From the NCBI RefSeq assembly GCF_000020485.1, contig NC_011899.1, forward strand, positions 745,937 to 809,936: DNA of 64,000 nucleotides. Direction: 5' to 3'. Of the stretch, positions 1-64,000 are shown one piece after another. Every line of letters begins with the position of its first letter. Positions within the stretch are counted from its first letter, which is position 1. The DNA is from Halothermothrix orenii H 168 (GTDB lineage: Bacteria > Bacillota > Halanaerobiia > Halanaerobiales > Halothermotrichaceae). A program made the position numbers and the translations under genes. The notes under the pieces are model-generated. The model made no database searches and was not told the origin of the DNA. It saw only the letters and a list, made by a program, of their open reading frames with translations.

Positions 1-1390
1 CTGATTGTTTCCAGCTAAAGTCTGTCTTTAAATTATTTTCTCTGATGGTATTCCACAGGTTTTTATTTTTATATATTGTAAGGGCTTCATCTATTGCTTT
101 TAACATACTTTTAGAGTTAAATTCATCAAACAAAAAGCCATTACCTGTTCCAGAGTCAGGATCAAATGGTTTAACAGAGTCCTTAAGGCCTCCAGTCTTC
201 CGGACAATTGGTATAGTGCCATATCGCATCGCTATTAACTGGCCGAGGCCACAGGGTTCAAATAGAGAAGGCATAAGAAAAATGTCTGAACCAGCATAAA
301 TTTTTCTGGCCAGCTCATTATCAAATTTAATATTGACAGAAAGATTTGTCCCATATGCAAAACGGGCTTCCTTAAAGAAGAGTTCATAGTTTTTATCTCC
401 GGTTCCCAGTAAAATAAACTGTATATTTCGGGAGAGGATGTGGGGCAGGGCCTGTACCAGCAAATCAATTCCTTTTTGTTTATATAATCTTGAAATTACT
501 GAAATAACAGGGGTGTTTTTGTCAACAGGTAAACCCAGTTCTTGTTGGAGTTTTAATTTGTTTTTTATTTTCCGAACAGGATTTTTCAGACTGAAATTTT
601 GGTAGAGGTAGGGGTCTGTTTCAGGATTATATTCTTCATAATCCAGTCCATTCATAATTCCAAAAAGTTCCTTTGACCTTGATTTTAAAACACCGTGAAG
701 TTGTTCCCCATATTCTGGAGTTGTTATTTCTTCAGCATAGTTATTACTGACTGTAGTTATGATATCAGAAAAAATTAACCCTCCTTTAAGGAAATTAACC
801 TGTCCAAAAAATTCCACGCCATCGGGTTTGAAATAGATATAATCAAGTCCCAGTATATCTTCAAGGATATTTTCGGGGAATACCCCCTGAAATTTGAGGT
901 TATGGATTGTTAATATTGTTTTCATATGATGATAAAATTTTTTCTGGCTAAAATGATCCTTCAAAAAGACGGGGAGCAACCCGGTATGCCAGTCATGGCA
1001 ATGTATGATATCTGGTTTAAAACCTAAAATTGGCAGAATATACAGGGCCGCCCGGGAAAGGAAGGCAAATCTTTCGGCATCATCATGGTAGCCATATATC
1101 CTGGTCCGGTTAAAATAATAACTGTTATCGACAAAATAGAAGGGGACTCCTTTAAAGGTAGTCCCCTCCAGGGTACAAAATTGTTTACGCCAGGCAAGGG
1201 GTACAACGAGGCTATTTATGTAACCCATTTGTGATTTGTATTTTTCGGGAATAGAACCGTATTTCGGTATCATAACCCTGACATCATGGCCCTGTTTTTT
1301 TAATGCTAATGGCAACGACCCGACAACATCCCCCAGACCTCCGACTTTAATAAATGGATAAGATTCGGCAGCGACAAATAGTATCTTCAT
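1..1390 (-). CDS. glgA: glycogen synthase (first copy), 3' end outside window
   Basis: ADP-glucose-dependent glycogen synthase (GT5), which extends alpha-1,4-glucan chains in the cytoplasm. I translated it from the minus strand. It starts MKILFVAAESYPFIKVGGLG, with the KVGGLGDV loop that binds ADP-glucose. Further in are HCHDWHTG and, near the C-terminus, the GSDIFLMPSLFEPCGLGQL signature and a TGGLKDSV motif. About 463 codons are visible and the family is about 475-480 residues long, so only the last few residues are missing. The ATG (1388-1390) follows a GGGAG ribosome-binding site. It is the last visible gene of the minus-strand run glgB-glgC-glgD-glgA, 13 bp after glgD. A paralogue lies at 6001-7764. 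Confidence 0.93.
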   Translation of the reverse strand, partial: MKILFVAAESYPFIKVGGLGDVVGSLPLALKKQGHDVRVMIPKYGSIPEKYKSQMGYINSLVVPLAWRKQFCTLEGTTFKGVPFYFVDNSYYFNRTRIYGYHDDAERFAFLSRAALYILPILGFKPDIIHCHDWHTGLLPVFLKDHFSQKKFYHHMKTILTIHNLKFQGVFPENILEDILGLDYIYFKPDGVEFFGQVNFLKGGLIFSDIITTVSNNYAEEITTPEYGEQLHGVLKSRSKELFGIMNGLDYEEYNPETDPYLYQNFSLKNPVRKIKNKLKLQQELGLPVDKNTPVISVISRLYKQKGIDLLVQALPHILSRNIQFILLGTGDKNYELFFKEARFAYGTNLSVNIKFDNELARKIYAGSDIFLMPSLFEPCGLGQLIAMRYGTIPIVRKTGGLKDSVKPFDPDSGTGNGFLFDEFNSKSMLKAIDEALTIYKNKNLWNTIRENNLKTDFSWKQS

Positions 1391-1403
1391 CTGGTTCTCC
1401 CTT

Positions 1404-2507
1404 CTAGATAATTGATTTCTTACGGGCTCTGATTGGGTATTTTAAATCCCCGATTAGTTTTTTATCCTGGTTGACAATAACATTTTTATCAAGAATAGCA
1501 TTTTCAATAACAGCATTTTCTTCTATTTTGCACTTTTGCATAATAATACTGTTTTTGATTTTAGCGTTTTTATGAACCCTGACTCCTCTAAAAATAATAC
1601 TGTTTTCAACATGACCTTCAATGATACATCCATTGGCCAGTAACGAATTAATTACCTTTGACTTCTGAGAAAACTTTGTAGGGGGTTCGTCTTTAACTTT
1701 GGTGTAAATAACACCTGAATCTGAAAATAATTCTTTCCATATTTCTGGATTTAAGAGGTCCATATTACATTTGAAATAATTCTGGATAGAGTTTATAATA
1801 CCAGCATAACCGTTGTGGTGATAAGCATAAGCCCTTAATTTACCAAGGTAATGGGCTATACCATCTCTAACAAAATCTTTTTTGTTATGGGAAATACAAT
1901 AATCAATAATATCAATCAGGAGTGATTTTTTCAAAATATATGTCTCCAGAGAGATTTTGCTGCCATTGTCAGGGTTATCAGTTAGTTCAGTAATCCATCC
2001 CTGTTTACTGGTTTTAAGGTATAAATAGTTGCTGTCTCTGTCATCCGGTATATCATGTGAAATTATTGTCAGATCTGCCCCCATTTTTTTATGTTTAGAA
2101 AAAACTTCTTTGAAATTCAAATTATATATTATATTAGTGCTGGAGAAAATAACATATTCCTGCCTGCTATTATAAAGATAGTCAAGGTTATCCTTAAAAA
2201 AAGGTATGTTTGAGTTACTGTTGTGGTGACCATTGTTTTGAGCCGGTGGCAGGAGAAACAATCCATCCCTTTTTCTATCAAGGTCCCACTCTTTACCGGG
2301 TCCCAGGTGGTCAAGGAGAGACCGGTGTTTGTTTTTTACCAGGATTCCAATATTCCTGATTCCTGAGTTTACCATATTAGACAGAATAAAATCTATTAAA
2401 CGATACCTGCTCCCAAATGGAACAGAAGCGACTGAACGGTGAAAGGTTAAATCTTTTAAAAAACTGTCTTCCTGAGTATCATCTATAATCCCCATAATAC
2501 TTTTCAA
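1404..2507 (-). CDS. glgD: GlgD, non-catalytic-type ADP-glucose pyrophosphorylase subunit
   Basis: Partner subunit of GlgC in Firmicutes; the GlgC/GlgD hetero-oligomer makes ADP-glucose from glucose-1-phosphate and ATP. This 367-residue protein keeps the nucleotidyltransferase fold (SVPFGSRYRLIDFILSN, LGPGKEWDLDRKR) and a C-terminal left-handed beta-helix of isoleucine-rich hexapeptides (residues ~280-345). Where GlgC has GGQGTRL, this N-terminus reads IDDTQEDSFLKD, so the glycine-rich loop is absent. That is the usual GlgD condition and points to a regulatory role. I place the start at TTG (2505-2507) because GGGAGGG sits 6 bases upstream; an in-frame ATG four codons later is the alternative. 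It lies 30 bp after glgC in the same operon. Confidence 0.9.
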   Translation of the reverse strand: MKSIMGIIDDTQEDSFLKDLTFHRSVASVPFGSRYRLIDFILSNMVNSGIRNIGILVKNKHRSLLDHLGPGKEWDLDRKRDGLFLLPPAQNNGHHNSNSNIPFFKDNLDYLYNSRQEYVIFSSTNIIYNLNFKEVFSKHKKMGADLTIISHDIPDDRDSNYLYLKTSKQGWITELTDNPDNGSKISLETYILKKSLLIDIIDYCISHNKKDFVRDGIAHYLGKLRAYAYHHNGYAGIINSIQNYFKCNMDLLNPEIWKELFSDSGVIYTKVKDEPPTKFSQKSKVINSLLANGCIIEGHVENSIIFRGVRVHKNAKIKNSIIMQKCKIEENAVIENAILDKNVIVNQDKKLIGDLKYPIRARKKSII

Positions 2508-2537
2508 AAAAATCCCTCCCTTTTATAACCTCATTAG

Positions 2538-3710
2538 TTATTCAATAACTTCTCCTTTTTTAATAATTGTATTATCCGGTATATTGGAAAATTCACCAAT
2601 AACGGTTACTCCCGATTTTTGATTACCTCCCAAATCAACCCCGATACGACAATTCTTACCTATAGTAACATCGCCACATATAATCGTTTTTTCAATGATA
2701 GTATTTTTACCTATCTTTACCCTGGGCATGATAACCGATTCTTTAATTCTGGCCTTGTTACCAATAAAAACATCAAAAAATACCACTGATTCCTCCACCC
2801 GTCCAAAAACTTCAGAACCTTTATTAATCAGGGACCGCTTGATTAATCCATTTTTCCCGATATACATTGGTGGTTTGTTGGGGTTAACAGAATAGATGGG
2901 CCAGAATTTATCATATAAATTTAACCGGGAAGGGTCTTTTAAGAGGTCCATATGGGCTTCCCAGTAACTATTTATAGTACCGACATCCTTCCAATAACTT
3001 TTATAATGGTATGCAAAGAGATTTCTATTATCATTCAGCATTCGAGGTATGATATGTTTGCCAAAATCAATACTTTCCTGGCTATTATCTAAATATTCTT
3101 TTAACATATTCCAGTTAAAAATATATATCCCCATTGATGCGAGATTACTTTTGGCTTCTTCTGGTTTTTCCTGAAATTCAATAATTTTTTTATTATCATC
3201 GGTTACCATAATGCCAAATCTCGATGTTTCCTTCCAGGGAACTTCAATAACACTTATGGTAGCATCAGCATTTTTTTCTTTATGATAGTCAAGTAGCAAA
3301 GAATAATCCATTTTGTATATGTGGTCACCTGACAGAACCAGCAGATAGTCCGGATCATATAACTCAATAAATTCAGTGTTCTGGTATATAGCATTGGCTG
3401 TTCCTTTATACCATTCACCACCATTTTCCCTGACAAATGGGGGGAGAACAGTTACCCCACCACTTTTTCTATCAAGGTCCCATGAACTCCCGATTCCAAT
3501 ATAGGAGTTAAGAACAAGAGGTTTGTACTGGGTCAGGACACCAACAGTATCAATCCCCGAATTGGCACAGTTACTTAAAGGAAAATCAATAATTCTATAT
3601 TCCCCGCCAAAGGGGACAGCCGGTTTTGCCAGATTCTTTGTTAATACTCCAAGACGGGTTCCCTGCCCACCTGCCAGTAACATGGCTATAATTTCTTTTT
3701 TCGTCGACAT
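2538..3710 (-). CDS. glgC: glucose-1-phosphate adenylyltransferase
   Basis: Catalyses ATP + glucose-1-phosphate to ADP-glucose + PPi, the committed step of bacterial glycogen synthesis. At 390 residues it is of normal length. Residues ~10-20 carry the pyrophosphorylase loop [10 protein letters not shown]. This is followed by [30 protein letters not shown] (metal-binding Asp) and a FQEKP substrate motif. The C-terminal ~110 residues are a hexapeptide beta-helix ([20 protein letters not shown]). The ATG has a GGGAGGG ribosome-binding site. About 130 bp of AT-rich sequence separates it from glgB; I see no convincing terminator there, so the four genes probably share a transcript. Confidence 0.95.
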
Positions 3711-3842
3711 AAATTTCCCTCCCAGATAAATTAATATAAAGATTTAAATTTAAACCCAATAAAAATTTATATATTTATTTTTATATAAAAATAACCGGCT
3801 ATTTAGTTTTATTAAAAGTAATAAAGTTTAAACTATTTCTTT

Positions 3843-5735
3843 TTATTGATTCAGGGGTTTAAAAAATATTGTTGCCAGAGGAGGTATTGTTATTTCTATT
3901 GAATATGGTCTGTTATGCCATGGTTGTTCACTTGGCTGTATAATTGTAGAATTTTTCTGGCCGGACCCACCGAATTTTTCCAGGTCACTATTAAATACCT
4001 CCTTATATTCTTTAAACTCAGGAACACCAATTCTGTAATTATGTCTGACTTCAGGAGTAAAATTACAGACAATAATAGTATAGTCACTTCCATCTTTGTT
4101 TTTTCTCATAAATGTAATGATACTCTGTTCACTGTCATGGGGATCAATCCATTCAAATCCCCCATCTTCATGATCCCCTTCCCACAGGGTTTTTTCCTGT
4201 CTATAGAAGTAGTTTAATTCCCTGACATAATTCTGGAGTTTTTTATGCATATCATAATCGAGTAATAGCCAGTCAAGTCCCTGTTTATAGTTCCACTCGA
4301 TAAATTGTCCAAATTCTCCACCCATAAATAATAATTTTTTACCGGGGTGTCCCATCATATATCCATAAAGGGTTCTTAAATTAGCAAATTTCTGCCAGTA
4401 ATCACCGGGCATTTTATCAAGTAAAGATTTTTTTCCATGAACTACTTCATCATGGGATAGAGGTAAAACAAAGTTTTCTGAAAACATGTACATAAAAGAG
4501 AAGGTCAGGAGGTTATGATGGTATTTACGATATATAGAATCCATTTCCATGTATTCCAGGGTATCATTCATCCATCCCATATTCCACTTATAATTAAAAC
4601 CGAGACCACCAAGATGAGCTGGGTAAGTTACCAGGGGCCAGGCGCTGGATTCTTCAGCAATCATCAGGGGATTGGGGAAATACTCAAAAATTACTTTATT
4701 AAGGGTTTTTATAAAATCAATAGCTTCCAGGTTTTCATGGCCACCATATTTGTTGGGGACCCATTCCCCGTCACCTTTTCCATGGTTTAAATATAAAAGG
4801 TTACTTACAGCATCAACCCTGAGTCCGTCGATATGGTAGATATCAAACCAGAAAACTGCATTAGAGATAAGGAAACTCCATACTTCTGGCTGGTTAAAAT
4901 CAAAGTTTAAAGTATCCCATTCATTTTCAGCCTTCCGGGGATCCTGGGGTTCATAAAGGGCAGTTCCATCAAATAACCTTAGTCCATGGTCATCTTTGCA
5001 GAAATGCCCGGGTACCCAGTCCAGGATAACCCCGATACCATTCTGGTGACATTTGTCGATAAAATACATAAAATCTTCAGGTGTCCCATAACGACTCGTA
5101 ACAGAATAGTAGTTGGTTAACTGATAACCCCAGGAACCGTCAAAGGGGTGTTCTGCAACCGGTAACAATTCAATGTAGTTATACCCCATATCTTTGACAT
5201 ATTCGACAAGCTCATTTGCCAGTTCCCGGTAGGTTAGATAATCCCCATTTTCCTTACGTTTCCAGGACCCGAGGTGGACTTCATATATTAAGACCGGTTT
5301 ATTATACACTGTATAATCTTTTTTCTTGTCCATCCATTTTTTATCATTCCACTTGTAATTATTAAGGGAGTAAACAATTGAGGCAGTTTTTGGTTTGCGT
5401 TCAGCATAAAAGGCATAAGGATCAGACTTTATTCTGGTATCTCCATATTTTGTTAATATTTCATATTTATAAAGATCTCCCTTTTTGGCCTCAGGTATGA
5501 AGGTAGTCCATATTCCAGAATCATTAATTCTTTCCATGGGATTTATATTACCATCCCAATTATTGAAACTGCCAATAACCCTGACTTCGGCAGCGTTAGG
5601 GGCCCAGACTGAAAAACGAACCCCTGTTTTTCCATTTTCTTCGCAGGGGTGAGCTCCTAAAAATTCATAGCTTTTATAGTGGCTTCCCTGGTGAAATAAA
5701 TATCGGTCATAATCAGTCGGTATTTTATCTTTCAA
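3843..5735 (-). CDS. glgB: 1,4-alpha-glucan branching enzyme
   Basis: GH13 branching enzyme that makes alpha-1,6 branches in glycogen. It has 630 residues: an N-terminal CBM48 module (residues ~20-115, GVRFSVWAPNAAEVRVIG), a central TIM barrel, and a C-terminal beta domain. GH13 conserved regions are visible: DWVPGHF (region I), GLRVDAV (II, nucleophile Asp), AEESS (III, acid/base Glu) and LPLSHDEVVHGK (IV). The start is TTG at 5733-5735, preceded by AAAGGATGGTGA; no ATG lies nearby in frame. It is first in the minus-strand glg operon and divergent from the second glgA across about 265 bp. Confidence 0.95.
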   Translation of the reverse strand: MKDKIPTDYDRYLFHQGSHYKSYEFLGAHPCEENGKTGVRFSVWAPNAAEVRVIGSFNNWDGNINPMERINDSGIWTTFIPEAKKGDLYKYEILTKYGDTRIKSDPYAFYAERKPKTASIVYSLNNYKWNDKKWMDKKKDYTVYNKPVLIYEVHLGSWKRKENGDYLTYRELANELVEYVKDMGYNYIELLPVAEHPFDGSWGYQLTNYYSVTSRYGTPEDFMYFIDKCHQNGIGVILDWVPGHFCKDDHGLRLFDGTALYEPQDPRKAENEWDTLNFDFNQPEVWSFLISNAVFWFDIYHIDGLRVDAVSNLLYLNHGKGDGEWVPNKYGGHENLEAIDFIKTLNKVIFEYFPNPLMIAEESSAWPLVTYPAHLGGLGFNYKWNMGWMNDTLEYMEMDSIYRKYHHNLLTFSFMYMFSENFVLPLSHDEVVHGKKSLLDKMPGDYWQKFANLRTLYGYMMGHPGKKLLFMGGEFGQFIEWNYKQGLDWLLLDYDMHKKLQNYVRELNYFYRQEKTLWEGDHEDGGFEWIDPHDSEQSIITFMRKNKDGSDYTIIVCNFTPEVRHNYRIGVPEFKEYKEVFNSDLEKFGGSGQKNSTIIQPSEQPWHNRPYSIEITIPPLATIFFKPLNQ

Positions 5736-5892
5736 TTTTTCACCATCCTTTCTTTTGTAAAATGGGTTATATTAAATGTATATTCATCCCTGTATTAAAA
5801 AATAATAAAAATTTTCCTCTTTAATAAATAATTCCACAAAGAAGGGTTCTTTCCTTTAAAAATTTACTATATTTTTTGTGTATACCAGCATT

Positions 5893-5904
5893 TGAAACGT
5901 TTAA
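5893..5904. promoter_or_regulatory. LacI-family-like near-palindromic operator candidate
   Basis: TGAAACGTTTAA is one base from the perfect palindrome TGAAACGTTTCA, the shape of many LacI-family operators (CG centre). It lies between divergent glgB and glgA2, 16 bp upstream of the -35 box of the latter. It lacks one base compared with a canonical CcpA cre site, so it would fit a MalR-type regulator better. This is inference from one site only. Confidence 0.3.
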
Positions 5905-5920
5905 AATTATATTTCTAAAT

Positions 5921-5949
5921 TTGACAATTGTAGTAATAATATATATACT
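5921..5949 (+). promoter_or_regulatory. sigma-A promoter of second glgA
   Basis: TTGACA (5921-5926), a 17-base spacer and TATACT (5944-5949). This is a near-consensus vegetative promoter about 50 bases before the glgA2 start codon. Confidence 0.8.
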
Positions 5950-6000
5950 TAAATTACCAAATCATGAGACTAAATTATAAGATTATAAGGAGGGGCTTTA

Positions 6001-7764
6001 ATGGGGTCAAAATTAAAAGTATTATTTGTTTCGTCTGAAGTATCGCCTTTTGTTAAAACCGGTGGTTTAGCAGATGTTGCCGGCTCTTTACCGGTGGCTT
6101 TAAAGGAACTGGGCCATGATGTTAATATAGTTATGCCGGAATATAAACAGATTCCTGAATACTATAAAGAGCAGCTCGAACATGTCTTGCATTTTAGAAC
6201 CAGGGTAGTCTGGAGAGATGAATATGTAGGTATCAATAAACTGGATAATAACGGTGTTACAACCTATCTGGTTGATAACAAAAATTATTTTTACCGGGAC
6301 AGTCTTTACGAAAATGAAGATAAGCATATCCAGTTCACTTATTTCTGCCGGGCTATTATAGAAATGTTACCTAAAATTGGGTTCAAACCAGATATTATTC
6401 ACTGTAATGACTGGCAGACCGGTCCCCTGTGTATTATGCTCAAGGATAATTATAAACAATTTGATTTTTATAAAAATATAAAAACAGTTTTTACAATCCA
6501 TAACCTTCAATATCAAGGTAAGTTTGGTTATGACATACTGGAAGATGTCCTGGGAATAAGTCATCATTACTGGGACAATGGTGTTGTAAGGCATGATGGG
6601 TTGATAAATTTCATGAAAATGGGAATTATGGAGTCTGATGCTGTTACCACCGTTAGTCATACCTATGCTGAAGAGATTAAAGATCCGTATTATGGTTATG
6701 GGTTAGATTATGCGGTACGTTTAAGGGGTAATGATTTATATGGAATTCTAAATGGAATCAGTTATGATGATTTCAATCCAGCAACAGACACCAGGATATA
6801 CACTAACTATGATTTAAATAAACCGGAAGGAAAATATGAGAATAAAGCCAGGCTTCAGGAAGAACTGGGCTTGCCCGTAAGGGAGGATGTTCCTGTAATC
6901 GGAATGGTATCCAGGTTAGTGGAACAAAAAGGACTCGATCTTGTAATCCATATCCTTGATGAATTAATGCAGGACGATATTCAGTTCGTAGTCCTGGGTA
7001 CAGGTAATAACAAATACGAACATGTTTTCTGGGAATATGGTAATCGCTATCCCGAAAAAATCTCTGTTAATTTAAAATATGACCCTGTTCTGGCCCAGAA
7101 GATATATGCCGGTAGTGATATTTTCTTGATGCCATCCCGCTTTGAACCCTGTGGTCTGGGGCAGCTTATAAGTCTCAGATATGGAACCATTCCAGTTGTA
7201 AGAGAAACGGGAGGACTTAAAGATACAGTAAAACCTTATAATGAATATACAGGTGAAGGGAATGGCTTCAGTTTTGCAAATTATAATGCCCATGATATGT
7301 TGTATACCATTAGAAGAGCTGTAGGTTTTTATCATGATAAGGATGTCTGGAATAAACTGGTCAGGAGAGCCCTCTCAAGTGATTTTAGCTGGAAAAGGTC
7401 AGCACTGGAATATGAAAATCTTTATCATAAATTAACTGGTAAACAGGGTGTTAAACGGGAAGATAACCAGGAAAGTAATAATCAAAATACAGTACCTTTA
7501 AATGGGGTAGAAAAGTCTTTTGATCAGGAGAAAATGAATAGAGATGAAATTGCCGCTACTGCTGTAACTTCTGATAAAATCAATATAAATAAGGCTGCTG
7601 CTTCACAACTTCAAAAGCTCGATGGTATTGGTCCTGCCTTTGCGAAAAGAATAGTTGAATACAGGCAAAAACAAGGTAGATTTAAGACAATTAAAGATAT
7701 AACTAAAGTAAAGGGAATAAGTAAATCAAAATATAATAATATAAAAGATGATATTACAGTTTAA
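6001..7764 (+). CDS. glgA: glycogen synthase fused to a ComEA-type helix-hairpin-helix domain
   Basis: Residues 1-~480 are a complete GT5 glycogen synthase: KTGGLADVAGSLP loop, HCNDWQTGPL, SRLVEQKGLDL, then FLMPSRFEPCGLGQL. After that comes a polar linker rich in Asn, Gln, Lys and Glu (~480-530). The last ~57 residues read as a double helix-hairpin-helix: INKAAASQLQKLDGIGPAFA, RIVEYRQKQGRF, then VKGISKSKYNNI. This matches the layout of ComEA-like DNA-binding domains (N-x-N/K-x-A ... L-x-x-(I/L)-x-G-I-G). GlgA proteins are normally about 480 residues, so the extension is real extra sequence in the same frame. ATG follows AGGAGGGG. It is divergent from the glgB operon, with its own promoter and terminator. 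The role of the HhH domain is unknown. Confidence 0.93.
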   Translation: MGSKLKVLFVSSEVSPFVKTGGLADVAGSLPVALKELGHDVNIVMPEYKQIPEYYKEQLEHVLHFRTRVVWRDEYVGINKLDNNGVTTYLVDNKNYFYRDSLYENEDKHIQFTYFCRAIIEMLPKIGFKPDIIHCNDWQTGPLCIMLKDNYKQFDFYKNIKTVFTIHNLQYQGKFGYDILEDVLGISHHYWDNGVVRHDGLINFMKMGIMESDAVTTVSHTYAEEIKDPYYGYGLDYAVRLRGNDLYGILNGISYDDFNPATDTRIYTNYDLNKPEGKYENKARLQEELGLPVREDVPVIGMVSRLVEQKGLDLVIHILDELMQDDIQFVVLGTGNNKYEHVFWEYGNRYPEKISVNLKYDPVLAQKIYAGSDIFLMPSRFEPCGLGQLISLRYGTIPVVRETGGLKDTVKPYNEYTGEGNGFSFANYNAHDMLYTIRRAVGFYHDKDVWNKLVRRALSSDFSWKRSALEYENLYHKLTGKQGVKREDNQESNNQNTVPLNGVEKSFDQEKMNRDEIAATAVTSDKININKAAASQLQKLDGIGPAFAKRIVEYRQKQGRFKTIKDITKVKGISKSKYNNIKDDITV

Positions 7765-7810
7765 GTTAACATAGTAATTTTAGTATATAATATATAAAAT
7801 ACTTTATCAG

Positions 7811-7836
7811 GCTACCCTCCAGGGGTGGCTTTTTTT
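7811..7836 (+). terminator. intrinsic terminator after glgA2
   Basis: GCTACCC / GGGTGGC stem (one G-U pair) with a short loop, followed by seven T. Confidence 0.85.
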
Positions 7837-7935
7837 ATGCTTAGAAATACTATAATAAGAGACACTTTTTTTATTTGAATATTATTAATTTAACATAATT
7901 CAAGCTTTTTATAAGGCCTATAATTGTTTTTTTAT

Positions 7936-7965
7936 GAAGGAATTTACATGAAGTTTATAGAATAA
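7936..7965 (+). promoter_or_regulatory. sigma-H-type promoter upstream of deoB
   Basis: GAAGGAATT (7936-7944), a 12-base spacer and ATAGAATAA (7957-7965) fit the sigma-H consensus RNAGGAWWW-N11/12-RNNGAATWW at every position. It is about 115 bases before the deoB start. The rest of the 317-base gap 7765-8081 holds the glgA2 terminator and otherwise plain AT-rich sequence. Confidence 0.6.
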
Positions 7966-8081
7966 TAATTGTATGACGTCTGACAGATTTTCGGTTGAAA
8001 AAGAATAATATGTATAAATCCGGATAGTCTAAACTTAGATTTAATTAAAAAATTAAATAATTAACCGGGAAGGGGGTTATT

Positions 8082-9266
8082 ATGGTAGGAGAAAATAATG
8101 TTAATAGAATTATTTTAATTGTTCTTGATAGTGTGGGTATTGGTGCTCTTCCTGATGCCAGGAAATAAGGTGATGAAGGGGCTGATACCCTGGGACATAT
8201 CTGCAGTCAGGAAGGAATGAGTATTCCTAATATGGAAAGAATGGGGCTTGGTAAAATAAAGGATTTAGAAGGAATATCGTCTACTATCAAAGCCAGGGGG
8301 GCCTACGGTAAAATGGCTGAGTCTTCAGCTGGCAAGGACACTACTACCGGACACTGGGAAATAGCCGGAATAATCCTAAAAGAACCATTCCCTACATATC
8401 CTGATGGCTTTCCTCCCGAGGTTATAAAGCCCTTTGAAAGGGAGATTGGACGTGAAGTCCTGGGAAATAAACCTGCTTCCGGGACCAAAATTATTGAAGA
8501 ACTGGGAGAAGAACATATAAAAACAGGGAAACCCATTGTATATACTTCAGCCGATAGTGTTTTTCAGATTGCAGCCCACGAAGAGGTTATACCGGTTGAG
8601 GAACTTTATAATATGTGTAAAATTGCCCGTCGTATTTTAACCGGGAAACATGCTGTTGGCCGGGTTATAGCTCGTCCTTTTATCGGAAAGCCTGGTAATT
8701 TTGTCAGGACCGAAAGACGGGAAGATTTTTCCCTTGAACCACCTGAAAAAACCATGCTTGATATAATAAAAGAAGCAGGTTTACAGGTATATGCTGTTGG
8801 TAAAATTGTTGATATATTTGCCGGTAGGGGAATTAATGAATATAATCACACTGTAGATAATATGGATAGTGTTGATGCGATTCTCGATTACATGGATGAG
8901 GTTTCCAGTGGACTTATTTTTGCCAATCTGGTTGAGTTTGATATGGTGTATGGTCATCGCCGTAATGTGAAGGGCTATGCCCGGGCCCTTGAGGAGTTTG
9001 ATCAGAGAATACCCGAAATACTTGATAAATTAAAAAGTAATGATATTTTAATAATAACTGCTGATCATGGTTGTGACCCTGCCTATAAGGGGACAGACCA
9101 TACCAGGGAGTATGTTCCCCTGTTAATATATGGGGAAAACATCAAGGAAGACTGTAACCTGGGGGTAAGGAGTAGCTATAGTGACCTGGCAGCAACTATA
9201 ACCGATTTGCTCGGGGTTCGTCAGGTAAACAATGGTGAAAGTTTTGCCGGGATTATTTTAAAGTGA
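8082..9266 (+). pseudogene. deoB: phosphopentomutase with an in-frame TAA after codon 28
   Basis: Phosphopentomutase interconverts ribose/deoxyribose 1- and 5-phosphates in nucleoside salvage. Reading from ATG 8082 (after GGAAGGGGG) gives MVGENNVNRIILIVLDSVGI, then GALPDARK, then TAA at 8166-8168, then [10 protein letters not shown]. The frame is otherwise open to 9266, for a total of 394 codons, the normal DeoB length. The stop replaces the residue usually Tyr in the family's K-Y-G-D-E-G stretch (TAC/TAT to TAA is one change). Downstream motifs are intact: [18 protein letters not shown] and TDHTREYVP. An internal ATG at 8217 would drop the N-terminal metal-binding Asp. It is therefore a nonsense-disrupted gene unless the stop is read through or is a sequencing error. 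Confidence 0.85.
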
Positions 9267-9426
9267 AGAAGTTATTTCTGCCTGGTTAAAAATAGTTAAT
9301 CCTGAAAAGCCGATAAAATTGAGTATTCAGGTTTTAATTTATTTTTTAGTAACAAAACTAATATATTTTTATGAAATTTTTGTTTAAATCGTTTAATTAG
9401 ACAAAAATGAGAGGAGGAATTTTTAG

Positions 9427-10239
9427 ATGTTAAATAAAATTAAAGAAGCTTCCAGTTTTATTGAGGAAAAAATAAACATAAAACCTGACCTTGGATTGAT
9501 TTTGGGATCTGGTCTCGGGGTTTTAGCTGAAGAGATTGAAAACCCCATTGTTATCCCTTATAAGGATATTCCCAATTTTCCGTTATCTACAGTAGAAGGC
9601 CATGCGGGTCAGCTTGTTATCGGTGAACTTGAAGGTAATAATGTTATTACTATGCAGGGGCGTTTTCACCATTATGAAGGGTATTCACTGCAGGAATTAA
9701 CAATGCCAGTCCGGGTTATGGGACAACTGGGGGTTAACAAATTAATTGTTACCAATGCAGCAGGTGGTATTAACCTAAATTTCAGGCCAGGTGATTTAAT
9801 GCTGATAACCGATCATATAAATATGATGGGAGATAATCCCCTGATCGGTAAAAACTTTGATGAGTTTGGTCCCCGTTTTCCGGATATGACCTATGCCTAC
9901 AGTAAAGACTTGATCGAAATTGCTGAAAGGGTAGCTTCTTCCCGGGGGATTAATGTGAGGAAAGGTGTGTATGTAGCAGTAACAGGTCCCAGTTTTGAGA
10001 CACCCGCAGAAATAAGGTTTTTACGGAGGATTGGGGCTGATGCCGTTGGGATGTCTACCGTTCCTGAGGTAATAGTTGCCAATCACATGGGTTTTGATGT
10101 TCTGGGTATTTCCTGTATAAGTAATATGGCTGCTGGTGTTTTACCGGAGCCTCTCTCTCATGATGATGTTATGGAGATTTCAAGTAAGGTTAAACCTAAA
10201 TTTATAAACCTGGTTAGAGGGATATTAGAAGAAATGTAG
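9427..10239 (+). CDS. punA: purine-nucleoside phosphorylase
   Basis: Cleaves inosine/guanosine with phosphate to base plus ribose-1-phosphate (trimeric PNP, PunA/PupG type). It has 270 residues with the phosphate-loop motif [39 protein letters not shown], and [13 protein letters not shown] near the purine site. ATG has a strong GAGGAGGAA ribosome-binding site. It is 10 bp upstream of pdp, hence co-transcribed. Its product ribose-1-phosphate is the substrate of the neighbouring phosphopentomutase. Bacillus has the same deoB(drm)-pupG-dacF order. Confidence 0.95.
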
Positions 10240-10249
10240 GGGGGGTATC

Positions 10250-11554
10250 ATGAGAGCATATGATATCATTTATAAAAAAAGGGAAGGTTTTAAATTATCA
10301 AAAGAGGAAATAGATTTTTTAATTCAGGAATATACCCGTGGTCAAATACCAGACTATCAAATGTCAGCCTGGGCTATGGCTGTTTTCTTCAAAGGTATGG
10401 ATTCTGAAGAAACTTCACACCTGACAATGGCTATGGCTAAATCCGGGGATATTATTGATTTGAGTGAAATTCGTGGAATAAAAGTAGATAAACATAGTAG
10501 TGGTGGTGTTGGTGATACGACTACTCTGGTTCTGGCGCCGCTGGTTGCTGCTGCCGGAATTCCTGTTGCCAAGATGTCCGGGCGGGGTCTGGGTCATACC
10601 GGAGGTACTATTGATAAACTGGAATCTATTCCTGGATTTAAAACAGAGCTTGATCGTCGAGATTTTATAAATATCGTTAATTCTACTGGTGTTGCTGTGG
10701 CCGGTCAAACCGGTAATCTGACTCCTGCTGACAAAAAGCTATACAGTTTAAGGGATGTAACAGCAACAGTTGATTCTATACCCCTGATAGCCAGCAGTAT
10801 AATGAGTAAGAAGATTGCCGGAGGGGCCGATGGTATTGTCCTTGATGTTAAAACAGGCCGTGGTGCCTTTATGGAAAACCTGGAAGATGCCAGGAAACTG
10901 GCCCGGGCTATGGTTGAAATAGGGAGACAGGTCCAGAGAAAAACTATAGCAGTGATAACAGATATGAATCAGCCTCTGGGATATGCCGTAGGTAATGCCC
11001 TTGAAGTGAAAGAGGCTATTGACACCCTTGGGGGACATGGGCCTGAGGATTTAGAGGAATTATGCCTGACCCTGGGGGCTAATATGCTTGTAATTGGTGA
11101 AAAGGCCACTGATTTTGAAGAAGGGTATAATAAATTAAAGGACCTGATTGAGACCGGTAAAGCCCTTGAAAAGTTTAAAGAGTTTATAAAGGCTCAAAAA
11201 GGAAATCCTGATGTAGTTGATAATAAAGAACTATTACCCCGGGCCAATAATATAATAGCTGTTAAAGCCAATAATGATGGCTATGTCCAGCAGATAGATG
11301 CCAGAGAGATTGGACTAACTGTTATGTCTTTAGGTGGAGGACGGGAGAAAAAAGGTGACCGGATCGATCCTGCTGTTGGTATTGTTCTGAAGAAAAAAAT
11401 GGGTGATAAGGTGAATAAAGATGAACTACTTGCAGAAATACATATTAATGATACTACAAACAGTGAAGAAGTAAAAGAAAGAGTTCAAAAAGCTATAATT
11501 ATAGGCCAGGAAAAGAATAAAAGAAACAAGTTAATTTATGAGATAATCGAATAA
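10250..11554 (+). CDS. pdp: pyrimidine-nucleoside phosphorylase
   Basis: Phosphorolysis of uridine/thymidine. It has 434 residues of the thymidine phosphorylase/AnmK-type alpha/beta fold. Visible are [17 protein letters not shown] (phosphate loop), [13 protein letters not shown], the [13 protein letters not shown] stretch that contacts the base, and [10 protein letters not shown]. The C-terminal domain has [14 protein letters not shown]. The ATG is 10 bp after punA and preceded by GGGGGG. It acts with PunA to feed pentose-1-phosphates to DeoB. If deoB is really broken here, the sugar phosphates would need another mutase. Confidence 0.95.
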
Positions 11555-11573
11555 TTACTTTAAAACAATACCT

Positions 11574-11636
11574 GTCCCTCCTGCATAAACCCCGAGATTA
11601 GGTAATAAATATCTACTATAAGGGTAAAGGAGGGAC
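11574..11636 (+). promoter_or_regulatory. SD-sequestering inverted repeat with embedded promoter-like element before dacF
   Basis: The left arm GTCCCTCCT (11574-11582) is a perfect 9-base complement of AGGAGGGAC (11628-11636), which contains the dacF Shine-Dalgarno. Between the arms are GCATA (11583-11587) and GGTAATAAAT (11601-11610), an arrangement like a forespore sigma-F promoter, although the spacing (13) is short. A transcript reading through from pdp would fold and hide the ribosome-binding site. A transcript starting between the arms would lack the left arm and be free. The complementarity is seen directly; the promoter identity is uncertain. Confidence 0.5.
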
Positions 11637-11643
11637 TATATAT

Positions 11644-12837
11644 ATGTTTTGCAGGGTTAATAAAGGAAAATTTATTAATATAATCTTATTCTTTTTTTTA
11701 TTTATTCTGGTATTCCCCTTTTATACCATGGCAGAACAACCGTCTTTTGATTTAACAGCAAAATCAGCCCTATTGATGCAGGTTAATACAGGTGAAATTC
11801 TTTATGAGAAGAATCCTCATCAAAAATTACCACCGGCAAGTATGACAAAAATTATGACAATGTTATTAGTAATGGAAGCCCTTGAAGATGGAAGAGCCAG
11901 CTTGAGAGATTCCATCATAGTCAGTGAGAGGGCAGCCAGTATGGGTGGGTCACAGGTTTACCTGGAACCGGGTGAAGAGATGACTCTTGAAGACCTGATG
12001 AAGGCTATAGCCATAGCCTCTGCCAATGATGCCTGTGTTGCCGTTGCTGAATACCTGTACGGTACTGAAGAGGACTTTGTTAAAAAAATGAATGAAAAAG
12101 CCCGGGAACTGGGATGTAAAAATACATACTTTTATAATACAAATGGTCTCCCCCCTGGTGACCCCTCTGTAGAAGGAAACTATACTTCAGCTTACGATCT
12201 GGCGATTATGTCCCGGGAGTTATTAAAATATCCAGAGGTACTTAAATGGACGTCAACCTGGATAGATTACCTCCGGGATGGGGAATTTGTCTTAAATAAC
12301 ACCAACAGGCTGGTTAGACATTATAAAGGTGTTGATGGTATAAAAACCGGGTATACGGAAGAGGCTAAATTCTGTGTAGCGACTACTGCGGCCAGGAATG
12401 GTATCAGGTTTATTGCTGTTATTATGGGGGCTGATACTTCAAAGGCAAGATTTAAAGAGGCTGCCCAGCTTCTTTCTTATGGGTTTAGTAAATACAGGAG
12501 CTTTATCGTAGCCGATAAAGAAGAAGTAATAGATGAAATAACTATTCAAAACGCCAAGAATGAACAGGCCCGGGTTTTAACCAGAAATAAAGTAGTAATC
12601 CCTGTAAAAAAGGGAGAAGAGGATGAAATAACGAAAAAAATTATAATAAAAGAAAACATAAAGGCCCCCCTGAAAAAGGGAGATTCAGTAGGTAAAATCA
12701 GGATATATAAAGGTAATTTATTATTAAAGGAAGCGGATCTTGTCATTGATAGAGATGTAACCAGGGCTTCGTTGTGGCAAATGATAACTAGAATAATCAA
12801 AATGATGGTAACCAGTCTGGTTAAACTTTTTACTTGA
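11644..12837 (+). CDS. dacF: D-alanyl-D-alanine carboxypeptidase (DacF-type PBP)
   Basis: Trims the terminal D-Ala from peptidoglycan stem peptides outside the membrane. It has 397 residues. A hydrophobic signal segment spans ~12-30, with a likely cleavage after TMA. The S11 penicillin-binding fold has Ser66-x-x-Lys69 in PPASMTKIM, the SAN motif in IASANDACVAV, and KTG in GVDGIKTGYT. The C-terminal beta domain (~290-385) ends in a hydrophobic/amphipathic anchor. In Bacillus dacF is a sigma-F forespore gene directly upstream of spoIIA; here one gene intervenes. The start ATG lies 10 bases after AGGAGG. Confidence 0.92.
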   Translation: MFCRVNKGKFINIILFFFLFILVFPFYTMAEQPSFDLTAKSALLMQVNTGEILYEKNPHQKLPPASMTKIMTMLLVMEALEDGRASLRDSIIVSERAASMGGSQVYLEPGEEMTLEDLMKAIAIASANDACVAVAEYLYGTEEDFVKKMNEKARELGCKNTYFYNTNGLPPGDPSVEGNYTSAYDLAIMSRELLKYPEVLKWTSTWIDYLRDGEFVLNNTNRLVRHYKGVDGIKTGYTEEAKFCVATTAARNGIRFIAVIMGADTSKARFKEAAQLLSYGFSKYRSFIVADKEEVIDEITIQNAKNEQARVLTRNKVVIPVKKGEEDEITKKIIIKENIKAPLKKGDSVGKIRIYKGNLLLKEADLVIDRDVTRASLWQMITRIIKMMVTSLVKLFT

Positions 12838-12918
12838 AGAAGGAAAACCCTTTTTATCATAGAATATAGATATAATTGATAAATATCTAACTAACGCTGT
12901 TGTAAAGAGGTGGTAAAG

Positions 12919-14247
12919 ATGACAGTATTTAATAGAAAAAGATTGCCGGTTGAAATATTCCAGATTGATAAGGAAAGAATGGTTCAGGGATGGTATTCTG
13001 ATGTTTATTTCCGTAATATAACTAATATACTTCAGACCCTGGCCCGGAAAGGGTATAGATTTAAAGGAGAAGATATAGGGAATATTGAGGTTGAAATGCA
13101 AATCTTTCCACGGCGGAAACCATTCTGTATTGTAGGTGGGGTTGATGAAGCCCTGGCTATATTAAAAAAGGCTACCGGTTTTTTTGATGAAAAAGGAGAT
13201 TTTATAAATACATTTTCAAACCTGGAAATAGAGGCCTGCCATGATGGTGAAAAGGCTTATTATAATGGTAATCCTGAACAAGTAACCCCTGTTATAAAAA
13301 TCAGAGGAAGGTATCGTGATTTTGCTATTTTAGAAACCCCTATTCTGGGATCACTGACAGAAGCTTCTAGAATAGCCACAAACGTATATCAACTTTTAGA
13401 AGCTGCCCGGGGGAAGGATATCCTTTTTTTCCCCGCCCGTTTTGCCCACTATAAGCTACAGGCCCTTCATGGTTATGCGTATACCCTGGGTGTTGCTGCC
13501 TATAACCGTGACTATGGAGCTAACAGTAATCGGTATGTGTCTACAGATGAACAGGGTACATGGTGGGGTGGTAAGGGTGGCGGTACAATAAGCCATTCAT
13601 ATATTGCCTCGTTCCTTGGAAGTACACCGGAAGCAATGTTACAGTTTTCCCGGCTAATGCCCCTTGATGTTAACAGAATTGCCCTGGTGGATTTTGATAA
13701 TGATTGTATTGGAACCAGTCATAAGGTTCTTAAAGTAATGTTTGAAAGATATTATAAGTTATATAAACAGGGTAAGCATAAAGAAGCCAGGAGATATAAA
13801 CTTTTTGGAGTCAGGCCTGATACTTCTTCAAGTTTAAGGGATATCAATGTAGAACCCCTCGGTGACAAAAGACTTGATAATGGTGTTAATGCCAGATTGA
13901 TTTTCAGATTGAGGAAGGCCCTGGATAAAGCCTATAAAGTTTGGGATTTACCTGAAGATGATCTTGAACTGGCCAGGAAGTATTGTCAGGAAGTTAAAAT
14001 AATTGCTACCGGTGGTTTTACCCCTGAAAAAATAAGGATTTTTGAACAATCCCAGGTTCCAGTTGATATATACGGAGTTGGAAGCTGGCTTCTTTCAAAT
14101 AGCTCCCGGGAGGGGACCAATAATGATTTTACGGCTGATGTGGTCCGGGTAAGAAAAGGTGGTAAATGGGTGAATCTCGCTAAAGTTGGACGTAAGCCCT
14201 GTTATAATGATAAACTTGAATTAATACCATCTGATTATGGTGAATAA
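12919..14247 (+). CDS. nicotinate phosphoribosyltransferase
   Basis: Converts nicotinate + PRPP to nicotinate mononucleotide in NAD salvage. It has 442 residues of the type II phosphoribosyltransferase fold, the longer pncB2-like subfamily. N-terminal landmarks are QGWYSDVYF and RRKPFCIVGG. The middle has ILETPILGSLTEASRIA, then a DFDNDC turn and a C-terminal YGVGSWL phosphate-binding stretch. I use ATG 12919, which follows AGAGGTGG at 12906-12913; a GTG nine bases upstream overlaps that ribosome-binding site. It sits between dacF and spoIIAA, where Bacillus has no gene, and is closed off by its own terminator. Confidence 0.88.
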   Translation: MTVFNRKRLPVEIFQIDKERMVQGWYSDVYFRNITNILQTLARKGYRFKGEDIGNIEVEMQIFPRRKPFCIVGGVDEALAILKKATGFFDEKGDFINTFSNLEIEACHDGEKAYYNGNPEQVTPVIKIRGRYRDFAILETPILGSLTEASRIATNVYQLLEAARGKDILFFPARFAHYKLQALHGYAYTLGVAAYNRDYGANSNRYVSTDEQGTWWGGKGGGTISHSYIASFLGSTPEAMLQFSRLMPLDVNRIALVDFDNDCIGTSHKVLKVMFERYYKLYKQGKHKEARRYKLFGVRPDTSSSLRDINVEPLGDKRLDNGVNARLIFRLRKALDKAYKVWDLPEDDLELARKYCQEVKIIATGGFTPEKIRIFEQSQVPVDIYGVGSWLLSNSSREGTNNDFTADVVRVRKGGKWVNLAKVGRKPCYNDKLELIPSDYGE

Positions 14248-14347
14248 ATTAATTATAAAGGTAATTTGATTATAATAAAGGGATATAAACATTTTTAATT
14301 GAGATGAAAAAATTAAAATATGTTATATTTATGAACCGACTCTATAA

Positions 14348-14373
14348 AAGCTACCTGTCAAGGTAGCTTTTTT
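14348..14373 (+). terminator. intrinsic terminator between NAPRTase gene and spoIIA
   Basis: Perfect 9-bp stem AAGCTACCT / AGGTAGCTT with a GTCA tetraloop, followed by a T tract. Confidence 0.9.
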
Positions 14374-14429
14374 AATGTGGAGAAATTTTATATAAATTTA
14401 TATATTATGATTGTTATTTTTAATTTCTA

Positions 14430-14459
14430 GCAGGAATTTTCGGTAACTACCAAGAATAT
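14430..14459 (+). promoter_or_regulatory. sigma-H-type promoter of the spoIIA operon
   Basis: GCAGGAATT (14430-14438), 12-base spacer, then CAAGAATAT (14451-14459). Only the first base of the -10 element departs from RNNGAATWW. The site is about 45 bases before the spoIIAA start. Bacillus spoIIA is a known sigma-H operon. Confidence 0.75.
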
Positions 14460-14504
14460 TACAAATATATAAAAGAGGAAAAACCAGATAAGGGAGGAAA
14501 AAAT

Positions 14505-14867
14505 ATGCATATAACAACAGAAATTGATAGAAATTGTCTGATTGTAAGATTAAGTGGCGAACTGGATATGCATTCTGTCCCCGAATTTAAAGATAAGACT
14601 ATTAAACTTATGGAAAACAATAATTTAAAACACCTTATATTAAATCTAAAAGGGGTTAAATTTATAGATAGTTCCGGTGTTGGAGCTATTCTCGGCAGAT
14701 ACCGGGATTTAAAGGATAAAGGGGGAAAGGTGATGCTGGTTTCCTTAAAGCCCCAGGTGGAGAAAATATTTGAACTTTCCGGTATGTTAAAGATTATGTC
14801 TGTTTTCAATAACGAGGAAGACGCCCTGGCCGGGTTAAATAGTAAAGGAGGTAATCATATTGCGTAA
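14505..14867 (+). CDS. spoIIAA: anti-sigma-F factor antagonist
   Basis: STAS-domain protein that releases sigma-F by binding SpoIIAB in the forespore. It has 120 residues. The phosphorylation site is in KFIDSSGVGAILGRY; Ser57 corresponds to the serine phosphorylated by SpoIIAB in Bacillus. ATG follows AGGGAGG. Its end overlaps spoIIAB by 8 bases, the usual coupled arrangement. Confidence 0.95.
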   Translation: MHITTEIDRNCLIVRLSGELDMHSVPEFKDKTIKLMENNNLKHLILNLKGVKFIDSSGVGAILGRYRDLKDKGGKVMLVSLKPQVEKIFELSGMLKIMSVFNNEEDALAGLNSKGGNHIA

Positions 14868-15291
14868 TCAGGCCCATTTAAAACTATTAAGCAAAAGCAG
14901 TAATGTTGGACTGGCCCGGGTAGCGGTAGCTACCTTTGCTTCGGAATTGGATTTTACTCTAAATGAACTCGAAGAAATTAAAGTAGCTGTATCTGAAGCA
15001 GTAACAAACTGTATAATTCATGGTTATCCGATGAAAGAAGGGACAATAGATATTGAAATGGAAATAACAGGTGATAAATTAACGGTTATAGTTACTGATT
15101 ATGGGGTTGGTATTGAAGATGTAGAGGCGGTTTTACGTCCTTCATTTACAACAAAAGATGAACATATGGGACTGGGACTGGCTTTTATTGATTCCTTTAT
15201 GGATGATTTTAAACTGGAATCAGAGTTGAATAAAGGAACCAGAGTTATAATGGTAAAAGTTCCGGAACGTTATAAGCAGGTAAAGAAATAA
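14860..15291 (+). CDS. spoIIAB: anti-sigma-F factor, serine kinase
   Basis: GHKL-family kinase that holds sigma-F inactive and phosphorylates SpoIIAA. It has 143 residues. The N-box is SEAVTNCIIHGYP, G1 is DYGVGIED, and G2 is MGLGLAFIDSFMD. Start is TTG (14860-14862) because AAAGGAGG lies 7 bases upstream and no ATG fits. It overlaps spoIIAA and is followed 13 bases later by sigF. Confidence 0.95.
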   Translation: MRNQAHLKLLSKSSNVGLARVAVATFASELDFTLNELEEIKVAVSEAVTNCIIHGYPMKEGTIDIEMEITGDKLTVIVTDYGVGIEDVEAVLRPSFTTKDEHMGLGLAFIDSFMDDFKLESELNKGTRVIMVKVPERYKQVKK

Positions 15292-15304
15292 GGAGAGGAA
15301 TAAA

Positions 15305-16078
15305 ATGGAATACAGTATTATCAACCTTCCCAAAGTAAGGTTGTTAAGTGAGGAGGAGACCAGGCATTACATTAAGAAGGCCCAGAATAATGACCAAAAG
15401 GCCCTGGATAAGTTAGTTGAACATAATTTAAGACTGGTCCTGAAAGTAATAAATCGTTTCAAAAGCTCTGGTTATGATCCCCAGGATTTATTTCAGATCG
15501 GGGTTATTGGATTAATCAAGGCTATAAAAAATTTTGATTTAGACCGGGGAGTAAAGTTCTCAACATATGCTGTGTCCAGGATTATTGGAGAAATTAGATT
15601 ACATATCAGGGATGATGGGATAATAAAGGTTAGCCGCTCCCTTAAGAAAATTGCTAATGATGTCAGAAAAAAAGAAGAAGAATTAAAAAAGAAAAATAAT
15701 TGTTCTCCCAGTATTTTAGAACTTTCAAAAAAAACTGGTTATAGTAAGGAAGAGATTGTCCAGGCCCTTGAAGCCAATAAAGCCCCAACTTCTATATATG
15801 AAACAGTTTATGAAGATGATGGTTCTGAATTATATGTTGTGGATAATCTTGCTAACGAGAGTAAAGATGAAGAAAAGATACCTGATTTCAATAAAATTTT
15901 GCTGGTTGACCTGTTAAAAAAACTTGATGAACGGTCACGAAAAATTATTTACCTGCGTTATTTTGAGGACAAAACCCAGCAGGAAGTAGCTGATGAAATA
16001 GGGGTATCCCAGGTTCAAATATCACGGCTTGAGAAAAAAATACTTCATAAGTTAAGGGATAATCTTGAAGAATCTTAA
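15305..16078 (+). CDS. sigF: RNA polymerase sigma-F factor
   Basis: First forespore-specific sigma factor. It has 257 residues with region 2 (DLFQIGVIGLIKAIKNFD), region 3 (~115-165), and region 4 with a helix-turn-helix (KTQQEVADEIGVSQVQISRL). ATG follows AAGGAGAGG. It is last in the spoIIAA-AB-sigF operon, with a terminator about 95 bases downstream. Likely targets in this window include dacF and, through sigma-G, the spoVA genes just after it. Confidence 0.95.
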   Translation: MEYSIINLPKVRLLSEEETRHYIKKAQNNDQKALDKLVEHNLRLVLKVINRFKSSGYDPQDLFQIGVIGLIKAIKNFDLDRGVKFSTYAVSRIIGEIRLHIRDDGIIKVSRSLKKIANDVRKKEEELKKKNNCSPSILELSKKTGYSKEEIVQALEANKAPTSIYETVYEDDGSELYVVDNLANESKDEEKIPDFNKILLVDLLKKLDERSRKIIYLRYFEDKTQQEVADEIGVSQVQISRLEKKILHKLRDNLEES

Positions 16079-16173
16079 ATTTCAATCAGGTATTTTCTTA
16101 CTGGGTTTCAGGGTTGTATGTTATTATTAAAAGTTAATCTGGTATTCAAGCTTGTATAATTTTTTTAAATATT

Positions 16174-16199
16174 CCCCGCCTTTAGTGGCGGGTTTTTTT
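16174..16199 (+). terminator. intrinsic terminator after sigF
   Basis: CCCGCC / GGCGGG stem with a TTTAGT loop and seven T. Confidence 0.9.
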
Positions 16200-16272
16200 G
16201 TATAAATTTATAGTTAAACTAAATAATATTATTAGATGTTAATTTGGTATATGTGTTAACTGAGGTGATAGG

Positions 16273-16398
16273 ATGAATAAAAACTTTCTCAGACTTTTAT
16301 TAACCCTGACTGTTGTAGCAGTTATAATAACCCTGATCTGGTTATTAATACTACCGGGGCTTGGTCAAAATATACCGACTGATGCCCTGAAAATTTAA
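16273..16398 (+). CDS. small single-span membrane protein, function unknown
   Basis: A 41-residue ORF, MNKNFLRLLLTLTVVAVIIT..., with one hydrophobic helix at residues ~5-27 and a short polar tail. ATG lies behind GAGGTGATAGG, a good ribosome-binding site, and the stop is 15 bases before the dodecin start, so the two look co-transcribed. A TGTATA (16199-16204) and AATAATA (16222-16228) pair upstream is only a weak match to a forespore promoter. I do not recognise the family. Confidence 0.6.
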   Translation: MNKNFLRLLLTLTVVAVIITLIWLLILPGLGQNIPTDALKI

Positions 16399-16413
16399 AA
16401 AGGAGGAATATTT

Positions 16414-16626
16414 TTGTCAACTACAGTAAAGATTATTGAACTGGTTGGAGAGTCAGATAAGGGATGGGAAGATGCGGTAAAGAATGCAGTATGGGAAGCA
16501 AGTAAGACCATTGATAATATTACCGGGGTAGAAGTATTAAATATGACAGCAGATGTTAAAGATGGCAAAGTTTTTGATTATAAGGTAAATATCCAGGTTG
16601 CCTTTCCTGTACATGAAAACAGGTAG
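16414..16626 (+). CDS. dodecin family flavin-binding protein
   Basis: Small dodecameric protein that stores or buffers flavins or their derivatives. At 70 residues it has normal length. The fold signature is V-x-K-I-I-E-L-V-G-E-S, GWEDAVKNAV with its conserved Trp, then a strand ending in YKVNIQVAF. Start is TTG 16414 behind AGGAGGA. It lies between sigF and spoVAC, a setting that suggests expression in the spore line, but this is inferred only from position. Confidence 0.9.
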   Translation: MSTTVKIIELVGESDKGWEDAVKNAVWEASKTIDNITGVEVLNMTADVKDGKVFDYKVNIQVAFPVHENR

Positions 16627-16646
16627 TTTTAATATGGAAACCATTT

Positions 16647-16671
16647 AGAGCCTGTTACCTTGCAGGCTCTA
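16647..16671 (+). terminator. hairpin after dodecin gene (weak terminator or processing site)
   Basis: AGAGCCTG / CAGGCTCT with an 8-base loop, 9 bp including the closing T-A pair. It is followed by AAAACTTT rather than a T run, so termination is doubtful. Confidence 0.45.
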
Positions 16672-16706
16672 AAACTTTAAAAGTCAGAACTGGAAAGGGA
16701 TGCAAG

Positions 16707-17156
16707 TTGAAAAATATTAATAAAACTAAAGATGAATATACCAGGATGGTTAAGTCTAACCAGCCCCCCATTAACAAATTTAAAAACATAATAAAAGCTT
16801 ACATTGTTGGAGGATTAATATGTGTCCTGGGCCAGGGTTTATGGCAATTATTTATGTTGTTTAATATGTCACAAACTGATGCCGGGACAATGAGTACTGT
16901 AACCCTGATTTTTCTGGGGGGATTATTAACAGGAATAGGTGTTTATGATGAAATAGGCCAGTTTGCTGGAGCGGGTTCTATTGTTCCTGTAACCGGATTT
17001 GCCAATGCCATGGTTTCACCGGCTCTGGAATATAAGCAGGATGGTTATATCCTGGGTCTGGGGGCCAAGTTGTTTACAGTTGCCGGACCTGTATTAACCT
17101 ACGGAATGGTTTCTGCTTTTATAATAGGTTTACTCAAAGTAATCATGGGGGGATAA
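16707..17156 (+). CDS. spoVAC: stage V sporulation protein AC
   Basis: Integral membrane component of the SpoVA channel that moves Ca-dipicolinate into the developing spore and out at germination. It has 149 residues and about four membrane spans (~32-50, 60-80, 90-110, 125-147), with conserved YIVGGLICVLGQ, GIGVYDEIGQFAGAGSIVPV and TGFANAMVSPALEY. Start is TTG 16707 after AAAGGGA. Its stop is 1 base from the spoVAD ATG. Confidence 0.95.
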   Translation: MKNINKTKDEYTRMVKSNQPPINKFKNIIKAYIVGGLICVLGQGLWQLFMLFNMSQTDAGTMSTVTLIFLGGLLTGIGVYDEIGQFAGAGSIVPVTGFANAMVSPALEYKQDGYILGLGAKLFTVAGPVLTYGMVSAFIIGLLKVIMGG

Positions 17157-17157
17157 T

Positions 17158-18189
17158 ATGGCTCAAAAGTTCAATGGACAGACCCTTACCTTTCAAAACC
17201 CTCCACATATCATAAGCCATGGATCTGTGGTGGGGCCAGAAGAAAAAAAAGGCCCACTGGGTAAAAACTTTGATTTGACATATGAAGATGCTAAATGTGG
17301 AGAGAAGACCTGGGAGAAGGGTGAAAAAAAGATGGTGTCAGATTCGGTTAATCTGGCCCTGCAGAAAGCAAATCTGACCACATCTGATATTGATATTATT
17401 CTCGGTGGTGACCTCTTAAACCAGTTGATTACCGCCAATTTTGTGGCCCGGGATTATGATGTTCCCTATCTGGGTTTATATGGAGCCTGTTCTACCATGG
17501 TTCAGGCCCTGGGCCTGGGTGCGGCTTTAATTGATGGCAGTTACGCAGATTGTGTTCTGGGATACTGTTCCAGTCACTACCAGACAGCCGAGCGTCAGTA
17601 CAGGAATCCCCTGGAGTATGGGGTTCAGTATCCACCATATAAGCAATGGACGGTAACCGGGGCCGGGTCATACATCCTGGGGCGGGTCGGCGGATCTACC
17701 TGGATTACCCATGCGACTTTTGGAAAAGTAATGGATCTGGGACAAAAGGATGCCAATGATATGGGTGGGGCCATGGCGCCAGCAGCGGCTGACACCCTGA
17801 TACAGCACTTTAAAGATCTGAACAGGGGTCCTCAGGATTATGACCTTATTTTGACAGGTGACCTGGGGAGAACGGGGAGAAAAATTCTTGATTCCCTGCT
17901 TGTAGAAAAAAATATAAATTTAGGTGAAAAGCTTCAGGACTGTGGGGCAATGCTATTAACTGATGAGAAAAAGTATGGTTCCGGTGGGAGTGGTTGTGCT
18001 GCTTCAGCAGTAGTTGTAGGAAGTGTAATTATACCTAAAATTATAAATGCTGATATAAATAGAATTATAATTATCGGGACCGGGGCTTTGCTCAGTTCTC
18101 TAACCGTAAAACAGGGGGAATCGATTCCTAGTGTTGCCCATGCGGTTGTCATAGAAAAAATTCCAGGTGGTGAAAACAATAATGGGTAA
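17158..18189 (+). CDS. spoVAD: stage V sporulation protein AD
   Basis: Soluble thiolase-fold protein of the SpoVA complex that binds dipicolinate in Bacillus. It has 343 residues. Visible landmarks are HGSVVGPEEKKGPLG near the N-terminus, YGACSTMVQALGLGA (position of the thiolase Cys region), CSSHYQTAERQYRNPLEYG and the C-terminal GSGCAASAVV. It sits between spoVAC and spoVAE with tight spacing and overlaps the latter by 8 bases. Confidence 0.95.
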   Translation: MAQKFNGQTLTFQNPPHIISHGSVVGPEEKKGPLGKNFDLTYEDAKCGEKTWEKGEKKMVSDSVNLALQKANLTTSDIDIILGGDLLNQLITANFVARDYDVPYLGLYGACSTMVQALGLGAALIDGSYADCVLGYCSSHYQTAERQYRNPLEYGVQYPPYKQWTVTGAGSYILGRVGGSTWITHATFGKVMDLGQKDANDMGGAMAPAAADTLIQHFKDLNRGPQDYDLILTGDLGRTGRKILDSLLVEKNINLGEKLQDCGAMLLTDEKKYGSGGSGCAASAVVVGSVIIPKIINADINRIIIIGTGALLSSLTVKQGESIPSVAHAVVIEKIPGGENNNG

Positions 18190-18535
18190 CTATTTGACAG
18201 CATTTTTTGTAGGTGGTTTAATATGTGCCCTGGGGCAGATTTTCCTTGATAACACTAAATATACGCCAGCTCATCTATTGGTTGGGCTGGTAATTCTAGG
18301 ATCTATCTTTACTGGACTGGGATGGTATGATAAATTGATTAAGTTTGCCGGAGCCGGGATAACTGTTCCCGTTTCCAATTTTGGTTATGTTTTAACCAAG
18401 GGGGTTTTGATGGAGGCTCAAAAAGATGGTCTCCTTGGTCTTTTTAAAGGGGTTTTTAAAATGGCCAGTGCCGGTGTCAGTGCTTCTGTAATAATTGCTT
18501 TTTTTATTGCAAGCCTGTTTAATCCCAGAGTTTAA
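18182..18535 (+). CDS. spoVAE: stage V sporulation protein AE (SpoVAEb-type)
   Basis: Membrane component of the SpoVA channel and a paralogue of SpoVAC. It has 117 residues, again with FFVGGLICALGQ, GLGWYDKLIKFAGAGITVPV and a C-terminal membrane span. I start at ATG 18182 because AGGTGGTG is 9 bases upstream; two in-frame GTG codons at 18167 and 18170 fall inside that site. It overlaps the end of spoVAD. No terminator is visible before spoVAF. Confidence 0.93.
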   Translation: MGNYLTAFFVGGLICALGQIFLDNTKYTPAHLLVGLVILGSIFTGLGWYDKLIKFAGAGITVPVSNFGYVLTKGVLMEAQKDGLLGLFKGVFKMASAGVSASVIIAFFIASLFNPRV

Positions 18536-18559
18536 TTAAGATTTTTCATATTAAGGTTC

Positions 18560-18665
18560 TATCACAATTGATTTGTCTTATCGTAACACTGGTTGACAAC
18601 TTCTGTTTCACTGGCCTTCAATTATTAACATAAGGTCAGGCTAATCCATTGAGCCTGTTCAAGTC
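18560..18665. repeat. dispersed imperfect repeat, copy A
   Basis: Within the 199-base gap between spoVAE and spoVAF is a segment that resembles 24164-24250. Shared blocks are AATTGATTT, GTTTCAC-YGGC-YTTCAATT and AGGYTA. The core forms a hairpin (TGGCCTT / AAGGTCA), and a second stem-loop (CCTGT / ACAGG, 18655-18670) follows. The origin is unknown. Confidence 0.4.
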
Positions 18666-18734
18666 ACAGGATCAACGACATCCGTAATTTTCAAATTTCC
18701 TCAACTAAAAAGGATGGAACAGGGAAGTGATGAA

Positions 18735-20219
18735 GTGGATAAACCGCTTAGCAAAAAGCTGGAAGATAATTTAAAAACACTTAAGAATGAACTTGGAGCC
18801 GATGAGAGTTTTGATGTCCTGACCCGGGAATTTGAAATAGGGGATAAGGAAGCTGCTTTAATTTTTATTGATGGTTTTATAAAAGATGATCTTATTTTAC
18901 CCATTCTCTATATGATGGAGACCAGTCGTGAGGATATATCAGTAGATGTCATAAAAAAAATATTAAAAAGACGCCTTCCCTACTATGAGGTTAGTACGGT
19001 AAAGACCCTTGATAAGATTGTCCAGGAAGTACTGGCCGGGCCCCAGGTATTATTAATTGACGGGGTCGATGAAGCTATAGTTATTGACGGGAGAACCTGG
19101 TTAAGCCGTTCCCCTGACGAACCTGAACTCGAAAAGGCAACCAGGGGTCCAGCTGATGGATTTGTAGAGACATTGTTATTTAATGTTAATGCTGTTAGAA
19201 GGAGAATCAGGGACGCTAATTTCAGAGCTGAAGTACTCCAGGTAGGGAAAAGATCAAAAAATGATGTAGCCCTACTTTATATAAAAGATATTATAAATAA
19301 AGACCTGGTTGACAGGGTTAGAGAAAAGCTGAAAAACGTTGATATTGATGGATTACCACTGGGGGATAAATCAATTGAAGAAATAATAACGGGAGGAACC
19401 ATAAATCCTCTACCCCTGGTAAGGTATACTGAAAGGCCGGATAATGTTGCTGCCCATCTCCTGGAAGGACATCTTGCTATTATTGTGGATAATTCACCGA
19501 CTGCCCTGGTTTTACCGGCCCCTTTCTTATCCCATATTCAAACCCTGGAAGTGTACAGGAAAGGACCGGTAATCGGGACCTATCTGTCCCTTATAAGAAC
19601 AATGGCTATTTTTATATCAGTTTTTTTGCCGGCTGTATGGTTACTTATGGCTACCAATAAGGAAATTTTGCCTGACTTTCTTGAATTTATCGGGGTCAGG
19701 CAGGAGAGTACAATCGGCCTTGGATTGCAGTTTATTCTGGCGAGTCTGGGAATTGATTTAATCAGGATTGCATCGATCCAGACACCGAGTACTTTAGCAA
19801 CATCACTGAGTTTAATTGGTGCCCTGCTTTTAGGAGACTTTGCTGTCAAGGTTGGTTTATTTTCCCCGGAGGTTATCCTGTATATGGCCATATCGGCGAT
19901 CAGTAATTTTGCCATTCCGGGGTATGAACTGGCTCTAGTCCTGAAACTCTGCAGGTTTGTATTTTTGCTGGCAGCAATTTTTGGAGGGATCTGGGGTTTT
20001 ATTATCAGCCTTGTTGTAGTTTTACTATGGATGGTATTTACCAAAAGCTTCGGTGTTTATTATATGTGGCCCATCATTCCATTTGATTATCAGGCTTTGA
20101 AGTCATATCTTGTCCGTCAGACAGTTATGGATTTATCCCATATTAGACCTGAAGCCTTAAAGACCCAGGACAAAGATAGAACTGTAAAAGAAGATGATAA
20201 GGAAAGAAACAGGGAGTGA
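18735..20219 (+). CDS. spoVAF: stage V sporulation protein AF
   Basis: GerA-like spore membrane protein encoded with spoVA. From GTG 18735 it is 494 residues: a soluble N-terminal half (~1-275), then about five membrane spans (~290-455) and a charged tail. Family motifs include GPADGFVETLLFNVNAVRRR and VAAHLLEGHLAIIVDNSP. I prefer GTG 18735 because AGGGAAG lies 7 bases upstream. An in-frame ATG at 18714 has AAAAAGG abutting it with almost no spacing. It lies ~200 bp after spoVAE and 6 bp before the next gene. Confidence 0.92.
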   Translation: MDKPLSKKLEDNLKTLKNELGADESFDVLTREFEIGDKEAALIFIDGFIKDDLILPILYMMETSREDISVDVIKKILKRRLPYYEVSTVKTLDKIVQEVLAGPQVLLIDGVDEAIVIDGRTWLSRSPDEPELEKATRGPADGFVETLLFNVNAVRRRIRDANFRAEVLQVGKRSKNDVALLYIKDIINKDLVDRVREKLKNVDIDGLPLGDKSIEEIITGGTINPLPLVRYTERPDNVAAHLLEGHLAIIVDNSPTALVLPAPFLSHIQTLEVYRKGPVIGTYLSLIRTMAIFISVFLPAVWLLMATNKEILPDFLEFIGVRQESTIGLGLQFILASLGIDLIRIASIQTPSTLATSLSLIGALLLGDFAVKVGLFSPEVILYMAISAISNFAIPGYELALVLKLCRFVFLLAAIFGGIWGFIISLVVVLLWMVFTKSFGVYYMWPIIPFDYQALKSYLVRQTVMDLSHIRPEALKTQDKDRTVKEDDKERNRE

Positions 20220-20225
20220 TGAAAA

Positions 20226-21218
20226 ATGGGAAGTAAGATTGGTGTTCCCCGGGCTCTTTTATATCATTATTATTACCCGGCCTGGGAAGAGTTTTTTAAT
20301 AGACTGGGTTTTGAAATTGTTTTATCCAAACCTACCAATAAAGAAATTTTAAATAGGGGAGTAAAACTGGCAGTTGATGACCTCTGCCTTCCTTTTAAAA
20401 TTTATTATGGTCATGTTCTTGATATTAAAGATAGAGTTGATTTTTTGTTTATCCCCCGCTTAATAGCCCTTGGTGATAAGAACAAGGTGTGTCCCAAATT
20501 TATGGGGTTGCCTGATATGGTAAGGGCTACCCTTGATAATCTTCCACCTGTCCTTGAACCTGTTATTGATCTCAAAAGGGGGATTTTCTCACTCAGGAAA
20601 GTTTCCCATTATATTGGAACAAGGTTAAAAACAAATTACTGGAAAACTGAACGGGCCTTCTGGACAGCCCTTAATAAATACCGTAAATATATAAAGCTAA
20701 TGGAGCAGGGTTATACTCCCGATGAGAGCAGGAAAATAATTAATGGTCAAAAAATAGATAAAAATAAATCGAAAAAGGACAGGGGTATTAGAGTCGGGGT
20801 CCTGGGTCATTCCTATATTATTCATGATAATCAGCTCAGTCTTGGACTTATAAATAATTTACAAAAAATGGGGGTTGAAGTTATTACCCCGGAAATGATT
20901 AGTAATAATGATCTGGAAAGAGCAGCTGAACTACAGTCCAAAAAGCTTTTCTGGTTGTTTAATCGCCATATAATGGGGGCTGCCTACCATTTATTATTTA
21001 ACTATGAAAAAGACATCGATGGAATAATTCAAATAACCGCCTTTGGATGTGGCCCTGATTCTCTTGTCAAAGAACTGGTTAATTTAAAAGGAAAAAATAA
21101 TAAAAACGTGTCTTTATTAAATTTAAATGTTGATGAACACAGTGGTGAAGCAGGTTTGTTAACAAGAATTGAAGCCTTTATAGACTTAATTGAAAGGAAG
21201 AAAGGAAAAAATGGGTAA
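20226..21218 (+). CDS. DUF2229-type protein, CoA-dehydratase activator-associated
   Basis: A 330-residue protein starting MGSKIGVPRALLYHYYYPAW. It resembles the N-terminal DUF2229 part of the large 2-hydroxyacyl-CoA dehydratase activator-like proteins. Conserved Cys sits in DDLCLPFKIYYGH, and the GHSYIIHD and CGPDSLVKEL stretches also match. The cysteines suggest an iron-sulfur site (inference). It begins 6 bp after spoVAF and overlaps the next gene by 8 bases, so spoVAF and these three genes may share a transcript. The precise substrate is unknown. Confidence 0.8.
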   Translation: MGSKIGVPRALLYHYYYPAWEEFFNRLGFEIVLSKPTNKEILNRGVKLAVDDLCLPFKIYYGHVLDIKDRVDFLFIPRLIALGDKNKVCPKFMGLPDMVRATLDNLPPVLEPVIDLKRGIFSLRKVSHYIGTRLKTNYWKTERAFWTALNKYRKYIKLMEQGYTPDESRKIINGQKIDKNKSKKDRGIRVGVLGHSYIIHDNQLSLGLINNLQKMGVEVITPEMISNNDLERAAELQSKKLFWLFNRHIMGAAYHLLFNYEKDIDGIIQITAFGCGPDSLVKELVNLKGKNNKNVSLLNLNVDEHSGEAGLLTRIEAFIDLIERKKGKNG

Positions 21219-22296
21219 GATTACCTTCCCCCATATGGGTAATTTAAATATTATTGCAAAAACTTTTTTCCAGGAAATGGGTATAGAAGTTGTTGTTCCC
21301 CCGGGTAATTCCAAAAAGACCCTGGACCTGGGAGTAAAATACAGTCCTGAATTTGCCTGTTTACCCCTGAAAATAAATATGGGTAATTTTATTGAATCCT
21401 TTGAAAAAGGGGCTGATACAGTTGTTATGGGCGGGGGGTGTGGTCCCTGTCGGTTTGGTTATTATGGTGAAGTTCAGAGGGAAATATTAAAGGATTTAGG
21501 CTATGACTTCAATATGATTGTACTTGAACCTGATATTTTTCAGGGCCTTAAGAGTTTAAGGAAATTATTTGGTAAAATTAATATTGGAAAAATATACAGG
21601 GCTGGAAAACTGGCCTGGGTAAAACTTAAAGCAGTTGATAACATCCAGAATATGGTCTTAAAAAACAGGGCCCGTGAGAAAAATCCCGGAGATATAGACA
21701 GACTGTATCAGGATTTTTTAGATAAGATTGATGAAACCATGTCAATTGACAGTATTGTCAAAACTGAAAACAAATACAGAACCATGATTGAAGATGCCGT
21801 TGGCGAGTATAAGCGGGGGATGGAGATTAAAATAGGAATTGTTGGTGAGATATATGTTGTTATCGAGCCCTTTACCAATCTCGAGATTGAAAAAAAACTG
21901 GGATCTCTGGGTGCAGTAGTTGAGAGGGAGATAACTATTAGAAACTGGGTTATTGATTTTGTCGGGTTCAGCAGTGAACGTCAAAAAATAGAGGATGCTG
22001 CCAGACCTTATTTAAAAAATTTTGTAGGAGGACATGGCCTGGATACGGTTGGGAATACTGTCAGATTTGCCAGGGCAGGATATGATGGGGTTGTCCAGGT
22101 TGCTCCTTTTACCTGTATGCCTGAAGTAGTAGCCCAGACCATTTTACCGGTAGTCAGTAAAAAAGAAAAGATTTCTGTTATGTCTTTATTTCTTGATGAA
22201 CATACCGGTGATGCTGGATTTAAAACAAGACTGGAGGCTTTTATTGACCTCATTGAGCGGAAAAAGAATAATAAAGGAGTGTTACAACATGGGTAA
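21211..22296 (+). CDS. acyl-CoA dehydratase-like (DUF2229/HgdB-related) protein
   Basis: A 361-residue protein from ATG 21211 (AAAGGAAA upstream; an ATG at 21190 lies inside the previous gene). It is a paralogue of the gene before it. Cysteine motifs are EFACLPLKINMGNF and VVMGGGCGPCRFGYYGE. The C-terminal half repeats the GIVGEIYVVIEP and TCMPEVVAQTI pattern. These are typical of the split or fused activator-dehydratase family that handles low-potential electrons. It overlaps the ATPase gene by 8 bases. The reaction is not predictable from sequence. Confidence 0.8.
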   Translation: MGKITFPHMGNLNIIAKTFFQEMGIEVVVPPGNSKKTLDLGVKYSPEFACLPLKINMGNFIESFEKGADTVVMGGGCGPCRFGYYGEVQREILKDLGYDFNMIVLEPDIFQGLKSLRKLFGKINIGKIYRAGKLAWVKLKAVDNIQNMVLKNRAREKNPGDIDRLYQDFLDKIDETMSIDSIVKTENKYRTMIEDAVGEYKRGMEIKIGIVGEIYVVIEPFTNLEIEKKLGSLGAVVEREITIRNWVIDFVGFSSERQKIEDAARPYLKNFVGGHGLDTVGNTVRFARAGYDGVVQVAPFTCMPEVVAQTILPVVSKKEKISVMSLFLDEHTGDAGFKTRLEAFIDLIERKKNNKGVLQHG

Positions 22297-23284
22297 GTAT
22301 TACCTGGGGGTAGATGTAGGTTCTGTCAGTACTGATATGGCTTTAATAGATCCCTTTGGTAATTTAATTGAGAAAATCTATTTAAGAACAAAAGGACAAC
22401 CAATCGAGGTCATAAAAAGGGGTTTAAAAAAATTAAAAGAGAATTATGGTAGTATTAAAGTTGCTGGTGTTGGAACTACTGGAAGTGGGAGAAAACTGGC
22501 CGGTGTAATGCTGGGAGCTGATGTAATTAAAAATGAAATAACTGCCCATGCTGTGGCTGCTACCCATCTTGTCCCTGATGCCAGAACTGTTCTGGAAATA
22601 GGGGGCCAGGACTCTAAAATAATAATACTTAAAGATGGTATTGCAGTGGATTTTGCCATGAATACGGTTTGCGCAGCCGGTACCGGTTCTTTTCTCGATC
22701 AACAGGCCGCCAGACTCGGCATTTCGATAGGTGAATTTAGCCGGTTAGCCTTAAAAGCCAGAAGTCCGGTGCGGATTGCTGGAAGGTGTTCTGTATTTGC
22801 GGAATCAGATATGATACATAAACAACAACTTGGTCATGACCTGCCAGAAATAGTAGCCGGATTGTGTGAAGCCATGGTTAGAAATTATTTGAACAATGTG
22901 GCCAAGGGGAAGGACATAAAACCCCCCGTTGTATTCCAGGGAGGGGTTGCTGCAAACATTGGAATTAAAAAGGCTTTTGAAAAAGAGCTACATACAGAGA
23001 TATATGTACCGGAACATAATGGGGTTATGGGTGCTATTGGTGCTGCGTTACTGGCAATGGAAGAAGTTCGTTCCCGTAAAAAAGAAACCTCTTTTAAGGG
23101 TTTTGAGGTTACAGAGTTTAAATTTAAGACTACAAGCTTTGAATGTAAGGGTTGTCCCAACAGGTGTGAAATAGTAAATATTAATCAGGATGGAAAAACT
23201 ATTGCCAGATGGGGTTCTAAGTGTTTAAAGTGGGATATGACAGAAGACAAAAAAAAAGAGGAAGTTAATTTAAACCCCTCTTAA
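22289..23284 (+). CDS. BadF/BadG/HgdC-type ATPase (2-hydroxyacyl-CoA dehydratase activator)
   Basis: ATP-driven electron-donating activator of the ASKHA fold. It has 331 residues from ATG 22289 (AAAGGAG upstream). DVGSVSTDMALID is the phosphate-1 loop and LEIGGQDSKII the phosphate-2 loop. Two cysteines that bridge a [4Fe-4S] cluster across the dimer in HgdC are present in TVCAAGTGSFLDQQ and AGRCSVFAESDMIHK. A C-terminal CKGCPNRCEI motif adds a second possible metal site. It is last in the three-gene set, converging on the secreted-protein gene 16 bp away with no room for a terminator. Confidence 0.88.
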   Translation: MGKYYLGVDVGSVSTDMALIDPFGNLIEKIYLRTKGQPIEVIKRGLKKLKENYGSIKVAGVGTTGSGRKLAGVMLGADVIKNEITAHAVAATHLVPDARTVLEIGGQDSKIIILKDGIAVDFAMNTVCAAGTGSFLDQQAARLGISIGEFSRLALKARSPVRIAGRCSVFAESDMIHKQQLGHDLPEIVAGLCEAMVRNYLNNVAKGKDIKPPVVFQGGVAANIGIKKAFEKELHTEIYVPEHNGVMGAIGAALLAMEEVRSRKKETSFKGFEVTEFKFKTTSFECKGCPNRCEIVNINQDGKTIARWGSKCLKWDMTEDKKKEEVNLNPS

Positions 23285-23300
23285 TCAAAGTATTACGTGG

Positions 23301-23786
23301 TCAAGTTGTCACAGGTGAAAGAGATATCTGAAGTAGCAATTGATTGGTGTGCGGGTAATGATTTGCTACTGGCACAATCATTACATCCCAGCTTACCAGG
23401 TAAGAGCCTCTGTGTCCTTTAAGCAGGTTGTCATTAGAATTTACCTTAATCCATTGACTGCTGAAAGAAGATATTCCCGATGGTTTTACATAGACATCAT
23501 ATCCTGACTTTTCTACAATACTTAAGTTTAGATTCCAGTTTACATTACTTGTTATTCTGGTTTGTCCAACATTATTGATGATAACCGGGTTGCCGTTTTT
23601 AAGTTGTGCTTTGACCTGCTCAAGGTTAACAGAAACCGGTCTAATTTCAGTTAATTCCTGATAGGCTTTAACTGTTGATGTTACCCTGACTACTTGTCCA
23701 GATTTTCCACCTGCCTGGATTGAGACCGTAATGATTAGTAAAAGAGATACAGCTACCATGAGAGTAAGAGCTGTCCTTCTCTTCAT
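23301..23786 (-). CDS. secreted protein of unknown function under c-di-GMP riboswitch control
   Basis: A 161-residue protein with a classic Sec signal peptide: KRR at the N-terminus, hydrophobic core to about residue 22, and probable cleavage near IQAGG. The mature part (~135 residues) is Ser/Val/Asn-rich with alternating strands (ITSNVNWNLNLSIV, DVYVKPSGISSF). It looks like an all-beta extracellular domain, perhaps adhesive or matrix-like, but I recognise no family. ATG follows GAAGGAGGTG, and that ribosome-binding site forms the 3' arm of riboswitch 2. It is a single-gene unit with two tandem c-di-GMP-I riboswitches upstream. Confidence 0.8.
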   Translation of the reverse strand: MKRRTALTLMVAVSLLLIITVSIQAGGKSGQVVRVTSTVKAYQELTEIRPVSVNLEQVKAQLKNGNPVIINNVGQTRITSNVNWNLNLSIVEKSGYDVYVKPSGISSFSSQWIKVNSNDNLLKGHRGSYLVSWDVMIVPVANHYPHTNQLLLQISLSPVTT

Positions 23787-23791
23787 AATGA

Positions 23792-23897
23792 CACCTCCTT
23801 CGGCAGTCCGGCTGCCATACCGGTTAAAAATAACCGGCTACAGGCCCGTGACTTTGTGTCCCCACCTTTCGATGGGTTTACCATTTCCGGAGGTAGA
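23792..23897 (-). ncRNA. c-di-GMP-I (GEMM) riboswitch 2, translational
   Basis: Minus-strand RNA matches GEMM-I: GGTAAACC, a GAAA-capped P2, GGGGACACAAAG, ACGGGCCTGTAGCC, then the P3 stem GCCGGTTA / TAACCGGT and GGCAGCCGGACTGCCGAAGG. The 5' arm ACCTCC (plus 23889-23894) pairs with GGAGGT of the Shine-Dalgarno (plus 23793-23798). Ligand-stabilised P1 would therefore hide the ribosome-binding site (OFF). Relative to riboswitch 1, a C-G pair in P2 has become U-A (GGC...GACGC to GGT...GACAC), a covariation that supports the fold. Confidence 0.88.
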
Positions 23898-23904
23898 AGG
23901 AATA

Positions 23905-23936
23905 GAAAAAACCTGCCCAGACCCGGCAGGTTTTTC
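23905..23936 (-). terminator. intrinsic terminator between the tandem riboswitches
   Basis: Minus strand AACCTGCC / GGCAGGTT with a 7-base loop, then six T. The arm CCTGCC can alternatively pair with GGTAGG of riboswitch 1 P1 (plus 23945-23950), giving a mutually exclusive antiterminator. Confidence 0.88.
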
Positions 23937-23944
23937 CACTATCT

Positions 23945-24057
23945 CCTACCTTCGGTAACCCGGCTGCCATACCTTATATAAGTTTTTTTTATATAAGGCT
24001 ACAGGCCCGTGGTTTTGCGTCCCTGCCTTTCGACAGGTTTGCCTTTATCGGTCTAGG
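23945..24057 (-). ncRNA. c-di-GMP-I (GEMM) riboswitch 1, transcriptional
   Basis: Near-consensus GEMM-I on the minus strand: AAGGCAAACC, TGTCGAAAGGCA, GGGACGCAAA, ACGGGCCTGTAGCC, a long A/T P3 stem (CCTTATATAA / TTATATAAGG), then GGCAGCCGGGTTACCGAAGG. P1 can form between CCTA-(GA)-CC (plus 24050-24057) and GGTAGG (plus 23945-23950). It is followed by an intrinsic terminator, so it should act at transcription. The G at the position that distinguishes c-di-GMP from cAMP-GMP binders appears retained (from memory of the Vc2 structure). Confidence 0.92.
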
Positions 24058-24060
24058 AAA

Positions 24061-24462
24061 CTATATATATTTCCTTTTTATATATCTATTTATTAAATTC
24101 AAGGTAAGAGGTTAAAATCCTTCTTAAGTCTTATAAATTTTATAAATAAATGTTATAAACTTTCATAATTGATTTTTGTACTATAATGACTGGACATCTA
24201 AATTTCGTTTCACCGGCTTTCAATTTCTATGAAAGTTAGGTTAGTACTAAATAGTATGAAATACAGTGAGTTTATAATTAACTTTATTTAATATTGATTT
24301 ATCTGACCGTATACAGATGTTTATGATTGTTATTTTCACAATGTAAAGGGAATTTAATATATTTTAAGTAGGGGGGTTTAGGATTGTAATTTTTTTATTA
24401 CAGATTTTTATTGATTTACGGTGTATTATATACTTTATTTAAAGATTAAATATCGAATAAAT
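24061..24462. other. gene-free AT-rich region between riboswitch 1 and the insertion sequence
   Basis: It holds a possible minus-strand promoter for the riboswitch transcript (TTACCT, 17 bases, TATATA; plus 24079-24107) and repeat copy B (24164-24250). The rest is AT-rich sequence with no ORF I would support. It was probably contiguous with 26009 onward before the IS inserted. Confidence 0.5.
24164..24250. repeat. dispersed imperfect repeat, copy B
   Basis: Shares AATTGATTT, GTTTCACCGGCTTTCAATT and AGGTTAGT blocks with copy A near 18600. The core hairpin here is CTTTCA / TGAAAG, so the stem sequence has changed on both sides relative to copy A while pairing is kept. Confidence 0.4.
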
Positions 24463-25998
24463 GAACGTGTAAAATTTAAGTAGGAAAAGAAGGAAAACAA
24501 GGTATAGATAAAGAAATAGAGACCTCAAACAAACCCGACCAAAGGAGTTGAGGTCTCTATGGTAAATATTTTACTACAAAACATAACAGATATCAATACC
24601 TTGGAGAAGGCAGCACTGGAACTTGCAAGGCAGATAATGGAGAAGGTAATAGAAAAGCTTGAAGAAGAGCTATTTAAAAATAAAGATAAAAATTTAGAAG
24701 TAGTAAGATTTTTAGAAAGAACGATATCGACTAAAGTTGGAAACATCAAGCTTAGAAGGCGACTATATAAAGACCAAAAAACAGGAAAAAGCGTCATTTT
24801 ACTGGACAAAAAACTGGGGTTAAAAAAGAAAAAAAGAGTAAGTGGAGAATACCTAAAACTGCTGGTAATACTGGCAAGTAAGATGAGCTACAGGCAAGTG
24901 GAGGAAGTACTGGCTGAAGCCGGTTTTCCCCATTTAAGCCATACAACTATCTTTAATGAAGTCAGGGATTTTGGAAAAAGGGAGTCAGAGAGACTCAAAC
25001 ATGAAAAAGAGGAAGTATTCACTGGAGGTAAGATTTTAAAAGGAGAGGAAAAAGAAATACCACTACTATTCATTGAAGCTGACGGGATAATGGTTGGTAG
25101 TCAGGAAGAAGGAGGAAAGAAGCTGGAAATCAAACTGGGATTAATCCATGAGGGCTGGGAATACACTAGTCCAGCAAAAAAACGGAAGAGATTGAAGGAG
25201 CCACAAATAGTAGCAGGAGTCTATGGAAAAGCAGATGACTTTTATGAAGAATTAATCCATCAAATAAGCAAAAAATATAATCTTGAAAACACTTTAGTAG
25301 TATTAAACGGGGACGGTGCCAGCTGGATACAAAAGACCAGTAAGGAATACTTTGAAAATATAATAGTACAACTGGATAGGTATCATATAAAAAGAGATAT
25401 AGGATTATACTTTGGAAGAGAAGTTGCAGATGATTTATGCAGGGTATTAGCAGAAGGAAGAAAGCAGGTATTTCTGGACACATTGGAATCGTTAATATGT
25501 ATGGGAGAAACAGCTGAAAACCGAGAAAAGAGGAGGAAAATAATAAAGCATTTTAAAAAGTATGAAGAGCACTTATTAGATTACAGATATCGAATACCAA
25601 CAGAATTAAGGAATAAAGAATTACATGGGATGGGAGCAGCTGAGGGCTATGTGGATAAGAATGTGGCTCGCAGGATGAAGAACCAGGGAATGAATTGGAG
25701 CAAAAAAGGTGCTGAGGCAATGGCTAGAATTTTAATGTTAAAACATAACAAGGAATTAAAAGAAAGACTTGGAGATCAGTATTACACAATAAAAAACCCG
25801 GTAAGGAAAATAAAATATATGTTTAAGAAAGTGGACAGGGATTGGAGTAAGTGGTTACAGGCAAAAATACCTGCAATAAATGGTCCAGATAGCGGTAAAG
25901 ATTGGGTAAAAGCAATAAGAGGACTGGCAACTATTTAGAATAAATATTTATGGGTTGTTTGAGGTGAAATATTCTTCCTACCTTTTCTTGACACGTAC
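24463..25998 (+). mobile_element. ISLre2-family insertion sequence, intact, with target duplication
   Basis: The element is flanked by the 10-base direct repeat TCGAATAAAT (24453-24462 and 25999-26008). Its ends are imperfect inverted repeats: ACGTGTAAAATTTAAGTAGG at the left (from 24465) and, reading the minus strand inward from the right end, ACGTGTCAAGAAAAGGTAGG. Length is 1536 bp with one full-length transposase gene. A clean target duplication and an intact ORF suggest a recent insertion. Confidence 0.9.
24559..25938 (+). CDS. ISLre2-type transposase (UPF0236)
   Basis: A 459-residue transposase of the UPF0236 group. Candidate DDE residues are Asp175 (FIEADGIMVG), Asp252 (VLNGDGASWIQ) and Glu362 (HGMGAAEGYVDKN). 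The zinc-finger/HTH-like N-terminal part includes SYRQVEEVLAEAGFPHLS. A hairpin straddles its start: GAGACCTCAA (24520-24529) pairs with TTGAGGTCTC (24549-24558), directly before ATG, and could cover the translation start. This would limit expression from outside promoters, as in other IS elements. Confidence 0.92.
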   Translation: MVNILLQNITDINTLEKAALELARQIMEKVIEKLEEELFKNKDKNLEVVRFLERTISTKVGNIKLRRRLYKDQKTGKSVILLDKKLGLKKKKRVSGEYLKLLVILASKMSYRQVEEVLAEAGFPHLSHTTIFNEVRDFGKRESERLKHEKEEVFTGGKILKGEEKEIPLLFIEADGIMVGSQEEGGKKLEIKLGLIHEGWEYTSPAKKRKRLKEPQIVAGVYGKADDFYEELIHQISKKYNLENTLVVLNGDGASWIQKTSKEYFENIIVQLDRYHIKRDIGLYFGREVADDLCRVLAEGRKQVFLDTLESLICMGETAENREKRRKIIKHFKKYEEHLLDYRYRIPTELRNKELHGMGAAEGYVDKNVARRMKNQGMNWSKKGAEAMARILMLKHNKELKERLGDQYYTIKNPVRKIKYMFKKVDRDWSKWLQAKIPAINGPDSGKDWVKAIRGLATI

Positions 25999-26015
25999 TC
26001 GAATAAATATACGGT

Positions 26016-26044
26016 TTGACTTTTGAATATAAATATGTTATGCT
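26016..26044 (+). promoter_or_regulatory. sigma-A promoter of lysA
   Basis: TTGACT (26016-26021), 17-base spacer, TATGCT (26039-26044). It starts only 8 bases after the IS target duplication. Confidence 0.7.
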
Positions 26045-26106
26045 GGTAAAAATTAATTCAGTCAGGTAACTTATATGGTATTTATTAGAGAAGGGAGCTG
26101 AGTAGG

Positions 26107-27453
26107 TTGAGGTTGTATGGAACCATGGAAATTAGTAATTCAGGGGTACTTCATATCGGAGGTATTAGTACAGTAGACCTTGTTGAAAAATATGGGACTC
26201 CCCTCCTTGTTTTTGATGAGTGGGAGATCCGTAAAAAGGCCCGTGAATATGTAAAAGCCTTTAATAAATATTACCCCAACTCCAGGACAGTCTATGCCAG
26301 TAAGGCTTTTTTAAACCAGGCTTTATGTTATATTATTGAAGAAGAAGGACTGGGGTTAGATGTAGTTTCAGGGGGTGAGTTATATATTGCCCTCAAAGCA
26401 GGATTTCCACCTGAAAAAATCTTTTTCCATGGTAATAATAAGTCAAATGCTGAAATTAAAATGGCAGTTGAGGCCGGTATAGGACGTTTTATGCTGGATA
26501 ATTTAAAAGAAGCCAGATATATTAATAAAGTGGCCGGTAGACTGGAGAAAAGTATCAAGGCCATTTTACGGGTTACCCCGGGAATTGAGGCCCATACCCA
26601 TGAATTTATCCAGACCGGTCAGATAGATTCAAAGTTTGGAGTAAGTGTTTACCGGGATCAGGCTTTAAAAGCAATTGAAGAGATAATAAGAATGGATAAT
26701 ATAGAACTGACGGGAGTTCATGTTCACATTGGTTCACAGATTTTTAATTTAACTTCCTTTAGCAGGACTATAGATGTTATGTTTGAATTTATGAATAATG
26801 TCAGGGATAAAACCGGGTATATCTTAAAAGAACTGGATCTGGGAGGAGGTCTGGGTATACCATATACTGAGGATGAACCTGATCCCGGTATTGATGAATA
26901 TGCCAGACTGGTTTCAGAGAAAGTCAGAGAAAAAAGTCATGAATTTGATTATCCACTCCCGGTAATTATTAACGAACCCGGCAGATCTATAATCGGTACA
27001 GCCGGAACTACTTTATATACGGTAGGGACGGTAAAGGAGATACCCTTTATCCGGAAATACCTCGCTGTAGATGGAGGTATGACCGATAATATTAGACCAG
27101 CCCTTTATGGGGCAGAATATGATGCTATTTTAGCCAACCGGGCCGATGATGAACGGGAAGAGATTGTTTCCATTGCCGGTAAATGCTGTGAATCAGGTGA
27201 TATTCTTATTCATGATATTAAAATGCCGGAAGCCAGGGAAGGAGACATTATAGCAATTCCCTGTACAGGGGCCTACACTTATGCCATGTCAAGTAACTAT
27301 AATGGATTAAGGAGACCGGCAGTGGTTCTTGTCAATGATGGGAATGCAGACCTGATAATTAAGCGAGAATCCTATGAGGATCTGATAAAAAATGATATAG
27401 TCCCGGCTCGATTGCGAAAAATAAAACTAAAAAAAGTTGTTTCCCATGGCTAG
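26107..27453 (+). CDS. lysA: diaminopimelate decarboxylase
   Basis: PLP enzyme of fold III that decarboxylates meso-DAP to L-lysine. It has 448 residues with the PLP lysine in TVYASKAFLNQ, HVHIGSQIF, the phosphate-binding GGGLGIPYTED, EPGRSIIGTAG, and the catalytic Cys in GKCCESGDIL. I place the start at TTG 26107 with GGGAG 9 bases upstream; TTG 26113 and ATG 26125 are in-frame alternatives. It is monocistronic between its own promoter and a strong terminator. The IS sits directly upstream of the promoter and may have separated older control elements. Confidence 0.93.
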   Translation: MRLYGTMEISNSGVLHIGGISTVDLVEKYGTPLLVFDEWEIRKKAREYVKAFNKYYPNSRTVYASKAFLNQALCYIIEEEGLGLDVVSGGELYIALKAGFPPEKIFFHGNNKSNAEIKMAVEAGIGRFMLDNLKEARYINKVAGRLEKSIKAILRVTPGIEAHTHEFIQTGQIDSKFGVSVYRDQALKAIEEIIRMDNIELTGVHVHIGSQIFNLTSFSRTIDVMFEFMNNVRDKTGYILKELDLGGGLGIPYTEDEPDPGIDEYARLVSEKVREKSHEFDYPLPVIINEPGRSIIGTAGTTLYTVGTVKEIPFIRKYLAVDGGMTDNIRPALYGAEYDAILANRADDEREEIVSIAGKCCESGDILIHDIKMPEAREGDIIAIPCTGAYTYAMSSNYNGLRRPAVVLVNDGNADLIIKRESYEDLIKNDIVPARLRKIKLKKVVSHG

Positions 27454-27464
27454 AAATTTATCGG

Positions 27465-27492
27465 ACCACCGGTTTTTACCGGTGGTTTTTTT
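27465..27492 (+). terminator. intrinsic terminator after lysA
   Basis: Perfect 9-bp stem ACCACCGGT / ACCGGTGGT, TTTT loop, seven T. Confidence 0.92.
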
Positions 27493-27563
27493 ATGTTTTT
27501 TATGAATAAATATACATAATCGGGGATTTAAAGTATGGTATAATAATGGTGGAGGCGATCAGA

Positions 27564-30161
27564 TTGGATATAATTATAACCCATGAGCTTACAGACCTGG
27601 ATGGTCTGGGGGCAATGGTTGCTGCCAGAAAGCTGTACCCTCAGGCTAGACCAGTTTTCCCCGGGAGATTACACAGAATGGTCAGGGACTTTATGGCCCT
27701 TTATAAAGATGAAATAAAAATATATCAGGCCAGGGATATTGATTTTTCCAGGGTTACCAGGGTTATTTTAGTTGATACCCATAACCTTGATAAAATTGGC
27801 TCCCTCAGGAACAGGTTAGACTGGGATAGGGTAGAAGTAATTTTGTATGATCATCATCCCCATGAATGCCTGAACTGGGTTAACAGGGATAAAAGCAGTA
27901 AAGTTGGTTCGGCCACAACAATTCTGGTTGAAGAAATTATTGAAAATGGAATAAGTTTAAATCCACTTGAGGCTACTATTTGTGCCCTGGCTATTTATGC
28001 TGATACGGGAAAGCTTACATATCGGAATACAACTTCAAGTGATGCCAGGGCCCTGGCTTTTTTACTTGATAATGGTGCTAATTTAAAAGTAATAAATGAA
28101 TTTCTAGAGGAATCCCTGACTGAACAGCAACAGGAGGTAATGGATTTACTTATAGAAAACAAAAAAGATATCGATATAAATGGGATAAAAATTACCCTAT
28201 TCTGGTTGGAATGTGATAACTATGTTATGGGACTAAACAGGATTGTTTCAAAAATTAAAGCTGTTTATCGGCTGCCCTCATTATTTATTATTGTTAAAAT
28301 GGGTAATAAAGTTGAGGTTGTCGGTCGCAGCAGTGACGAGGTTGTAAATGTCGGCCAGATTTGTGAATCCCTGGGTGGAGGTGGTCATCAGGGGGCAGGG
28401 GCAGTTCAGCTGCACACATCCCTTGAAAAGGCAAAAAGGGAGGTTATCCGGGCGATAAAAGAAACTGTAAGACCTCCAGGAAAGGTCAGGGATATAATGT
28501 CCAGTCCTGTTAGAACAGTTAACCCTGATACCAGGATTGGAGAAGTTGAAAAAATACTTGATAAATATGGACATACCGGTATTGTTGTTTGTGAAAATGG
28601 GGAGATTGTTGGAGTTTTTTCAAAACGTGACCTGAATAAGGTTAAAGAACATGATTTATTACATAGTCCTGTAAAGGGTTATATGTCCACTGATGTTATA
28701 ACTATTGATGTTGATGAAACTATTCGTTATGCTCAGAAGTTAATGGTTAAATATGATATTGGAAGGTTACCGGTTATAGAAGATGGTAAATTAGTGGGGA
28801 TTGTGACCCGGAGTGATATTCTGTCGTCATACTATGGTATGAAAACCCCCCACCAACACCTCAATAGATATGGCAGTACTCTGGTTAAAATAAAAGAAGA
28901 AAAATATGATTTCAGGCGAGTATTAAAAAGGTTGCCTGGAGAAGTATATTCACTATTAAATGTTATCAGGAGAGAGGCCGATAAACATGATGTCAGGGTA
29001 TACCTTGTTGGGGGGATGGTTAGAGATCTAATTCTTGGTTTAGAAAATAATGATCTGGACTTTATGGTTGAAGGAAATATAAAGTATTATTTAAGAGCTC
29101 TCTCCAGGACATTCGAGGAAAATTATACTTATAATGATAAATTTAAAACAGGCAGGATAAGACTCAACAGCGGGTATAATCTTGACTTTGCAGTGGCCAG
29201 GAGTGAGGTTTATACCAGTCCCGGAGCCCTTCCAGAAGTGGAAACAGGAGAAATTGTTGAGGATCTGTTCCGGCGGGACTTTACAGTGAATGCCCTTGCC
29301 ATTGGTGTTGATAGTCAAAACTGGGGGACATTGATTGATTTCTTCGGGGGAATACATGATATTGAACACAAAAAATTACGGGTGCTCCATCGATTCAGTT
29401 TCCTGGATGATCCTACCAGAATTATAAGGGGGCTAAGACTGGCTTTGAGGCTCGGTTTTAGCTTTCAGGATAAGACAAATTTATTAATGAAGGAAGCACT
29501 CAAATTTGGTAATTTTAAGAGAATATCGAAGCCCAGAATTATTAAAGAATTTAGCCTTCTGTTTAGTAAAAAAATGGATAGGAGGATAACAGGATTACTT
29601 AAACAGTTTCCGATATTTCACTTACTGGATTTAGATCCCCGGGTTGATGAAAGCAAGTTTTCTATAATTAAGCGTGCCGAATGTATTCTTGATTATTTCA
29701 GACAAAAGAATTATAATATAAAAGAATGGTTGATACGAATGGTAGTCCTGCTTGATGGAGTTGAAGAAAAAAAACTGGCAAACTGGGGATTGAACCGTGG
29801 TGAAAGGGAAATTTTAACCTTTCCTTCTGTTATTGATACTATTATAGATAAATTGAGAACTAATTCTACTCCCTTAAAACTCAAGAAACTTCTTGAGGGT
29901 TTCACTCTGGAACAGATATTACTCTTGTTGATATATACTGAAGGTAAAGAAAGGAAACAGGTATACAAATATATTAATTATCTCTCAAAGGTTGATTTAA
30001 AAATAAATGGACATGATTTAATTGAACTTGGTTTAAAACCCGGACCTGTCATTAAGGAAGTTCTAGATAAGGTCTGGGAGGCTAAAGTGGATAATGGCTT
30101 AAAAACAAGAGAGGAAGAACTTAGATTTGCCAGAAAAATTATTGGTGATAAACTAAAGTGA
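27564..30161 (+). CDS. DHH phosphoesterase-CBS-tRNA nucleotidyltransferase fusion
   Basis: Large fusion of 865 residues. The N-terminal DHH/DHHA1 module spans ~1-305, with LYDHHPHE, AIYADTGKLTYRNT and GGGGHQGAGAV. Two CBS domains follow (~310-430: VRDIMSSPVRTVNPD, VKGYMSTDVITID). The class II nucleotidyltransferase/poly(A) polymerase head spans ~455-600, with GGMVRDLILG, the metal pair DLD and RRDFTVNALA, followed by a helical tRNA-binding tail. The tail most likely adds A, or CCA, to tRNA 3' ends. I choose TTG 27564 because GGAGG lies 8 bases upstream; ATG 27546 overlaps that site. The M50 gene follows by 13 bp. Confidence 0.9.
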   Translation: MDIIITHELTDLDGLGAMVAARKLYPQARPVFPGRLHRMVRDFMALYKDEIKIYQARDIDFSRVTRVILVDTHNLDKIGSLRNRLDWDRVEVILYDHHPHECLNWVNRDKSSKVGSATTILVEEIIENGISLNPLEATICALAIYADTGKLTYRNTTSSDARALAFLLDNGANLKVINEFLEESLTEQQQEVMDLLIENKKDIDINGIKITLFWLECDNYVMGLNRIVSKIKAVYRLPSLFIIVKMGNKVEVVGRSSDEVVNVGQICESLGGGGHQGAGAVQLHTSLEKAKREVIRAIKETVRPPGKVRDIMSSPVRTVNPDTRIGEVEKILDKYGHTGIVVCENGEIVGVFSKRDLNKVKEHDLLHSPVKGYMSTDVITIDVDETIRYAQKLMVKYDIGRLPVIEDGKLVGIVTRSDILSSYYGMKTPHQHLNRYGSTLVKIKEEKYDFRRVLKRLPGEVYSLLNVIRREADKHDVRVYLVGGMVRDLILGLENNDLDFMVEGNIKYYLRALSRTFEENYTYNDKFKTGRIRLNSGYNLDFAVARSEVYTSPGALPEVETGEIVEDLFRRDFTVNALAIGVDSQNWGTLIDFFGGIHDIEHKKLRVLHRFSFLDDPTRIIRGLRLALRLGFSFQDKTNLLMKEALKFGNFKRISKPRIIKEFSLLFSKKMDRRITGLLKQFPIFHLLDLDPRVDESKFSIIKRAECILDYFRQKNYNIKEWLIRMVVLLDGVEEKKLANWGLNRGEREILTFPSVIDTIIDKLRTNSTPLKLKKLLEGFTLEQILLLLIYTEGKERKQVYKYINYLSKVDLKINGHDLIELGLKPGPVIKEVLDKVWEAKVDNGLKTREEELRFARKIIGDKLK

Positions 30162-30174
30162 GGTAAAACAGATT

Positions 30175-30831
30175 ATGAATTTAGAAGAAATTGTATTGTT
30201 AATCCCGGTTATTTTGCTATCTTTATCTATCCATGAATATTCGCATGGCAGGGTATCATACCTGTTAGGAGACCCTACACCTAAGTTAATGGGACGTTTA
30301 ACGTTGAATCCCCTGGCTCATCTGGATTTGGTGGGTAGTCTTGTCTTAATTCTAACCAGGAGGTTTGGCTGGGCTAAACCTGTCCCGGTTAACCCCAGAT
30401 ATTATAAAAATCCGAGGAAGGGTTTGATGCTGGTGGGGCTGGCCGGCCCTTTTGCAAATATATTTCTGGCTGTGTTATTCGCTCTATTTTTTAAAGTTTT
30501 TTTAAGTATAGCTGGAATTACTATACATAAAACAGGTTTATATTATACCTTAAGTGGTAATGTTAATGAAATAACTGCAACCTTAATAGATTTTATAATC
30601 CTGGCCGGGGTAGTAAATTTAAGTCTGGCTGTTTTTAATTTAATACCCATTCCCCCCCTTGATGGCTCGAAAATCCTGAGAGGTTTTACCCCTCCTTCTT
30701 TTGACAGGTTCCTTTTACAGCTCGAAGGACCCCTGGGCATGGTAATTATATTTGCTCTGGCCTATCTGGGTATATTGAGGATAATCCTTATACCCATTGT
30801 AAATCTTATTTTTAATTTATTATATTTTTAA
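30175..30831 (+). CDS. M50 family site-2-protease-like membrane metallopeptidase
   Basis: Intramembrane zinc protease of the YwhC/Rv-type small M50 group. It has 218 residues and about five membrane spans. Zinc ligands are His20 and His24 in SIHEYSHGRVSY and the Asp in NLIPIPPLDGSKIL. GRLTLNPLAHLDLVG is also conserved in the group. It closely follows the nucleotidyltransferase gene. Substrate unknown. Confidence 0.92.
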   Translation: MNLEEIVLLIPVILLSLSIHEYSHGRVSYLLGDPTPKLMGRLTLNPLAHLDLVGSLVLILTRRFGWAKPVPVNPRYYKNPRKGLMLVGLAGPFANIFLAVLFALFFKVFLSIAGITIHKTGLYYTLSGNVNEITATLIDFIILAGVVNLSLAVFNLIPIPPLDGSKILRGFTPPSFDRFLLQLEGPLGMVIIFALAYLGILRIILIPIVNLIFNLLYF

Positions 30832-30922
30832 TTCGGGGCCTATGATTGTTTTTTTCGGCCACAAAATTGATAAATTAATATATATTTTTACCTTGATGGA
30901 AAAAGCTTTGGGGGTATAACAT

Positions 30923-31654
30923 ATGTACGAAGTTCAGCTGGACAAATTTCAGGGTCCTCTGGAATTGCTTTATCAGCTTGTAAAAAAAAATAAAATTGAA
31001 ATCAGTGAGATATCTCTGGCCCGGATTACCGAACAGTATCTGGAATACATAGAACACTACCGTGACTTCAACCTGGAGATGGCCAGTGAATTTATGGTTA
31101 TAGCTTCAGAATTAATAGAGTTAAAGGTAAAAAGCCTTCTTCCTGACAGTGAGGAAGATTCTACAGAAGAGGAGAAAGGCAAGACCATCGTTCAGAGGTT
31201 AAAGGATTATCATGTATTTAAAAAAGTTACCGAACTATTCAGGGAGTATGAAAAGGCTGCCGGGCAAATATATTCAAAACCGGTTAATCTCGATAAATAT
31301 GTTGATAATGAGGTAAATTATGAGATTGATATAGATATATCTGAGCTGGTAGAAGCCTTTAAAAAAGCTATGTCCTCTACTGACGGGGTTGAGGTTTTTG
31401 AAGGTGACAGGAACCTTAAAAAAATAGAATCAGAGGAAATAAAGATACAGGATAAAATGGACCAAATTCTTGAATTATTTAACCAGAATCCAGATCAGGG
31501 ATTAACCTTTTCCCAGTTGGTAAGTGGTAATCCAAGTAAAATGGAAATTGTGGTTACATTTCTCAGTATTCTGGAGCTAACCAAGTTAAGGAAAATAGAA
31601 ATAAAGCAGGAAAAATTATTCTCTGATATAAATCTAAGGTCAAAAGCAGGGTAG
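30923..31654 (+). CDS. scpA: segregation and condensation protein A
   Basis: Kleisin subunit that joins the SMC heads (smc is at 37234-40791). It has 243 residues. The N-terminal SMC-neck-binding part contains FQGPLELLYQLVKKNKIEI and the helix ASEFMVIASELIELKVKSLLP. The C-terminal winged helix has FSQLVSGNPSKMEIVVTFLSI. ATG follows GGGGG. scpB starts 8 bp downstream, the usual pair. Confidence 0.95.
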   Translation: MYEVQLDKFQGPLELLYQLVKKNKIEISEISLARITEQYLEYIEHYRDFNLEMASEFMVIASELIELKVKSLLPDSEEDSTEEEKGKTIVQRLKDYHVFKKVTELFREYEKAAGQIYSKPVNLDKYVDNEVNYEIDIDISELVEAFKKAMSSTDGVEVFEGDRNLKKIESEEIKIQDKMDQILELFNQNPDQGLTFSQLVSGNPSKMEIVVTFLSILELTKLRKIEIKQEKLFSDINLRSKAG

Positions 31655-31662
31655 GTGGTATT

Positions 31663-32202
31663 ATGGATGTTGGAAATCTGGCAAAGCTGGAGGCATTATT
31701 GTTTACATCACCGGAACCGGTCTCCCCGGGAGAGATAGCCCGGGCTGCAGATATGTCAGAAAGTGAAGTCAGGAAATATTTAAAAATTCTTACCAGAGAA
31801 TTTGATAAAAAGTCCCACGGAATCCAGGTTAAGGAGTATAATGACAGGTACTTTTTTGTTACTAAACCAGAGTTTTCTTCATATATAAAAAGCTTACATA
31901 ATAAACCGGGTTCCATTCGCTTAAGCCAGGCTGCTCTGGAGACTCTGGCTATCATTGCATATAAACAACCAATTACCAGGGCTGAAATAGAAGAAATCAG
32001 GGGGGTTAAAGCTGAAAAGACCCTTTTGACCCTGGGGAAGTATGGACTTATCAGGGAACTGGGGAGAAAAGAAACAACCGGTAATCCCATTGTTTATGGG
32101 ACCACGGAAAAATTTTTACAATATCTTGATATAAAAGACCTCTCACAACTTCCTGATTTAGAGCAGTTTTATGAGGAGATAAATGAAAATCAGGGTCAAT
32201 AG
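31663..32202 (+). CDS. scpB: segregation and condensation protein B
   Basis: Winged-helix dimer that binds ScpA in the SMC condensin complex. It has 179 residues: two tandem winged helices (~5-75 and ~85-160), with LEALLFTSPEPVSPGEIAR and SQAALETLAIIAYKQPITRA as family signatures. It follows scpA with tight spacing. Confidence 0.95.
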   Translation: MDVGNLAKLEALLFTSPEPVSPGEIARAADMSESEVRKYLKILTREFDKKSHGIQVKEYNDRYFFVTKPEFSSYIKSLHNKPGSIRLSQAALETLAIIAYKQPITRAEIEEIRGVKAEKTLLTLGKYGLIRELGRKETTGNPIVYGTTEKFLQYLDIKDLSQLPDLEQFYEEINENQGQ

Positions 32203-32276
32203 TAAAAAGCGAATATATGGTATATATTTCTGAAAGTAGGGGAATTAATAAGATTAGTTAGCGGGGTGAAATTTCT

Positions 32277-32936
32277 ATGCTATTTCTTTTATTAATTCCC
32301 CTACTATTTTTATTTTTACTTGTTCCTCTAAATATTAAATTAAATTATATTAGAGACGGTAAAAATGATGAATTTTATTTAACAGTATTTTTGTTGGTAA
32401 AACCCTTTGGTCTCAGAGTTGTAATACCTTATATGCAATTTAATTTATTTAAACCACTTGTGAAAATTTTTGCTGACATAGATACCTACCTGACAGACCT
32501 TATGTCAAAAAGAGGGGAAGAGAAAATGGAAAGAGAGATTAACGGGGGGATTAATGATTTAAAGAAGATGTTTAAAAATGTTTTTAAAAAGAAAGAAATT
32601 ATCAGGGTTTTTATAGAAAATTTAAAAATAAATTTATATGAATTTTGCTGGAAGACAGAATTTGGAACAGGTAATGCGGCACATACTGGAATTTTAACCG
32701 GAATAATATGGTCTATTAAAGGTGTAATTGTATCCAGTCTTGGTTCCCGAATGAATAAATTTAGTGGAATACAGATTAAGGTAAATCCTGTCTTCAATAA
32801 AAGAACCTTTAAGACCCGCCTGCGGTGTATATTTTCAGTTAAATTAGGTAATATTATACTTGCAACACTAAAAGTCGTTGTGTACAAGTTTAAAGGGGGA
32901 ACAGCTAAATGTCAGAACATCCGATTGAAAAATTAA
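32277..32936 (+). CDS. DUF2953 family protein
   Basis: A 219-residue protein with an N-terminal membrane helix (~1-22, Leu/Phe-rich) and a beta-rich remainder. The composition and pairing with a YtfJ-like gene match the Firmicute DUF2953 family found next to ytfJ/gerW. ATG has GGGGTGA upstream. Its 3' end overlaps the next gene by 28 bases, implying translational coupling. Function unknown; a spore-related role is inferred from the neighbour. Confidence 0.75.
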   Translation: MLFLLLIPLLFLFLLVPLNIKLNYIRDGKNDEFYLTVFLLVKPFGLRVVIPYMQFNLFKPLVKIFADIDTYLTDLMSKRGEEKMEREINGGINDLKKMFKNVFKKKEIIRVFIENLKINLYEFCWKTEFGTGNAAHTGILTGIIWSIKGVIVSSLGSRMNKFSGIQIKVNPVFNKRTFKTRLRCIFSVKLGNIILATLKVVVYKFKGGTAKCQNIRLKN

Positions 32937-33295
32937 TGGATACGGCGATGAGTAATATAAAGAGCATGGTTGATGTGAATACCATAGTCGGAGATGCAGT
33001 TGAAACACCTGACGGGAGTGTTATTATACCCATATCCAGGGTTAGTTTTGGTTTTGCAGCAGGTGGTGGTGAACTTAAAGATAATAATGATAGAAAAAAT
33101 GAGGGACAGGTCAAACCATTTGCCGGTGGCAGTGGGGCCGGTATAACCTTAAATCCAATGGCCTTTCTTGTTGTCAGTAAAGAACAGGTCCGGTTATTAC
33201 CGGTTACCAATAATGCTGTTGCCGAGAGATTAATCAATGTTGCCCCTGAAATCATGCAACAGATTCAGAAAATAATGGAGAAAAAGAATCAGTAG
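32909..33295 (+). CDS. GerW/YtfJ family sporulation protein
   Basis: A 128-residue YtfJ-like spore protein, in Bacillus linked to full activity of the cortex-lytic enzyme SleB at germination. Landmarks are TAMSNIKSMVDVNTIVGDAV, IPISRVSFGFAAGGGE and a Gly-rich GGSGAGITLNPMAFLVV. ATG follows AAAGGGGG. It overlaps the upstream DUF2953 gene. The operon ends at the hairpin near 33452. Confidence 0.88.
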   Translation: MSEHPIEKLMDTAMSNIKSMVDVNTIVGDAVETPDGSVIIPISRVSFGFAAGGGELKDNNDRKNEGQVKPFAGGSGAGITLNPMAFLVVSKEQVRLLPVTNNAVAERLINVAPEIMQQIQKIMEKKNQ

Positions 33296-33451
33296 TATTA
33301 TATTGAAAGTATTAGAATGAAGATGGTCCTGATAACCCCTTGATTTCGAAAAAACTTTATATTTCAGGGAAGAAAATCTTATACCATGATTTTGATATAT
33401 TGATAAAAATATATTGATACTGATAGAAATGTATCGGGATCAATATAACTG

Positions 33452-33498
33452 AATTTCAGTTCTCTTTCATGTCCGGGGAACTGAAATTTATTTTTTTT
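33452..33498 (+). terminator. intrinsic terminator after the gerW-like gene
   Basis: 11-bp stem AATTTCAGTTC / GAACTGAAATT with a 15-base loop, then eight T. Just upstream, an AT-rich imperfect hairpin (ATATTGAT / ATCAATAT, 33411-33446) also occurs. Apart from these, the gap 33296-33581 shows nothing recognisable. Confidence 0.85.
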
Positions 33499-33581
33499 CA
33501 GATAATGATAGAGAATTTATTGTATAAATATATATATTATGCTATAATTAATCACATCATTCAGGAGTAGGAGGTTACAGG

Positions 33582-34496
33582 GTGGGAGTTATATCAATAA
33601 TCGTATTTTTCATGACAGGATTTATACTGAGTTATTCAGGAATATTTAAGGAATGGGTTTATAATGTAATCGGAAAGTTATCCAATATAAGCCTTTTTTT
33701 ATTACTGCTTGCGATGGGTACCAAAATGGGGGCAAATGAAGATATTATAAGTAAACTGGGGGTTATTGGTATAAAAGCTCTGATTCTAGCTATGTCCGGT
33801 ATTATCGGTAGTGTTATTATGGTAAGGTTTGGTGCCTATAAATTGTCTAATAATCTGGAACCGGTTAATGACAATAATGATAGTTCAGAACAGGCCGGTT
33901 ATATTTTTTCCCTGGTAATATTACTCACAGTTGTTACCGGTATGTTGCTGGGGTATTTATTAATTCCGACAGATTACCTGGTTACCATGGAGAAATTAAC
34001 AGGCTTTGCCCTGAAATTATTATTATTCTGTATTGGATTTGAAATCGGTAATAATAAAAATGTAATCAGGGAATTGAAATATCATGGCTGGCAACTATGT
34101 ATAATACCAATACTGGTGGCCATTGGCAGTATTTCAGGAACAGTTGTGGCCGGTTTTATATTAAACATGCCTTCTCATGAAGCAGCTGGAGTCGGGGCCG
34201 GTTTTGGATGGTATAGTTTATCGGGAGTTTTAATAACTAAAATACATAGTATTGAACTGGGGTCCCTGGCTTTTATAACAAATATATTCAGGGAACTTCT
34301 GTCAATAATTTTATTGCCTTTTGTTGTCAGATTGTGTGGCCGGATGAGCAGTCTGGCACCTGGTGGAGCAACGACAATGGATGTGACCTTGCCTTTTATA
34401 AAAAAGACTGCTGGTGAAATATTTGTAATTCCAGCCTTTGTTAACGGGCTTATTCTTTCACTACTGGTACCACTGCTGGTTCCATTATTCCTTTAG
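33582..34496 (+). CDS. lysO: LysO-type (DUF340) lysine exporter family protein
   Basis: A 304-residue integral membrane protein with about eight predicted spans. It is arranged as two related halves, LLLAMGTKMG and LLLFCIGFEIGNN. The GAGFGWYSLSGVLITK stretch near residue 205 is characteristic of the LysO/DUF340 family, which exports lysine or its analogues. Start is GTG 33582 behind GTAGGAGG. Whether lysine is the substrate here is inference; lysA lies 6 kb upstream. No lysine riboswitch is visible. Confidence 0.82.
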   Translation: MGVISIIVFFMTGFILSYSGIFKEWVYNVIGKLSNISLFLLLLAMGTKMGANEDIISKLGVIGIKALILAMSGIIGSVIMVRFGAYKLSNNLEPVNDNNDSSEQAGYIFSLVILLTVVTGMLLGYLLIPTDYLVTMEKLTGFALKLLLFCIGFEIGNNKNVIRELKYHGWQLCIIPILVAIGSISGTVVAGFILNMPSHEAAGVGAGFGWYSLSGVLITKIHSIELGSLAFITNIFRELLSIILLPFVVRLCGRMSSLAPGGATTMDVTLPFIKKTAGEIFVIPAFVNGLILSLLVPLLVPLFL

Positions 34497-34514
34497 TTTA
34501 ACCATGATAATAAA

Positions 34515-34560
34515 ACCCATCTCCGGTGCATATAATTTTAAATAGTAACCGGGAATGGGT
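34515..34560 (+). promoter_or_regulatory. inverted repeat enclosing promoter-like sequence before the second D,D-carboxypeptidase gene
   Basis: ACCCAT (34515-34520) pairs with ATGGGT (34555-34560) and CCGGT (34523-34527) with ACCGG (34548-34552), across a small internal loop. The 20-base loop contains GCATA (34528-34532) and TATAAT (34531-34536). The right arm covers the purine-rich region before the start codon. The layout is the same as at dacF. Confidence 0.5.
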
Positions 34561-34566
34561 GGGAGT

Positions 34567-35700
34567 ATGTTAAAAAAAACAGGAGTTTTGTTATTACTAC
34601 TGGTTTTATTGTCTGTTAATATTTATAACACCAATTATGTAAAGGCCAGTTCATTACCCAGGGTTGATGCTGCCGCTGCTGCCGTAGTTGATGTGGACAC
34701 AGGTCAGGTTTTATACAATCACCGAATGAATCATAAATTGCCACCTGCCAGTACAACTAAAATCCTGACAACAATAATTGCTATTGAAGAGGGAGAACTA
34801 AATGAAATGGTAACCGTAAGTCGACGGGCAGCCTATCAGGAAGGTTCTTCGATATGGTTACAGGAAGGTGAGAAATTACCCTTAGAAGATCTATTGTACG
34901 GGGTTATGCTGGCTTCAGGTAATGATGCTGCAGTTGCCGTTGCTGAACATATATCAGGTTCTGTAAAAAAATTTTCTGAACTGATGAATAAACGGGCTAA
35001 AGAAATAGGGGCCACCAATAGCAATTTTTTAAATCCCAGTGGTCTACCTCAGTCCGGGCATTATTCAACTGCCCATGACCTGGCCATGATTATGAGGTAT
35101 GCGTTAAAGAATGATATTTTTGCCCGGATTACGTCAACAAAATATAAAACTATCTCCTGGCCAGGTAAAGAATGGGACCGGGGCCTTAGAAATCATAATA
35201 AACTTCTCTGGAAATACCCTGATATTACTGGAGGTAAAACCGGTTATACCAGGGCTGCCGGTCGTTGTCTGGTAGCTTCTGCAAAGCGGGATAACCGACA
35301 TGTTGTAGCTGTTGTCTTAAACTGTCCCAATGACTGGGTGGAAATTAGAAAACTGCTTGACTATGGCCTTAATAATTTTAAAAAAATAAGATATATAAAA
35401 AAAGGGCAGGTTTTACGGACCCTGGAGTGGACCAGGTCACGGGAGAAAACTTTCAAGCTGGTTACCGGGGAAGATCTGGATATTGTTGTGCCTGAAGGGG
35501 GAAGTATAAAAATTAAAAAAGAAATAGTTCTTAACCCTGATATTACTCTGCCCATTAATAAGGGTGATGTAGTTGGTGAACTCATTCTATACAGTGGGCA
35601 ACGGATTATTGGAAAAGCAGATGTGATTTCTGGTAATGACCTGAATTTTAACTCTATTTTTTTGAGATTCTGGCATAAAATTAGTTCCCGGGATAATTGA
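34567..35700 (+). CDS. D-alanyl-D-alanine carboxypeptidase (DacB/DacF-like, second copy)
   Basis: Exported penicillin-binding protein of family S11, a paralogue of dacF. It has 377 residues with a signal peptide of ~25 residues. Motifs are Ser-x-x-Lys in PPASTTKIL, SGN in LASGNDAAVAVAE, and KTG in TGGKTGYTRAAGRC. The C-terminal beta domain (~275-365) is followed by a short amphipathic tail. ATG 34567 is my choice because the signal peptide then starts MLKKTGVLLLLL; ATG 34555 is in frame and cannot be excluded. The spore-type leader repeat suggests developmental control. Confidence 0.88.
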   Translation: MLKKTGVLLLLLVLLSVNIYNTNYVKASSLPRVDAAAAAVVDVDTGQVLYNHRMNHKLPPASTTKILTTIIAIEEGELNEMVTVSRRAAYQEGSSIWLQEGEKLPLEDLLYGVMLASGNDAAVAVAEHISGSVKKFSELMNKRAKEIGATNSNFLNPSGLPQSGHYSTAHDLAMIMRYALKNDIFARITSTKYKTISWPGKEWDRGLRNHNKLLWKYPDITGGKTGYTRAAGRCLVASAKRDNRHVVAVVLNCPNDWVEIRKLLDYGLNNFKKIRYIKKGQVLRTLEWTRSREKTFKLVTGEDLDIVVPEGGSIKIKKEIVLNPDITLPINKGDVVGELILYSGQRIIGKADVISGNDLNFNSIFLRFWHKISSRDN

Positions 35701-35811
35701 AACGGGTACACTACAGGTTAGTCTTATATAGTCCAAACAGGTCAGGCCTGGCCATCTTGAAGTTAACATTAAATAGAGATATAATAAATAATAGAGGTGC
35801 AAATACATATT

Positions 35812-36525
35812 ATGGAAAGACTACAAAAATACATGGCCCATGCTGGGGTAGCTTCCCGTCGTAAGTCCGAAAAAATAATTACTCAGGGGAGAGTAAAAGT
35901 TAATGGAAAAATTGTAACTGAACTTGGTACCAAGATAGATCCCGATAAGGATATTGTTGAGGTAGATGGTAGGGTTATAAGCAAGGAAAAGTATGTATAT
36001 ATACTTTTAAATAAACCGGTCGGTTATATTACTTCAGTATCTGATCCCCATGGGAGAAAAACTGTTACCGGGCTGATTAAAGGTGTTTCCCAGCGTATTT
36101 ACCCGGTGGGCAGGCTTGATTATGATACCAGTGGGTTATTGATACTGACAAATGATGGTGAGTTAACATATGTTTTAACTCATCCTTCCCATATGGTTGA
36201 AAAAACATATCGGGTTGAGGTCAAAGGTTTTCCTTCTGATGAAGTTTTGAAGAAACTGGAGACAGGGGTCAAATTAAAAGATGGTCTTACTGCTCCGGCC
36301 CGGGTGTCGGCAGTAAAAAGGAAAGAGAAGAACACAATTTTTAACCTGACCATCCATGAGGGTAGAAACAGGCAGGTAAGAAGAATGTGTGATAAAATTG
36401 GATTTCCTGTAGTTAACTTAAAAAGAATTGCCTTTGGTCCCCTCAATCTCAAAGGGCTTAAAACCGGACAGTACAGATTTCTCACTGAAAAAGAAGTTAA
36501 AGCCTTAAAGAACATAAAAGAATAA
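35812..36525 (+). CDS. rluB: pseudouridine synthase, RsuA/RluB family
   Basis: Modifies 23S (RluB-like) or 16S rRNA. It has 237 residues: an N-terminal S4 domain (MERLQKYMAHAGVASRRKSE) and a catalytic domain with the Asp in GRLDYDTSGLL, then HEGRNRQVRRM. I start at ATG 35812, which gives the family's standard N-terminus; GAGGTG lies 12 bases upstream, and an in-frame GTG is at 35797. It is directly followed by the sigma-H-type promoter of spoVS. Confidence 0.9.
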   Translation: MERLQKYMAHAGVASRRKSEKIITQGRVKVNGKIVTELGTKIDPDKDIVEVDGRVISKEKYVYILLNKPVGYITSVSDPHGRKTVTGLIKGVSQRIYPVGRLDYDTSGLLILTNDGELTYVLTHPSHMVEKTYRVEVKGFPSDEVLKKLETGVKLKDGLTAPARVSAVKRKEKNTIFNLTIHEGRNRQVRRMCDKIGFPVVNLKRIAFGPLNLKGLKTGQYRFLTEKEVKALKNIKE

Positions 36526-36534
36526 AATTAAAAT

Positions 36535-36563
36535 GAAGGAATTTTTTAATAAATGACGAATAA
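36535..36563 (+). promoter_or_regulatory. sigma-H-type promoter of spoVS
   Basis: GAAGGAATT (36535-36543), 11-base spacer, GACGAATAA (36555-36563). It matches RNAGGAWWW-N11/12-RNNGAATWW at every position. It is about 80 bases before spoVS, a sigma-H gene in Bacillus. Confidence 0.75.
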
Positions 36564-36644
36564 ATAAAATAGCCCTACATAATTTTAGTAAATAAAGTAA
36601 TATTTTAAAGTAATAATTAAAAATTATAAGGAGGAATCCATACA

Positions 36645-36905
36645 ATGGAAGTACTAAAAGTATCTTCAAATTCTAATCCCAAGTCTGTTGCTGGTGCACT
36701 GGCAGCGATTCTCAGGGAAAAGAGGAAGGCAGAAATTCAGGCCATTGGAGCCGGTGCCATTAATCAGGCAGTCAAGGCTATAGCTATTTGTCGTGGTTAT
36801 GTGGCTCCAAATGGAATGGACCTTATAATGATACCTGCCTTTACTGAGATTGAAATCGATGGTGAAGAAAGGACTGCAATCAAGTTTTTGGTTGAACCCA
36901 GGTAA
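36645..36905 (+). CDS. spoVS: stage V sporulation protein S
   Basis: Small Alba-like protein required for sporulation progress past stage V. Its 86 residues are very conserved: LKVSSNSNPKSVAGALA, IQAIGAGAINQAVKAIA and MDLIMIPAFTEIEI. ATG has AAGGAGGAA. It is a single gene between a sigma-H-type promoter and a terminator. Confidence 0.96.
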   Translation: MEVLKVSSNSNPKSVAGALAAILREKRKAEIQAIGAGAINQAVKAIAICRGYVAPNGMDLIMIPAFTEIEIDGEERTAIKFLVEPR

Positions 36906-37011
36906 AGCTATTATATTCCTGTTTTCCTTACTTACATAATTTTTTCCTATAGTTTTTATACAGATTTTAATGAAAATATTTTATATTTAAAAGTTAGATT
37001 TTTTGAGTTTT

Positions 37012-37037
37012 AAACCTATCCGTATGGGTAGGTTTTT
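37012..37037 (+). terminator. intrinsic terminator after spoVS
   Basis: 10-bp stem AAACCTATCC / GGGTAGGTTT (one G-U), GTAT loop, T run. The rest of the 328-base gap 36906-37233 is AT-rich; a 37-codon ORF at 37091-37204 lacks a ribosome-binding site and is not called. Confidence 0.85.
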
Positions 37038-37233
37038 CTCTTGTTTTTTTTAGCCATGGTTGGTAAAATAAAAGAGTTGTTGCCCGTGTAATGGTTTTAT
37101 TGATTGCATTTATTTTAAGTTATTCAGGGCTTTTCATATTTGATTTTTCTAATCATTACCGGACGATGACTTATTATGTTTACTTAATAAATATTTTTTA
37201 TTAGTTTAAAGTCTTTAATGAGGTGTGAATAGT

Positions 37234-40200
37234 ATGTTTTTAAAAAAACTGGAACTAAAAGGTTTTAAGTCATTTGCAAAACCAATAACCATTAATTTTG
37301 AATCTCCCATAACTGCCATTGTGGGGCCTAATGGTAGTGGGAAAAGTAATATTGTAGATGCCATAAGGTGGGTTCTGGGAGAGCAGAGTGCCAAAACCCT
37401 GAGAGGTAGCAGGATGGCTGATGTCATTTTTGCCGGTAGTAAAGATTATAAAGCTTTAAACAAGGCAAGTGTTACCCTTTATCTTGATAACCAGGATAAA
37501 ATACTGCCCCTGGATGTAAGTACGGTTAAAATCAGTAGAAAAGTAAATATGGATGGGCAGAGTGATTATTACCTCAATGGAAAGATATGTCGTCTCAAAG
37601 ATATTGAGAATTTATTGATGGATACCGGTCTGGGTAAGGATACATATTCTATAGTAGGTCAGGGGAAGATTGATTCTATAATTAACAGTAGACCGGAGAA
37701 GTTAAGGGAGCTATTTGAAGAAGCGGCCGGGATCAGTAAATATAAGTCCCGTAAAATGGATGCTGAAAAGCGTCTGGAGAAAACAAACCATGATCTTCAA
37801 AGGATAGAGGATTTAATCTGGGAACTTGAAAAACAGGTTGGGCCACTGGAAAAGGCAGCTCAAAAGGCCAAGAAGTACAGAAGGTTAAAAGAAGAGTTAA
37901 AAGTTCTTGAAGTTAATTTGCTTTTAGATAAATGGGATAAAAATCTGGACAGGCTATCTTCTTTTGAAGAAGATGAACAACTACTTATCCATAAATTAAA
38001 ATCCTTAACAAATAATTTGACTGAAAGTCAGGAAAAACTTGAGTCTTTGCAAAGGACTCTGAAAGTAAAAAAAGATGAATTATCCAGACTGAGGGATAGA
38101 TACTACAGGCAGAAGTCTAAACGGGAAGAGGCTGAAAATACCCTGTGTATTTTAGAAGAAAGGCGCCAGGGGCTGTCCAGGGAGAAAGAGAATTTGAATC
38201 AGGAAATAAAAGATTTAAATCTCAGGAGAGAGGAATTAACCGGGAGACTGGATGAAATTGGTTCCAGGTTAATAGAACTCAAGGAAAAAATAGATAATTA
38301 TAATCAAAATTATGAATCTAAAAAAGTTTTGCTGGATGAAATCAAAGAGAACCTTGACCGGGAAAAACAGGATTTGTTTTTTCTCAGGAATAATATCCTG
38401 GATGGAAATGTAGAATTAAAGGATATTTCATCCCAGTTTGAACAACTTAAAGAACGGGGCAGGCACCTGGAAGAAGAAATCAAAAGGATAAAAACAACAC
38501 GGGATAAAATCAGCAGTGAGTATGATGCCCTTAATGAGAGAGAGGATAAACTGAGAACCTATCTAAAATCAGTTGATAACAAGATAGAAGAAAAGAGGTC
38601 TGTTTTAACAGACCTTAAAGAGGAAGAATTGAATTTACAGGCCAGACTGGAAGAGGCTAAAAAGAGGTTTAACAGGACCAGAAATAAATTAAACGAGAAA
38701 AACTCCCACTTAAGTATTTTACACGAGATGGAGGATTCCCTGGAAGGGTATTATCGTGGTGTTAAGAATATACTTAAAGCCAGGTCAAAGCTTACGGGTA
38801 TTATTGGAGTTGTCGCTGACCAGATAGAAGTTGACAAGAAATATGAACTTGCGATTGAAACAGCCCTCGGTGGAAGGCTCCAGAATATAATAGTAAAAGA
38901 TGATAAGTCAGCCCGGGAATGTGTTGATTATTTAAAAGAAACAAAAGGTGGACAGGCAACATTCCTTCCTGTAAATATGGTCAACGGGCGAAAGGTTAAT
39001 TTTAAAAACAATCAGGTAAAGAAGGTCGATGGTTTTCTGGGTATTGCTTCATCTTTTGTAGACTGTGAGGATTACCTTAAGCCGGTAATTGAGTACCTTC
39101 TTGGCCGGACGATAATATCCACCGATCTGAAGTCTGCAATTGAAATAGCCAGGCTTAGAAAAAGGGGATTTAAGATCGTAACCCTTGAGGGTGATGTTAT
39201 TAATTCCGGGGGGGCAATTACAGGTGGTAGTAAGAATAGTAATAAAAAGATGCTTTTAAGCAGGAGTAGAAAAATAGAGGATTTGAAAAAAGAAGTATTA
39301 AAATTACAAAATTCTCTCGGTGAGGATTCTAAAAACTTAAACCAGCTTGAAAACAAACTTAAAGAGGTTTTGAATAAAAAAGAAGTAATTAAAAATGATA
39401 TCCGTGACCTTGAAATAGAAAAAAATAATTATCATAAAGATCTAATAAGACTGGAACAGGAAAAGACAAAACTTAGTGAAAGACTGGAAGAAATAGATGA
39501 AGAGTTTGTTGATTGTCATGATCGACTTGGCAAAAATGATGCCGCAAAGCAGAAACTTGAAGATAAATTGAAGGCTTTAAACGATGATTTTAGCCTTGAA
39601 AAAAATGAAATTGAAAATAAAGAAAAACGGGTTGAGGAACTCGAAGCAAGGCATGAAAATATAAATGATGAGATAACCAGGTTAAAAATTAACCTTGCCC
39701 AGCTTAATGAAAAAAGAGAGAGCCTGCGTAAGGAAGAGGAGAAAAGTAATAAAGAACTTATTGAGCTGGCAGAAAAGAATGAGGAGTTCAAAGAGCGATA
39801 TAATAAAATTCTCTCTGAAATAAAGGGTATAAATAATAAAGAAGGTCAGTTAAATGAATTAAAAGTAAAATTAAGTGGGGAAATTGAAAAACTAAAAAAT
39901 GATCTTAACCTTACTGAAAAAGAAGTTGAAGAAAAACAGCAAAGAATAGATATGTTACAGAGAGAAGTAAGTGATTTACAAACCAGGTTAGATAAAAAGA
40001 AGGATGAAAAACATCAAATTGAATTAAAGATAACAAGGTTGGAAAACAGGAATGAAAGAATTGTAGAAATCCTTGAAAATGATTATGATGTTAAACCGGA
40101 AGATGGTTTTGATGACAGAATCAAAATCACTAACTACTCACGGGCCGGACAAAAGGTAAAAGAACTCAAAAATGCGATAAAAAAACTGGGAACTGTTAAT

Positions 40201-40791
40201 CAGGGAGCCATTGAGGAGTATAATGACCTGGTTGACAGGCTGGATTATTTACAGAATCAGCATGATGATCTTCTTAAAGCTAAAGAATCAATTACAAAAG
40301 TCATACAGGAAATTGAAGAGACCATGTCCAGTCTCTTCCACGAGGCTTTTCTCAAGGTAAATGGGGAGTTTAACAATACTTTTAAAGAGTTATTTAATGG
40401 TGGGCAGGCCAGTTTGAAATTGACTGAACCTGAAAACCTTCTGGAAACAGGTGTTGAAATTGTGGCCCAACCCCCGGGTAAGCAGCTGAAGAAACTCTCT
40501 TTGATGTCAGGTGGGGAGAGGGCATTAACGGCTATTGCCCTGGTATTTGCTTTCTTAAAAGTAAACCCCAGTCCTTTTTATATACTTGATGAAATTGATG
40601 CTCCCCTGGATGATGCCAATGTAACCAGATTTGCCCGGTATATTAAAGAATATTCCCGGTTTGCTCAGTTTTTGATTGTAACCCATCGTAAGAATATGAT
40701 GGCTGAAGCTGAGACCATATACGGGGTAACAATGGAGGAATCAGGGGTATCAAAATTAATTTCACTTAAACTCAGTGAACAAATTATTTAA
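37234..40791 (+). CDS. smc: chromosome segregation protein SMC
   Basis: Condensin ATPase that works with ScpA/ScpB. It has 1185 residues. The N-terminal Walker A is GPNGSGKSNIVDAIRW. Two long coiled coils (~165-500 and ~670-1010) flank a hinge (~510-640, SKLTGIIGVVADQIEV). The C-terminal head has the signature LMSGGERALTAIAL and Walker B FYILDEIDAPLDDAN. I use ATG 37234 because GAGGTG lies 8 bases upstream; a GTG at 37225 overlaps it. It leads the smc-JAMM-ftsY-ylxM-ffh run. Confidence 0.96.
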   Translation: MFLKKLELKGFKSFAKPITINFESPITAIVGPNGSGKSNIVDAIRWVLGEQSAKTLRGSRMADVIFAGSKDYKALNKASVTLYLDNQDKILPLDVSTVKISRKVNMDGQSDYYLNGKICRLKDIENLLMDTGLGKDTYSIVGQGKIDSIINSRPEKLRELFEEAAGISKYKSRKMDAEKRLEKTNHDLQRIEDLIWELEKQVGPLEKAAQKAKKYRRLKEELKVLEVNLLLDKWDKNLDRLSSFEEDEQLLIHKLKSLTNNLTESQEKLESLQRTLKVKKDELSRLRDRYYRQKSKREEAENTLCILEERRQGLSREKENLNQEIKDLNLRREELTGRLDEIGSRLIELKEKIDNYNQNYESKKVLLDEIKENLDREKQDLFFLRNNILDGNVELKDISSQFEQLKERGRHLEEEIKRIKTTRDKISSEYDALNEREDKLRTYLKSVDNKIEEKRSVLTDLKEEELNLQARLEEAKKRFNRTRNKLNEKNSHLSILHEMEDSLEGYYRGVKNILKARSKLTGIIGVVADQIEVDKKYELAIETALGGRLQNIIVKDDKSARECVDYLKETKGGQATFLPVNMVNGRKVNFKNNQVKKVDGFLGIASSFVDCEDYLKPVIEYLLGRTIISTDLKSAIEIARLRKRGFKIVTLEGDVINSGGAITGGSKNSNKKMLLSRSRKIEDLKKEVLKLQNSLGEDSKNLNQLENKLKEVLNKKEVIKNDIRDLEIEKNNYHKDLIRLEQEKTKLSERLEEIDEEFVDCHDRLGKNDAAKQKLEDKLKALNDDFSLEKNEIENKEKRVEELEARHENINDEITRLKINLAQLNEKRESLRKEEEKSNKELIELAEKNEEFKERYNKILSEIKGINNKEGQLNELKVKLSGEIEKLKNDLNLTEKEVEEKQQRIDMLQREVSDLQTRLDKKKDEKHQIELKITRLENRNERIVEILENDYDVKPEDGFDDRIKITNYSRAGQKVKELKNAIKKLGTVNQGAIEEYNDLVDRLDYLQNQHDDLLKAKESITKVIQEIEETMSSLFHEAFLKVNGEFNNTFKELFNGGQASLKLTEPENLLETGVEIVAQPPGKQLKKLSLMSGGERALTAIALVFAFLKVNPSPFYILDEIDAPLDDANVTRFARYIKEYSRFAQFLIVTHRKNMMAEAETIYGVTMEESGVSKLISLKLSEQII

Positions 40792-40803
40792 GGGGTTGAC
40801 TTT

Positions 40804-41940
40804 ATGAAAGTAAAGGGTATTTCCCGGGATATAGTAAATAATTTACTTGAGAGAGGTAATCAACTGGGACAGGGCCGTTCTGTAGGCACAATTGGTTTTG
40901 TTGATAACAATGGGTTTATAACCGGTTGTGGGAAAATTGTAGATGGTGGGGTATCTGGACTTCCATTCCGGAAGCTTTTACGTACTGTGGTTGGTCATAG
41001 TAATGGGCCTTTGCTTGAATTAATTAACCAGTTACCTGATAACTCTGTTTTGATTTCAACATCACCTGGAAAAAGTGGTATTATAATAAGTACAGGTGGA
41101 ATAAATATATTTAACCTTCCCGTCATCAAAATTGGTATTAAGAATAAAAAAGCCGTCGGGGTAGGGATATTATATCCTGAAAGCAGTTTTTTTAACCTGG
41201 CAACTATATCTGAACGAATTCAATTAGATTCACTGACAGCCAGAAATATGGAAGAAGAAAGAAAGGTAATGAGAAAGTCGACCAGGTTGAGGTTAAAATA
41301 TGTTGATATTTCTGATGAACTTCCTGTTGTTAATAAAGCGGGGAAAACTGGTCTTGTTCCTCAAAATGGTGATAGATCATGGAGTTTACCTTCATATCAG
41401 GTTAAGAGTATAGATAGAGAATTTGTCAATCGGCTGGTTGAAGAATCAGTCAAGGTGGAACAGGGAAGGGAAATTGCTTCTGTTGGTGTTGTTGATAAAC
41501 AGGGACATGTTACCCAGGCAGGTGATATAATTGTCGGTGGTATGGGATATGTTCCTTCCCGACTGCTGGCATCAAGTTATAAGGATATTAGTGATATTTC
41601 TTTAAGAGAAGCATACACTAAAATTATCCCCCGGAATGCAGTTATTGTTCATACTCACCCTGGAGGAACAGGTATCATGCATATGAGTGATATTATGGCC
41701 GGACCGGGAACATGGGGTAGGCCAATTATTGCAATAGGACATAATGAAAAAGGTGAAATCAAAGGGTTATCTGTTGTTACCTTTAGCCATAAATTGAGTA
41801 AGCTGGCTGATGAATTTGAAGACCTGGATCAGAATTTCTACCAGGCTGATACTCCTGAAGCAGAAATCAGGCTCCGGAAACGGAGGTATGAAATTGCCAA
41901 GGAATTTACTGACCTTTGTACCAGTATTATAATTAAGTAA
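40804..41940 (+). CDS. duplicated JAMM-like protein, C-terminal half with HTHP motif
   Basis: A 378-residue protein built of two related halves. GQGRSVGTIGFVDNNGFIT (N-half) matches EQGREIASVGVVDKQGHVT (C-half), and each continues into an IVDGG/IVGG turn. The C-half carries VIVHTHPGGTGIMHMSD, which fits the JAMM zinc-protease pattern H-x-H-P...S-x-x-D only loosely, with SD adjacent. The N-half has VLISTSPGKSGIIIST at the same place, so its metal ligands are gone. I suggest a tandem metallo-hydrolase fold with one dead copy. Soluble, no signal peptide. It lies 12 bp after smc and 16 bp before ftsY. Function unknown. Confidence 0.65.
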   Translation: MKVKGISRDIVNNLLERGNQLGQGRSVGTIGFVDNNGFITGCGKIVDGGVSGLPFRKLLRTVVGHSNGPLLELINQLPDNSVLISTSPGKSGIIISTGGINIFNLPVIKIGIKNKKAVGVGILYPESSFFNLATISERIQLDSLTARNMEEERKVMRKSTRLRLKYVDISDELPVVNKAGKTGLVPQNGDRSWSLPSYQVKSIDREFVNRLVEESVKVEQGREIASVGVVDKQGHVTQAGDIIVGGMGYVPSRLLASSYKDISDISLREAYTKIIPRNAVIVHTHPGGTGIMHMSDIMAGPGTWGRPIIAIGHNEKGEIKGLSVVTFSHKLSKLADEFEDLDQNFYQADTPEAEIRLRKRRYEIAKEFTDLCTSIIIK

Positions 41941-41956
41941 GGGGGTAGTTGAGTGG

Positions 41957-42925
41957 ATGTTAAATATGTTCAAAAAAAACAAAGAAGCAAAAACAGAAAA
42001 TAATGATGAAAAAGAAGGATTATTTTCACGTCTTAAGGGAGGTCTCGATAAAACCAGGTCAGGGTTTATTCAGAAAGTTACTGGACTTTTTACTTCAAGA
42101 GGAAAAATTGATGATGAGTTATTTGAAGACCTGGAAGAGATATTGATTCAATCCGATGTCGGGGTTAAAACTACCATGAAACTGGTCGAAGAACTTGAAG
42201 AAATAACTGAGGAGAAGAAGATAACTGAACCTGAGCAATTGATTGACATTTTCAACGAAGAGCTCAGGCAAATACTGGAATCTGATGATAACGGGCTTGA
42301 GCTTGAGGATGGTTTAAATATTTTAATGGTTGTTGGTGTTAATGGAGCTGGAAAGACTACTACCATTGCTAAAATAGCACAGAGATTTAAAAATGAAGGA
42401 AAGAAAGTTATGCTGGCAGCCGGGGATACTTTCAGGGCCGCAGCTATAGATCAGTTAAAGACCTGGGGTGATAGAATAGGTGTTAAAACCATTGCCCAGG
42501 CTGAAGGAGCTGATGCTGCTGCCGTTGCCTTTGATGCTATTCAATCTGCCAGGGCCAGAGGAGTAGATCTTTTAATAGTTGATACAGCCGGAAGGCTTCA
42601 TACCCAGAAGAATTTAATGGAAGAATTAAAAAAGGTCAGGAGAGTTATTGAACGTGAGGGGAAAGGTGCCAATATTGAAGTTCTCCTGGTTCTTGATGCT
42701 ACAACAGGTCAAAATGCTATTAACCAGGCTCGCCTTTTCAATGAAGCGGTTCAGGTTGATGGCATTGCCCTGACAAAACTGGATGGGACAGCAAAAGGTG
42801 GTATAGTGATCGCGGTTAAGAATGAACTGGGGATTCCCATTAAGTTAATTGGAGTTGGTGAAAGGGCCGAAGACCTGCAGGATTTTAAACCGGACAGGTT
42901 TGTTGAGGCCTTGTTTAACGACTAA
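41957..42925 (+). CDS. ftsY: signal recognition particle receptor FtsY
   Basis: SRP receptor GTPase that docks ribosome-SRP complexes at the membrane. It has 322 residues: a short acidic/basic N-terminal stretch (~1-30) and the NG domain with GVNGAGKTTTIAKIA, DTAGRLHTQKNL and ALTKLDGTAKGG. ATG follows GGGGG with TTGAGTG between. It is separated from ylxM-ffh by a terminator and a new promoter. Confidence 0.96.
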   Translation: MLNMFKKNKEAKTENNDEKEGLFSRLKGGLDKTRSGFIQKVTGLFTSRGKIDDELFEDLEEILIQSDVGVKTTMKLVEELEEITEEKKITEPEQLIDIFNEELRQILESDDNGLELEDGLNILMVVGVNGAGKTTTIAKIAQRFKNEGKKVMLAAGDTFRAAAIDQLKTWGDRIGVKTIAQAEGADAAAVAFDAIQSARARGVDLLIVDTAGRLHTQKNLMEELKKVRRVIEREGKGANIEVLLVLDATTGQNAINQARLFNEAVQVDGIALTKLDGTAKGGIVIAVKNELGIPIKLIGVGERAEDLQDFKPDRFVEALFND

Positions 42926-42939
42926 TATTAATTAACTTT

Positions 42940-42965
42940 AAGCCTCCTGTATGGAGGCTTTTTTT
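42940..42965 (+). terminator. intrinsic terminator after ftsY
   Basis: 8-bp stem AAGCCTCC / GGAGGCTT, TGTAT loop, seven T. Confidence 0.9.
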
Positions 42966-42977
42966 AACGGGAAAGCC

Positions 42978-43006
42978 TTGACATCGGGATTAAATTATAG
43001 TAAACT
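42978..43006 (+). promoter_or_regulatory. sigma-A promoter of ylxM-ffh operon
   Basis: TTGACA (42978-42983), 17-base spacer, TAAACT (43001-43006), directly after the ftsY terminator. Confidence 0.75.
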
Positions 43007-43049
43007 ATCATCTGTAAAGTTTTTATACTTAACACAGTTGGTGATTTGT

Positions 43050-43394
43050 TTGCTTGAAAAAGTTATTGAAATGGGAATGTTATTTGATTTTTATGGTAAG
43101 CTTTTAACAGATAGGCAGCAGGAGGTAATATACCTTTATTATTATCGAGACCTTTCCCTGGGAGAGATAGCTGAACAACTTGATATTAGCAGGCAGGGAG
43201 TCTATGACCATATCCACCGGGGAGAAGAGGTCCTGAAAAGCTATGAACAGAAACTGGGACTGGTCAGCAAATATAAAAGGTTAAAAAAAGAACTCGATGG
43301 TCTTTCCCGGTATATCAGTGATAACAAAAATATAAATAAAACTGTTAAAAAGGATTTACTGTGCAGAATAGATAAAATTTCAAAAGAGGTCTAA
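43050..43394 (+). CDS. ylxM: YlxM/p13-like SRP-associated helix-turn-helix protein
   Basis: Small protein encoded before ffh; it stimulates SRP GTPases in streptococci. It has 114 residues from TTG 43050. This gives (M)LEKVIEMGMLFDFYGKLLT, the family N-terminus. HTH residues are YRDLSLGEIAEQLDISRQGV, with a coiled-coil tail. The open frame extends upstream to 42951, but that would start inside the ftsY terminator and before the promoter, so I reject it. ATG 43071 is another possibility. ffh follows by 14 bp. Confidence 0.85.
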   Translation: MLEKVIEMGMLFDFYGKLLTDRQQEVIYLYYYRDLSLGEIAEQLDISRQGVYDHIHRGEEVLKSYEQKLGLVSKYKRLKKELDGLSRYISDNKNINKTVKKDLLCRIDKISKEV

Positions 43395-43408
43395 GGGAGG
43401 AAAATTTA

Positions 43409-44743
43409 ATGATTTTTGAAGGTCTGGCCAGCAAACTTCAGGCAACCCTGAAAAAACTGAGGAATAAAGGGAAATTAAGTGGAAAAGATGTTAAAAGTGC
43501 CCTGAAAGAAGTAAAACTGGCTCTGCTTGAAGCAGATGTTAATTATAAAGTTGTGAAACAATTTATAAAAAGGGTTCAGGAAAGGGCAGTCGGGCACGAA
43601 GTAATGGAAAGTTTAACACCAGGCCAGCAGGTTATTAAAATAGTAAATGATGAATTAACAGAATTAATGGGTGGTAATAAAAGTGACCTCTCTATATCGT
43701 CCAAGCCACCAACTATTATTATGCTGGTTGGATTACAGGGGGCCGGTAAGACTACCAGTGCTGCTAAACTGGCCCGCTTTTTAAAGAAAAAGGGTAAAAA
43801 ACCCCTTCTGGTTGCGGGAGATATATACAGGCCGGCTGCAATAAAGCAGCTTCAGGTACTAGGTGACAGGCTTGATATTCCTGTCTTCAGTATGGGGGAT
43901 AAAAATAGTCCGGTAGATATTTCTAAAGCCGGTATCAGTAAAGCTGAAAGTAATGGTAATGATGTGGTTATTATTGATACAGCCGGAAGACTCCATATCG
44001 ATGAAGAGATGATGGACGAACTTAAATCTATAAAAAGTAATGTTCGACCCCATGAAATATTACTGGTTGTTGATGCCATGACAGGACAGGATGCAGTTAA
44101 TGTTGCCGAGAATTTTAGTGAATCTCTTGGTATTGACGGCATTATTTTGACAAAACTGGATGGGGATGCCCGGGGTGGGGCTGCCCTGTCTATTAAAGCG
44201 GTGACCGGTAAACCTATTAAATTTGTTGGTATGGGTGAAAAACTGGATGCTCTTGAATCCTTTCACCCGGACAGGATGTCCTCCCGGATTCTGGGAATGG
44301 GGGATGTCCTCAGCTTAATTGAAAAAGCAGAGGCCAGTATTGATGCCAAAAAAGCTGAAGAACTGGAGAAAAAAATCAGGCAGAATGAATTTAGTCTTGA
44401 AGATTTCCTGGAACAGCTCCAGCAGGTAAGGAACATGGGCCCCCTTGACCAGATTTTAGGAATGATTCCCGGGGTTAGCGGCCAACTTAAAAATCTGCAG
44501 GTTGACGAAAAACAGCTTGATAGAATTGAAGCCATAATAAATTCAATGACTATAGAGGAAAGAAAAAATCCTGAAATTATTAATGGCAGTCGGAGAAGAC
44601 GAATAGCCAGAGGTAGTGGCACAAAAATACAGGATGTAAACAGGTTACTGAAGCAGTTTAAACAGACTAAAAAGATGATGAAACAGCTTAATGGAATGCA
44701 GAAAAGTGGGCGAAAAAAGATGAGATTCCCCTTTATGGGTTAA
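43409..44743 (+). CDS. ffh: signal recognition particle protein Ffh
   Basis: GTPase that binds SRP RNA and signal peptides. It has 444 residues: N domain, then G domain with GLQGAGKTTSAAKLA, DTAGRLHIDEEM and LTKLDGDARGGAAL, then the methionine-rich M domain (~300-444) with GMIPGVSGQLKN and RRRRIARGSGT for RNA binding. ATG follows GGGAGG. It is the second gene of the ylxM-ffh operon and leads into rpsP. Confidence 0.96.
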   Translation: MIFEGLASKLQATLKKLRNKGKLSGKDVKSALKEVKLALLEADVNYKVVKQFIKRVQERAVGHEVMESLTPGQQVIKIVNDELTELMGGNKSDLSISSKPPTIIMLVGLQGAGKTTSAAKLARFLKKKGKKPLLVAGDIYRPAAIKQLQVLGDRLDIPVFSMGDKNSPVDISKAGISKAESNGNDVVIIDTAGRLHIDEEMMDELKSIKSNVRPHEILLVVDAMTGQDAVNVAENFSESLGIDGIILTKLDGDARGGAALSIKAVTGKPIKFVGMGEKLDALESFHPDRMSSRILGMGDVLSLIEKAEASIDAKKAEELEKKIRQNEFSLEDFLEQLQQVRNMGPLDQILGMIPGVSGQLKNLQVDEKQLDRIEAIINSMTIEERKNPEIINGSRRRRIARGSGTKIQDVNRLLKQFKQTKKMMKQLNGMQKSGRKKMRFPFMG

Positions 44744-44777
44744 GTTAATTTTTTGAAAGAAAGGAGGTGAAATAAAA

Positions 44778-45044
44778 ATGGCAGTAAAGATTAGATTAAG
44801 AAGGATGGGTAGTAAAAGAAATGCCCATTATCGACTGGTAGTTGCTGATTCCAGAAAACCACGTGATGGTCGTTTTGTTGAAGAGATTGGTTATTACAAT
44901 CCGACTACAGAACCGGCCACCGTTAAAGTTGATGAAGAAAAGGCCATCAAGTGGCTGAAAAATGGTGCTCAGCCTTCCAACACCGTCCGTAGCTTATTGA
45001 AAAAGACCGGTGTTTTGGCTAAATTTAGAGAACAGCAACAGTAA
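44778..45044 (+). CDS. rpsP: 30S ribosomal protein S16
   Basis: S16, 88 residues. [20 protein letters not shown] and [18 protein letters not shown] are diagnostic. ATG has AAAGGAGGTG. Start of the rpsP-khpA-rimM-trmD cluster, 34 bp after ffh. Confidence 0.97.
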
Positions 45045-45058
45045 AGGAGGATTAACAA

Positions 45059-45286
45059 ATGAAGGAACTGGTTGAAACAATTGCAAAGGCTATAGTTGAT
45101 AATCCTGAGATGGTCAGGGTAAATCAGGTAGAAGGTGAAAAATCAATAATACTTGAACTGTCAGTTGCTGAAGACGATATGGGTAAAGTTATTGGAAAAC
45201 AGGGCCGGATTGCCCGGGCTATCAGGACTGTTGTCAAGGCTGCTGCCACCAAGGAAGGTAAAAAAGTAATTGTCGATATTCAATAA
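45059..45286 (+). CDS. khpA: KH-domain RNA-binding protein KhpA (YlqC)
   Basis: Single KH domain protein of 75 residues that binds RNA with KhpB. The GxxG loop is in [22 protein letters not shown] has AAAGGAGG. It sits between rpsP and rimM, the conserved position in Firmicutes. Confidence 0.93.
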
Positions 45287-45312
45287 ACCAGAGAATGAGA
45301 TGGTGAGGCCCC

Positions 45313-45825
45313 GTGAACGATAAAATGATTACTATAGGTAAGGTCACAACCCATCAGGGTAATAAAGGGGAGGTAAGGGTCTTACCCCTTACTGATTATC
45401 CTGAAAGATTTGAATTACTGGAACAGGTATTTCTGGTCCGTGATAACCGGGTTATTGAAAAGAGAGTTGAACAAATTAGGTTTCACAAAAAATTTGTAAT
45501 TATTAAATTTGAGGGTATTGATGATATTGGGGCCGCCCTTGCATATAAAGATTACTTCATAAAAATACCACGGGAAGAAACTCTGGATCTTCCTGAAGGA
45601 CATTACTTTATCTTTGAATTACTGGGATTTGAAGTTTATACAGATGAAGGTATTTTTCTGGGTAAAGTTGTTGATATTATTACTACCGGGGGAACCGATA
45701 TCATTAAAGTAAAAGGTGATAAAAAAGATTATATGGTTCCAGCTGCCCGGGAAATAGTAGTCAATATTAACCCGGATGAAGAGAAGATAATTATTAAGCC
45801 CATTCCAGGGTTACTGGATTTGTAG
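45313..45825 (+). CDS. rimM: 16S rRNA processing protein RimM
   Basis: Maturation factor for the 30S head that binds S19. It has 170 residues with a RimM N-domain ([20 protein letters not shown]) and a PRC-barrel ([18 protein letters not shown]). Start is GTG 45313 after GGTGAGG. trmD follows by 11 bp. Confidence 0.95.
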
Positions 45826-45836
45826 GGGGGCCAGTC

Positions 45837-46589
45837 ATGAATTTTGATATTTTAACTTTATTTCCAGAGATGTTTGACGGCCCTTTTAACAATAGTATTA
45901 TTGGTAAAGCCCGGGACAGGGGTTTAATTGATATCAATTTGATAGATATTAGGGATTATACCACTGATAAGCACAACACGGCCGATGATTACCCCTATGG
46001 GGGTGGGGCCGGTATGGTAATGAAGGTAGAACCGATTTATCGGGCTTTGACTGATGTGAGAAGTAAGCGAAAAGGGGAATACCCTGTTGTCTTACTTAGC
46101 CCCCAGGGTAAAACCCTTGATCAGAATCTGGTTAAATCATTGAGCAAACATGATGGCCTCATATTAATATGTGGTCATTATGAAGGTGTTGATGAAAGGG
46201 TACGCCAGATTTTTTCTCCTCTGGAGATTTCTATTGGAGATTATGTGGTTACCGGGGGTGAAATTGGGGCTATTGTCCTTGTTGATGCAGTTTCCAGGAT
46301 GATACCGGGGGTTCTCGGTGATGAACGCTCCAAAGTAGAGGATTCTTTTTACAATGGTATTCTGGATTACCCCCATTATACCCGTCCCCGGGTTTATCAA
46401 AACTTAAAGGTTCCTGATGTTTTGTTAAGTGGGAACCATGGCCTGATTGAAAAATGGCGTAAAAAGCAGGCTTTAAAAAGAACCCTGATTAGAAGGCCTG
46501 ATCTTCTTAAAAATAAAAAACTTACTCCGGAGGAAGAAGAGTTACTTGAAGAAGCAAAGGCAGAAATAGAAGGTGAATACAATGACTAA
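45837..46589 (+). CDS. trmD: tRNA (guanine37-N1)-methyltransferase
   Basis: SPOUT methyltransferase that makes m1G37 and prevents frameshifting. It has 250 residues. The trefoil-knot SAM site is [22 protein letters not shown] and [10 protein letters not shown]. The linker and C-terminal domain carry YTRPRVY. ATG has AGGGGGG. It overlaps the next gene by 8 bases. Confidence 0.96.
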
Positions 46590-47163
46590 AGATCACCCCA
46601 AGATATATCTGGGACTTCTTCACTATCCAATCTATAATAAACAAAAAAAGGTTATAACAACGACTATAACAAACCTCGATGTTCATGACATTGCGAGGGC
46701 CGGAAAGACCTATGATATAACAAAATATTATGTTATTAATCCACTGAAATCGCAGCGAGAGTTAATAGAGAAAATGAGAAGATACTGGACCAGTGACTAC
46801 GGAAAAGAATATATACCAAATCGCCATGAAGCCTTTTCTGTTTTACAACTGGCCGAAACACTTGATGCAGTAATAGATGAAATCAAGGAAGAGACCGGAG
46901 TCAGGCCTAAACTTATAGCTACTGATGCCAGACAATTCTCCAATTCTATTTCTTATAAAAAAATGAGGGAAGTTATTTTTAATTCACCTGACCCTTACTT
47001 AATAATTTTCGGCACAGGATGGGGTTTGACTGAAGAGACTATAAACAAATGTGACTATATTTTAGAACCTATTTATGGACGTGGTGAATTTAATCACCTG
47101 TCCGTTAGAAGTGCAGCCTCTATTATACTTGATAGACTTTTATGTGATCCCTGGTGGGAATAA
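46582..47163 (+). CDS. TrmD-linked SPOUT-like RNA methyltransferase family protein
   Basis: A 193-residue protein from ATG 46582 with AAGGTGAA upstream. [43 protein letters not shown] and [13 protein letters not shown] match the RNA_Me_trans (PF09936-type) family as I remember it, often encoded beside trmD. The GTGWGL stretch resembles a knot SAM loop. The target RNA is unknown. It ends the rpsP cluster; rplS then has its own promoter. Confidence 0.75.
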
Positions 47164-47169
47164 AATCTA

Positions 47170-47198
47170 TTGTCTTTTTAATATTAATATGATATAAT
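47170..47198 (+). promoter_or_regulatory. sigma-A promoter of rplS
   Basis: TTGTCT (47170-47175), 17-base spacer, TATAAT (47193-47198). Confidence 0.8.
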
Positions 47199-47210
47199 AC
47201 CATTTGTGTA

Positions 47211-47258
47211 ATTCCGGGTGTTCCTCTATACCGGAGAAGGTATATGAACACTGGCAGG
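47211..47258 (+). ncRNA. probable L19 leader hairpin
   Basis: In the rplS 5' UTR, GTGTTC (47218-47223) pairs with GAACAC (47246-47251). Inside it TATACC (47227-47232) pairs with GGTATA (47239-47244) around a GGAGAA loop. A stacked double stem in this place fits the Firmicute L19 leader type, presumed to bind the protein product. I cannot check the covariance model. Confidence 0.6.
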
Positions 47259-47273
47259 AAAGGAGGTAAAGAT

Positions 47274-47618
47274 ATGAATATTATCCGTGAGATTGAGAAG
47301 GAGCAGATGAGGGACGATATTCCTGAATTCTGGCCCGGAGATACTGTTCGTTTGATGATTAAGGTAGTTGAAGGTGGTAAAGAACGTTTGCAGCCTTTTG
47401 AAGGTGTTGTCATCAAACGGCAGGGAGGCGGTGTCCGGGAAACATTTACTGTTCGTAAGGTTTCCAATGGAGTTGGAGTTGAAAGGACTTTACCTGTCCA
47501 CTCTCCTAAAATAGCAAGCTTTGAAGTTGTCCGTCGTGGTGACGTGAATCGGGCCAAACTTTATTACCTGAGAGAAAGAAAAGGAAAGGCTGCCAGGATA
47601 AAAGAAAAAAGAGATTAA
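47274..47618 (+). CDS. rplS: 50S ribosomal protein L19
   Basis: L19, 114 residues. Landmarks are [45 protein letters not shown] and [18 protein letters not shown] use ATG 47274, eight bases after AAAGGAGG; an in-frame ATG at 47244 lies within the leader hairpin and adds a non-family extension. Confidence 0.97.
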
Positions 47619-47619
47619 G

Positions 47620-47660
47620 TTTAAGGGGTGGGGAGTTTTTCCTGACCCCCTTTTATTTTA
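47620..47660 (+). terminator. probable terminator after rplS
   Basis: AAGGGG / CCCCTT stem with a long loop, followed by TTATTTTAT. The T run is interrupted, so termination may be partial. Confidence 0.5.
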
Positions 47661-47679
47661 TCAAACAGGAGTGGTCAAA

Positions 47680-48528
47680 TTGGTTCAATGGTATCCCAGT
47701 CATATGGCCAGGGCCAGAAAGGTATTAATAGAAAATCTAAAACTGGTTGATATTGTGGTAGAAGTACTTGATGCCAGAATTCCGGCCAGCAGTAAAAATC
47801 CCGATATTGATTCTATACTGGATAACAAAAAGCGGGTCATAGTATTAAATAAAATTGACCTGGCTCATCCTGATTTGACCTCAACCTGGCTTGACTATTT
47901 CCGGAGAAGTTACCCGGTGATGGGGGTTAATTCTATCACCGGTGAGGGTATTGGAGAATTAAAGAGGCTTCTGAGAAATGAAGGGGAGAGGATTAATAAA
48001 GTTCTTGAAGAAAAAGGGAGACAGCAGAGACCGGTAAGAATAATGGTAATTGGAATACCCAATGTTGGTAAATCTGCCTTTCTTAATATTCTGGCCGGTT
48101 CTAACCGGGTTAAAACCGGTAACAGGCCAGGGGTAACCCGGGGAAAACAATGGTTGAAACTCGGGAAGGGTGTTCAGTTACTTGATACTCCCGGTATACT
48201 GTGGCCAAAAATTGAAGATGAAGAGACAGGTCATAAACTCGCTATTACCGGGGCTATTGATGAAAATAACTATGATAAAGAAACAGCAGCATATAAGCTT
48301 GTTTGTTACCTTATGGATATAGATTCTGAAATACTGGAAAAGACTTATAATATAGGAATTTATGAAGGATTACACCCCTATGACATTGTTGAATTGATTG
48401 GGAAGCAGCGTGGTTGTTACATGAGTGGCGGTAAGATTGATAGACACAAAACCAGTGAGATTATTTTAAATGATTTCAGACGTGGTAAGATGGGTCGAAT
48501 TACCCTTGAAAAACCGGAGTTGATATAG
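47680..48528 (+). CDS. rbgA: ribosome biogenesis GTPase RbgA (YlqF)
   Basis: GTPase needed for late 50S assembly. It has 282 residues and a circularly permuted GTPase domain: G4 NKIDL precedes G1 GIPNVGKSAFLN and G3 DTPGI. The N-terminus WYPSHMARARK is diagnostic. I use TTG 47680 with AGGAG 9 bases upstream; GTG 47671 is nearly inside that site. rnhB begins at the base after its stop. Confidence 0.93.
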   Translation: MVQWYPSHMARARKVLIENLKLVDIVVEVLDARIPASSKNPDIDSILDNKKRVIVLNKIDLAHPDLTSTWLDYFRRSYPVMGVNSITGEGIGELKRLLRNEGERINKVLEEKGRQQRPVRIMVIGIPNVGKSAFLNILAGSNRVKTGNRPGVTRGKQWLKLGKGVQLLDTPGILWPKIEDEETGHKLAITGAIDENNYDKETAAYKLVCYLMDIDSEILEKTYNIGIYEGLHPYDIVELIGKQRGCYMSGGKIDRHKTSEIILNDFRRGKMGRITLEKPELI

Positions 48529-49455
48529 GTGGATTTTAGTGAGTTAACAATTAAGGAAATTGATTTATACCTCAAAAAGGTTAAGGTTGATGATAACATA
48601 ATTAAAAAGCTTGAAGAAGATCCCCGAAAAGGTGTAAAAAAGCTGGCTACCCGCTATAAAAGAATTAGGGAAAAAGAACAGGAGATAAAAAGGCGCTGGG
48701 AAGAAATGAACAGTCTTCAGAACAACCTTTTTAAAGAAGGTTTCCACTTTATTGCCGGGGTTGATGAGGCCGGTCGTGGGCCTCTGGCTGGTCCTGTAGT
48801 GGCCGCAGCAGTTGTTTTTAAACCGGAAACCAAAGTTTTAGGACTCGATGATTCTAAAAAACTAACTGCAAAAGAGAGGGAAACTCTGTTTGAAGAGATA
48901 TACGATAGAGCTCTTTCAATCGGGGTTGGTATTGTCGATAATAAGGATATAGATAAATTAAATATCCTTAATGCAAGCCTGAAGGCTATGAAAAAGGCCC
49001 TTGATAGCCTTTCATGTCCTGTTGATTATATATTAATTGATGGAAAAAATAAACTATCGGAACTGAATATTAAACAACAGGCAGTTATTGATGGTGATAA
49101 TAAGGTTAATGTTATTGCAGCGGCTTCAATTATTGCCAAAGTGACACGGGACAGGATCCTGGACAAATTACATAAAAAATACCCTGAGTATGGATTTATT
49201 AATAATAAGGGTTACGGTACCCGGGAACATATTGAGGCCCTAAAAGCATACGGACCATCCCCTATTCATCGCTATTCATTTTCCCTGGTACGGGAATACT
49301 GCCTGTTAACATATAAGGAAAGACTACGTAAAGCTACTTCAGAAGATGAACTTATTCAAATAGGAAAAGATATAGACAGGCTAACAGGTATTAGTGACAG
49401 AGAACTTGATTATTTGAGAAATATTTACCGGAACAGATACCGGGAGATTAAATAA
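48529..49455 (+). CDS. rnhB: ribonuclease HII
   Basis: Removes RNA from RNA/DNA hybrids and single ribonucleotides. It has 308 residues, longer than the ~200-residue core because of an N-terminal extension (~1-65) and a C-terminal ~45-residue helical tail. The extension is the Firmicute type. Catalytic motif [19 protein letters not shown] holds the DE pair; further Asp residues lie in LGLDDSKKL and YILIDGKN. Start is GTG 48529, abutting the rbgA stop. Confidence 0.94.
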
Positions 49456-49662
49456 ATATTATTATTTAAAAGTTGACTATATGTTTTTCACCCGGGCATA
49501 TATTATCATTAATTAATATTAAGGCACAGAAACTTTACTATAGTTATTATAACTACATGTATTATTATATTAATTTTATATGTTACAGTGAATAAAAATA
49601 AAAAACACACTGGATACTAAAATATATTCAGTATTGATATACTAAAATAAGGGGGTTATAAT

Positions 49663-50115
49663 ATGAAAGCAAAAATGATAGCCCGTGGAGCAATAATTAG
49701 TGCCTTATATATAGTTGTTACATTTTTTCTCCAATCTGTTAGTTTTGGTCCGGTTCAATTTCGCGCTGCTGAGGCCCTGACTGTATTACCGATTATTTAC
49801 CCAGAAGCCATACCGGCCCTTTTTATCGGGGTCTTAGTTTCAAATATAATTGGAGGGCTGGGTCTGGTTGATATTATAGGTGGCAGCCTGGTAACCTTGA
49901 TTGCAGCCTATTTTACCTATTATTTCCGTGATAGTATCTTAGCCTATTTAAGTCCCATTGTTTTCAATGGATTCTTGATAAGTATTTATCTTCACATTTT
50001 TTTTGAACTTCCTTACTGGTTAAATGTTATAACAATATCATTGAGTGAGGCTGTAGTTGTCTTCCTCCTTGGATATCCCCTTATTCAGTATTTGAAAAAG
50101 AAAAAGAGGATTTAA
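49663..50115 (+). CDS. queT: QueT-family transporter (DUF988), probable queuosine precursor uptake
   Basis: A 150-residue membrane protein with about five spans. GPVQFRAAEALTVLPIIYPE is the family signature and GLGLVDIIGGSLVTL also matches. QueT proteins are S components of ECF transporters for queuosine precursors; the ECF module is not in this window. ATG follows AGGGGG. The upstream 207 bases contain small AT-rich hairpins, but I could not fit a preQ1 riboswitch. Confidence 0.8.
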   Translation: MKAKMIARGAIISALYIVVTFFLQSVSFGPVQFRAAEALTVLPIIYPEAIPALFIGVLVSNIIGGLGLVDIIGGSLVTLIAAYFTYYFRDSILAYLSPIVFNGFLISIYLHIFFELPYWLNVITISLSEAVVVFLLGYPLIQYLKKKKRI

Positions 50116-50127
50116 TGACCATAAACT

Positions 50128-50149
50128 CCCCCTTTACAGGGGGTTTTTT
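50128..50149 (+). terminator. intrinsic terminator after queT
   Basis: CCCCC / GGGGG stem, TTTACA loop, seven T. The rest of the 322-base gap 50116-50437 is AT-rich with nothing recognisable. Confidence 0.85.
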
Positions 50150-50437
50150 AATATCCAGATTTTATTCACAGGTGTTTTTTAAATATGATTTCCAGTATAA
50201 AGAGATTCACTTTTTTAAATGATTATGGTCGAAGGGTAATTTGTTCATTTTGAGCCTTAAAATCTTGATAAACAGATTTAAGAAATCATTGGTATTTGAA
50301 TATAAAGTAGTTTTCAACATTAGTATTTTATTATAATTAAGAATTTTCTATAAAGAAAATGTACTACTATAACTTTAAAAAATATGGATAATATGATAAA
50401 ATAATACGAACAAATGTATGTACAGGGAGTGGTTTAC

Positions 50438-51001
50438 ATGGAAAGAGGTACTTTAAGATATTATGCCGGAATAGGTAGTAGAAAAACACCACAGGATATA
50501 AAGGACCTGATGTATCAGGTATCAACTCAACTAGCAAAAAAAGGTTATATATTAAGGAGTGGTGGCTCGCCCGGGGCAGATGACGCCTTTGAATATGGAG
50601 TAATAGATGTCGGTGGTAAAATGGAAGTTTATCTACCCTGGAAGGGGTTTAGAAATAAAAATGGGGAGGGATATATTGTTACACCTGAACTTAAAAACTA
50701 TAATACAGCTATCTTTGTCGCCCGGAAATATCATCCTGCCTTTGATAGACTTGATGACAGGTCAAAAAAACTTTTTATAAGGGATACTTATCAGGTTCTG
50801 GGAAAAGATTTAAAAACAAAAAGTAGTTTTGTTTTATGCTGGACAGAAGACGGCTGTTTATCAGATACACAGAGGACTGAAAAAACCGGTGGAACCGGTC
50901 AGGTGATTTCTATAGCCAGTTATTACGGAATACCTGTTTTTAATCTTAAAATAAAGACCCATCGGGAGAGAATAGAAAAATGGCTGAATAATGTAAGTTA
51001 G
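50438..51001 (+). CDS. SLOG-superfamily (DprA-like Rossmann) protein of phage type
   Basis: A 187-residue protein starting MERGTLRYYAGIGSRKTPQD. GIGSRKTP, LRSGGSPGADDAFEYG and VYLPWKGF are typical of small SLOG proteins common in phages, which probably bind nucleotides or nucleic acid. ATG 50438 follows AGGGAGTGG; an ATG at 50414 lacks a ribosome-binding site. Its substrate is unknown. It lies alone between queT and yraN and may be a phage-derived passenger. The true dprA is at the right edge. Confidence 0.75.
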   Translation: MERGTLRYYAGIGSRKTPQDIKDLMYQVSTQLAKKGYILRSGGSPGADDAFEYGVIDVGGKMEVYLPWKGFRNKNGEGYIVTPELKNYNTAIFVARKYHPAFDRLDDRSKKLFIRDTYQVLGKDLKTKSSFVLCWTEDGCLSDTQRTEKTGGTGQVISIASYYGIPVFNLKIKTHRERIEKWLNNVS

Positions 51002-51126
51002 AAAAAATAAAATAATTGATTTTAAATTTAAAGGTAAAAATAAGTAAAATTTATAAGAAGAAATGCAGGAATAGGCCAACTAATGGCGAATATAGAAGTA
51101 AATGGAAAGAATGTGGGGTAAATATT

Positions 51127-51477
51127 TTGCAAAACAGGGAACTTGGGGACTGGGGAGAAAAGAAAGCAGTAAGGTATCTAAAATCTAAAGGTTATCAAGT
51201 TATTAAAACAAATTACCGTTGCCTGATCGGAGAAATAGATATTATTGCTATTGATAATAATTTTCTCGTTTTTGTAGAGGTCAAGACAAGGCGAAGTATT
51301 GCATACGGTGTTCCAGCCTGTGCAGTTAATTTTGATAAGCAGAAAAAAATAAGAAAGGTAGCCAGGCATTATTTAAAAAGTAATATGATAAATAAGTACC
51401 AGATAAGGTTTGATGTTATATCTATTATTGTTAAAAATAACAGGGGTTTTTTAAAACATATTAAAAACGCCTTCTAG
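51127..51477 (+). CDS. yraN: YraN family (UPF0102) endonuclease-like protein
   Basis: A 116-residue protein with the restriction-endonuclease-like fold: LGDWGEKKAVRYLKSKGYQV, then GEIDIIAIDNNFLVFVEVKT carrying the D...E-x-K motif. I choose TTG 51127, 8 bases after GTGGGG; the frame is open to 51016 upstream but that stretch does not look like YraN. It sits before comM, as often in Firmicutes. Confidence 0.9.
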   Translation: MQNRELGDWGEKKAVRYLKSKGYQVIKTNYRCLIGEIDIIAIDNNFLVFVEVKTRRSIAYGVPACAVNFDKQKKIRKVARHYLKSNMINKYQIRFDVISIIVKNNRGFLKHIKNAF

Positions 51478-51524
51478 TTTATTTTCTTAAAAAGGAGAAA
51501 GGGATAGGTAGAAGGGAGAAGTTA

Positions 51525-53051
51525 ATGTTAGCTAAAGTTATAAGTGCTTCACTTAAAGGTATTAACGGAGTAAAGGTCAGGGTCGAGGTAGATCTATCAA
51601 GGGGGCTTCCTTCTTTTGATATAGTTGGTCTTCCGGATACAGCTGTGAGGGAGTCACGGGAGAGGGTCAGGGCCGGAATAAAGAATTCTGGTTATGAATT
51701 TCCTATCAAAAAAATTATTATTAATCTGGCTCCTGCTGCTTTAAAAAAGGGTGGGCCCCACTTTGATTTACCTATTGCCCTGGGAATTTTGGCTGCTATT
51801 CAAATAGTACCACAAACCAGTCTAGAAGAATATATGGTTATCGGTGAATTATCACTCACCGGTAAGGTCAGACCTGTAAACGGTGTCCTGCCAATGGTAG
51901 TAAAGGCCAGGGAAGAAGGATTAAAAGGGGTTATAGTTCCGGCTTCCAATGTACCAGAAGCCTCTTTGATTGGTGGTCTTAAGGTTATCGGGGTCTATAA
52001 CCTGCAGGATGTTATTAATTATTTTAAAACAGGCCACAAACCGAATTTAACCATTAATAAAAAGAATGAAAGGAAATTTGAAAAACAATATAATATAGAT
52101 TTCAGTGAGGTGAAAGGTCAGCAGGAAGCAAAACGGGCCCTGGAGATTGCAGCAGCCGGTGGTCATAATGTTCTCATGATCGGGCCACCCGGTACCGGGA
52201 AGTCAATGATTGCCAGGAGAATAACAACTATTTTGCCTCCTTTAGATAAAAAAAGTGCCCTGGAATTAACCAAGATATACAGTGTTCAGGGGCTTAATAG
52301 TAATAAATATGGACTAATATCAAGAAGACCCTTTCGGTCACCCCATCACAGTATATCAACAGCGGGGTTGATTGGTGGGGGAAGGATACCGGAACCCGGT
52401 GAAGTAAGTCTTGCCCACCATGGGGTCTTGTTTCTGGATGAACTGGCAGAATACAGGAGGGATGTACTGGAAGTATTAAGACAACCCCTGGAAGAAGGCA
52501 AGGTTACTATAGTCAGGTCAAGTATGAGTGCTACTTTTCCGGCTCGATTTATGCTTGTAGCTGCCATGAACCCCTGTCCGTGTGGATATTATGGTGATAC
52601 CCGGCATGAATGCCGGTGTACAACTCCACAGATAAACCGGTATCGTTCCAAAGTGTCCGGTCCTTTGATGGATAGAATAGATATTCATGTAGAGGTTCCC
52701 AACCTGAGTGTTGATGAAATTACAGGTGAAAGTAAAGGTGAGCCATCGGCCCGGATTAGAGAGAGGGTAAATAGTGCCTATAAAATCCAAATTGAAAGGT
52801 ATAAACAGGAATCATTTAGTCTTAATTCTCAATTAAAGGGTAAACATTTAAAAAAATACTGCCACATTGGCAGTACAGGGAGGGATTTATTAAATAAAGC
52901 CATAGATTCTCTGGGATTAAGTGCCCGGGGTTATGATCGGATCCTAAAACTTTCCAGGACCATTGCTGATTTATCCGGTAGTATCGATATAAAAAGGGAA
53001 CATATTGCAGAAGCAATCCAGTACAGAACTCTTGACCGTAAATTATATTAA
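51525..53051 (+). CDS. comM: ComM/YifB family Mg-chelatase-like AAA+ ATPase
   Basis: Hexameric helicase involved in integrating transforming DNA in naturally competent bacteria. Its 508 residues comprise an N-terminal Lon-protease-like fold (LPSFDIVGLPDTAVRESRER), a Mg-chelatase AAA+ core with Walker A GPPGTGKSMIARR and Walker B LFLDELAE, and CPCGYYGDTRHECRCT, a Cys cluster that probably binds zinc. dprA, its frequent neighbour, is 10 kb away here. Confidence 0.94.
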   Translation: MLAKVISASLKGINGVKVRVEVDLSRGLPSFDIVGLPDTAVRESRERVRAGIKNSGYEFPIKKIIINLAPAALKKGGPHFDLPIALGILAAIQIVPQTSLEEYMVIGELSLTGKVRPVNGVLPMVVKAREEGLKGVIVPASNVPEASLIGGLKVIGVYNLQDVINYFKTGHKPNLTINKKNERKFEKQYNIDFSEVKGQQEAKRALEIAAAGGHNVLMIGPPGTGKSMIARRITTILPPLDKKSALELTKIYSVQGLNSNKYGLISRRPFRSPHHSISTAGLIGGGRIPEPGEVSLAHHGVLFLDELAEYRRDVLEVLRQPLEEGKVTIVRSSMSATFPARFMLVAAMNPCPCGYYGDTRHECRCTTPQINRYRSKVSGPLMDRIDIHVEVPNLSVDEITGESKGEPSARIRERVNSAYKIQIERYKQESFSLNSQLKGKHLKKYCHIGSTGRDLLNKAIDSLGLSARGYDRILKLSRTIADLSGSIDIKREHIAEAIQYRTLDRKLY

Positions 53052-53094
53052 TTGTTTTAGAGAAGCTGTATTTTTTGCACCGGAGGGGGTTTTT

Positions 53095-55053
53095 ATGATT
53101 AAAAGTAAATTTTATGTAGGAGATCTGCCCTTTATACTACTTTTTATCATACTTTTCCTGGCAAGTTTTTATAACTATATCTTTTTTCACAGTGTAGTTG
53201 AACTTTTAACCATAATTACAGCTTCCAATGTATTTATAATTGCTTTTGCCACTACTGAAATAGGTGAAAATAATTATTTTAAATTTCTTGGTCTTGCCTA
53301 TGGTTTTGTCGCCTTCTTTGACCTGTTACATATGACAAGCTGTCAGGGGTTGGGAATATTTCCAGAATATGATATTAATTTATGTATACAATTCTGGATT
53401 GTTGCCAGATTGATTGAAAGTATATCTTTACTGGTTTCTTTTGCTTTTGTTAATAGTAATACTAATAATTTTAAAAAGTATAGATTTTTTATTAGATATA
53501 TTTTTATATCAGTTCTATTTCTGGTATTATTATTTTATGAATTATTTCCGTTATGTTACCATAATAATTCTCTAACTAACTTTAAAGTTATTACAGAATA
53601 TGCAATTTCATTTATTTTACTTTTATCTATAATTGTACTTAAAAAAAGTTCTTCCTGGTTTAGTTCAAGTGTATACAGACTACTCTTTTTGTCACTGGTT
53701 TTCACTTTTATGTCAGAGTTATTACTGGCATCATATCTTAATCCATACGGGTTTAGAAATATCCTGGGCCATTTGTTTAAACTTGTTTCCTTTTATCTCA
53801 TATATAAGTCTGTTTCTGTTACCAGTTTAAAGAAACCCTTTGAGACCCTTTTTTATAAGTTAAATCAGGCTAATAAAAAACTAAAAAATGAAAAAAATAA
53901 AATACTCGATATTACTGAGGCTATCTTTATTTTTATCGATAAAGAGGGAAAGATAACCCTGATCAATAAAAAAGGTTGTGAGGTCCTGGGTTATCAGGAA
54001 GAAGAAATTATTGGAAAGGAATGGGTAACTAATTTTGTTTATAAAGATGACCGAGAGAGAGTAAGAAAAACACTGGAAAATATAGTTACATGTGGATGCA
54101 ATAACGGAAACAATTTTGAACATCAGGTAGTTACCAGAGACAATACCAGGCGTACAATTTTATGGAAAAACACTGTTTTAAAAGATGAGCGGGGGCAGAT
54201 CAGGGGAGTGTTAAGTTCCGGGCTTGATATTACGGATAAAAAATTGCTTGAAGAAGAGCTGGAGTATAATAAACTACGTACTGAGTTTTTTGCCAACCTG
54301 TCCCATGAATTTAAAACACCCTTAAATGTAATTTTTTCAGCCCTGCATTTGATTGAATGGTCTTTAGATAAAAATCCACTGAAGAAAGATAAAATTAAAA
54401 GTTATTTAAAAACTATTACTCATAATAGTTATCGACTCTTAAGATTAATTACTAATTTGTTGGATATTACAAAAATAGACGCTAATTCCTATCAATTAAA
54501 TATATGTAACTGTGATATTGTCAAAATAGTAAAATCCGCCGTTAATTCAGTAAAAGGACATATTAATAATAAAACACGGAAAATAGTGTTTAATACAAAT
54601 GTTAATGAGAAGATTATAGCCTGTGATCCATTTGATATAGAACGAATTTTATATAATCTTCTCTCAAATGCTATCAAATTTACCGGAGAAGGTGATAAAA
54701 TAACTGTAGAAATAAAGGACCGGGGACAATCACTTAATATAATTGTTAAGGATACCGGTATTGGAATACCTGAAGAGATGCAAGACTATATTTTTAAACG
54801 TTTTCGCCAGGTTGATAAGTCTTTCAGAAGGAATAATGAAGGTTCGGGTCTTGGTTTGTCATTAACAAAATCACTGGTAGAATTACATGGTGGTAGTATA
54901 AGTATAGAAAGCAAACCCGGTAAAGGTAGTACTTTTATTATTAAACTTCCTGTTTTTCAGGTATCAAATAACCTATGCGAAAATACCAGAAAAAAATCCA
55001 AAGAGTTAATAGACAGAATTAATCTGGAATTCTCTGATATTTATGAGTTATAA
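53095..55053 (+). CDS. orphan sensor histidine kinase, MASE3-PAS-HisKA-HATPase
   Basis: A 652-residue membrane kinase. The N-terminal MASE3-like sensor region has seven or so spans (~10-250) with HSVVELLTIITASNVFI, FDLLHMTSCQG and IQFWIVARLIESIS. A PAS domain (~275-385, VLGYQEEEIIGKEW) follows, then HisKA with the phospho-His in LSHEFKTPLNVIFSAL, and HATPase with NLLSNAIKFT, DTGIGIPEE and GSGLGLSLTK. ATG 53095 follows GGAGGGGG. No response regulator lies nearby, so its partner is elsewhere. It begins 43 bases after comM. Confidence 0.9.
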   Translation: MIKSKFYVGDLPFILLFIILFLASFYNYIFFHSVVELLTIITASNVFIIAFATTEIGENNYFKFLGLAYGFVAFFDLLHMTSCQGLGIFPEYDINLCIQFWIVARLIESISLLVSFAFVNSNTNNFKKYRFFIRYIFISVLFLVLLFYELFPLCYHNNSLTNFKVITEYAISFILLLSIIVLKKSSSWFSSSVYRLLFLSLVFTFMSELLLASYLNPYGFRNILGHLFKLVSFYLIYKSVSVTSLKKPFETLFYKLNQANKKLKNEKNKILDITEAIFIFIDKEGKITLINKKGCEVLGYQEEEIIGKEWVTNFVYKDDRERVRKTLENIVTCGCNNGNNFEHQVVTRDNTRRTILWKNTVLKDERGQIRGVLSSGLDITDKKLLEEELEYNKLRTEFFANLSHEFKTPLNVIFSALHLIEWSLDKNPLKKDKIKSYLKTITHNSYRLLRLITNLLDITKIDANSYQLNICNCDIVKIVKSAVNSVKGHINNKTRKIVFNTNVNEKIIACDPFDIERILYNLLSNAIKFTGEGDKITVEIKDRGQSLNIIVKDTGIGIPEEMQDYIFKRFRQVDKSFRRNNEGSGLGLSLTKSLVELHGGSISIESKPGKGSTFIIKLPVFQVSNNLCENTRKKSKELIDRINLEFSDIYEL

Positions 55054-55073
55054 TCTAACATAAAATAAAGAAG

Positions 55074-55892
55074 GTGATTATAATAGAAAACGTAATACCT
55101 GCCTTTATAATTACACTATTTGCTGGTCTATCAACTGGAATCGGGAGTGCTCTGGCCCTCTTCGCCCGGAGAACTAATACTAAATTTCTTTCGATATCTC
55201 TGGGTTTTTCAGCCGGAGTTATGGTTTATGTTTCTTTTGTAGAATTGTTTAATGGAGCCCTGGAAACTTTAATAAAGGTCCATGGTAGTAAAACGGGCCA
55301 GATATTAGCGGTTTTATCTTTTTTTACAGGGATATTAATAATTGCCATTATTGACAATATGGTGCCCGAACATGAGAACCCACATCAGGTTAGAAAAGAA
55401 AGAGAACTTATAAATATAAAAAAAGAAAATGTTAATAATGATTTTTCATTAAAGAAAATGGGGCTTCTTTCTGCCGTGGCTATATCAATACATAACTTTC
55501 CGGAGGGTATAGCAACCTTTGCCTCATCATTGTCAGACCTTACGGTCGGGGTGTCTATTGCTGTTGCTATTGCAATACATAATATTCCGGAAGGTGTTTC
55601 GGTATCAGTCCCCATTTATTATGCTACTGGTAACAAAAAGAAAGCTTTTATATACTCATTCATGTCAGGGTTATCAGAACCTTTAGGAGCTTTAATAGGT
55701 TATGCTTTTTTTAAAATATTTTTATCTGATACTGTCCTTGGTATTATTTTCGGACTGGTTGCGGGAATAATGGTATTTATTTCAATAGATGAACTTCTTC
55801 CAGCTTCAAGAAGGTATGGTCAGGGTCATCAGGAGATATACAGCTTCATAGCAGGTATGGCTGTAATGGCCATAAGTTTACTGTTATTATAA
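55074..55892 (+). CDS. zupT: ZIP family metal transporter (ZupT-like)
   Basis: Imports divalent metals, mainly zinc. It has 272 residues and eight spans. Metal sites are HNFPEGIATFASS and HNIPEGVSVSVP in spans 4 and 5, and the loop after span 3 is charged. The start is unclear. GTG 55074 falls inside the best Shine-Dalgarno (AAGAAGGTG, 55068-55076). A well-placed ATA at 55083 would give (M)ENVIPAF, close to the family N-terminus. I annotate from 55074. Confidence 0.88.
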   Translation: MIIIENVIPAFIITLFAGLSTGIGSALALFARRTNTKFLSISLGFSAGVMVYVSFVELFNGALETLIKVHGSKTGQILAVLSFFTGILIIAIIDNMVPEHENPHQVRKERELINIKKENVNNDFSLKKMGLLSAVAISIHNFPEGIATFASSLSDLTVGVSIAVAIAIHNIPEGVSVSVPIYYATGNKKKAFIYSFMSGLSEPLGALIGYAFFKIFLSDTVLGIIFGLVAGIMVFISIDELLPASRRYGQGHQEIYSFIAGMAVMAISLLLL

Positions 55893-55926
55893 AAAATTTT
55901 ATAAATACAAATGTTATAAATATCTG

Positions 55927-55960
55927 GGTTTTTTCCATGACTGTGGAGAAAACCTTTTTT
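55927..55960 (+). terminator. intrinsic terminator after zupT
   Basis: GGTTTTTTCCA / TGGAGAAAACC imperfect stem, TGACTG loop, then six T. Confidence 0.85.
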
Positions 55961-56052
55961 GTTTACTTTTTAGTACTTTTTTCTCTAAAATGCAGGATTA
56001 TTTGTTTTTTTGCTGAAATTAGTAATTATAAACGATAAGGAGCGGGTTAAGT

Positions 56053-57198
56053 ATGGAGGAAATATTATATAAAATAAATTTTTATCTTAATAAAATTAAT
56101 TTAGTACAATTAGACATAACAGTGATTTTAATTATTATCGGTGCTATTCTTGTTATTATTTTCTCCTTATTTTTAATTAAAAGGACTAATAACATTAATT
56201 ATCAGACAAAAAAGATACTCAAACTCTTGGAAAGAAATCCAGATAAGGCCCTGAAAAAATTGGGGAATAGTCCCCTGGAGGTTGTTGATTACTTACTTAG
56301 TCCTGAAAATATATCATCGGGAAAGTATATTAAAATTAAAAAATACCTTTCTAATCCCCGGGAAGTGAAAAAAATATTTGACCGTGTTCATGAAGATGAG
56401 CCAGATATAGACCAGGTCAAATTGACTATATCAATTTTCACAAAGCTGGCTACTCCTCAGGCTATCGATTATCTGGTTACATATTTATATGAAAAAAATT
56501 CTGATATTGTTCAGACAACCATAAACCATCTTGCTACACTTAAAACAGATAAGGTTGTGGATACGTTAATTGAATATGTAAGCTGTGTTTCTGATGCTAA
56601 AACCCTGAAATTTCTGGAAAAGGCCTTCTTGAAGTTCGGTCCAGAAGCTGCCCGAAAATTAGAGGAATTTATATATGAATCAGATAATACAATTAAAATA
56701 TGGTGTATTAATATTATGGGGGCTTTTCCTGAAGAAGACTTCACTGGGGTCCTGGTAGACCAGCTTGAGGTTGATAACCCGGATGTAAAAACTGCTGCAA
56801 TAAAAAACCTGGCTAATTTCAGTAATAATAAGAAGATAATTCAAGAAATTGCAAAATGTCTGGATGATGAGAACTGGGGTGTTCGTAGCCAGGCCTGTTA
56901 TAAACTAGGTGAATTGAAGGCTACCTCGGTAGCCCCCAGATTATATGAAAGGCTAACAGATCAGAGCGGTGTAGTCAGGGCGGCAGCAGCCCAGGCTTTA
57001 CTGGATATGGGTTATGAAGGGATAGAGTATTTAATAAAAATTGCTAAAGAGCCTTCAGCCCCGGAAGAAGTTATTAATATTTTAAAGGAACAGGAAATAG
57101 TGTTTCTAATTGAATCTATTGAAAAAGTATTTGAAAGGAAATTTAAAAGGATGTATCCTGAATTGAGTATAAATAAAGTAAAAAAAAGAGTTAAATAA
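56053..57198 (+). CDS. membrane-anchored HEAT-repeat protein
   Basis: A 381-residue protein. One N-terminal membrane span (~20-42, ILIIIGAILVIIFSLFLI) is followed by a cytoplasmic alpha-solenoid. HEAT-like repeats are clear at ~220-330, with DNPDVKTAAIKNLANF, DENWGVRSQACYKLGEL and QSGVVRAAAAQALLDMG. These are protein-interaction scaffolds; no enzyme motif is visible. ATG follows AAGGAG. It lies between the ZIP transporter and the nitrilase pair, with its own terminator. Confidence 0.82.
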   Translation: MEEILYKINFYLNKINLVQLDITVILIIIGAILVIIFSLFLIKRTNNINYQTKKILKLLERNPDKALKKLGNSPLEVVDYLLSPENISSGKYIKIKKYLSNPREVKKIFDRVHEDEPDIDQVKLTISIFTKLATPQAIDYLVTYLYEKNSDIVQTTINHLATLKTDKVVDTLIEYVSCVSDAKTLKFLEKAFLKFGPEAARKLEEFIYESDNTIKIWCINIMGAFPEEDFTGVLVDQLEVDNPDVKTAAIKNLANFSNNKKIIQEIAKCLDDENWGVRSQACYKLGELKATSVAPRLYERLTDQSGVVRAAAAQALLDMGYEGIEYLIKIAKEPSAPEEVINILKEQEIVFLIESIEKVFERKFKRMYPELSINKVKKRVK

Positions 57199-57206
57199 AT
57201 TAATAT

Positions 57207-57248
57207 ATACCTGAAAATATAATTATTGTTTTTTCAGGTATTTCATTT
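57207..57248 (+). terminator. terminator-like hairpin after the HEAT-repeat gene
   Basis: 11-bp stem ATACCTGAAAA / TTTTCAGGTAT with a loop of 13 bases, then TTCATTTT. The T run is broken. Confidence 0.65.
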
Positions 57249-57264
57249 TGAGTTTGAATAGTGA

Positions 57265-57289
57265 CTAATCTAAATTAAACTTAGATTGG
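57265..57289. promoter_or_regulatory. inverted repeat upstream of the nitrilase pair
   Basis: CTAATCTAA / TTAGATTGG (one G-U if read as RNA) with a 7-base spacer; the central 7 bp AATCTAA/TTAGATT are perfect. It lies 27 bases before ATG 57316. It may be an operator or an RNA hairpin. Confidence 0.35.
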
Positions 57290-57315
57290 TAATCAGGGAT
57301 GGTGACAGTTTTATA

Positions 57316-58197
57316 ATGAACACTGGTGTAGCTATAATTAAAAGTTTAGTATATGAAAATATAGAAAACATTTTTGAGAGGGTTAAAGATGTTTCTAGGA
57401 ATATCATAGAAAATTCCCTTGTTTTATTAGTATTCCAGAAACCAGATAATTTGAGGAACCTATCTGATGATACCGAAATAAAGGATTTTAATAAAAAAAT
57501 AAGGGAGTTATCAAGTAATTTTGCCCGAAGAAATTCATGTTATTTTTCACCGGGGACTTACCTTGAAGTAGATGGAGATAAATACTATAAAACGGCTATT
57601 CTTTTTGACCCCGGGGGACAAATATGTTTAAAACAAAGACAAATTTTCCTGGATAATAACGATAAACAAAGACATATCCAGCGTGGTCAGGAAATAAATA
57701 TTTATCGTTCTGAAATAGGGAATATAGGATTTATTACAGGTGCTGATTGCTGGTATCCTGAAGTTGGTAGATTTTTAGCCCTTGAAGGGGTAGATATTGT
57801 TATCTATACTAATAACTTAAAAGATAATAATTGCTGGAAGCAGATATCTGGTATATGGTCACAGGTTCAGCAGAATCAGTTTTTTGCCCTGGAGGGGAGT
57901 GTGGGGGGTTATTCATTAATACACGCACCATGTGAGGTAACACCATACAGGACTGGATTAATACCACCACAGGGTGTTAAGGTCAGTTCTAAAGAATATG
58001 CATTAAATCCACCTTTATATATAAAATTCTTAAATAAACAGCTATCTGAGATAAAAGGTTTTGATATCTATATAACTTCATTAAATTACAGTGATTTAGA
58101 AGAGATTAGATATAAATATCCATTAAGAAAGGAATTGAATCCCGGGTTATATCAATTAAGTGGTATAGATAAGTTAAGTTTGAAAGGTGATAGATAG
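57316..58197 (+). CDS. nitrilase-like (CN_hydrolase) protein lacking two catalytic residues
   Basis: A 293-residue nitrilase-fold protein. The cysteine is present in GFITGADCWYPEVGRFLALE. The catalytic Glu usually in a PE turn is replaced in LVLLVFQKPD, and alignment with the next gene puts Gln where the catalytic Lys should be (QICLKQRQIFL against EQTKNHLLPL). It is therefore probably a pseudoenzyme or regulatory partner. I start at ATG 57316; the frame is open back to a TTG at 57286. Its stop codon overlaps the GTG start of the paralogue by one base. Confidence 0.72.
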   Translation: MNTGVAIIKSLVYENIENIFERVKDVSRNIIENSLVLLVFQKPDNLRNLSDDTEIKDFNKKIRELSSNFARRNSCYFSPGTYLEVDGDKYYKTAILFDPGGQICLKQRQIFLDNNDKQRHIQRGQEINIYRSEIGNIGFITGADCWYPEVGRFLALEGVDIVIYTNNLKDNNCWKQISGIWSQVQQNQFFALEGSVGGYSLIHAPCEVTPYRTGLIPPQGVKVSSKEYALNPPLYIKFLNKQLSEIKGFDIYITSLNYSDLEEIRYKYPLRKELNPGLYQLSGIDKLSLKGDR

Positions 58198-59246
58198 TGG
58201 ATATTAAATCAATTATTACTAACTTTTATTTAAAATATATTACCTGGGGAACAACTTCCCGTAAAATAAGGAGATATTTAAATAAAAGGGGTAAAAAGGT
58301 CAAAAAAGGGCCTGAAAGGGATAAAAGTAAAAGGGTAAAAGTTGCTGCACTTCAATTAAGGGCCAGGTTATATAAAGACCCCTTTGACTTTATCGAAAAG
58401 ATGAATCAGATGATTGGAACTGCTGTGGAGAATGGGGCAGAATTTGTTGTATGTCCTGAACACAATCTAATGCAACTATCAGGTATTTTGCCTGGTTTTG
58501 CAGATGGCAAAAATGTAGATATAGATACTATGTTACAGAATAATGATATTGACCTGACATTAGAAGATGTTCTGATCCTTTTAGGTAATGTCATAAAGGA
58601 TATTTCCAGAAGTGTATTTTCTGAGCTGGCCAGATATTATGGTACTTATATTATGACCGGTAGTGGTTTAATACCGGGTGTTGATAATAAGCTGTATAAC
58701 ATCAGTTATCTGTTTGACCCTGATGGTACGTTAATTGGTGAACAGACAAAGAATCATTTACTACCCCTTGAAGCAGACTGGGGGGTTAAGCCTGGGAATA
58801 AAATTAACGTTTTTTCTACAGACTTTGGTAAAGTGGCTATCCCCATCTGTATGGATGCAACCTATTTTGAAACCTTCAGGATTGCGTGGCAGAAAGGGGC
58901 TCATCTTGTTACCATTCCTATTGCTAATCCTGATCCTGATTATAATTACTGGACAGCTATGCGGGGAATATGGGCCCGGGTTCAGGAAACACCCGTTTTT
59001 GGAATAAAAAGTGCCCTGGTAGGTGATTTTTTAGGTTTCAGGTTAACGGGCCAGGCTGGAATTTATGCCCCCCTTGAGCTTACACCCGATAAGACTGGTG
59101 TCATTGCTGAAGCAGATACCTGGGATTCTGAGGAGATTGTTATGGCAGAACTTGACTTTAAATCCCTTGAAGAATTTGAACCGGAATTAGATACTAATAA
59201 AAATTTCTGGGAAAGGTATTTTCCTGGAGTATATTATACCATTTAA
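58197..59246 (+). CDS. nitrilase-superfamily carbon-nitrogen hydrolase
   Basis: A 349-residue protein with all three catalytic residues: Glu in FVVCPEHNLMQL, Lys in EQTKNHLLPL, and Cys in VAIPICMDATYFETFR. These hydrolyse amides or nitriles, but the substrate cannot be read from sequence. An N-terminal basic, amphipathic stretch (~1-40, TSRKIRRYLNKRGKKVKKG) precedes the domain and could touch membrane or RNA. Start is GTG 58197, overlapping the previous stop by one base (TAGTG). The pair is presumably expressed together. Confidence 0.85.
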   Translation: MDIKSIITNFYLKYITWGTTSRKIRRYLNKRGKKVKKGPERDKSKRVKVAALQLRARLYKDPFDFIEKMNQMIGTAVENGAEFVVCPEHNLMQLSGILPGFADGKNVDIDTMLQNNDIDLTLEDVLILLGNVIKDISRSVFSELARYYGTYIMTGSGLIPGVDNKLYNISYLFDPDGTLIGEQTKNHLLPLEADWGVKPGNKINVFSTDFGKVAIPICMDATYFETFRIAWQKGAHLVTIPIANPDPDYNYWTAMRGIWARVQETPVFGIKSALVGDFLGFRLTGQAGIYAPLELTPDKTGVIAEADTWDSEEIVMAELDFKSLEEFEPELDTNKNFWERYFPGVYYTI

Positions 59247-59396
59247 ACTTTAATATTAAGATTTAATGGATTAAATCTATAACCTGTTTGTATCAATTCC
59301 ATTTTAAAAAAGTATTTACTTGATAAAAAAATAGTATTTGCCATAGGGATTAATAAGAGTAGAAAACCTGGAGAAAAAGATGGAAGGAGGAAATAT

Positions 59397-59603
59397 ATGA
59401 ATAAATCATTTACCTGTCCTAAATGCGGCTGTCAGGAGTATGAAAAAGATGAGATAAGGGCAACCGGTGGTGGTTTCGCTAAAATCTTTGATGTCCAGAA
59501 TAAAAGGTTTACAGCTATCACCTGTACAAACTGCCGTTATACAGAGTTTTACAAAGGAGATACGAAAACCCTTATAAATATCCTTGATTTTCTGACAGAT
59601 TAG
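59397..59603 (+). CDS. small zinc-ribbon protein
   Basis: A 68-residue protein with CPKCGCQEYE and CTNCRY, a CxxC...CxxC zinc ribbon. Between them is a conserved-looking EIRATGGGFAKIFDVQNKRF stretch. It resembles the family annotated as nucleic-acid-binding Zn-ribbon proteins. ATG follows GGAAGGAGG. No operon partner; the next gene is convergent. Confidence 0.82.
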   Translation: MNKSFTCPKCGCQEYEKDEIRATGGGFAKIFDVQNKRFTAITCTNCRYTEFYKGDTKTLINILDFLTD

Positions 59604-59606
59604 TTT

Positions 59607-59645
59607 TTATTCCCCCGATGAATGAAGTGGGGGATTTATTTATTT
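59607..59645 (+). terminator. terminator after the zinc-ribbon gene
   Basis: TCCCCC / GGGGGA stem with a 12-base loop and a TTTATTTATTT tail. Confidence 0.6.
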
Positions 59646-60545
59646 ATTTAACAAACTTATAGCAGTTTTTACAGCAATGTCGGCATTTTCAGCATAACCA
59701 TCTATTTTCAGCTCCTTTAAGAGGCTTTTATTATTGTTAAAAAGTTGTCCTCCGACCATTATTTTTATATGTTTCAGGGATGAATGGGTTCTGACTGCAT
59801 TTACCAGGTTTTTAACCGATTCTGAAACATTATTCATGGTAGCTGAAATCATTAACAGGTCAATCCTGAAAGAATCTATAGCCTTAATGACACTACTGGT
59901 GGGTAAATTTCCTCCGAGATAAAAAACATCAAAACCCTTTATATATAGCAGGTCAGAAATCATTTTAATACCTATAGTATGGGATTCCCCATAGGCGGAC
60001 AGACACAGGGCTTTATATTTCAATTTACCACCTGGTGAACACATACACATTAACTGAGACATTATCTGGAGAGTTGTCATTGATGCCAGTCGTTCATCGG
60101 AAATATCAATTTTATTTAATTCCCATAAATAACCTATTTTTTTTAAAGCCTTTTCCAGGACCTTTAAATATATATCCTTAATAGTTGCTCCCTGAACTAC
60201 TGTTTTTGAAATAAGATTTCTGGCAGACTCCTGGTTACCATTTAAAATATAATTAATATAGGAGTCTATGATTTTAGAGTAATTAATATTCTCCCCTGTA
60301 ATGTGGTTATTTTTGAAAGAGGTAAAATTTGTCGGCTGACGGAGACAGGATCTTCCTAGAAGGTAATCTATAGAAACATTAAAATAATCTGCCAGCTTGT
60401 TTAAAATATCCTGATTGGGAAATCTTAAGTTCTGTTCATAATTAGCTATGGTAGTTTGAGCTACCCCCAATGCTCCGGCAAGATCTTTTTGTCTTAGTTT
60501 TTTTTCCTTTCGTAATGATCTTAACCTGGAAGCAAAAGTATCCAT
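59640..60545 (-). CDS. XRE-family regulator with a cobalamin-binding domain
   Basis: A 301-residue regulator. Residues ~4-60 are an XRE helix-turn-helix (RQKDLAGALGVAQTTIANYE). A helical cap (~85-160) and a B12-binding Rossmann domain (~165-300) follow. The cap has a conserved Trp and Glu (YLWELNKIDISDERLAS), and the B12 loop is YGESHTIGIKM, which fits E-x-H-x-x-G with His as the lower ligand. The layout is that of CarH/LitR photoreceptors but with an XRE head in place of MerR. The CarH His next to the conserved Glu appears as Arg (from memory). ATG 60545 follows AAAGGTGA. It is divergent from the DICT gene. Confidence 0.86.
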   Translation of the reverse strand: MDTFASRLRSLRKEKKLRQKDLAGALGVAQTTIANYEQNLRFPNQDILNKLADYFNVSIDYLLGRSCLRQPTNFTSFKNNHITGENINYSKIIDSYINYILNGNQESARNLISKTVVQGATIKDIYLKVLEKALKKIGYLWELNKIDISDERLASMTTLQIMSQLMCMCSPGGKLKYKALCLSAYGESHTIGIKMISDLLYIKGFDVFYLGGNLPTSSVIKAIDSFRIDLLMISATMNNVSESVKNLVNAVRTHSSLKHIKIMVGGQLFNNNKSLLKELKIDGYAENADIAVKTAISLLNK

Positions 60546-60586
60546 ATACTGGTCACCTTTCTTTATCAATAATGTTTTATAAATAC

Positions 60587-60595
60587 ATTATAACA
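60587..60595 (-). promoter_or_regulatory. extended -10 promoter of the XRE-B12 gene
   Basis: On the minus strand TGTTATAAT (TG plus TATAAT), about 40 bases before the start codon. No good -35 element is seen, which fits an extended -10 or a regulated promoter. Confidence 0.5.
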
Positions 60596-60643
60596 TAGAA
60601 ATTTTGTTAGATGTGATGTTTATCATATACAATTTATAGGATT

Positions 60644-60657
60644 GTAAATTAATTTAC
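60644..60657. promoter_or_regulatory. 14-bp perfect palindrome, operator candidate
   Basis: GTAAATTAATTTAC is perfectly symmetric and abuts the -35 box of the DICT-gene promoter (TTGCAA at 60658). It is a good place for a dimeric HTH regulator such as the divergent XRE-B12 protein. Confidence 0.5.
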
Positions 60658-60686
60658 TTGCAAAAACACAGAATGTGATATAAAAT
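60658..60686 (+). promoter_or_regulatory. sigma-A promoter of the DICT gene
   Basis: TTGCAA (60658-60663), 17-base spacer, TAAAAT (60681-60686). Confidence 0.6.
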
Positions 60687-60695
60687 GGAAATAAC

Positions 60696-60715
60696 ACAAA
60701 CTGAAATATGTTTGT
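60696..60715. promoter_or_regulatory. second inverted repeat downstream of the DICT promoter
   Basis: ACAAAC and GTTTGT separated by 8 bases, at about +3 to +22 relative to the expected start of transcription. It could be a second operator, though its sequence differs from the palindrome upstream. Confidence 0.35.
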
Positions 60716-60750
60716 CATAAATCCCATTAGAAGGGGAGGAGGATATTTAA

Positions 60751-61296
60751 ATGAAAGAATTATCACTGTATGAAGAAATTTTTACTAAACTTGAAGGTGG
60801 AGTAAAAAAATTGGACGGGGGTACTGACGATAGTGAGTTAAACAGTTTTTCACTGAAATTTGAGAGTAGAGTTCCCCAGCTGGAAAGAATGTGTTATATA
60901 ATGGAGCAGGTTTTATTAAGGAAACCATCCCGGGCCAATGTTTATGCAGGGTTTCAGAAGGTTTCAAGGGCCCGTGATATATGGGATAGATTTCTTAAAA
61001 TAGCTGATAATGTTAATAAAGTTTATATATTTGGGGAAAAAGATGATGACCTGCCAAAACACCCTGACATTGACTTTATCTATCTCCCGGAAGGACATAA
61101 GTTGACCCGGGAATGGTTTTTAGTAATAACTAAACCTATTGGAAAAGCAATGATGGTAGCATATGACCTTGATGGATTTGGTGTCCATGATGATGAAAAA
61201 CAGAGGAAATTCAAGGGGGCCAAGACCAATAATCCTGAAATAGTAACAAAAGCCCGGGATTTACTTGAAGAAGTAATAGCTTCATATAATGACTAA
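60751..61296 (+). CDS. stand-alone DICT-domain sensory protein
   Basis: A 181-residue soluble protein. FQKVSRARDIWDRFLKIADN, VYIFGEKDDDLP and EWFLVITKPIGKAMMVAYD match the DICT domain, usually fused to diguanylate cyclases or kinases and proposed to take part in light responses (from memory). Here it stands alone with a ~50-residue N-terminal lead (MKELSLYEEIF...). ATG follows GGGGAGGAGG. It is divergent from the XRE-B12 regulator and is its most likely target. Confidence 0.78.
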   Translation: MKELSLYEEIFTKLEGGVKKLDGGTDDSELNSFSLKFESRVPQLERMCYIMEQVLLRKPSRANVYAGFQKVSRARDIWDRFLKIADNVNKVYIFGEKDDDLPKHPDIDFIYLPEGHKLTREWFLVITKPIGKAMMVAYDLDGFGVHDDEKQRKFKGAKTNNPEIVTKARDLLEEVIASYND

Positions 61297-61432
61297 TATA
61301 TAACAACTATACATAAAATTATATATCAAATATGATGAAAATCGTTAAAGGTATATTCTTTTTAAATATACTTAAACTTATATAAAATTATCTGAAAGGA
61401 ATTTTATACGGACTTTTTCTCTGGTATAGAAA

Positions 61433-61464
61433 AGCTCCAGAATATCCTGGAGCTCCTTTTTTTC
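61433..61464 (+). terminator. intrinsic terminator downstream of the DICT gene
   Basis: AGCTCCAG / CTGGAGCT stem, AATATC loop, CC then seven T. It lies about 135 bases after the stop. Confidence 0.85.
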
Positions 61465-61486
61465 TATATGATAAATTTAAACACAG

Positions 61487-61540
61487 AAATATATAGTTAA
61501 CTATTAAAGTATAAAAATATATAGTTAACTATTAAAGTAT
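61487..61540. repeat. two tandem 26-base units (28-base period) after the aldo/keto reductase gene
   Basis: The unit AAATATATAGTTAACTATTA plus AAGTAT occurs exactly twice (61487-61512 and 61515-61540). A partial third match (AACTAAAGTAT, 61546-61556) crosses the stop codon of the reductase gene. It probably arose by local slippage. Confidence 0.7.
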
Positions 61541-61543
61541 GCA

Positions 61544-62674
61544 CTAACTAAAGTATGCATCAACCTTCTTCAAAAGTTTTATAATGGGCAAGTTCTGGGG
61601 GCAGGCTTTTTCACACTGGCCACAGCCTACACAATTTCCTGCCTTAGCACTTTCATCCCATTTATTATATACTTTTTTCTGATTTTCAAAATCATTATAA
61701 ATATGGGCATTGTTGTACAGAGAAAAGTTGCCCGGTATATTAACATTTTGAGGACAGGGGATACAATAATTACATCCAGTACACATTATAGGAGATAATT
61801 CCTCATAGGCTTTCTTTATCTGGTTAATTGTATTTAATTCAGCTTTACTGAGTGCATTGATACCTGACTTATCAGCACTTGTAATATTTTCTTTGACCTG
61901 TTCAAGGGTGCTCATTCCACTTAATACTACTGAAACTTCGGGCTGATTCCATAACCATTGTAGTGCCCAGTCGACAGGTGTTCTATCTATTTGACTGGTA
62001 TTCCAGATTTCATGGACAGGAGTAGGTTGTTTTCCAGCAAGCTGACCACCACGTAAAGGTTCCATGATTACAATAGCAAGGCCTTTTTTAGAAGCATATT
62101 TTAAACCTTTTTTACCGGCCTGAAAGTCTGTATCCAGATAGTTGTATTGAATCTGGCAGAAGGTCCAGTCATAAGCATCTACTATTTCTTTAAATAAATT
62201 GTAATCATCATGAAAAGAAAAACCAATATATTTAATTTTACCCAGGGATATGACTTTTTCAATCCATTTAAAAACATTTAGTTTTTTGTAATTTTCCCAG
62301 TGTTTTCTGTTAAGGGCATGAAGAAGATAAAAATCTATATAATCAACCTGTAGTTTTTTTAGTTGCTTATCCAGATAAAAATCCATATCTTCTTCCTTTT
62401 TAATTAACCATGACGGTAATTTTGTTGCTAGTTTAACTTTATCACGGTAGCCATTTTTGAGGGCCTTTCCAACTACAATTTCACTATTACCTTTATGGTA
62501 GGGCCAGGCAGTATCAATATAATTAACACCATTGTCTATCGCGTATCTAATCATTTCGATTGCCTTATTTTCATCAATTTTGCTGCTGTCATTATTAACA
62601 GTTGGTAATCTCATTGCCCCAAAACCGAGAGCAGATGCCTTCCAGTTAAGTTTGCCAAATTGCCTATATTTCAT
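61544..62674 (-). CDS. aldo/keto reductase with C-terminal 4Fe-4S ferredoxin domain
   Basis: A 376-residue oxidoreductase. The AKR barrel occupies ~1-285: LGFGAMRLPT, YIDTAWPYHKGNSE with the catalytic Asp and Tyr, and LLHALN. After that come two cluster motifs, CTGCNYCIPCPQNVNIPG and CVGCGQCEKACPQNLPI. Such iron-sulfur AKRs are common in anaerobes; the physiological substrate is unknown. ATG follows GGGGAGGA on the minus strand. Its last codons lie at the edge of the tandem repeat described above. Confidence 0.92.
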   Translation of the reverse strand: MKYRQFGKLNWKASALGFGAMRLPTVNNDSSKIDENKAIEMIRYAIDNGVNYIDTAWPYHKGNSEIVVGKALKNGYRDKVKLATKLPSWLIKKEEDMDFYLDKQLKKLQVDYIDFYLLHALNRKHWENYKKLNVFKWIEKVISLGKIKYIGFSFHDDYNLFKEIVDAYDWTFCQIQYNYLDTDFQAGKKGLKYASKKGLAIVIMEPLRGGQLAGKQPTPVHEIWNTSQIDRTPVDWALQWLWNQPEVSVVLSGMSTLEQVKENITSADKSGINALSKAELNTINQIKKAYEELSPIMCTGCNYCIPCPQNVNIPGNFSLYNNAHIYNDFENQKKVYNKWDESAKAGNCVGCGQCEKACPQNLPIIKLLKKVDAYFS

Positions 62675-62717
62675 TAATTATCCTCCCCCCTGATTGTGAT
62701 ATACCAATGTTAGCTAT

Positions 62718-62746
62718 ATAATAACATAAATTTATGATTGAAACAA
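62718..62746 (-). promoter_or_regulatory. sigma-A promoter of the aldo/keto reductase gene
   Basis: Minus strand TTGTTT (plus 62741-62746), 17-base spacer, TATTAT (plus 62718-62723). Confidence 0.6.
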
Positions 62747-62876
62747 ATTGTTTGAAATATTTTTACAATACTATAGACTGTATTTAATTATATTATGATA
62801 AATTTAAGATTTTTAAAATAGGAGAATAACCAGGTTGAATCGGTTATAAAATAAAAATAAATCTAAGTAGAAAGGG

Positions 62877-63143
62877 TTGATTTCTATACCACAGAAGACA
62901 CATGTTCACTGTACAGTTGAAAATTGTAAATGGTTTGCAGAGCCCAATTTATGTGTTGCCGAGAAAATACTGGTTGTCAGTGATGATTTTGCCCGGGAGT
63001 TACCCAATGAAATGGATGTAGAACAGACAAACCAGATTGTTAGTCAAAAAGGCCTGTCTCCAATAACAGAATGCTACCAGAGTTGTTGTAAGACTTTTGT
63101 TCCCAGGGATTTATATGATAAAGGCCTTGGTGGTAGTAGCTAA
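62877..63143 (+). CDS. DUF1540 cysteine-rich small protein
   Basis: An 85-88-residue protein with HCTVENCKWF, PNLCVAEKI and CYQSCCKTFVP, the DUF1540 Cys pattern (probable metal site). Start is uncertain. TTG 62877 touches the Shine-Dalgarno AAAGGG (62871-62876) with no spacing. ATA 62886 has 9-base spacing and gives (M)PQKTHVHCTVENC, which looks like the family N-terminus. Function unknown. It is monocistronic with a perfect terminator. Confidence 0.82.
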   Translation: MISIPQKTHVHCTVENCKWFAEPNLCVAEKILVVSDDFARELPNEMDVEQTNQIVSQKGLSPITECYQSCCKTFVPRDLYDKGLGGSS

Positions 63144-63151
63144 ATCACACT

Positions 63152-63178
63152 AAACCGCAGTAATATTACTGCGGTTTT
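63152..63178 (+). terminator. intrinsic terminator after the DUF1540 gene
   Basis: Perfect 11-bp stem AAACCGCAGTA / TACTGCGGTTT, ATAT loop, T run. Confidence 0.92.
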
Positions 63179-63329
63179 TCAGTTAAAATTAATTTCATAA
63201 AAATATTTATATAGTTTTTGATTAAATAAACTACCATTAATGAAAATGTACCAAAAAATGGAGGAAGTTGCAGGTATTTTTAAACATGTTAATGAATATT
63301 ATATAAAACAATCTAAGGATGGGGATAAA

Positions 63330-64000
63330 ATGCCAGAAAGAGTATATTTATTAGCCCTTACAATGATAAATGGACTGGGTATTCTTAGAATACAGAATTT
63401 ATTGAATTACTTTGGAAGTGCTTCTTCAATATGGCAGGCCAGTGAAAAAGAATTGAAACAGGTTAATGGAATTAACAAACTTGCTGAAAAGATTGTTAAG
63501 CAGAGAAAAAAAATTAATATTGAAAATATACTTGAGAATCTTGCTAAAAATAATATTAAATATGTGACCATATTTGATAACAATTATCCAGATAAATTAA
63601 GAGATATTAGTAAACCACCCCCTGTTATTTATTATAAAGGGAAATATGATAATAATGAAAGAATCATTGCCATTGTAGGTTCGAGGAGGGCTACCCGATA
63701 TGGATGTAATATTGCCAGAAACCTGGCCTATAGTCTGGCCGGTAGGGGGTTTGCCATTATCAGTGGATTTGCCAGGGGAATTGATACCTGTGCCCATAAG
63801 GGTGCTTTAAAGGTCGGGGGCAGGACCATTGCTGTCCTGGGAACAGGTTTAAATAGGATATACCCACCCGAAAACAAAAAACTGACTGGTCTGGTGACTG
63901 ATTCTGGTTATCTTTTAAGTGAACTTACCCCTGAGACCGGACCCCTTGCCAGTAATTTTCCCAGGAGAAATAGAATTATAAGCGGGCTGGCAGAAGGGGT
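63330..64000 (+). CDS. dprA: DNA processing protein DprA, 3' end outside window
   Basis: Loads RecA onto incoming single-stranded DNA during transformation. The visible 223 codons hold an N-terminal SAM/HhH part (ALTMINGLGILRIQNLLNYF) and most of the Rossmann core: IAIVGSRRATRYG, ISGFARGIDTCAHKGAL, VLGTGLNRIYPPEN and FPRRNRIISGL. I use ATG 63330 with AAGGA 10 bases upstream; the frame is open further up to ATG 63240, 63246 and 63258, but these lack spacing or family match. It is read into the right edge. Confidence 0.93.
   Translation, partial: MPERVYLLALTMINGLGILRIQNLLNYFGSASSIWQASEKELKQVNGINKLAEKIVKQRKKINIENILENLAKNNIKYVTIFDNNYPDKLRDISKPPPVIYYKGKYDNNERIIAIVGSRRATRYGCNIARNLAYSLAGRGFAIISGFARGIDTCAHKGALKVGGRTIAVLGTGLNRIYPPENKKLTGLVTDSGYLLSELTPETGPLASNFPRRNRIISGLAEG

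Follow-up and report, generated by a model that had tools for sequence, protein, structure and literature searches.

Bi-mechanism tandem riboswitches form a published category, with SAM-II/SAM-V as the type case, and the same source lists 347 c-di-GMP-I doublets solely as pseudo-cooperative, mixed expression platforms not being comprehensively evaluated there (PMC9481103). In experiments, the triple tandem Bc3-5 of Bacillus thuringiensis switched more stringently and more digitally than a single riboswitch or a pair (PMC4759541). The direction of class-I control is not transferable between species: Bc2 of B. thuringiensis is an ON switch, and the two class-I riboswitches of Vibrio cholerae respond in opposite ways (PMC6366702). 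In C. difficile the rule is class I OFF and class II ON (PMC6366702). Another class-I riboswitch, Bc1, binds c-di-GMP with expression unchanged (PMC11218506).

The leader described here precedes a secreted-protein gene on the minus strand of a 64-kb window (the whole stretch of Halothermothrix orenii DNA that was analysed). Its tandem is real and conserved, and its design is already known from other riboswitch classes. It probably acts as a tandem bi-mechanism c-di-GMP-I riboswitch, repressing a single gene at two successive steps. Neither a description of a c-di-GMP-I bi-mechanism tandem nor a paper treating this organism together with riboswitches was found in the open-licence literature, and the 347 doublets of the earlier count quite possibly include the one from H. 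orenii (PMC9481103).

Layout of the tandem leader

An Rfam search of the window returned exactly two riboswitches, both on the minus strand, and a genome-wide covariance search found no other class-I aptamer above cut-off. Both copies pass the gathering cut-offs of two models (35 bits for RF01051, 59 bits for RF03167). The elements, in order of transcription, are as follows.

24055–24075, minus: possible 5' hairpin AGGAAAT/GTTTCCT, anti-P1 of aptamer 1 (folding only)
24054–24060, minus: TTTCCTA, P1 5' strand of aptamer 1 (sequence and folding)
23950–24052, minus: c-di-GMP-I aptamer 1 (RF03167, 76.7 bits, E 1.9e-16; RF01051, 80.2 bits); P2 pair C22-G45; G20 = 24043, A47 = 24016, C92 = 23955
23944–23950, minus: GGTAGGA, P1 3' strand of aptamer 1 and alternative 5' strand of the antiterminator (folding, 17 terminator-type leaders)
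23892–23950, minus: long imperfect inverted repeat GGTAGGAGATAGTGG / CTATTCCTTCTACC, -32.0 kcal/mol
23905–23937, minus: intrinsic terminator, 13-bp stem, -19.2 kcal/mol, z = -5.1, as good in 0/200 shuffles; 5' arm CCTGCC 23930–23925, 3' arm GGCAGG 23917–23912, U6 23911–23906
23889–23894, minus: ACCTCC, P1 5' strand of aptamer 2 and anti-RBS (exact complement of GGAGGT; P1 of the minimum-free-energy fold)
23798–23891, minus: c-di-GMP-I aptamer 2 (RF03167, 71.7 bits, E 5.3e-15; RF01051, 76.7 bits); P2 pair U22-A45; G20 = 23882, A47 = 23855, C92 = 23803
23793–23798, minus: ribosome-binding site GGAGGT within the P1 3' strand of aptamer 2, 6 nt before the ATG at 23786
23301–23786, minus: regulated gene for a 161-aa secreted protein with a signal peptide (homologues under c-di-GMP-I control)

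Both aptamers carry long, similar P3 extensions (23969–24010 and 23815–23850), which are absent from relatives. The gene is a single-gene unit, because the next gene downstream is convergent. Its product is predicted to be a beta-sandwich of pilin-like type (model pLDDT 73) and matches PapA, FimG and FimA at Z 6.0–6.8 over about 110 residues, which is weak and below a telling level; no match of the fold search was decisive, with pilin and unrelated beta-sandwich chains tied at Z of about 6–7, and Pfam and NCBIfam offered no confident family. Divergent from the leader lies a gene for a UPF0236 (PF06782) protein, presumably a transposase (24559–25938 of the window, plus strand), and this gene may be what parted the regulated gene from the cluster that relatives have.

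A sequence-only reading of the locus had proposed that the minus strand carries two GEMM-I aptamers in tandem, the first followed by an intrinsic terminator whose 5' arm could instead pair with P1, the second sequestering the ribosome-binding site. Covariance-model scores are significant for both copies (71.7–80.2 bits; 80.2 and 76.7 bits with RF01051), the terminator is as proposed (13 bp and U6), and ACCTCC, part of P1 of aptamer 2, is the exact complement of the gene's own GGAGGT; these elements and their complementarities are established here. The label of plain GEMM-I needs qualifying: the parent model RF01051 matches both copies, but the first Rfam label is the GGC variant RF03167. The placing of the antiterminator strand within P1 likewise held in part. 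GGTAGG (23950–23945) is complementary to CCTGCC (23930–23925), but only its TAGG lies within the outer P1 helix, in which TTTCCTA (24060–24054) pairs with TAGGAGA. In folding, the antiterminator grows to nine pairs (ACC.GGTAGG with CCTGCC.GGT) and takes in the ligand-binding C92.

Stepwise folding of the H. orenii leader gives a clear order of predicted structures: P1 stands at 0.85–0.95 until the 3' end reaches 23926, where CCTGCC is emerging, the antiterminator at 0.94–0.99 with the 3' end at 23922–23915, and the terminator at 1.0 from 23908 on, in the same order at 60 °C. In the equilibrium calculation the terminator always prevails, which means that any OFF/ON control exerted by copy 1 has to be kinetic. 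This folding supports a predicted transcription-OFF action of copy 1. If the transcript start includes the 5' hairpin, the latter could sequester the P1 5' strand as long as no ligand is bound; a promoter scan gave a result no better than shuffles.

Copy 2 has its ribosome-binding site inside P1, and translation-OFF control would fit this anatomy. The translational part of the sequence-only reading thus stands as to the place of the site, but local folding shows no evident ON state in the absence of ligand, because the site is predicted to be 98% paired in copy 2 on its own even with no ligand present, and 81% paired in the context of the full leader. P1 of copy 2 is GC-rich, and that of relatives (tandem partners and RBS-type single aptamers) is weaker, with the site unpaired at 0.16–0.67 in the copy alone, a wide range.

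Related leaders and the age of the tandem

The search for homologues of the secreted protein covered 121 relatives and GTDB contigs, together with 59 genomes from the class and 398 from the phylum. By our count, a c-di-GMP-I aptamer lies directly upstream in 23 of 25 full-length homologues; the exceptions, L048 and L092, lack an upstream aptamer and have a SAM riboswitch (RF00162) shortly downstream. The leader set comprises 25 non-redundant leaders, three weaker homologues included, and nine of them, from at least five families, are tandems (L041, which is the H. orenii leader, L047, L050, L052, L072, L084, L086, L096 and L101). All nine have a terminator-like hairpin after copy 1 and a copy 2 that overlaps or abuts the ribosome-binding site. 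The single-aptamer leaders comprise eight of the terminator type and eight of the RBS type, as if one half of the tandem had been kept or lost.

A hairpin follows the aptamer in 17/17 terminator-type leaders (14 found by script, three by eye). In these leaders the pairing of the P1 3' strand with the leader's own terminator 5' arm or loop beats 1000/1000 arm shuffles; with arms swapped between leaders the own value is reached in 111/5000 permutations, a weaker result than that of the shuffles. The P1 strands also fit their own partner better, swaps being as good in 2/5000. An ON-type reading of copy 1 found no support, GGTAGG being common to P1 and antiterminator and the terminator-type relatives repeating this logic with different sequences. 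In the RBS-type leaders a 5'-flank helix covers at least four bases of the ribosome-binding site in 15 of 17, with the start codon 5–9 nt downstream, and the 5' flanks pair better than in 1000/1000 shuffles. For both copies the anatomy supports a putative OFF direction.

The C-G to U-A change in P2 between the copies, earlier taken as a covariation of two sequences, is present in H. orenii (C22-G45 in copy 1, U22-A45 in copy 2) and turned out to be more than that, since it tells the first copy from the second in all tandems of the set (9/9; Fisher p 4e-5 for P2 pair against position, kinship ignored). These position-bound pairs in all nine tandems indicate that the tandem is old and that its copies diverged by position, and the recurrence of the layout ahead of related genes, in five families or more, marks it as a real, long-kept switch.

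Ligand, proposed mechanism and alternatives

G20, A47 and C92, which from established structures we take to be the ligand contacts of c-di-GMP-I aptamers, are kept in both copies, and G20 and A47 occur in 34/34 aligned aptamers of H. orenii and its relatives. A G rather than an A at position 20 goes with a preference for c-di-GMP over cAMP-GMP (PMC9481103). Among the products of the genome are five intact GGDEF proteins, with GGEEF/GGDEF motifs and the canonical Asp in the ND..GH signature, and one PilZ protein; no EAL domain was found. The canonical contacts together with the five GGDEF proteins make c-di-GMP the likely ligand of both copies.

With c-di-GMP bound, aptamer 1 would keep P1, pairing of GGTAGG with CCTGCC would be blocked and the terminator would end transcription: arrest of P1 by the ligand before the antiterminator window would leave CCTGCC free, giving the OFF state. 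Without ligand, the nascent RNA would exchange P1 for the antiterminator, and read-through by RNA polymerase would follow. On the full-length mRNA, c-di-GMP on aptamer 2 would stabilise P1 (ACCTCC with GGAGGT) and block access of the ribosome. The direction of control and the ligand-dependence of this second step are what we infer from anatomy. Of the two mechanisms in series that had been read from the sequence, the order of terminator and then RBS platform holds in nine leaders, and the ligand-free ON state of copy 2 is the part that did not emerge. A sharp, low-leak switch would be expected by analogy with bi-mechanism riboswitches (PMC9481103) and with the triple c-di-GMP tandem (PMC4759541).

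The alternatives concern the second unit, the relation between the two, their origin and the ligand. The first unit might be the only one that switches, copy 2, whether c-di-GMP-binding or degenerate, keeping translation permanently low through a stable P1. Its GC-rich stem and the near-complete ligand-free pairing of its ribosome-binding site are what such an arrangement would give, but copy 2 retains every ligand-contacting nucleotide at 71.7 bits, and other families preserve the overlap of aptamer and ribosome-binding site though their P1 is weaker, which fits selection for switching; we consider a silent second copy unlikely. The two units might also be coupled in H. orenii through a long hairpin, a one-gene RNA memory and not two independent checks. 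The arms of the inverted repeat (23950–23936 with 23905–23892, the terminator inside) would bring together strands of both P1 stems, the 3' strand in aptamer 1 and, in aptamer 2, the 5' strand with part of the anti-RBS. If coupling were true, read-through would put aptamer 1 out of action and partly release the ribosome-binding site, and an mRNA past the terminator would be set on translation until aptamer 2 is captured by c-di-GMP. The flank duplex is matched by 60/5000 shuffles, a moderate significance, and in the nine tandems own pairs are no better than swapped ones (25% of permutations reach the value), which rules the coupling helix out as a general feature and leaves it at most specific to H. 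orenii, where it strikes us as rather improbable.

A recent duplication would make the locus a simple pseudo-cooperative pair, two independent copies with no special logic. The two H. orenii copies are 77% identical, the highest within-leader value among the nine, and share the unusual P3 extension (CTGTAGCC...GG.TATGGCAG in the aptamer alignment); this extension suggests exchange between the copies and looks like their partial homogenisation in H. orenii. However, the expression platforms of the two copies differ, copies across the nine leaders are closer to same-position copies elsewhere (similarity 0.70 and 0.73) than to their own neighbour (0.63 and 0.60), and in the aptamer tree a branch of modest support (88/74) holds copy 2 and six RBS-type singles on one side, all of which makes a simple recent pair a poor candidate. 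Even less credible is membership of the c-di-GMP-I-GGC variant family with another ligand. The names of the variants appear, as we understand them, to spell the three ligand-contact bases, so that GGC would put a G at 47. Rfam ranks RF03167 first for both copies, but where its consensus has a G directly after P2 (GACGCGAA) both have an A (GACGCAAA, GACACAAA), and both also pass the parent c-di-GMP-I model. The label at face value was rejected on the canonical A47, and by their ligand contacts both copies read as ordinary c-di-GMP-I aptamers despite it. Successive repression of transcription and translation by c-di-GMP remains the preferred reading.

The wider circuit and known systems

The genome has one c-di-GMP riboswitch of class II, which lies upstream of another secreted-protein gene.

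L103:1501–1584 (genome 2206055–2206138), minus: the only c-di-GMP-II riboswitch of the genome
L103:954–1448, minus: gene for a 164-aa secreted beta-protein behind it

A terminator has the conserved AACCG of this riboswitch in its 5' arm, which makes the riboswitch look ON-type. Genes for 492-aa and 1248-aa proteins follow that of the 164-aa protein, and the three look like a surface-export operon. The class-II target may be the reciprocal partner of the window gene, c-di-GMP swapping one surface protein for another; genes controlled by class-I and class-II riboswitches lie near each other in relatives, and no direct sequence link was found between the 161-aa protein and the class-II target. 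In the relatives' loci L055, L056 and L099 the homologue has as neighbours a 500-aa WxLIP-like protein and small secreted proteins, the gene for one of which is preceded by a c-di-GMP-II aptamer; L055 and L056 add a secretin-like protein. These clusters may represent a surface or pilus system under c-di-GMP control that belongs to no named family.

The separate jobs and separate sequence lineages of the two copies across at least five families suggest that each position is under its own selection, and a difference in affinity or speed between a transcriptional and a translational aptamer becomes testable. With this leader, a widespread second-messenger riboswitch would enter the bi-mechanism category, so far documented mainly for SAM.

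The leader has two complete aptamers, probably for the same ligand, before one gene, and an antiterminator through which P1 and the terminator of the first unit compete. Like SAM-II/SAM-V and the SAM-II doublets, it places two complete riboswitches before one gene, terminator first and ribosome-binding site second, but here both units are c-di-GMP-I (PMC9481103). With Bc3-5 of B. thuringiensis it shares complete c-di-GMP-I riboswitches in series, whereas the part of that report drawn on here describes three similar copies before cspABCDE and gives no sign of a separate translational unit (PMC4759541). Bc1 of the same species is likewise of class I and acts on transcription and translation, the two steps proposed here, but it does so with one aptamer, a dual terminator and incoherent effects, its downstream expression being unresponsive to c-di-GMP in vivo (PMC11218506). 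In C. difficile, as proposed here, a class-I riboswitch turns off one secreted protein, and class II turns on surface proteins; there, however, the class-I units act by transcription termination and the secreted target is a protease, not a pilin-like protein (PMC6366702).
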